A DNA stretch of 26,173 bases from a virus, in IMG/VR virus record IMGVR_UViG_3300034062_006076, positions 1 through 26,173 of that record; one strand, given 5' to 3'. The position numbers were made by a program, and so were the translations under genes. Below, in pieces: positions 1 to 26,173 of this stretch. The notes under the pieces were generated by a model. That model was given only the letters and a program-made list of their open reading frames with translations, had not been told where the DNA came from and did not search any database. Position 1 is the stretch's first letter, and the number at the start of each line of letters is the position of its first letter.

Positions 1-1
1 T

Positions 2-2719
2 AATTTGAATTATTTTTATACCGCACCATCATTTGGGTCAACATATACACAAGTATTATCACAGTGTTTTAAAGACAATGCATTGGTGGAAGATATTATA
101 AGTAATCAGTCTGTATTTAATGGTTCGGTTAGGTTATTTTGGGGAGGGACACATTTTGGATATTTCCCAACAGTTAGTTCAGTATCTCAAATTGATGAAT
201 ATCTATCAAAATCAAATAGTGAAAAATGGGCTTGGAACTTATTTCTTGATGATAATTTTGATAGTGTAACTGGTGACAAAATAGAAGATTTATTTTCGGT
301 TTTCACTAAGGAAGAACTTGATTTGTTTGAGAATGAATTTTTTAATTTTAGTAGGTCTGAACTACAAACAACCGACCCATTTAATTTTCAAACGATACTT
401 AAAAAAAGTTTACAACTAAACCAATTTGATTTTTTAGATGCCAACCAAAATAAACTTCTAAATAACGTACAAACATCACAACAAAATTCATTCAACGGAT
501 ATCTAAAAAATGTCTGTAATGAAAATCTAATTTTTCAAAAAGGTAACCCAACTAACTTTGATTTGAAAAATTTTAGATTTTTCACCGAAAATCCAGTTGA
601 AGGAAGTTATGAAGACGTTTTAAAATATAGTACTGATACTTTTGATTACTTACCAAATGGAACTAACGGAGTGACATTTGAAGACTCAAGAAATAATTAT
701 ACCGACCTTTGGAGAACTATGGATATATACGTAGGATTTTCAACTATACCTCAACTTTCATACACGGGAGACAGTTCATATATAACAGACTTTTTCATTG
801 ACAATGACGTTGCTTTCAATAATGATAATATCATAAGATTTGCTGATGAGATAAAATTGTATGCCTCAAGAAAATTATTAGTACAAGGAGCACCTTTTAA
901 CTTCTTTACCCAAATGGAGGATTACCTTGAAAGTTTAAATGTTTTTAGGGATTATATTTTAGAAGGAGTTATTAAAAAATTACAAAGGTCTTTACCAACT
1001 CCACAAAATACACAAACTGAAGATAAGAGCGCGACAGAAGGTTCGGTTACAAGATTAGAATATTACAATTTATTTAAAACAATAAATGACAAATGGGTTG
1101 CTGGTAACAATTATAATAATGAAACATTATTTGAGGATATTTTGTTTTTAGATAGAGCAAATAGAAATATTGGGGACATCGTTATTGTTGATATTTTTGA
1201 TGCTGTAAAATATTTGAAAGGTAATAAAAAGGCAAATGTCTATACTGTGGTAACTTCTATAATTGAAAAGAATCACTTTGTAATTTATAACATGCCGTCA
1301 TACATTAATTATTATAATGCTCAAAATGCCGGAGAAACACTAAAGACAGAACCAGATTTAACTTTTGCTTCTAAGTTATTTGGAACCTTTACCCAAGTTG
1401 ACTACCAAGAGTCAAAGACAAAAATGGTTTGTCAATATGCTGAAACACCTTCAGAACATACAAAAAATAGTAGTACTAAGAATGCTTATAATGACGATAG
1501 TTGGGAATTTGATAAAGCAAATAGTAACCCAACTTTGGAAAATATGGATAAGAAGAAAGAGCAAGATGATTATTCATTGTCAAATAGAGCAGTTGCATTT
1601 GCGGTTGATTTTGGATTACAGAACCAAGGGGTTTTCCAAAACATACAAGTTGCTCAAGACATGGGTAAGGCAACATCAGAATCTTTACAGGCGGAGTATG
1701 ATTTAGCAAATATGACAAGAGGTACTAAAACTACCACTCAGAATGTTAGTTTATATAACATATATAAAAGTAGAAGTTATTCAGCAACTGTTAATGCTTT
1801 TGGTAACGCCATGATACAACCGACTATGTATTTTGTATTGAAAAACGTTCCATTATTTGCTGGACCTTACTTAATTACTGATGTTGAACACACAATTACA
1901 AATGGTAGTTTTACTACAAAGATGGTGGGGACAAGACAAAAATTATACACTCCCCCGATTAAAAATTCACTACTTGAAACTATTAAAAATAATTATGTTG
2001 ATAAATTAGTTAACCAACTTGTTAATAAGAAACAAACTGAAAAAACAATTAGTGCTAATACAATTAATACAAAAAATTCTATTTCTTCGGATATACAATC
2101 AAAAATGACTCCGTCTCCTAACCAAACCTGTAAAACATCATCTTCGTACGGAACTTATTCGGCAACGACAGTTCAAGAAACTTCAACACCGTTTAAACAA
2201 ATGATAGATACAGTTAGAGATAAGATAAGAGAATTTAATTTTGGTTCAAATTCTGGAGACTCAATGAACTATATAGTTTCGACTCTCTTCTATGTCAAAT
2301 CTTTTGATACCAATGGATTTAAGTATTATAATAATAACGTTTCAGGAATACCAATAGGGGAGGGAACTCCTGCTTGGGGAGGAAATTTACCAACACTTTT
2401 TGATAAAAGTTATATATGTTTAAATAACTCTGAAAACAAGAGTTATGCTTATGCGGTGTTCACATCACTTGACAACAACATTAGATTTACATGGGCTAAA
2501 TATAAAACAGTATTTGATAGTGTTGTTCAAAATATCGAAAACGAAGATTTATTCGTTAGTGGATTTACAAGGACATGGATTGAGAAATTCCCAACAGATA
2601 AAACGGATACGACTAATAACTTATATGAGTCGTTTAAAACCGACAATCCCCAACAGTTTCAAACACTTGAAAATAAAGTTCGGGATGGATACAGAAAAAT
2701 CAAATCCAATTTTACGTAA
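2..2719 (+). CDS. Large tail/baseplate structural protein with hub-like motif, 5' partial
   Basis: The reading frame is open to the window edge. The first possible start is a TTG at position 5 with no leader visible, and the first residues read like the interior of a protein, so I treat it as truncated at the 5' end with at least 905 residues. Around residues 590-640 (counting from the TTG) there is a stretch in which a Gly-Asn-Ala-Met-Ile-Gln-Pro run is followed by a hydrophobic strand, then Gly-Pro-Tyr-Leu-Ile-Thr-Asp-Val-Glu-His. This resembles the end of the late-control-D/VgrG/gp27 hub fold, where 'G-x-Y-x-V-x-x-V-x-H' closes a barrel. The rest is rich in Asn, Thr, Phe and Tyr, as expected of a phage structural protein, and has no signal peptide or membrane segment. 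A baseplate hub or tail protein is the likely role. The hub assignment is inference from a short motif and is much less sure than the structural call. Confidence 0.6.
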   Translation, partial: NLNYFYTAPSFGSTYTQVLSQCFKDNALVEDIISNQSVFNGSVRLFWGGTHFGYFPTVSSVSQIDEYLSKSNSEKWAWNLFLDDNFDSVTGDKIEDLFSVFTKEELDLFENEFFNFSRSELQTTDPFNFQTILKKSLQLNQFDFLDANQNKLLNNVQTSQQNSFNGYLKNVCNENLIFQKGNPTNFDLKNFRFFTENPVEGSYEDVLKYSTDTFDYLPNGTNGVTFEDSRNNYTDLWRTMDIYVGFSTIPQLSYTGDSSYITDFFIDNDVAFNNDNIIRFADEIKLYASRKLLVQGAPFNFFTQMEDYLESLNVFRDYILEGVIKKLQRSLPTPQNTQTEDKSATEGSVTRLEYYNLFKTINDKWVAGNNYNNETLFEDILFLDRANRNIGDIVIVDIFDAVKYLKGNKKANVYTVVTSIIEKNHFVIYNMPSYINYYNAQNAGETLKTEPDLTFASKLFGTFTQVDYQESKTKMVCQYAETPSEHTKNSSTKNAYNDDSWEFDKANSNPTLENMDKKKEQDDYSLSNRAVAFAVDFGLQNQGVFQNIQVAQDMGKATSESLQAEYDLANMTRGTKTTTQNVSLYNIYKSRSYSATVNAFGNAMIQPTMYFVLKNVPLFAGPYLITDVEHTITNGSFTTKMVGTRQKLYTPPIKNSLLETIKNNYVDKLVNQLVNKKQTEKTISANTINTKNSISSDIQSKMTPSPNQTCKTSSSYGTYSATTVQETSTPFKQMIDTVRDKIREFNFGSNSGDSMNYIVSTLFYVKSFDTNGFKYYNNNVSGIPIGEGTPAWGGNLPTLFDKSYICLNNSENKSYAYAVFTSLDNNIRFTWAKYKTVFDSVVQNIENEDLFVSGFTRTWIEKFPTDKTDTTNNLYESFKTDNPQQFQTLENKVRDGYRKIKSNFT

Positions 2720-2735
2720 ATTTGAATTAACTTAG

Positions 2736-2745
2736 ATATTTATAT
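2736..2745 (+). promoter_or_regulatory. ATATTTATAT element before the 74-residue gene, possible late promoter
   Basis: Same ten bases as the element in front of gp25, lying 12 bases upstream of the ATG at 2758. Transcription from a -10 box here would begin around 2750. The evidence is two matching copies in intergenic DNA only. Confidence 0.25.
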
Positions 2746-2757
2746 AAAAAAATCACT

Positions 2758-2982
2758 ATGGACGTTAAACAATTATTAGATAATTACCTCGGAAGAAAAA
2801 CTAGAATCACTGAAAAAGATGCCGGAAACGGATTTAAAGAAGTTTGTGATTTAGATACCGGTGATTGTTACACAGTTAGAATGAAAGACGGTCTAATTGA
2901 AAGAGTTGACAATACTTATATGTCAAATAAAAAAATTAATGTTGAAACTAAAACAGGAATTAAACAACTTTTAAACGGTTAA
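2758..2982 (+). CDS. Small hypothetical protein, 74 residues
   Basis: I do not recognise this protein. It is short, charged and slightly basic, with no membrane segment or signal peptide. Two cysteines six residues apart (Cys-Asp-Leu-Asp-Thr-Gly-Asp-Cys) lie near the middle, which could form a turn or metal site, though two ligands alone are weak evidence. It starts 38 bases after the preceding structural gene, with an A-rich leader and no Shine-Dalgarno sequence, and ends three bases before the next gene, so the two are almost certainly co-transcribed. The ATATTTATAT element just upstream is a possible promoter. Codon use and orientation match the neighbours, supporting a real gene. Confidence 0.7.
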   Translation: MDVKQLLDNYLGRKTRITEKDAGNGFKEVCDLDTGDCYTVRMKDGLIERVDNTYMSNKKINVETKTGIKQLLNG

Positions 2983-2985
2983 AAA

Positions 2986-3645
2986 ATGGAAATATCTAAA
3001 GCAATATTGGAGGAGTTAAAAAAATACAAAGAGATAAATCACTATATCTTTGAACAAGACGCTGGTCTTGATACACCACCTCCACCACCTGGTGGAGAAG
3101 AGGCTTTACCTGACCCAGCGGCTGCTGCCCCTGCGGCTGAAACTCCTCCGGCTGTTGAAGCTGAAGCCGGTGCACAACCCGTGGATGTGGCAACCGACCC
3201 AGAAGTTGAAAAAGTTGGTGAAGAAGGGGAAGATGAAACTGGAACAGAAGAACTAGAAGTTACTGACTTAGTTAAATCACAACAAAACATAGAAAAAAAA
3301 CAAGAAGAATATTTTAATAATTTATTTTCACAACTCTCAAATCTTGAACAAAAATTGTCTGACATGGATAATGTTATGAGTAAACTAAATGATTTAGAGG
3401 CTAAAATTGAAAAGTATCGACCTAAAACAAATCAAGAAAAATTAGAATTGAGAAGTTTAGATTCAGGTCCATATAATCAAAAATTGACCGATTTTTTTAC
3501 AGACAAACAACAAGATATTGAAAAGGCGGGAAAAAATGAGTATGTTTTAACAACCGACGAAGTTGAAGATTATTCAGTTGATGAAATCAAAGGAACCTTC
3601 AGTAACTACGGAGAAGAAGACGAATTCAAACCGATTAAGTATTAA
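2986..3645 (+). CDS. Acidic Pro/Ala-rich protein with coiled coil, unknown function
   Basis: This 219-residue protein has four visible parts. Residues 1-25 look like an amphipathic helix. Residues 30-75 are low complexity: five prolines in a row, then Ala/Pro/Glu runs. Residues 76-92 are strongly acidic. Residues 95-145 show heptad-like spacing of Leu, Met and Ile typical of a coiled coil, and the tail (185-219) is again acidic. The low-complexity part is visibly richer in G+C than anything else in the window because of its Ala and Pro codons. Acidic, coiled-coil phage proteins of this size are often scaffold or assembly factors, and some are virion linkers, but nothing here proves either role. 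It follows the 74-residue gene by three bases and ends 70 bases before the gp32 gene, so it probably belongs with the upstream structural group. Confidence 0.75.
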   Translation: MEISKAILEELKKYKEINHYIFEQDAGLDTPPPPPGGEEALPDPAAAAPAAETPPAVEAEAGAQPVDVATDPEVEKVGEEGEDETGTEELEVTDLVKSQQNIEKKQEEYFNNLFSQLSNLEQKLSDMDNVMSKLNDLEAKIEKYRPKTNQEKLELRSLDSGPYNQKLTDFFTDKQQDIEKAGKNEYVLTTDEVEDYSVDEIKGTFSNYGEEDEFKPIKY

Positions 3646-3655
3646 TTGGTAATCC

Positions 3656-3690
3656 TTATTTGACTTTTACGGCTGACACTTTTATTATTG
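3656..3690 (+). promoter_or_regulatory. Putative Bacteroidota-type promoter for the gp32 gene
   Basis: In the 70-base gap before the gp32 gene, a TTTG at 3659-3662 is followed after 20 bases by TATTATTG at 3683-3690. This matches the Bacteroidota -33/-7 pattern (TTTG, about 19-21 bases, TAnnTTTG) with one mismatch in the -7 box. The predicted start of transcription near 3697 would leave a leader of about 20 A/T-rich bases. A dedicated promoter would fit the high demand for gp32. The match is by eye in AT-rich DNA, so it could be chance. Confidence 0.4.
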
Positions 3691-3715
3691 TTCATTAACT
3701 ATTAAATTATATATT

Positions 3716-4549
3716 ATGGCGACAAATTCTTTAGATGCTGTTCTCGCTCAGTATGAAAAAGCGAAATCAAACACAGGTGGTAGTAAAATCTCCCAAGAAG
3801 ACCGAATGAAGAAGTACTTCGCGGCAATTCTACCACAAGGAAAATCAACAGGACAAAAAAGACTCCGAGTTCTTCCAACTACAGATGGCTCATCACCATT
3901 CAAGGAAGTATGGTTTCACGAAGTTCAAGTTGCTGGTAAATGGAATAAAATCTATGACCCAGGTAAAAATGACAATGAGCGTTCACCTTTGAACGAAATT
4001 CATGACGAACTTATGATGACTGGCAAGGCTTCTGATAAGGAACTTGCAAAACAGTACAAAGCTCGTAAATTCTACATCGTTAAAGTTATTGACAAAGACG
4101 CACCTGAGGACGGAGTAAAGTTCTGGCGTTTTAAGCATAACTACAAGAACGAAGGAATCCTTGACAAAATCATTCCTATTTGGAGAGCAAAAGGAGATAT
4201 TACTGACCCTGAGAAAGGTCGTGACCTTATTCTCGAACTCACCAAAGCAAAGACCCCAAAAGGCGTAGAATATACAGTTATTCAAACTGTAATGTATGAT
4301 GACCCGGCTCCTCTTAACGAAGATAAAGAGACAATGGACTCTTGGGTTAAAGATGAACTGACTTGGAAAGATGTTTATTCTAAGAAACCTGTTGAGTACT
4401 TGGAAGCAATTGCTCGAGGTGAAACTCCACGTTGGTCTTCTGAACTTGGTAAATATGTTTACGGTGACGAGTCTGGCGAAATGACTATGGGTGGAACTAT
4501 TTCTGACCCACAAGCCGGTGACGAACCTGATGGCGACCTACCCTTCTAA
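3716..4549 (+). CDS. 32: gp32-type single-stranded DNA-binding protein
   Basis: This 277-residue protein matches T4 gp32 (301 residues) in layout. A short basic N-terminal segment, which in gp32 mediates cooperative binding, is followed by a core OB-fold rich in Lys, Arg, Tyr and Trp, with Lys-Arg-Leu-Arg-Val-Leu-Pro near residue 45 and Phe-Trp-Arg-Phe-Lys-His near 137. A C-terminal tail of Gly, Asp and Glu ends Asp-Gly-Asp-Leu-Pro-Phe. It would coat ssDNA and recruit UvsX, helicase and polymerase partners. Two things are odd. There is no cysteine anywhere, so the T4 zinc site (one His, three Cys) cannot form; the equivalent region carries Ser-Pro-Leu-Asn-Glu-Ile-His instead. The tail tip also resembles bacterial SSB tips (Asp-Ile-Pro-Phe). 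Arg and Leu codons lean to CGT and CTT, unlike the AGA/TTA of the structural genes, suggesting strong expression. A terminator-like hairpin follows. Confidence 0.9.
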   Translation: MATNSLDAVLAQYEKAKSNTGGSKISQEDRMKKYFAAILPQGKSTGQKRLRVLPTTDGSSPFKEVWFHEVQVAGKWNKIYDPGKNDNERSPLNEIHDELMMTGKASDKELAKQYKARKFYIVKVIDKDAPEDGVKFWRFKHNYKNEGILDKIIPIWRAKGDITDPEKGRDLILELTKAKTPKGVEYTVIQTVMYDDPAPLNEDKETMDSWVKDELTWKDVYSKKPVEYLEAIARGETPRWSSELGKYVYGDESGEMTMGGTISDPQAGDEPDGDLPF

Positions 4550-4567
4550 TTAAAAAAAATATTAATC

Positions 4568-4597
4568 AAACTACCCCTGAAATATGGGGTGGTTTTT
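4568..4597 (+). terminator. Terminator-like hairpin after the gp32 gene
   Basis: AACTACCCC (4569-4577) pairs with GGGGTGGTT (4586-4594) with one wobble pair and an eight-base loop, and the A at 4568 can add a pair with T4595. A T run follows. It begins 18 bases after the gp32 stop, and T4 also has a terminator after gene 32. The next start codon comes only 13 bases after the T run, leaving no room for a promoter between them, so partial read-through is likely. Confidence 0.8.
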
Positions 4598-4610
4598 AAT
4601 ACCTTTAAAA

Positions 4611-4835
4611 ATGACAATTCAAGAAAAAATCTCAAAAAAACTTTATGATGCTCTTATGAGCAAATATGCTTCCGAAATGAGTGAGGCAGAAGCAACACTT
4701 TTGGTCTATTTTAATAATCCTGTTGGAATTGGTGAACACCCACAACACTTGGAAGAAATGGATAAAATGGTTGAAAAATATGCAAACGCAAAAGATAAAA
4801 GCGAAGCGTTACAACAAATTGTAAAATACAACTAA
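4611..4835 (+). CDS. Small conserved-looking protein between gp32 and UvsX, 74 residues
   Basis: A longer frame opens at an ATG at 4584, but that codon lies inside the terminator hairpin. The ATG at 4611, after an A-rich leader, is the better start. The protein is mostly helical in appearance and acidic. It has a helix (residues 3-30), an Asn-Pro-Val-Gly-Ile-Gly-Glu-His-Pro turn near residues 36-44, and a second helix with Met/Leu/Ile spacing to the end. From memory, small proteins with a similar Pro-Val-Gly-Ile-Gly-Glu-His turn occur in other T4-like phages without known function, but I cannot verify that here. It is two bases from UvsX, so it is probably co-expressed and may act in recombination or replication; that is inference from position only. 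Confidence 0.75.
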   Translation: MTIQEKISKKLYDALMSKYASEMSEAEATLLVYFNNPVGIGEHPQHLEEMDKMVEKYANAKDKSEALQQIVKYN

Positions 4836-4837
4836 TT

Positions 4838-5827
4838 ATGGCATTAAAGAAAAAAGAATTTTCGTTAGATGCAATTAAGGACAAGTACTCAACCAAAACT
4901 AAGTACAAAGATACTCAGTTCTTTGAAGTCGGTGAAGCTTTTCATAATAGCTGCGGTATTCCCGGTCCTGCTATGGGTAACATTAACATGTTCCTCGGTC
5001 ACTCGAACTCTTCAAAAACAACTGCCTTGGTTAAAACAGCGGTAGATGCTCAAAAGAAAGGAGTTCTACCTGTTTTTATAATCACTGAAAAGAAGTGGTC
5101 TTGGGAACATGCGGTTGAACTTGGACTTGAGGCCAAAATGGTTGACGGAGAATGGGACGGATATTTCATCTTCAACGACTCATTTGACTACATCGAACAA
5201 GTAACTGAATATATTAATACACTTCTTGATGAACAAGAAAAAGGAAATATTCCTCACTCACTTTGTTTCCTTTGGGATTCGGTAGGTTCAATCCCTTGTA
5301 AGATGACTTTTGATGGTAAGGGTGGTAAGCAACATAATGCTTCGGTACTTGCTGACAAAATTGGTATGGGTATTCACGCTCGTATTACAAAGTCAAAGAA
5401 AGAAGATTATCCATATTACAATACTCTTGTAGTTGTTAATCAACCTTGGGTAGAACTTCCTGATAATCCATTTGGACAACCAACAATTAAGGCAAAGGGT
5501 GGAGAAGCTCTGTGGCTTGCATCGGCACTTGTGTTCCTATTTGGTAATCAGAAAAATGCGGGTATTAATCACATTACTGCAACCAAAAATGGACGAACTG
5601 TATCTTACGCTATCCGTACTAAAATCTCTGTGTTGAAGAACCACATTAATGGTCTTGGATACAAAGACGGAAAAATCATCGCAACTCCACAAGGATATAT
5701 TGCCGATGATAAAGACGCACTTGAAAATTATAAGAAGGATTATTCTCAGTACTGGAACGCAATACTTTCAGGAACTGGTGAAATAATTCTTGATGAAGTT
5801 GAAGAAGTTATTGAAAGCGAAGACTAA
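4838..5827 (+). CDS. uvsX: UvsX-type RecA-like recombinase
   Basis: This ATPase forms filaments on ssDNA and drives strand invasion for recombination-dependent replication and repair, working with gp32. The Walker A loop is Gly-His-Ser-Asn-Ser-Ser-Lys-Thr (residues 54-61). It lacks the second glycine of the canonical loop, as T4 UvsX does (Gly-Pro-Ser-Lys-Ser-Phe-Lys-Ser). The Walker B strand is Cys-Phe-Leu-Trp-Asp-Ser (143-148). A Glu at 84 after a hydrophobic strand is a candidate for the catalytic glutamate, and Val-Val-Val-Asn-Gln-Pro near 198-203 fits the position of the RecA motif that senses ATP. The length of 329 residues is somewhat below T4 UvsX (391). An acidic tail (Asp-Glu-Val-Glu-Glu-Val-Ile-Glu) ends the protein. 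Codon use shares the CTT/CGT/GGT preference of the gp32 gene. Confidence 0.92.
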   Translation: MALKKKEFSLDAIKDKYSTKTKYKDTQFFEVGEAFHNSCGIPGPAMGNINMFLGHSNSSKTTALVKTAVDAQKKGVLPVFIITEKKWSWEHAVELGLEAKMVDGEWDGYFIFNDSFDYIEQVTEYINTLLDEQEKGNIPHSLCFLWDSVGSIPCKMTFDGKGGKQHNASVLADKIGMGIHARITKSKKEDYPYYNTLVVVNQPWVELPDNPFGQPTIKAKGGEALWLASALVFLFGNQKNAGINHITATKNGRTVSYAIRTKISVLKNHINGLGYKDGKIIATPQGYIADDKDALENYKKDYSQYWNAILSGTGEIILDEVEEVIESED

Positions 5828-5840
5828 TTTATTATCTTTG
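5808..5840 (+). promoter_or_regulatory. Putative Bacteroidota-type promoter for the 5' nuclease gene
   Basis: TTATTG at 5808-5813 is followed by 19 bases and then TATCTTTG at 5833-5840, a full match to the Bacteroidota -7 consensus TAnnTTTG with correct spacing to a TTG -33 element. The -33 part lies inside the end of the UvsX gene. The GTG start codon is only five bases downstream, so a transcript from here would be leaderless or nearly so. Confidence 0.5.
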
Positions 5841-5845
5841 TATCT

Positions 5846-6844
5846 GTGAAAAAGACTCTCCTTGTTGATGGTAACAACCTATTCAAAATAGGTTTCCACG
5901 GTGTGAAAGATTATTTCCACAATGGAAACCATATTGGGGGTCTTTTTCACTTTATTAATACCCTTAGAAAATTTATCGACGAACAAAACTTTGATAAAGT
6001 TATTGTTTTTTGGGATGGAGAAGACTCAAGGTCTCTTAGAGAAGTTATTTATCCAAAATATAAAATGAACCGAAGACTTACGTTTGAGGACCCAATTTAT
6101 ATTTCATATTTGTATCAAAAAAACAGAGTAAAACAATACTTGGAGGAAATGTACGTAAGACAACTTGAAGTCCAAGGAATCGAAGCGGATGACCTCATGG
6201 CTGAATATTGTCGGATATCTGAAAATGAACAAAAACTAATATTTTCAAGCGACCGAGATTTGACCCAACTCATATCTGAAAAAGTTTCATTATACTCCCC
6301 ATCATTAAGGGCCACATTTAAAAACGGAGACAAAATCAAATTCGGTGATTTTGAATTTCCCCACGAAAATGTCCTAACTTTAAAAATTATGATGGGAGAT
6401 AAATCCGATAACATAGAGGGTATCCAATCTCTTGGAGAAAAGACCATTGTTAAATTCTTCCCTGAACTCTTAGAGAAGAAAGTTACCTATCAAGAATTAT
6501 TGGATAAAGCTGAAATTCTTTTAAAAGAACAAAAAGATAACACAACTTTAAAGAATATTTTGACTGGTAAGACAAAATCAGGTATATTTGAACAAGAGTA
6601 TTATCAGGTGAATGAAAAGATTGTTGATTTGTCTAACCCATTATTAAATGATGAGGCAATTGAACAAGTTGGATTTGTTTATTCTGAGAAATTAGATACA
6701 GAGGGTAGGAGTTATAAGAATCTAATCAAATTTATGGTGGATGATGGAATTTTTAAATTCTTACCTAAAACAGATGACGCATGGACTTATTTTATAACAC
6801 CATTTTTAAAGTTAACAAGAAAAGAAAAAAGTAAAACAAAGTAA
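5846..6844 (+). CDS. rnh: 5'-3' exonuclease / T4 RNase H-type (FEN family)
   Basis: Metal-dependent nuclease that removes RNA primers and 5' flaps during lagging-strand synthesis. The metal-binding acidic residues are all in place: Leu-Leu-Val-Asp8-Gly-Asn-Asn at the N terminus, Val-Phe-Trp-Asp57-Gly, Gly-Ile-Glu113-Ala-Asp115-Asp116, Ser-Ser-Asp136-Arg-Asp138, and Met-Gly-Asp185-Lys-Ser-Asp188-Asn-Ile, which leads into the helix-hairpin-helix that grips duplex DNA. At 332 residues it is close to T4 RNase H (305). The start must be the GTG at 5846 or something upstream, because the first in-frame ATG (codon 74) would lose Asp8 and Asp57. It lies 18 bases after UvsX and seven before the next gene. 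Confidence 0.9.
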   Translation: MKKTLLVDGNNLFKIGFHGVKDYFHNGNHIGGLFHFINTLRKFIDEQNFDKVIVFWDGEDSRSLREVIYPKYKMNRRLTFEDPIYISYLYQKNRVKQYLEEMYVRQLEVQGIEADDLMAEYCRISENEQKLIFSSDRDLTQLISEKVSLYSPSLRATFKNGDKIKFGDFEFPHENVLTLKIMMGDKSDNIEGIQSLGEKTIVKFFPELLEKKVTYQELLDKAEILLKEQKDNTTLKNILTGKTKSGIFEQEYYQVNEKIVDLSNPLLNDEAIEQVGFVYSEKLDTEGRSYKNLIKFMVDDGIFKFLPKTDDAWTYFITPFLKLTRKEKSKTK

Positions 6845-6851
6845 AATTTTT

Positions 6852-7307
6852 ATGAAAGAGCAAAATGTAGATTTAACTAAGTTGGAGTTCCTTATGACAG
6901 TGAACGATAACTTCATCGTTCAACGTTACTTCAACGTTAAGGATTACAACCCAAAGGCAAAAAATTCTTTAGAGCTTTTGGATTTATTAAATGATTTTGT
7001 TGGTGACATGAAACAACATCTCAAAATGAAGAGTGTTTCTTATATGTCCGACAATCAGTATGAAATTATGGAGAACCCCGAGGTTCTTGAAACATCTTTT
7101 ACAGATGGACCAGAAGTGTTTAATTTGTATCTAAAGTATAATGGTAACATTATGTATCACTACACCTTTGATGCTAAACCATACCCTCCTAAAGTTCGTT
7201 ATACTGTGGATATTCGTCCATATTTGAAGGGTGTTTTGTCAAATCTTACCGAGGTCTTCTCATCAAAAAATTTAACTTACAAATTGATGGGTTACTCACT
7301 AGTCTAA
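6852..7307 (+). CDS. Hypothetical protein in replication block, 151 residues
   Basis: I do not recognise this protein. It has no cysteines, no signal peptide and no membrane segment. The N-terminal half contains a basic/aromatic stretch (Phe-Ile-Val-Gln-Arg-Tyr-Phe near residues 21-27) followed by an amphipathic helix around 38-58. The C-terminal half alternates hydrophobic and polar residues like a beta sheet, with Tyr-Pro-Pro-Lys-Val-Arg-Tyr near 111-117. It starts seven bases after the nuclease and is followed 25 bases later by the helicase, so an accessory role in replication is possible from position, for example as a loader or inhibitor. That is only inference. Codon use matches the surrounding replication genes. 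Confidence 0.75.
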   Translation: MKEQNVDLTKLEFLMTVNDNFIVQRYFNVKDYNPKAKNSLELLDLLNDFVGDMKQHLKMKSVSYMSDNQYEIMENPEVLETSFTDGPEVFNLYLKYNGNIMYHYTFDAKPYPPKVRYTVDIRPYLKGVLSNLTEVFSSKNLTYKLMGYSLV

Positions 7308-7331
7308 TAATATTTAATAAAAAAAGACTAG
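7299..7331 (+). promoter_or_regulatory. Inverted repeat flanking the helicase gene start
   Basis: CTAGTCT (7299-7305) and AGACTAG (7325-7331) are perfect inverted copies separated by 19 A/T bases. The left arm covers the stop codon region of the preceding gene and the right arm ends one base before the helicase ATG. In RNA this would form a seven-pair stem ending at the start codon, which could couple or restrain translation. The short stem and long loop make it a modest candidate. Confidence 0.35.
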
Positions 7332-7332
7332 A

Positions 7333-8703
7333 ATGGCTGACAAAAATTTTGATTATTTAGGAAACACATTCCAACAGCAACTTATCAATCAAATTATTGT
7401 TGATAAGAATTTTGCTCACTCAATTTTGGAAGTAATCGACTCCAATTATTTTGAAAATAAGTATTACAAAATCATAATGCAAATGATTAAGGAATACTAT
7501 AAAAAGTTCGATTGTACCCCAACCTATGACACTTTAAATCAAATTGTTAAGTCAGAGATTACCCAAGAGTTGATGTTAAAAATCACATTGGATACCCTTA
7601 ATGAAGTTAAGAATGTATCAGATGAAGGGGCTCTTTTCGTTCAAGAAAAGGCCCTTAAATTCTGTAAACAACAAGAGCTTCAAAAGGTAATGACAAAGGC
7701 TCAAAAGATTATTGATGGTGGTGAGTTTGAAAATTATGACACTCTTGAGGAGATGGTTCGAGAAGCCCTACAAGTTGGGGTTATAGAAAAAGACACAGGA
7801 GATGTATTTGAGAACTTGGACCAAGTTTTAGAAGAAGATTATAGACACCCAATTCCAATTGGAATACCAGGTATAGATAATCTTTTGAAGGGTGGTCTTG
7901 CAAAAGGTGAAATCGGAGTTATATTAGCGCCAACAGGTGTTGGTAAGACGAGTTTAACAACAAAGTTTGCTAACCACGCTTTTAATATGGGATTTAATGT
8001 GTTACAGATATTCTTTGAGGACAACCCAAAGATTATTCAAAGAAAACACTTTACCCTTTGGACTGGAATTGCTCCTGACCTTCTTGGAGAACACAAAGAA
8101 GAGGTTATGAAAAAAGTAACCGAAGTTCAAGATAAGATGAAGAACAAACTTATTCTTAAAAAACTTCCATCAGATACTTTGACTATGGGTCAAATTAAAA
8201 ATCAAATCAGAAAGATGATTGCCGATGGGATTAAGATTGATGTTATTATCTTGGACTATATTGATTGTGTAACACCTGAGAAGATGATGGACGATGAATG
8301 GAAGAGTGAAGGTTCTGTAATGAGGGCATTTGAGTCAATGTGTCATGAATTGAACATTGCTGGTTGGACGGCGACACAAGGTAACAGAAGTTCAATTTCA
8401 TCAGAAGTTGTTACAACAGACCAAATGGGGGGTTCAATTAAGAAGGCTCAAGTAGGTCACGTTATTATATCAGTGGCAAAAACTCTACAACAAAAAGAGC
8501 TTAAACTTGCAACAATTGCCATCACAAAATCTCGTATTGGTAAAGACGGGGTAGTTTTTGAAAATTGCAAATTTGACAATGAATTGCTTATAATTGATAC
8601 GGAAAGTTCTATGACATTCCTTGGATTTGAAGAAAATAAGGAACAAAAAAATAGAGATAGAATTCGTGAAATTATGGAGAAAAAGAAACAACAAACAGTA
8701 TAA
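7333..8703 (+). CDS. 41: gp41/DnaB-type replicative DNA helicase
   Basis: Hexameric helicase that unwinds the fork 5' to 3' on the lagging strand and works with primase. Residues 1-150 form an N-terminal helical domain. A linker helix follows, then the RecA-like core: Walker A Ala-Pro-Thr-Gly-Val-Gly-Lys-Thr (199-206), the Phe-Phe-Glu-Asp motif (227-230) with the catalytic Glu, Walker B Asp-Val-Ile-Ile-Leu-Asp-Tyr (303-309), the sensor Thr-Ala-Thr-Gln-Gly-Asn-Arg (346-352), and a basic Lys-Ser-Arg-Ile-Gly-Lys segment near 399-404 that suits the arginine finger. Length (456) matches T4 gp41 (475). A primase was not seen in this window. Confidence 0.92.
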
Positions 8704-8715
8704 TTATTTAAAAAT

Positions 8716-8720
8716 AGGAG
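8716..8720 (+). promoter_or_regulatory. Shine-Dalgarno sequence of nrdB
   Basis: AGGAG at 8716-8720 lies eight bases upstream of the ATG at 8729. It is the only clear Shine-Dalgarno sequence at a gene start in this window, and it decides the start: an in-frame ATG 36 codons upstream (8621) lies inside the helicase gene and would add a Lys-rich stretch foreign to NrdB. Confidence 0.8.
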
Positions 8721-8728
8721 TCTTATTT

Positions 8729-9676
8729 ATGGAAAAAATTTTAGTGGAAAATCCGAATCGATTTGTGATATTCCCAATTGAACACAACGATATTTGGGAA
8801 TATTATAAAATGCACCAAGCCGCATTTTGGACGGCAGAAGAGGTGGATTTATCGGGTGACATTCGTGATTGGGAGAACCTTTCAGAGAATGAACAATACT
8901 TTGTTAAGAATGTATTGTCATTTTTTGCGGCATCTGATGGAATTGTTAATGAGAACTTGGCTGAAAATTTCTACCGAGAAGTTCAATATCCTGAAGCTAA
9001 ATTCTTTTACGGAATGCAACTTGCAATGGAGAACATCCATAGTCTAATGTATTCACTTCTAATTGATACATATGTTTCCAACCCAAAGGAAAAGGATGAA
9101 TGTTTCCATGCAATTGATAGACTTCCTGCGGTTCAGAAGAAAGCAAAGTGGGCTCTTGATTGGATTACAAATGCATCATTTCAAGAAAGACTTGTGGCAT
9201 TTGCGGCTGTGGAGGGAATCTTCTTCTCAGGTTCATTCTGTTCAATCTTTTGGTTGAAATCAAGAGGAATTATGCAAGGGTTGTGTAACGCAAATTCACT
9301 TATCTTTAAAGATGAAAATCTTCACTGTGACTTTGCAATTCACCTTGTAAACAATCACTGTGAAAACAAGCCAAGTGAAAAGAGAATCAAAGAGATTTTG
9401 TTGTCGGCTCTTGAGATTGAAAAAGAGTTTATTACAGAATCACTTCCAGTATCACTTATTGGTATGAACTCAAACCTTATGAAACAATATCTTGAGTTTG
9501 TTGTTGATGGTCTACTTGTTAAGTTTGGATGTAAAAAACATTTTAATGTTGAACAACCATTTAAATTTATGGAACAAATCGCAGTTGAAACAAAAGGTAA
9601 TTTCTTTGAGTCAAGGACTGTTGAGTATCAGAAAGCAAAGTTGAACGAAACATTGTCCTTTACGGATGACTTTTAA
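8729..9676 (+). CDS. nrdB: Class I ribonucleotide reductase, small (radical) subunit
   Basis: Di-iron protein that generates the tyrosyl radical used by NrdA to reduce ribonucleoside diphosphates. All expected ligands are visible in the 315-residue form: Asp40, Glu101 and His104, Glu162, Glu196 and His199. Tyr108 sits four residues after His104, the position of the radical tyrosine. The C terminus, Leu-Ser-Phe-Thr-Asp-Asp-Phe, resembles the eukaryotic small-subunit tail that docks in the large subunit (mouse ends Phe-Thr-Leu-Asp-Ala-Asp-Phe) rather than the E. coli tail. It begins 25 bases after the helicase gene and ends 19 bases before nrdA, so the two subunits are probably co-transcribed. 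The Shine-Dalgarno sequence sets this gene apart from its neighbours. Confidence 0.95.
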
Positions 9677-9695
9677 TTGATTATTTTATAACACT

Positions 9696-12128
9696 ATGAT
9701 GTCACTAAAAATTAAAAAACGTAGTGGGGAAGATGCGTCCTTTAACCCACAGAAAATATATAACAGAATTAAAAGAGCTGCTAAAGGTTTAAACATTAAT
9801 TCTGATGAGATTTTTATTAAGGTAATTACCTCAGTCCCAACTGAAGGTGAGATTACCACAAAGGAACTTGATAAGTTAATTTACGAGATTGCAGCAGCAT
9901 TTACTGGAAGTCACCACGACTACTCAAGATTGGCATCATCAGTTGCAATTTCTGCTTACCACAAAGAAACAAATCCAAGTTTCTCAAACACTATGATGGA
10001 ACTTTACAAAGAAGGAATTGTTAATGAGGAGTTTATCAATATGATTAGCAGTTACGGACCATCTAATGTTGATGAAGTTATTAATCACGATAATGATTAT
10101 AACTTTGATTATTTCGCTTGGAGGTCTCTGCAAGAGATGTATCTTCTGAAATTACCAAGTGGTAAGACAATTGAAAGACCTCAACATATGTATATGCGTG
10201 TTGCAATTTGGGTTACTAAATCATTTGAACAGGCTGTCGAATATTATAAGTCACTCTCAAGTCAACTTATTTCACCGGCAACACCTATTATGATTAATGC
10301 TGGCACAAAAGTTCCACAACTCGCTTCTTGTGTTCTTCACTACAATGATGCTGATTCAAGAGAAGGTCTTTTGAATACTATGAGAGATATATCAACATAT
10401 TCATCAGACGCTGCCGGTATTGGACTATCTATGTCTAATATTCGTAGTAAGGAAAGTCGTATTACATCATCAGGTGGATTTGCCGGTGGACTTTTGAAAT
10501 ATTTGAAGATTGTTAATGAGTCACTTAGATTTTTTAACCAACAGGGTCGTCGTCCTGGTTCTGCGGCAATTTATTTAGAACCTTGGCACAAAGATATCTT
10601 TGACCTACTTGATATTAAAAAGAATACAGGTGCTGAAGAACTTAGAGCCAGAGATTTGTTCACCGCTCTTTGGATTCCTGACAACTTTATGAATGCGGTT
10701 AAAAACAATGGTGATTGGTATTTGTTCTGTCCTAATGACATTAAAAAAGCGGGTATCAAACCTCTCCAAGAATGTTATGGTGATGAGTATGAAGAAAATT
10801 ACAATAAGACAGTTGAATTAGGTCTCGGTAAAAAAGTTAAAGCCCAAGAAATTTGGTCAAAGATAATCGAGTCACAGATTGAAACTGGTGTCCCGTATCT
10901 TTGTTCAAAAGACAACGCAAACAAAAAAACAAATCATCAAAACATTGGTGTAATTAAACAATCAAATCTTTGTAATGAGATTTACCAATACACAGATGAA
11001 AACACAACTGCGATTTGCACACTATCATCAATGGTACTAAAAAACTTCATTAAAGATGGAACATTTGACCACCAATTATTGTATGACGAAACTCGTAAAG
11101 TTGTAAGAGCTCTCAACAAAGTTGTTGATATTAACAACTACTCAACTGAAAAAGGAAACAAGGGTGGTCGTGAACAAAGAGCAATTGCCATTGGAACACA
11201 GGGTCTTGCCGATGTATTCTATTTGATGGATTACATCTTTACATCTGACGAAGCGAAGAAACTAAATAAAGAAATATTTGAAACAATTTATTTTGCGGCA
11301 ATTACTGAAAGTTGCCGTTTATGTAAGGCAGAAGAATATAAACCATATGACTTCTTTAACGGCTCACCAATGTCAGAAGGAATATTCCAATTTGATATGT
11401 GGGGACTTAATGAAGGTGATTTATCGGGAAGATGGGATTGGAACTCATTAAAAGAAGAAGTTAATGATTATGGTGTTTGTAATTCTTTATTCACCGCTCA
11501 AATGCCTGTGGCATCATCTGCTAAGATTACAGGTTCATATGAAATGACAGAGCCGGCTCACTCAGCTATTTTTAACAGAAGAGTTGTTGGTGGTGAGATT
11601 ATGATTGTTAACAAGTATTTGATTAACGACTTTGAGAAGTTGGGTATATGGTGTGAAGACCTAAAGAACGAAATCATTCTAAATGAAGGTTCAGTCCAGG
11701 GAATTAATTTTAATAATTATCTCGACCCTGAAGATAGGAACTATAATAAAAAGGTTAAAAGAATTGAACACCTGATTCCAAAGTATAGAACAATATGGGA
11801 AATTTCTCAGAAAGAACTGATTGAAATGTCTGCTGATAGAGCTCCGTTTATCGACCAATCACAGTCAATGAATATCTATATGGGTAATCCAACTCTTTCT
11901 AAAATTTCATCATCTCACTTTTACGGATGGGAAAAGGGACTCAAAACACTTTGTTACTATGTTAGGACAAAGGCTATCTCAACAGGGGCGAAACACTTAG
12001 CGGTTGATATATCAAAGATTAAAAAACCAAACGTTACACCAGAGCCACCAAAGGTAGATTACTCATCAATGAATCTACCACCAAAACCTGAGAATAGTGA
12101 ATTTGATTGTTTTGGATGTTCATCATAA
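9696..12128 (+). CDS. nrdA: Class I ribonucleotide reductase, large (catalytic) subunit
   Basis: Reduces ribonucleoside diphosphates to deoxy forms for phage DNA synthesis. Residues 4-92 form an ATP-cone, the overall activity switch. In the catalytic barrel, Cys212 (Leu-Ala-Ser-Cys) and Cys441 (Ala-Ile-Cys-Thr-Leu) form the redox pair. The Asn424-Leu-Cys426-Asn-Glu428 motif carries the thiyl radical cysteine and catalytic Asn/Glu, and Tyr754-Tyr755 complete the radical path. The protein ends Cys805-Phe-Gly-Cys808-Ser-Ser, a mobile thiol pair that regenerates the active site and matches the eukaryotic-type ending (Cys-x-x-Cys-x-Ser). The length of 810 is usual for this class, and no intein or intron interrupts it. 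Two adjacent ATG codons (9696, 9699) could each be the start. A terminator-like hairpin follows. Confidence 0.95.
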   Translation: MMSLKIKKRSGEDASFNPQKIYNRIKRAAKGLNINSDEIFIKVITSVPTEGEITTKELDKLIYEIAAAFTGSHHDYSRLASSVAISAYHKETNPSFSNTMMELYKEGIVNEEFINMISSYGPSNVDEVINHDNDYNFDYFAWRSLQEMYLLKLPSGKTIERPQHMYMRVAIWVTKSFEQAVEYYKSLSSQLISPATPIMINAGTKVPQLASCVLHYNDADSREGLLNTMRDISTYSSDAAGIGLSMSNIRSKESRITSSGGFAGGLLKYLKIVNESLRFFNQQGRRPGSAAIYLEPWHKDIFDLLDIKKNTGAEELRARDLFTALWIPDNFMNAVKNNGDWYLFCPNDIKKAGIKPLQECYGDEYEENYNKTVELGLGKKVKAQEIWSKIIESQIETGVPYLCSKDNANKKTNHQNIGVIKQSNLCNEIYQYTDENTTAICTLSSMVLKNFIKDGTFDHQLLYDETRKVVRALNKVVDINNYSTEKGNKGGREQRAIAIGTQGLADVFYLMDYIFTSDEAKKLNKEIFETIYFAAITESCRLCKAEEYKPYDFFNGSPMSEGIFQFDMWGLNEGDLSGRWDWNSLKEEVNDYGVCNSLFTAQMPVASSAKITGSYEMTEPAHSAIFNRRVVGGEIMIVNKYLINDFEKLGIWCEDLKNEIILNEGSVQGINFNNYLDPEDRNYNKKVKRIEHLIPKYRTIWEISQKELIEMSADRAPFIDQSQSMNIYMGNPTLSKISSSHFYGWEKGLKTLCYYVRTKAISTGAKHLAVDISKIKKPNVTPEPPKVDYSSMNLPPKPENSEFDCFGCSS

Positions 12129-12132
12129 AAAT

Positions 12133-12155
12133 AAATCCCGAGAAATCGGGATTTT
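12133..12155 (+). terminator. Terminator-like hairpin after nrdA
   Basis: AAATCCCGA (12133-12141) pairs perfectly with TCGGGATTT (12146-12154) around a GAAA tetraloop, a very stable type of loop, and the T run continues to 12155. It starts four bases after the nrdA stop codon. This is the clearest hairpin in the window and separates the replication/nucleotide block from the baseplate module. The next gene starts 12 bases beyond it. Confidence 0.88.
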
Positions 12156-12167
12156 AAATTTAAAAGT

Positions 12168-12791
12168 ATGGCAGTATTAAACGAAAATATTGAATTATTT
12201 AAGTGTTTGATTAGGGTTTCACATTTTACAAAAAATCCTGAGGATGATAATAAATTCCATAAGGCTTATGCTTTTGCTATTCAGTCAGTTGCTGGAAAAA
12301 TATTAACATTCCATATTATGACAGATTATGGAATGTTAAGGTCAAGAGTTCCTATTTCGGATATTTTTATGCAAGAGCCAATAAAGGATATACCTTTTCA
12401 TTTTAAACAATTATGGGATTGTTTTTCTGAAAATGTAACAATAACAACTTATGATTATCTATATGAAAAAAGATGTCAAGTTGTTTTAAGAGATGGGGTT
12501 AAAGTTTGGGCGACTTATCTTATGACCGTAGACTGGTTCAAAAATCCTTATTCCGACGAACCTTCGGATTATAAGTGTGGTCACATATTAATCGCTGACG
12601 ATGGATACTTGATGTGTCAACCAAACAATAGAATTTATTGGAAAGACTCCAATTGGATTACAAATAAATTTCCTATTGAACCAAAATCAATTAAAGTTGA
12701 TACAGAATTACCTTCAGTTGAAACATTATCAGACAGATGGGTTGCCGATAATGGAGATTGTTATTACTATGACCTTAATGAAATTAAATAG
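12168..12791 (+). CDS. Conserved-looking hypothetical protein upstream of gp25, 207 residues
   Basis: I cannot assign a function. The protein is soluble in appearance, with many aromatic residues. Notable stretches are Leu-Ile-Arg-Val-Ser-His-Phe-Thr-Lys-Asn-Pro (14-24), His-Lys-Ala-Tyr-Ala-Phe-Ala-Ile-Gln-Ser (31-40), and Tyr-Gly-Met-Leu-Arg-Ser-Arg-Val-Pro-Ile (54-63). The dense aromatic and charged pattern suggests a constrained fold. It lies alone between the nrdA terminator hairpin and gp25, and ends 17 bases before gp25. The short space after the hairpin leaves no visible promoter. It could be a late gene with a structural or assembly role, or a leftover of the nucleotide block. It ends in TAG, showing that TAG is a stop here rather than a recoded codon. 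Confidence 0.75.
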   Translation: MAVLNENIELFKCLIRVSHFTKNPEDDNKFHKAYAFAIQSVAGKILTFHIMTDYGMLRSRVPISDIFMQEPIKDIPFHFKQLWDCFSENVTITTYDYLYEKRCQVVLRDGVKVWATYLMTVDWFKNPYSDEPSDYKCGHILIADDGYLMCQPNNRIYWKDSNWITNKFPIEPKSIKVDTELPSVETLSDRWVADNGDCYYYDLNEIK

Positions 12792-12795
12792 TTCC

Positions 12796-12805
12796 ATATT
12801 TATAT
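12796..12805 (+). promoter_or_regulatory. ATATTTATAT element before gp25, possible late promoter
   Basis: This ten-base element is identical to one at 2736-2745 before another gene of a structural group. Its core TATTTATA is the reverse complement of the T4 late promoter box TATAAATA. On the + strand it might be a variant -10 box, but the start codon is only three bases away. AT-rich composition makes chance a real explanation. Confidence 0.25.
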
Positions 12806-12808
12806 CAT

Positions 12809-13264
12809 ATGGCAAATGGTAAAACATACGGTGTAACGTTTCCTTTTAGAGATTCATTCGATGGTAAGTACTTAGATACTACCGATTATGAGGACCAAGA
12901 GATAAGGAGTAGTTTAATACATTTATTATTAACTAGAAAAGGTGCGAGATATTTTTTACCTGATTTTGGTACTCGTCTTTATGAATACATTTTTGAACCA
13001 TTAGATGGGCCAACATTTAACCAAATAGAGGCGGAAATAAGAGATTCTGTAGAACAATTCATCCCTAATTTATTAGTTAATAATATAAGTGTTTATGCTG
13101 CTACGGATGATGAATCAACGGTTTCTTCCCCACAAGGAGTTGCAAATAAAACCTTTGACTTACCAAATAGAAATACCATAGAATATACAGCTAAAGTAAG
13201 AATTGATTATACTATCACAAGTAATGCATTTAATCAGAGTGATTTTATAGTTATTAATATATAA
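12809..13264 (+). CDS. 25: gp25-like baseplate wedge protein
   Basis: Small wedge subunit of the GPW/gp25 family that sits near the sheath-initiation face of the baseplate. The family signature is clear: Leu-Leu-Thr-Arg-Lys-Gly-Ala-Arg-Tyr-Phe-Leu-Pro-Asp-Phe-Gly-Thr (40-55), followed by Ile-Phe-Glu-Pro-Leu-Asp (61-66) and a helix (71-86) with Ile/Val spacing. At 151 residues it is close to T4 gp25 (132). No Shine-Dalgarno sequence precedes the ATG. It is five bases from gp6, so the pair is co-transcribed, and gp25 and gp6 contact one another in the assembled T4 wedge. Confidence 0.92.
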   Translation: MANGKTYGVTFPFRDSFDGKYLDTTDYEDQEIRSSLIHLLLTRKGARYFLPDFGTRLYEYIFEPLDGPTFNQIEAEIRDSVEQFIPNLLVNNISVYAATDDESTVSSPQGVANKTFDLPNRNTIEYTAKVRIDYTITSNAFNQSDFIVINI

Positions 13265-13269
13265 AAGTA

Positions 13270-15108
13270 ATGGCAAACAAACAGATATCATATACTACTA
13301 GAGATTTCCAAAATATTAGGAATGAATTAATAAGTTTTACAAAAACTTATTATCCTGAATTAGTTCAAAACTTTAATGATGCTGCAATTTTTAGTGTTTT
13401 CATGGATTTAAATGCGGCTGTTACTGATAACCTACACTATCACATTGATAGAAATCTACAAGAAACAGTTTTACAATACGCTCAACAAAGAGCTTCAATA
13501 TATAATATTGCGAGAACATACGGACTTAAAATACCGGGACAGAGACCGTCAGTTGCTTTATGTGAGTTCTCAATTACCGTCCCAGCTTTTGGGGATAAAG
13601 AAGACATTAGGTATTGTGGTATATTGAGAAGAGGGAGTCAAGTACAAGGAGCTGGACAAATATTTGAAACAATTTATGATATAGATTTTGCCGCTGAATT
13701 TAATAATGAGGGATTCCCCAACAGAGTTAAAATTCCAAATTTTAATGCCAATAATCAATTAATTAATTATACGATTGTTAAAAGAGAACCAGTGGTTAAT
13801 GGACTCACAAAAGTTTTTAGAAAAACAATAACAAATGCTGAATCTAGACCTTTCTACGAATTGTTCTTACCTGAAAAAAATGTTTTAGGGGTTACAAGTG
13901 TTTTATTGAAAGACGGAACATCATATACTAACGTTCCATCATCTCAGGAATTCTTGGGAGTTGCAAATAGGTGGTATGAAGTTCAGGCCTTAGCTGAAGA
14001 CAGAATTTTTGTAGAAGACCCAACTAAATCCTCTGATACTCCGGGAATTAAAGTAGGTAGATATCTACAAACTAATACTAGATTTATAACTGAATTTACC
14101 CCACAAGGATTTTTGAAATTAACATTTGGGGGAGGTAATACATCAACTGATGAATTACTTAGAGATTTTGCAAGAAATGGAACGCCTTTAGATTTATCAA
14201 AATACCAAAATAACTTTTCATTAGGGTCAGCTTTAAAGGCTAACTCAACTTTATTCATACAATATAGAATAGGCGGGGGATTAGGGTCGAATTTAGGGGT
14301 TAATATTCTCAACGGAATTGGCACGATTAATTTCCTAGTAACTGGACCTTCTTCTATTATCAATAACAATGTGGTAAATTCATTGACCTGTAATAATATA
14401 ACAGCGGCAATTGGAGGAGCAAATATCCCAACAACTGAGGAAGTTAGAAATTACACAACATTTAATTTTGCCGCTCAAAACAGAGCAGTAACAGTTAATG
14501 ATTATGAAGCGGTAATAAGGAAAATGCCATCTTCATTTGGGGCACCTGCTAAAGTTGCAATAACTGAAGAAGATAATAAAATAAAGATTAATGTATTGTC
14601 TTACGATACAAATGGAAAGTTAGTACCAGTTATTTCTGATACTTTAAAAACAAATATTGCTAATTATTTATCTAATTACAGGATGATAAACGATTACATT
14701 TTTGTTACTTCTGCAAACGTAATTGATTTACAATTTGACATTTCTTTGGTATTGGATGCCACCCAAAATCAAGGAGTTGTAATATCTAACATTATTGTAA
14801 AGATAAGTGATTACATGAGTCCCGTTAATCGTGAGATGGGTGAAAACGTTAATATCTCAGAAGTTAGAAGAATAATCCAATCAGAAAATGGGGTAATTTC
14901 TATATCAGACATATTAGTATATAACTTGGTAGGCGGAGTTTATTCGTCTTCAGAGACTTCACAAAAGTATAAAGATTCTGCAACTAGACAAATAGAATTA
15001 ATTGATGATACAATATTTGCAGAGCCTACACAAATTTACCAAGTTAGATTCCCGGGTAGCGACATTAAGATAAGGGTTAAAAATTTATCTACTGTCAATT
15101 TCTCATAA
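13270..15108 (+). CDS. 6: gp6-like baseplate wedge protein (baseplate J family)
   Basis: Core wedge subunit that forms the inner ring of the T4-type baseplate. The 612-residue length is close to T4 gp6 (660). The N terminus has the typical helical start (Tyr-Thr-Thr-Arg-Asp-Phe-Gln-Asn-Ile, residues 8-16), and a middle region ends in Asn404-Arg-Ala-Val-Thr-Val-Asn-Asp-Tyr412-Glu-Ala, the signature of the baseplate J/gp6/gp47 fold, where a conserved 'NRAVT..DY' turn begins the helical domain. The C-terminal third alternates beta strands with a Met-Gly-Glu-Asn-Val motif near 525. The gene follows gp25 by five bases and is followed by a 63-base gap with a hairpin before the giant gene. Confidence 0.9.
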   Translation: MANKQISYTTRDFQNIRNELISFTKTYYPELVQNFNDAAIFSVFMDLNAAVTDNLHYHIDRNLQETVLQYAQQRASIYNIARTYGLKIPGQRPSVALCEFSITVPAFGDKEDIRYCGILRRGSQVQGAGQIFETIYDIDFAAEFNNEGFPNRVKIPNFNANNQLINYTIVKREPVVNGLTKVFRKTITNAESRPFYELFLPEKNVLGVTSVLLKDGTSYTNVPSSQEFLGVANRWYEVQALAEDRIFVEDPTKSSDTPGIKVGRYLQTNTRFITEFTPQGFLKLTFGGGNTSTDELLRDFARNGTPLDLSKYQNNFSLGSALKANSTLFIQYRIGGGLGSNLGVNILNGIGTINFLVTGPSSIINNNVVNSLTCNNITAAIGGANIPTTEEVRNYTTFNFAAQNRAVTVNDYEAVIRKMPSSFGAPAKVAITEEDNKIKINVLSYDTNGKLVPVISDTLKTNIANYLSNYRMINDYIFVTSANVIDLQFDISLVLDATQNQGVVISNIIVKISDYMSPVNREMGENVNISEVRRIIQSENGVISISDILVYNLVGGVYSSSETSQKYKDSATRQIELIDDTIFAEPTQIYQVRFPGSDIKIRVKNLSTVNFS

Positions 15109-15145
15109 TAAGTGATTATTTATTTATTTTTATAAAATTGTACCT

Positions 15146-15169
15146 AAACTATTTATCAAAAAATAGTTT
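15146..15169 (+). promoter_or_regulatory. Hairpin immediately upstream of the giant gene
   Basis: AAACTATTT (15146-15154) and AAATAGTTT (15161-15169) are perfect inverted copies around a six-base loop, ending two bases before the ATG at 15172 and followed by T. It looks like an AT-rich terminator for the gp25-gp6 unit, or a structure that controls translation of the giant gene. The stem holds only one G-C pair, so its stability is moderate. Confidence 0.45.
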
Positions 15170-15171
15170 TT

Positions 15172-18100
15172 ATGCCGAATTCATACCGTATACGCACCGA
15201 GGTTGGGGTGGATAAAGTTTTACAAGTTAAATTAGACCAAGATTTTGATACATTAGAAATTTTATCGTTAGCAATATTTCCAAATGACGTTTATTTAAGA
15301 AATTGTGCAACTTTTGGTACAATATGCGGTAGAGTATTTTGTAATAGAGGGCTAGGTTTACCTAATGCCAGGGTTTCTATTTTTATCCCAATAGAGGAAG
15401 TGGATGAATCAAATCCCTTAATCTCTTCAGTTTATCCTTATAAGTCATTTGAAGATTTTAATGAGGATGGGTATAAATTTAATTTGTTACCGTATTCACA
15501 ATCACATTCAGGTCACGTTCCAGTTGGTACTTTTCCTGATAGGGTTGATGCTTTGACCGACCCTACTGTTGTAGAAATTTACGACAAATATTATAAGTTT
15601 ACTTCAAAAACAAATGATTCTGGTGACTACATGATTTTTGGGATACCAATTGGTGAATATGACATAATCATGCAAGTTGACCTTTCCGATATAGGTGAAT
15701 TTTCTCTACTACCACAAGACCTTTTAAGAATGGGTTTGGCAAATGAATCACAATTAGACGGAACTAGATTTAAATTCTCAGAAAACTATAGTGAATTACC
15801 ACAAATTGTGACTTTAAAAAAAGTCGTTCAAATTGCCCCATTCTATGGGCAAAAAGATATATGTGACCATTATATAACAAGAGCTGACTTTGATTTAACA
15901 AGTGAGGCGGGTATTGAACTTAAACCAACAGCGGTTTTTATGGGTTCAGTAATATCTTCTGAAAATAGAAAAAAACTTAAAAGAAATTGTAGAGTACCCG
16001 CAAAACAAGGATGGTTATGTAACTTAGTTGCGGGACCTGGACAAATAGAAACTGTTAGACATACAATTTTTTCTGACAACCAAGGAAGACCCATATTAGA
16101 AGAATTTAGGTTAGAAAATGACGGTAAATTAATCGATGAAAATGGTACATGGCTCATTGAACTACCAATGAACTTAGACTTTGTATACACCGATGAAGAT
16201 GGTATTAAAAGAATATCCACAGATGGAGAAAGAGGAGTCCCCACCAAGTCCAAGTATAGATTTAAAGTTAAATGGCAACAATCTCCACAGTTATCAGAAG
16301 AAAATAGAAGAGGATATTTTTTAGTTCCAAACATCAAAGAATGGGGATGGTCAAATTACGCCAATGACCCAAACTTTACTAATGTTGGCACTGGAACCAT
16401 TGAACTACCTATAAATGGAGATAATCCGATACCTGCGGGAGAAGAACCAAGTGCTGGACCTTTTTTATATTTACTTGCAGATTCTAGTCAATACTACAAT
16501 GTTGTAAATACAAATAATATTGAAACATATACAATTGTTGTCGATGGAGTTGAAGAACCAAATTATACCGACACAATACCTATGGGTATATTTTTTAGTA
16601 TGACCCCTAGGCCCGACGTGTATATTAAATACACTCTTATTGACCCACAATTACAAGGTATTCTTTTTATAGAACCACTTACCGAACCATTATTTCAATT
16701 ACAATCTTCCTATGCATTTAGCGTGGATTGGACTGACTATGGAACACCTGAAATGATTCAGGAGGCAATAGACTGCGTAGATAGATTCTATGAGTTCAAA
16801 TTCAATAAAGTTTATACGGTATCTTCATTAATTGATAGATATTCAAACAGAATATTTCCTCAAAAATCAATACAGATTAAACATATTATAGATAGTACAT
16901 GTGAAGGTATAAATAACCCATTCCCAACTAATGATGCTTATTATAGATTTGATATACTTTACATATTATTCAGTTTTGTATTAACAATATTAAAACCAAT
17001 TGGTATTATAATAATTGTTATTATGCACGTATTAGCTTGGCTTTGGCCCTTATGGCAAGCTGTCCTAAAACTTATATATAGCATTCAAAACTTTATATAT
17101 AAAATATGTAAAGCAGTTAATAAAATTCCAGGAGTTAACCTAACTTGTACCCAACCAACACCTCCGAAAGATGAGGAAAACCCATTTACCAATCTTAAAA
17201 TACCACTTTTTCTTTACACTGAAGATGGTTGTGAGAGATGTAGATGTAAATTAGAAGAACAAAATATTAGTGGTAGTGATGCTTTAGATAATTTATTAGA
17301 TAATATTGCTCAACTTGAAGAAAATAACACGTCATTATTAGCAGATTTTCCGGACCAAAATGCATACAATCCTATTAGGTGTATAAATACTGCTGGACCT
17401 GACTACGATGGACTTTGCGGAGTTCCGATTACTGATAGAGGTATTGCAACAGTTTTTAATAACCCTGAAAGAGAGGCACAATACTTAGAAATGCATCAGG
17501 CATTAATTGCCGGCTCTAACACAGCAGAAGAACCAAGAGCTAGAAGATTCCCAATTTGGATTGGGTCTGAATTGTCGACTCCTAGTTTTAACATATTTAT
17601 GCATTCCGACGGACTACCAATTGCTGAAAGATTAAACTTGTTTAATACAAAGGCAAAATATTTTGATAACTTAAACCCCCCAGGTTCTCCAGGTACTGGA
17701 GGTGCGGGAACAACAATTACAACACAAACATTTTTTGGCGTAAGAAGAACGAGTAATGTTAATTTTGCTATGGGTACTTCTTTTAGTACGTACGGAACTA
17801 GCAGTACGTTTATTACAAACTATGTTGAAGAGGTAGACATTGCGGCCACTTTTGACCCAATAGCAGGTACTTTTACCGCACCACAGGCAGGAACCTATTC
17901 ATTTTCATATTCAATGACCTTTGAAATCGTATCGTCACCTTTAGGTAGGTATTGTTTCGATGATGATAATAATTTGGTTTCTTGCGTTACCGCAAAAGTA
18001 AATATAACGGACGGATTTACAACAAGCTCAACTGTTGTGTCACCATTTTATATGTCGCAAGATTATGGAGAATTGTATCCTAACATTTTTGGTAACGGAT

Positions 18101-21100
18101 TTTTGGTCCAACCACCCACGTATACTATTTCGGGTACGTGGACTAGAAACCTCACTGCAAATCAAACACTTAAATTAAAAGTTAATATTGAGTTAGGACA
18201 GGTTATACCTAATATTAATGGTTTTGCTAATAACCCTGGATTTGAATCATATGAATACGATAGTTTTAATGGAAATTTAGGGGATTGTGTAGATTCTACC
18301 GACTGTGATTTTGAATTTGTGGTAAGGGATATCGAATGGACTTTAAATAGTAGTCCTGAGGTTACCGTACCAATTGCTGCCACAGGAGTTGAAGCGGGTT
18401 ATAAATTAAGTCCAGGTAATACAGGATGGAATCAGGCTAGAGTACAATGGGCTTCAGACAGACCTGCAAATGCTAACAAGTTTCACTATGATAATATGAT
18501 TGTATTACTTGTTAACAACACGGGATTAACTGAAGGTGACATGATTAGTTTCACTTCCGCATCGGTTTCAAAAGACAAAAATAAAAACAAAATTTTTGGA
18601 ATACAATACGATAGAAACACAATAAGGGCTAAATACGCAAACCCTATATACGGAGACCCAAATCCATTACTTATAACAACTTATCAAATAGACGACACTC
18701 CTCCCGAGGCTCAAAGAAATGTAATTAGAAAAACACCATATGCAATCGACATAGAGTATTTCCAAGTAGTTAAACAAATGGATATGCTTCAGTATTTTTT
18801 CTTAACTGGAAATGATTTGTTCGACCCATTTACAACTCCACCAAACAATGATGTTAGATTTTCACTACCGTGGAGATTTTTGAGAAGTCATTTGGGGCCT
18901 GAAAAAGGAAATCAAATATGTAATGATACGGACTATCCATATATGGCGGGGAGTAGCTCCCTTTACAGGAATGGTAATATGATATATCAAACCACAGCTA
19001 ATTATGCCGGTGGATGGGCTTGTAACTCTTGTGCTGGATGTCGAGCAGGGAACACATATCAAAAAGGTTCGGTTGACCCGATTAGAAGTTATACTGCATT
19101 TACAGAAGGTTTTAGTGTTGTATTTTTACAAAGAGGAGTCGACCCGCATTCCCCAAGAATTAATATCAAATATGACCTTAGAAGATTTTTTGGAATAAAT
19201 AATGATTACAATTTACCCGCAATTACTTTATATGGTGTAGACATAACTAACGAAGTTGTAGTTGAAGGAATGTTTAGGGTTAATATTCCAATACAACCCG
19301 GTGGAGAAGAATATGGAGAAGGGACTTGGGAACAAAATAACCCCCACGGACTTAGGTTAATTGAACATAATACTATACAAAATAATAACGACTCAACCTA
19401 CGTTGGAGCACATCCTCCAGTCCATTTTGAGAGTCAGTTTTTTACCTATGACAATCCTGATAACGACTATATAGAATTTAGCTCAACTACATTGAATTAT
19501 TATTCCGCTCTTGATAGAGCGGCGGTCTATCAAGGTTTTGGGGACGAAGCTTATAGGTGGAATCCGGAAATGCCTCGTTTTGCGGTTGACCTTTATACTG
19601 TTGACACAACTCAAGAGTTATGTTTAGTGAGAACTGATAGTCCTTGGACCTCAACTCCACAACTTTCCCCTGATTTACCTCTTTGCGTTGCACAATATCC
19701 CGATGATGTGGCAACAAATAGTGCTGGACCTAATTGGGCTCAATTAAGTGAGACTAACCAATTTACATTGACATTGAGTTATTATTGTAGTACCACAAAT
19801 GGTAACGTATATATAACTGAACATAATTTTGCTCCAGACCAGGGAAATAATGCATTATGCCCCGGCAGCACAAGGTACTGTTGTGACCCTTTTTGTAATG
19901 CTACAGTTAGTGATTGTAGATGGTTTAGACATTGTCCTGTTTGGAAACATAAGGCTAATGATGTTTCAGGATATTGGTATCGAGAATATGTTGAAGGAGG
20001 GTCATGTTTAGGTTTATTTTTATATAGGTCAGATAACCCTTGGCCTACTTTTTCAGTTTATGGGGACTTTAATGAATGCGAAAATCCTGGAATTGAACCT
20101 GATGCTACATATCAAATGTTTAACCCAAACTATGATATTAATGTTTATTGGTCTCCAGTTTATGCTGGATTTACTGAAACTGAACCTAGACCGGATTTCG
20201 TTAACAATTTTTTTGGAGGAGACGTTGAGGAGGCAAGAAAATGGTGGTACGTCAACCCTAGACACACAATAACATATTCAAATAAAGATAGGTTGGTTAT
20301 AAGAACTGATAGATTACCATCATCTACAAACTTACAAAATGACGGTCTTGGTGCAAGTTATATTATGCACCAAAATAGTGGATTCCTTATTGTGGTTTAT
20401 GAAGATTTAACAGGTGAAGGGTTAGAAGAGGGAACCGCTGCAACTGTTCCTTATGAAGCTGGAGGAGAAGTAAACTTTGAAAATTTACCTGGAGGTACTG
20501 GTGGGGCATATGCGGGTGTGACAGAATCATTGGTTGACTGTACAAAGGCTGTTGATTTGAATAGTTATGGTATTGACCCTGTTGCCGAAACTCCTTTTAT
20601 ATATGAACAAGACCCATTTAGTAGGGAACCTGCAAATGATGATAAAGGTGATTGGTGGTGGTTTGTTAGGGGTATGGGTTGTTATAATTTTGTATCGAGA
20701 CCTTTCTCGAGTTTAAAACCGCACGGTATAGGGTATAATTATCCTGACGAGGCCGGAGGAGGCGAGAAAAAATATTCCGATATCTACTCATTAGTTGAAC
20801 TTATACAAAGACTAAAACTAACCTTTGCACTTTGTTTTGAAGTAATCTCACACACGTTCTCAAACGGATGGGTTAATGGTACCCTTTATGCTTTTGCATT
20901 CCAAAACTCAACTTTTTTTGATTCTAACAATTTACCTTACAGGTCATTTTGTAGAGACGTTGTGTTGTTCCATAAACCTTTAAAAAACTACTATTATAGA
21001 AGTAGTCCATGGAACGGTACAGATTTCATTGGGAAAAGAAGTCCAATTTTTGGTTCTAAAAGAGGTAACCTAAGGAATTTATTATTTCCAACAACTGTAA

Positions 21101-22098
21101 TGGATTTAGGACCAAAAGCTTCCTTTATACAAGAATTAGTTTTTTCTGATGAGTATGATGGATTTATTTCCGCAAAACTACAATCAACATCATTCCAAGA
21201 TGTGACAGACATATTAAACGTATTTGTACTTACTAGATTAGTTAATGCTACTTTTTTACAAATGTTGATACCACTACCTGATGATAATGGTAATGAACAA
21301 GGTAGTGATGACCCTTCTGTTGGTTCATTCTTTGCTAACAGTAGATGGGAAAATGGTACTTTATTTTTTAATGGATTGTTACCTGGTTTGATGGATGCTG
21401 ACTACTCCCAATTGGTTTCAATAAATTCCGAGTTTGGGGTTGTAGGTTTTGGCCCTGAGTCTTATTCAAATAACGCTTTGTTTTTTGGAATTGATGATAA
21501 TGGATATTCGGTATTAGGACTATTGTTTAGTGGTAGTAATCAAGATAGGGATTATATTTCACCAAGAAGAACCATATGGAGAGAATTCGCCTCACTACCC
21601 GAACAAGATGAAGATTTTACATACATATCAATTAAGACCCAAACTGTGCCATTCCACCAGTGGACAATCTTCCATGAAGAAGACCAATCACCTGGAGGTG
21701 AGAATAGTATATTTGGATATCAGTCAAATAACTTTGTGACAGAGCCTGGTTCGAGTACATACACTACTTTCCCTAATTTCCCTAACGGATTTTTCTATTC
21801 ACCATATCAGTCAATGGACAGATTTAACGGCTCATCCAATTACTTTAGACCCGAAACAAATAATACGTTTACATTTAAAGGATTTATAAGTAACTCACAA
21901 GAAACTGTAAATCCTGATGGAACTTTCTTTTTCACACCAACCGCTAGAATAAATCAAACATTAGCACCTTGGACTAATGGTAGATATACATACAGTGTTG
22001 GGTCACCATTCCATTTTTATTTTGGTTTGATTAACGGAGGAAGTGCTTTAGATAGATTCGTAAAGGCTTATATAGATACAAATATAGTATATGAATAA
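15172..22098 (+). CDS. Giant multidomain baseplate/tail protein, 2308 residues
   Basis: It sits directly after gp6, where T4 places gp7 (1032 residues), but I see no recognisable gp7 similarity. Residues 50-72 (Ile-Cys-Gly-Arg-Val-Phe, then Leu-Pro-Asn-Ala-Arg-Val-Ser-Ile-Phe) and 147-170 (Thr-Asn-Asp-Ser-Gly-Asp-Tyr, then Gly-Ile-Pro-Ile-Gly-Glu-Tyr-Asp-Ile) look like a carboxypeptidase-regulatory/Cna-B-type beta sandwich with an insertion at about 75-140. Residues 595-645 are strongly hydrophobic, resembling one or two membrane helices, followed by Cys687-x2-Cys690-x-Cys692. Residues 847-1060 contain a C1q/TNF-like jelly-roll signature (Gly-Thr-Phe-Thr-Ala-Pro-Gln-Ala-Gly-Thr-Tyr-Ser-Phe at 899-911). 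More cysteine clusters lie at 1284-1290 and 1563-1588. The rest is Asn/Tyr/Phe/Gly-rich, as in adhesins and fibre proteins. It overlaps the next gene by eight bases. A wedge or host-contact role is likely; individual domain calls are by pattern only. Confidence 0.8.
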   Translation: MPNSYRIRTEVGVDKVLQVKLDQDFDTLEILSLAIFPNDVYLRNCATFGTICGRVFCNRGLGLPNARVSIFIPIEEVDESNPLISSVYPYKSFEDFNEDGYKFNLLPYSQSHSGHVPVGTFPDRVDALTDPTVVEIYDKYYKFTSKTNDSGDYMIFGIPIGEYDIIMQVDLSDIGEFSLLPQDLLRMGLANESQLDGTRFKFSENYSELPQIVTLKKVVQIAPFYGQKDICDHYITRADFDLTSEAGIELKPTAVFMGSVISSENRKKLKRNCRVPAKQGWLCNLVAGPGQIETVRHTIFSDNQGRPILEEFRLENDGKLIDENGTWLIELPMNLDFVYTDEDGIKRISTDGERGVPTKSKYRFKVKWQQSPQLSEENRRGYFLVPNIKEWGWSNYANDPNFTNVGTGTIELPINGDNPIPAGEEPSAGPFLYLLADSSQYYNVVNTNNIETYTIVVDGVEEPNYTDTIPMGIFFSMTPRPDVYIKYTLIDPQLQGILFIEPLTEPLFQLQSSYAFSVDWTDYGTPEMIQEAIDCVDRFYEFKFNKVYTVSSLIDRYSNRIFPQKSIQIKHIIDSTCEGINNPFPTNDAYYRFDILYILFSFVLTILKPIGIIIIVIMHVLAWLWPLWQAVLKLIYSIQNFIYKICKAVNKIPGVNLTCTQPTPPKDEENPFTNLKIPLFLYTEDGCERCRCKLEEQNISGSDALDNLLDNIAQLEENNTSLLADFPDQNAYNPIRCINTAGPDYDGLCGVPITDRGIATVFNNPEREAQYLEMHQALIAGSNTAEEPRARRFPIWIGSELSTPSFNIFMHSDGLPIAERLNLFNTKAKYFDNLNPPGSPGTGGAGTTITTQTFFGVRRTSNVNFAMGTSFSTYGTSSTFITNYVEEVDIAATFDPIAGTFTAPQAGTYSFSYSMTFEIVSSPLGRYCFDDDNNLVSCVTAKVNITDGFTTSSTVVSPFYMSQDYGELYPNIFGNGFLVQPPTYTISGTWTRNLTANQTLKLKVNIELGQVIPNINGFANNPGFESYEYDSFNGNLGDCVDSTDCDFEFVVRDIEWTLNSSPEVTVPIAATGVEAGYKLSPGNTGWNQARVQWASDRPANANKFHYDNMIVLLVNNTGLTEGDMISFTSASVSKDKNKNKIFGIQYDRNTIRAKYANPIYGDPNPLLITTYQIDDTPPEAQRNVIRKTPYAIDIEYFQVVKQMDMLQYFFLTGNDLFDPFTTPPNNDVRFSLPWRFLRSHLGPEKGNQICNDTDYPYMAGSSSLYRNGNMIYQTTANYAGGWACNSCAGCRAGNTYQKGSVDPIRSYTAFTEGFSVVFLQRGVDPHSPRINIKYDLRRFFGINNDYNLPAITLYGVDITNEVVVEGMFRVNIPIQPGGEEYGEGTWEQNNPHGLRLIEHNTIQNNNDSTYVGAHPPVHFESQFFTYDNPDNDYIEFSSTTLNYYSALDRAAVYQGFGDEAYRWNPEMPRFAVDLYTVDTTQELCLVRTDSPWTSTPQLSPDLPLCVAQYPDDVATNSAGPNWAQLSETNQFTLTLSYYCSTTNGNVYITEHNFAPDQGNNALCPGSTRYCCDPFCNATVSDCRWFRHCPVWKHKANDVSGYWYREYVEGGSCLGLFLYRSDNPWPTFSVYGDFNECENPGIEPDATYQMFNPNYDINVYWSPVYAGFTETEPRPDFVNNFFGGDVEEARKWWYVNPRHTITYSNKDRLVIRTDRLPSSTNLQNDGLGASYIMHQNSGFLIVVYEDLTGEGLEEGTAATVPYEAGGEVNFENLPGGTGGAYAGVTESLVDCTKAVDLNSYGIDPVAETPFIYEQDPFSREPANDDKGDWWWFVRGMGCYNFVSRPFSSLKPHGIGYNYPDEAGGGEKKYSDIYSLVELIQRLKLTFALCFEVISHTFSNGWVNGTLYAFAFQNSTFFDSNNLPYRSFCRDVVLFHKPLKNYYYRSSPWNGTDFIGKRSPIFGSKRGNLRNLLFPTTVMDLGPKASFIQELVFSDEYDGFISAKLQSTSFQDVTDILNVFVLTRLVNATFLQMLIPLPDDNGNEQGSDDPSVGSFFANSRWENGTLFFNGLLPGLMDADYSQLVSINSEFGVVGFGPESYSNNALFFGIDDNGYSVLGLLFSGSNQDRDYISPRRTIWREFASLPEQDEDFTYISIKTQTVPFHQWTIFHEEDQSPGGENSIFGYQSNNFVTEPGSSTYTTFPNFPNGFFYSPYQSMDRFNGSSNYFRPETNNTFTFKGFISNSQETVNPDGTFFFTPTARINQTLAPWTNGRYTYSVGSPFHFYFGLINGGSALDRFVKAYIDTNIVYE

Positions 22099-23875
22099 CA
22101 ATGAAACTGTAAATTTTATTAAGGGTTCCCTTAGGTACAAACAGTCAACTGAAAAGAGTGTTCAAGTGACTGTACCCCTTAGTGGAAAAATGAAAGAACT
22201 TGACGATTATCAAAAAAACTTGTCAATAAATTTAGCTGAGGTATACGACAGAGAAAGACAAAAGTCTACTCTGTTTGCTCCGGTTTTTAAATTTCAATTT
22301 CTTTTTTCAAATGCTTATTCGGGGACAGCTATGCCTTATGGCTCACCATATCCTGCTTTTAATAATAACTTGTCTTATTTAAATTCCGAAAGTACAAAAT
22401 TACTACAATTAGACTCTAGTACAACAATTCCGTGGCCGGGATTCCCCCAATACAATGAGTTTTGTTTCATAAGAACCGACTCAAGTGTTTTTGGTTATAC
22501 ATCAGGTACTGGTAACCATTTAAATTTTATACCACAATCTGCGTCAACATATAATTGGAATTATTATATGACTTACGTATATGGTCAAGACGAATATCGA
22601 CAAGTAAGTTATGTTTTTCCTGATGGACAAACTTTAACATCGCAACCAAATTTGGGGTTACCTTATATAATGAATAGAGTTGAATTTGAAGGTAAAACAT
22701 TGTGGCAGTTTACTTGTTTGGTTAATCATAACTTGGCTGTTGGTGATTATGTTTATATACCAAACGTAGATGTGAGAACGATTACAGGGGTGGTACAACC
22801 AGGTAGAAATAGATTTGAAGTCTATAGTTTGGGTAATGGGTTCTTTAATTCCGATAAAAAAATCTTTAATATTTTGGACGTTGGTTTTAATCAATCATCA
22901 GCTTCTTTTAGCCCAAATAAGATAGGTCATTTCTATCGAGTAACAGATAACGATAACCCAACAGGTTCTCAGTCTATTTACTACTTCAGATTACATAGAA
23001 TATTAACAGACCCACAAGACGCTATTGTGACTAATGCGGGATTTGAACAAAATGCTTTTAGAACTGTTAAAAAATATGAAAGCCCTGACCTTACACCAAA
23101 TCAGGTGGAAAGAATATCAGTTAAAGAAGATTCACAATCCTATAATATTTCATTTAATAGTGAAATTAATTTGGTCAATTTAGTTGATAATAGAAATAGA
23201 CCAGTTTCTGAATTGTTTGTAACTGTAATAAATAAAGGATTTTTCGGATATTTCAACCCCCCAAATGTACAAAATACCACAGGACTCAAAGAAGGGTGGG
23301 GATTTAATTTAAGTGGAACTGGGGTACCTGATTGGTGGAGAAGAGATAATGGTCTTTCAGATACTACAATTGGTTATAGGTCTTATAACAGAGCTGGACT
23401 TACATTTTACTATAATAACACTCCACAGGTTGGGGATACAATATATGGAGATTTATGTGAATGGAATAATTTAACCCAAGAGGAAACAATCCTTTCGGAG
23501 TATTATCAAAAAATTGTATATAATCCGCAAATCTTTAATATTAATTCAGATTTATTGAATCCATTGGGGTATTATTATTATCCGCATTTTCAAATAAAAA
23601 TAAGACAATTTTCAGATTATATAGAAGAAGGTGATAGAGATACAACTGAAGATGCCCCTAACTACGCTTACTACTCTCCTTATAATAATAAGTTATACTG
23701 GAGGGATATTTATACTTATGGATTTATAGATGCCGACGGTAATGGGGTTGATTATCCTTTTATGAATGGTATCCATTATCCTAATAAAAACTTTTTCTTC
23801 AGATTAATACCTGAAGGTTCAAACTTATTATCAATACTAAGCGTACAAGACCCGATTATAGATGGATGTGAATAA
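22091..23875 (+). CDS. Tail/baseplate structural protein, 594 residues
   Basis: I do not recognise a family. The protein starts with a polar segment containing a likely helix (residues 30-52, Lys-Met-Lys-Glu-Leu-Asp-Asp-Tyr-Gln). The rest is rich in Asn, Tyr, Phe, Pro and Gly, with alternating hydrophobic residues that suggest beta structure, typical of phage tail appendages. The His-Asn-Leu-Ala-Val-Gly-Asp-Tyr-Val segment (about 214-222) resembles turn motifs in baseplate and fibre proteins. There is no signal peptide or membrane helix. Its ATG overlaps the giant gene's stop region by eight bases, and its own end overlaps the next gene by 14 bases, showing translational coupling and suggesting that the products assemble together. 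By position it could replace T4 gp8 or gp9, but I have no sequence evidence for that. Confidence 0.75.
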   Translation: MNNNETVNFIKGSLRYKQSTEKSVQVTVPLSGKMKELDDYQKNLSINLAEVYDRERQKSTLFAPVFKFQFLFSNAYSGTAMPYGSPYPAFNNNLSYLNSESTKLLQLDSSTTIPWPGFPQYNEFCFIRTDSSVFGYTSGTGNHLNFIPQSASTYNWNYYMTYVYGQDEYRQVSYVFPDGQTLTSQPNLGLPYIMNRVEFEGKTLWQFTCLVNHNLAVGDYVYIPNVDVRTITGVVQPGRNRFEVYSLGNGFFNSDKKIFNILDVGFNQSSASFSPNKIGHFYRVTDNDNPTGSQSIYYFRLHRILTDPQDAIVTNAGFEQNAFRTVKKYESPDLTPNQVERISVKEDSQSYNISFNSEINLVNLVDNRNRPVSELFVTVINKGFFGYFNPPNVQNTTGLKEGWGFNLSGTGVPDWWRRDNGLSDTTIGYRSYNRAGLTFYYNNTPQVGDTIYGDLCEWNNLTQEETILSEYYQKIVYNPQIFNINSDLLNPLGYYYYPHFQIKIRQFSDYIEEGDRDTTEDAPNYAYYSPYNNKLYWRDIYTYGFIDADGNGVDYPFMNGIHYPNKNFFFRLIPEGSNLLSILSVQDPIIDGCE

Positions 23876-24926
23876 AGTTAAAATATTACAAAGTCCTGGA
23901 GATAAAACTATTTTGATTCCTATTGGTAATCAAAATGACTTGTTAAATAGAGAGGATGCTATTGTACAAGAGGAAAACCGAATAATTGAAGAAATTATTG
24001 GAACCCCAATTAACTACGAGCTTTCAAGATATTCAAACGCTCCTGATAATTTAGGATATACACAATTGGTGTATAACTTTTTTTTCACAAATTCTCCATC
24101 TACCCCTGCTGAACCATCATACCTTACTGAATTTACTGAAAATCAAATACGATACAGAACTAATCAATTTGCAAATTCTTTTTTTAAACTTGATTTTTAC
24201 GATACACCAGACCCCAAAAAACAAAAAAACTTCTTTACAATAATATTACCCGCAACCAAAAGCACTGAGGTTTTTGAAACTTTTTGTGAGGCTCACGTTA
24301 TTACTGTCCAAGAGTCTGGCAGAATTGAGTACACTAATTGTTGTGGTGATGTGGTAATCCAAACAGTTAATGTGCCTCTTAATCAAAACTCGGCGAGTAT
24401 ATCTATATGTAGAACTATTGGTACTATTGCAACATATTCATATAGTATTGTTAGAGATGAGGACTTTCTTTCATATACTATTGATTTAGACTTTAGTGGG
24501 TTCGAAGACTCACCTAGGTATTCTTTACAAAGCTTGGGAGAATGTCTTTGTAATAGTTTAATAACTTCTTCGTTAAACGCTATTCCAAATTTATTAGAGC
24601 CCTCATTTGTTCTTGACCACACAAGACTAAAAGAAGGCTTTTACATATATTGGTATGAAAATTCTGAAATAGTTGACACAAACATTTTCCATATGTCGGC
24701 AAAATTTTTTAATGCCACAAACGGACAATATACAAAATTTATAATAAACGACCAATCAACTTATCCTAATCCTTATAGAATACCAAATAACGATTTTTAT
24801 CATAGGTTGGTGTTCAATTACAGTACTAAGACATACACAATATATGGAGGACAATCACCAAATAATAGTCCTGCAAACATATTAAATAATGTTGTATGGT
24901 TTGAATACGTTAATCCACCGGTTTAA
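23862..24926 (+). CDS. Structural protein with a cysteine-containing insert domain, 354 residues
   Basis: No family is recognised for the whole protein. Residues 1-140 and 200-354 look like beta-rich structural segments with many Asn, Tyr and Phe. Between them lies a compact unit with Cys142, Gly-Arg-Ile-Glu-Tyr-Thr-Asn-Cys160-Cys161-Gly-Asp, and Ser-Ile-Cys183-Arg. The pattern 'Gly-x-Ile-x-Tyr-Thr-x-Cys-x-Gly ... Ser-Ile-Cys' is, from memory, one I associate with repeat domains in Bacteroidota surface and phage proteins, but I cannot confirm that here. The gene begins inside the previous one (14-base overlap) and ends two bases before the next, so it is part of the same structural operon. 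A role in the tail or in host contact is inferred from context. Confidence 0.72.
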   Translation: MDVNKVKILQSPGDKTILIPIGNQNDLLNREDAIVQEENRIIEEIIGTPINYELSRYSNAPDNLGYTQLVYNFFFTNSPSTPAEPSYLTEFTENQIRYRTNQFANSFFKLDFYDTPDPKKQKNFFTIILPATKSTEVFETFCEAHVITVQESGRIEYTNCCGDVVIQTVNVPLNQNSASISICRTIGTIATYSYSIVRDEDFLSYTIDLDFSGFEDSPRYSLQSLGECLCNSLITSSLNAIPNLLEPSFVLDHTRLKEGFYIYWYENSEIVDTNIFHMSAKFFNATNGQYTKFIINDQSTYPNPYRIPNNDFYHRLVFNYSTKTYTIYGGQSPNNSPANILNNVVWFEYVNPPV

Positions 24927-24928
24927 AA

Positions 24929-26173
24929 ATGGAAGTTAGAAAAGTAAAAATATCACCAGAGGTTTTATCTGAAGAAATCTCACAACAAATATACAGTGGA
25001 ATAACGGTTGGTTATTATTCTGGAATGTCATATGTACTTTCTTCAGGTACTGTTGATTTGGGAACATATGTAATAGGAGATGCAACAATCGATGGGGGTA
25101 TTATTGGTGATTTTGGAGCTTTAAACAACTCAACTACCATCCTACAAATTAGTAGGAAGAACCTCTTAGGGTATGATTGGTCTTTATATTTTCAAGAACA
25201 AATAATAGAAGGGTCCTTTATTACAATTTCTTCCACAACCGCAACAATTGAATTTAAATCACAACAAGATGGTGTCATTAATGATTTTTATTTAGAATTT
25301 GGATTAGTAGCTCTTGCAAGGGCTACCGAGGGAGTTTTTTCAGTTGGGGAAGAAGTTAATGTCTCAACCAAAAAAGTCGGCACCTCCCAGTTAGTTAATC
25401 TTTCAATACCTATATTGCTCAATCAAAATTATGAAGACATTGGATATTATTCACCATTTGACGGGGATTTATCACAATTAAATGAGGAAGTTAATTTTAC
25501 ATTTGTTGTGAATCCGGTAAACAATTATGAAATTTGTGTCTTCAATACTTCAAATAGGACTAAAACATATTTAAGTGATACTACTTATTATGTTAATTGG
25601 GGTGATACTGATGTGGTTGAACAAGTTACCGTTTTTATACCTGACTCATTTTGTCATACTTACGCTCTGTTTCCAGACACTCAATATACCATATCATTTA
25701 CAGGAACCTCTTCATTTGGAGAATTTATTATTAAGAAAAATCTTATAGTTCCATTCGACAATGTTGTAATTGATAACCCATACGGAGAAGTTTCATTTAT
25801 ACCATTTAATGGTTCTTGGATTGGAACACCATCAATGCAAGATTATATAACTAATTATGATTCTGAAAATGTTGCAATAGTTGTTGCGCCATTTACCGTT
25901 ACCGGATATACAAATTCAAGAATAAATGAGTTGGCAGTTGTGGGGGCTAATAAGTTTATTATCGATTTACCAATACAATTAGCAGATGGTACTGAAGGTG
26001 TTTTAAACTCAATTTCTGACGAGTTTACAGGTTATACAATAAATGACCAAGTATATCAAGATTATCCCGATGGGACCTCAATTTTCATTTGTGTGTCAGA
26101 AGGATTAACCGATATTATGGTGTCCACTAGTGGTATAACTAAATTTGAATATTTAATGAACATTATTGAACAA
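24929..26173 (+). CDS. Structural protein with a PKD-like segment, 3' partial
   Basis: An ATG at 24929 opens a frame of 415 codons with no stop before the window edge, so the gene is truncated at its 3' end. It starts two bases after the previous stop and continues the structural operon. The N-terminal 30 residues look helical (Ser-Pro-Glu-Val-Leu-Ser-Glu-Glu-Ile-Ser), followed by beta-rich sequence. Residues 222-245 contain Val-Asn-Trp224-Gly-Asp-Thr and His243-Thr-Tyr, then Tyr-Thr-Ile-Ser-Phe, matching the 'Trp-Gly-Asp ... His-x-Tyr ... Gly-x-Tyr-x-Val' pattern of PKD immunoglobulin-like domains. In phage tails and adhesins such domains act as spacers or bind carbohydrate. The role in the virion (fibre, wedge or decoration) is inference. 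Confidence 0.75.
   Translation, partial: MEVRKVKISPEVLSEEISQQIYSGITVGYYSGMSYVLSSGTVDLGTYVIGDATIDGGIIGDFGALNNSTTILQISRKNLLGYDWSLYFQEQIIEGSFITISSTTATIEFKSQQDGVINDFYLEFGLVALARATEGVFSVGEEVNVSTKKVGTSQLVNLSIPILLNQNYEDIGYYSPFDGDLSQLNEEVNFTFVVNPVNNYEICVFNTSNRTKTYLSDTTYYVNWGDTDVVEQVTVFIPDSFCHTYALFPDTQYTISFTGTSSFGEFIIKKNLIVPFDNVVIDNPYGEVSFIPFNGSWIGTPSMQDYITNYDSENVAIVVAPFTVTGYTNSRINELAVVGANKFIIDLPIQLADGTEGVLNSISDEFTGYTINDQVYQDYPDGTSIFICVSEGLTDIMVSTSGITKFEYLMNIIEQ

Follow-up and report, generated by a model that had tools for sequence, protein, structure and literature searches.

The question raised by this locus is what a long hydrophobic helix is doing in a giant protein that a T4-type phage encodes within its baseplate operon, and whether that helix is meant to enter a membrane. 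The window, that is, the whole stretch of DNA that was analysed, is a 26,173-base fragment of such a phage, and the T4-type myophage genes that it carries include homologues of gp25 and gp6. The gp25-type baseplate wedge/sheath initiator of 151 residues (12809..13264; PF04965, E 5.6e-13; PHROG baseplate wedge) is followed by the gp6-type baseplate wedge protein of 612 residues (13270..15108; PF04865 Baseplate_J, E 8e-7; PHROG baseplate wedge, E 7.9e-19), by the open reading frame of the giant protein of 2308 residues (15172..22098), and by three genes for proteins of 594, 354 and at least 415 residues (22091..26173), the last of which is cut by the window end. All of these, and all features given below for the giant protein, are on the + strand. 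A gp6 homologue lies directly upstream of the giant gene in 138 of 147 loci, the 594-residue gene directly 3' of it in 83 of 86, and the 354-residue gene is found in 68 of 70; the block gp25-gp6-giant-594-354 is conserved across related loci, and the three downstream genes belong to it. The dG scan of these three gave no membrane-type segment. A frameshift or assembly artefact as the source of the giant frame is ruled out, given that the homologues keep the same open frame.

Further genes of the window, partly identified by reading, include those for ribonucleotide reductase, a replicative helicase, a RecA-like (UvsX) recombinase and an RNase H-like nuclease. An ORF of 905 residues cut at the window start (2-2719) has no convincing family match and resembles tail hub proteins by eye. 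Among 10 related virus contigs, several of which are fragments, gp23 is found on three and gp20 on two. No match to the giant protein, to two distant relatives of it or to the 594-residue neighbour was found among 50,697 phage records, and searches of PDB sequences returned nothing informative.

It is clear that the stretch to which the first-pass annotation drew attention is real; it is of membrane type by every sequence measure and is conserved throughout the family. Residues 593-631 are nearly all nonpolar (residue 593 begins at base 16948), with the membrane-type core placed at residues 595-631 (16954..17064) by Kyte-Doolittle analysis, dG scan and alignment, and residues 632-650 are amphipathic. 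The description of 593-645 as almost continuously hydrophobic is therefore slightly generous, since residues 632-645 are mixed (LKLIYSIQNFIYKI), while it is accurate for 593-631. The Lys-Pro reported at 608-609 is present, and among the aligned relatives it occurs only in the window and in the close relative L001. The 19-residue Kyte-Doolittle maximum, 2.61 at residue 598, is below the maximum of 2.87 reached in 2000 shuffles of the whole protein, and the best 45-residue mean, 1.831, is above all 2000 (maximum 1.822). The dG scan, which used Hessa-type parameters and was sanity-checked on three test helices (polyLeu, glycophorin A and one from a soluble protein), places a segment at 603-625 with -1.77 kcal/mol. 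The stretch is uninterrupted and long enough for membrane crossing, as in tail proteins of the T5 pb2 type. Charged residues make up about 3% of the helix segment across the alignment. Pairwise identity within it is 0.36, versus 0.58-0.65 in the well-conserved flanks. The polar or small residues 601, 605, 608, 619, 626 and 629 share one helix face, forming a polar stripe that includes His619 (17026..17028), which is 98% conserved in the alignment. Judged by these measures, the helix looks built for entering a bacterial membrane.

The family is large: viral_contigs has 440 relatives of the whole giant protein, and a profile built from residues 1-832 matches at least 592. A hydrophobic peak lies within 60 residues of the preceding motif in 147 of the 148 fetched homologues that have this motif, the exception stopping at a contig edge. 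All 143 scored homologues have a favourable segment at the same place (every dG below 0, median -2.12), and 104 of them have one to three further TM-like segments, giving a total of one to four; outside the module, the dG scan found no TM-like segment in any of 95 complete ORFs. Just ahead of the helix the alignments show an invariant cysteine, Cys577 (16900..16902), and beyond it an invariant C-x2-C-x-C (687, 690 and 692; 17230..17247), at the positions where these three cysteines had been placed. The motif is present in all 135 homologues that are long enough, 74-170 residues past the equivalent of C577; the four cysteines are invariant in 40 non-redundant sequences, and their equivalents C24/C106/C109/C111 are so in 94. 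These define the borders of the module as C577 to C692. A Cys4 metal site is possible, in a part of the model that has low confidence. Given the hydrophobic peak in 147/148 and the motif in 135/135, chance is irrelevant, and an origin of the stretch by chance or composition is ruled out by this conservation. Homologues have anywhere from one to four TM-like segments, so the flanks would not keep the same topology if every segment spanned a membrane; for this reason a simple multi-span anchor was not adopted.

The helix is a separable module, since two distant relatives from two metagenome bins, L162 (747 residues) and L164 (728 residues), keep the N-terminal region and have no TM-like segment at all. 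A third distant relative, L163 (2220 residues), has a TM-like segment at the same place and lacks the C-x2-C-x-C. On L163, a helicase ORF of 845 residues (1846-4383) seems by eye to be interrupted after GVGKAQ by an intein-like sequence.

AlphaFold2, run on 95 sequences (mean pLDDT 74), predicts a single continuous helix of 56 residues at 595-650 (16954..17121), with ten-residue mean pLDDT of about 79-90 from residue 601 on and 60 at the first residues; the flanks of the helix and the cysteines are at low confidence. For the short homologue L030, the model has a helix of 37 residues at the equivalent place, most of it with pLDDT of about 89-95. These models are of monomers and are unable to show lipid contact. 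Outside the helix they are mainly beta, which is not the mostly helical or coiled-coil make-up of tape measure proteins. The conserved N-terminal region, residues 1-400 (15172..16371), has a pairwise identity of 0.61-0.65, and residues 43-250 within it are modelled as a beta-sandwich of the transthyretin or carboxypeptidase-regulatory-like type (2nsm; VIA-align Z 9.8, rmsd 2.0, 79 aligned). PF13620 matches weakly in 38 of 40 members (best E 7.5e-5) and is absent from the protein of the window itself. The C-terminal half gave no Foldseek match with E <= 0.001 and no VIA-align Z above 3.5, which is no proof of a new fold. A model in BFVD from Myoviridae sp. ctPuP5 (A0A8S5LA66) is a true relative, with 39% identity over 390 columns and a Foldseek E of 5.8e-41; it is an unannotated metagenomic sequence and the likeness covers the N-terminal region of the giant protein.

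Comparison with the nearest relative, L001, shows a fast-diverging segment at residues 841-1042 (17692..18297), where 98 of 196 residues differ, versus one in residues 1-594. Such fast change is as expected of a host-contact domain, for which this segment is a candidate; a C1q match at residues 888-938 (E 0.0098) is below the cut-off. Over window positions 15172-18297, the two sequences hardly differ before about codon 630 and diverge sharply beyond it, which suggests recombination within the giant gene. The dN/dS comparison with L001 is uninformative because the first 590 codons or so are almost identical.

The giant gene lies directly after gp6, as gp7 does in T4, and the protein had been taken for a T4-type wedge protein, a class in which membrane helices were said not to be expected. 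Neither statement is supported by the comparison with gp7 itself. By hhalign, the giant protein against T4 gp7 and a seven-member gp7 alignment reaches a probability of 0.1-0.2%, and the helical core-bundle domain followed by the KGT/KGI trifurcation motif was not found in it by profile comparison. T4 gp7 and seven relatives, for their part, have one conserved TM-like segment (VIRFVHPVGFGFIAITLLTMFI in T4), with dG from -0.22 in T4 to +0.87. In T4 it comprises about 22 residues, 879-900, between Pfam gp7 domains V and VI, and in the GenBank record of T4 it is labelled a predicted integral membrane domain. In T4 gp7 (L170 8061-11156) and the seven relatives the segment shows the motif RFVHP[VI]GFGF. 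Given this conserved, weaker segment in gp7, hydrophobicity alone is no proof of membrane insertion.

A separate ORF of about 1000 residues, found in four related genomes some 5 kb further along the block (L182 11365-14352; L183 12609-15596; L184 12950-15892; L185 12836-15823), carries the KGT motif in the form LFKSKGTR..E..L..GAP. It is homologous to the post-gp6 protein of Microcystis phage Mel-JY01 and, through Mel-JY01, to that of Flavobacterium phage immuto; P2 gpI has the same KGT motif, which is of the gp7/gpI type. The profile match of this ORF to T4 gp7 is not significant. From the motif, the place in the block and the homology to Mel-JY01, we infer that it encodes the gp7-type wedge protein of this lineage; in the source phage its gene would be located past the end of the window. 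The dG scan found no TM-like segment in the post-gp6 proteins of immuto, Mel-JY01 and LR756508. Given the lack of similarity to gp7 and the separate KGT-motif ORF, the giant protein is most likely an additional baseplate component. That it is instead the gp7 wedge subunit, with the helix as its core-bundle helix, is suggested by its place after gp6 and is nevertheless very improbable: the core-bundle helix of T4 is Pfam Gp7_helical, residues 643-689, which is distinct from the TM-like segment at 879-900, the profile similarity is lacking, and the KGT motif sits in another ORF with its own homologues after gp6.

Of the remaining explanations, insertion of the helix into the host envelope ranks first, ahead of a helix buried in the baseplate and then of an anchor used during assembly. 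The helix could stay buried at all times inside the assembled baseplate, as part of a mixed bundle that includes other helices of its own protein, or gp6 or a neighbour, and never meet a membrane. The precedent of T4 gp7 speaks for this, as do the prediction of one long helix and not a hairpin, the polar stripe on one face, and the invariant cysteines on both sides, which suggest that the ends are close together; VIA-align rows joining model residues 40 to 810 also hint that helix 784-807 of the L030 model packs alongside. However, the helix has a dG about two units below that of the T4 gp7 segment and a length of about 37 residues versus about 22, further TM-like segments are found in 104/143 homologues, the hydrophobic residues vary freely among themselves, and the gp7-type protein that would be expected to make up the core bundle appears to have an ORF of its own. 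A coiled coil or core helix of a soluble domain, which the first-pass annotation had named as the outcome that would overturn a membrane role, thus finds limited support, given the scarcity of charge, the one long helix and the apparently separate core-bundle-type ORF. We regard the buried helix as rather unlikely, and as the strongest competitor.

Less probable again is a role during assembly, in which the helix would tether the giant protein, and with it the nascent baseplate, to the inner membrane of the infected cell. Membrane-held parts are known from contractile systems (Cis13, PMC8894136; CisA of Streptomyces, PMC12237407), and a hydrophobic helix of this length inside the chain would be read as a membrane segment during synthesis. 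However, a lytic phage must free its tail again and no device for release is seen, a single span would need 590 or about 1650 residues to be moved across the membrane, and the flanks, net negative on the N side and net positive on the C side, give a weak orientation signal only.

Envelope insertion is favoured because comparable devices exist in T5 pb2 and Cis13 and the helix is stronger than that of pb2 by the same scan. We hold it tentatively, as the best of the readings and somewhat short of an even chance. The giant protein would be a baseplate-associated structural protein with a membrane-insertion module, a helix of 37 to 56 residues, the first 37 or so of membrane type, set between Cys577 and the C-x2-C-x-C. 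In the free virion this predicted helix would be covered; on opening of the baseplate at the cell surface it would be released and enter the host envelope, so that the baseplate would be held in the membrane, and several copies may help to form a path for the tube or the DNA. The polar stripe with His619 would then face neighbouring copies or a lumen, and the cysteines may hold both ends of the module by a metal or a disulphide. Such insertion is favoured by hydrophobicity that is kept while identity falls to 0.36, as in lipid-facing helices, by the favourable dG in 143/143 homologues, with no segment outside the module in the 95 complete ORFs, and by the conserved gene block, along with the occurrence of gp23 and gp20 on certain longer contigs. 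The separability of the helix (absent from L162 and L164, present at the same place in L163) also argues for it, and the divergence of residues 841-1042 would fit a host-exposed part. Caution comes above all from T4 gp7, which belongs to the wedge of a baseplate of solved structure and has a TM-like segment itself, and also from the polar stripe, which would equally suit a helix that is mostly buried and exposed along one edge.

The host of this phage is likely a member of the Bacteroidota. This is suggested, indirectly, by the ribonucleotide reductase and UvsX of the window, whose nearest relatives are those of Tenacibaculum, Cellulophaga and Flavobacterium phages, by gp6, with Flavobacterium phages in four of six matching records, and by the 732-residue protein after the gp7-type ORF of L183 (15596-17791), which has SprB repeats (PF13573). 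SprB repeats occur in gliding adhesins of Bacteroidota.

Little is understood of how contractile phages keep hold of the host membranes and bring their DNA through the inner one. To our knowledge, no solved myophage baseplate has a part shown to span a membrane, and we know of no membrane-type helix at this place in contractile phages. The conserved, separable module from C577 to C692, in a family of at least 592 loci, is a concrete and expressible candidate for such a role; should the helix prove to be buried, it would be a useful warning on TM predictions in baseplate proteins, in parallel with T4 gp7. A bolder proposal, to which we give a low probability, is that a large uncultured T4-type lineage has a dedicated membrane-entering baseplate protein, several copies of which would insert their helices after adsorption and surround the tube as an anchor or channel. 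In the virion, a clasp of four cysteines that responds to metal or redox state would keep this device shut.

Among known systems, T4 gp7 shares with the giant protein the place directly after gp6 and a TM-like segment, but there is no sequence similarity, the gp7 segment is shorter and weaker, and the gp7-type motif is here in another ORF. For the tape measure protein pb2 of T5, insertion of 46 hydrophobic residues into the outer membrane on infection has been proposed (PMC10038345). The giant protein, probably a tail component too, likewise has a long hydrophobic stretch, a likeness in mode of action that is drawn from hydrophobicity measures; however, pb2 is a coiled-coil protein of a siphophage, whereas the giant protein is beta-rich, belongs to the baseplate operon of a T4-type phage, and has an invariant cysteine frame and a stronger helix (pb2 gives dG 0.63 and KD 1.82 in the same scan). 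Among contractile injection systems (CIS), firing in Streptomyces depends on the membrane protein CisA (PMC12237407). The thylakoid-anchored CIS requires a TM helix of Cis13 for its anchoring, and this TM domain is found only in filamentous cyanobacteria (PMC8894136). Cis13 and the giant protein have in common a helix of TM type in a part attached to or associated with the baseplate of a contractile machine, but Cis13 is a trimeric, tail-fibre-like protein of a cyanobacterial CIS with the helix near its C terminus, whereas in the giant protein the helix is internal and the machine is a phage.
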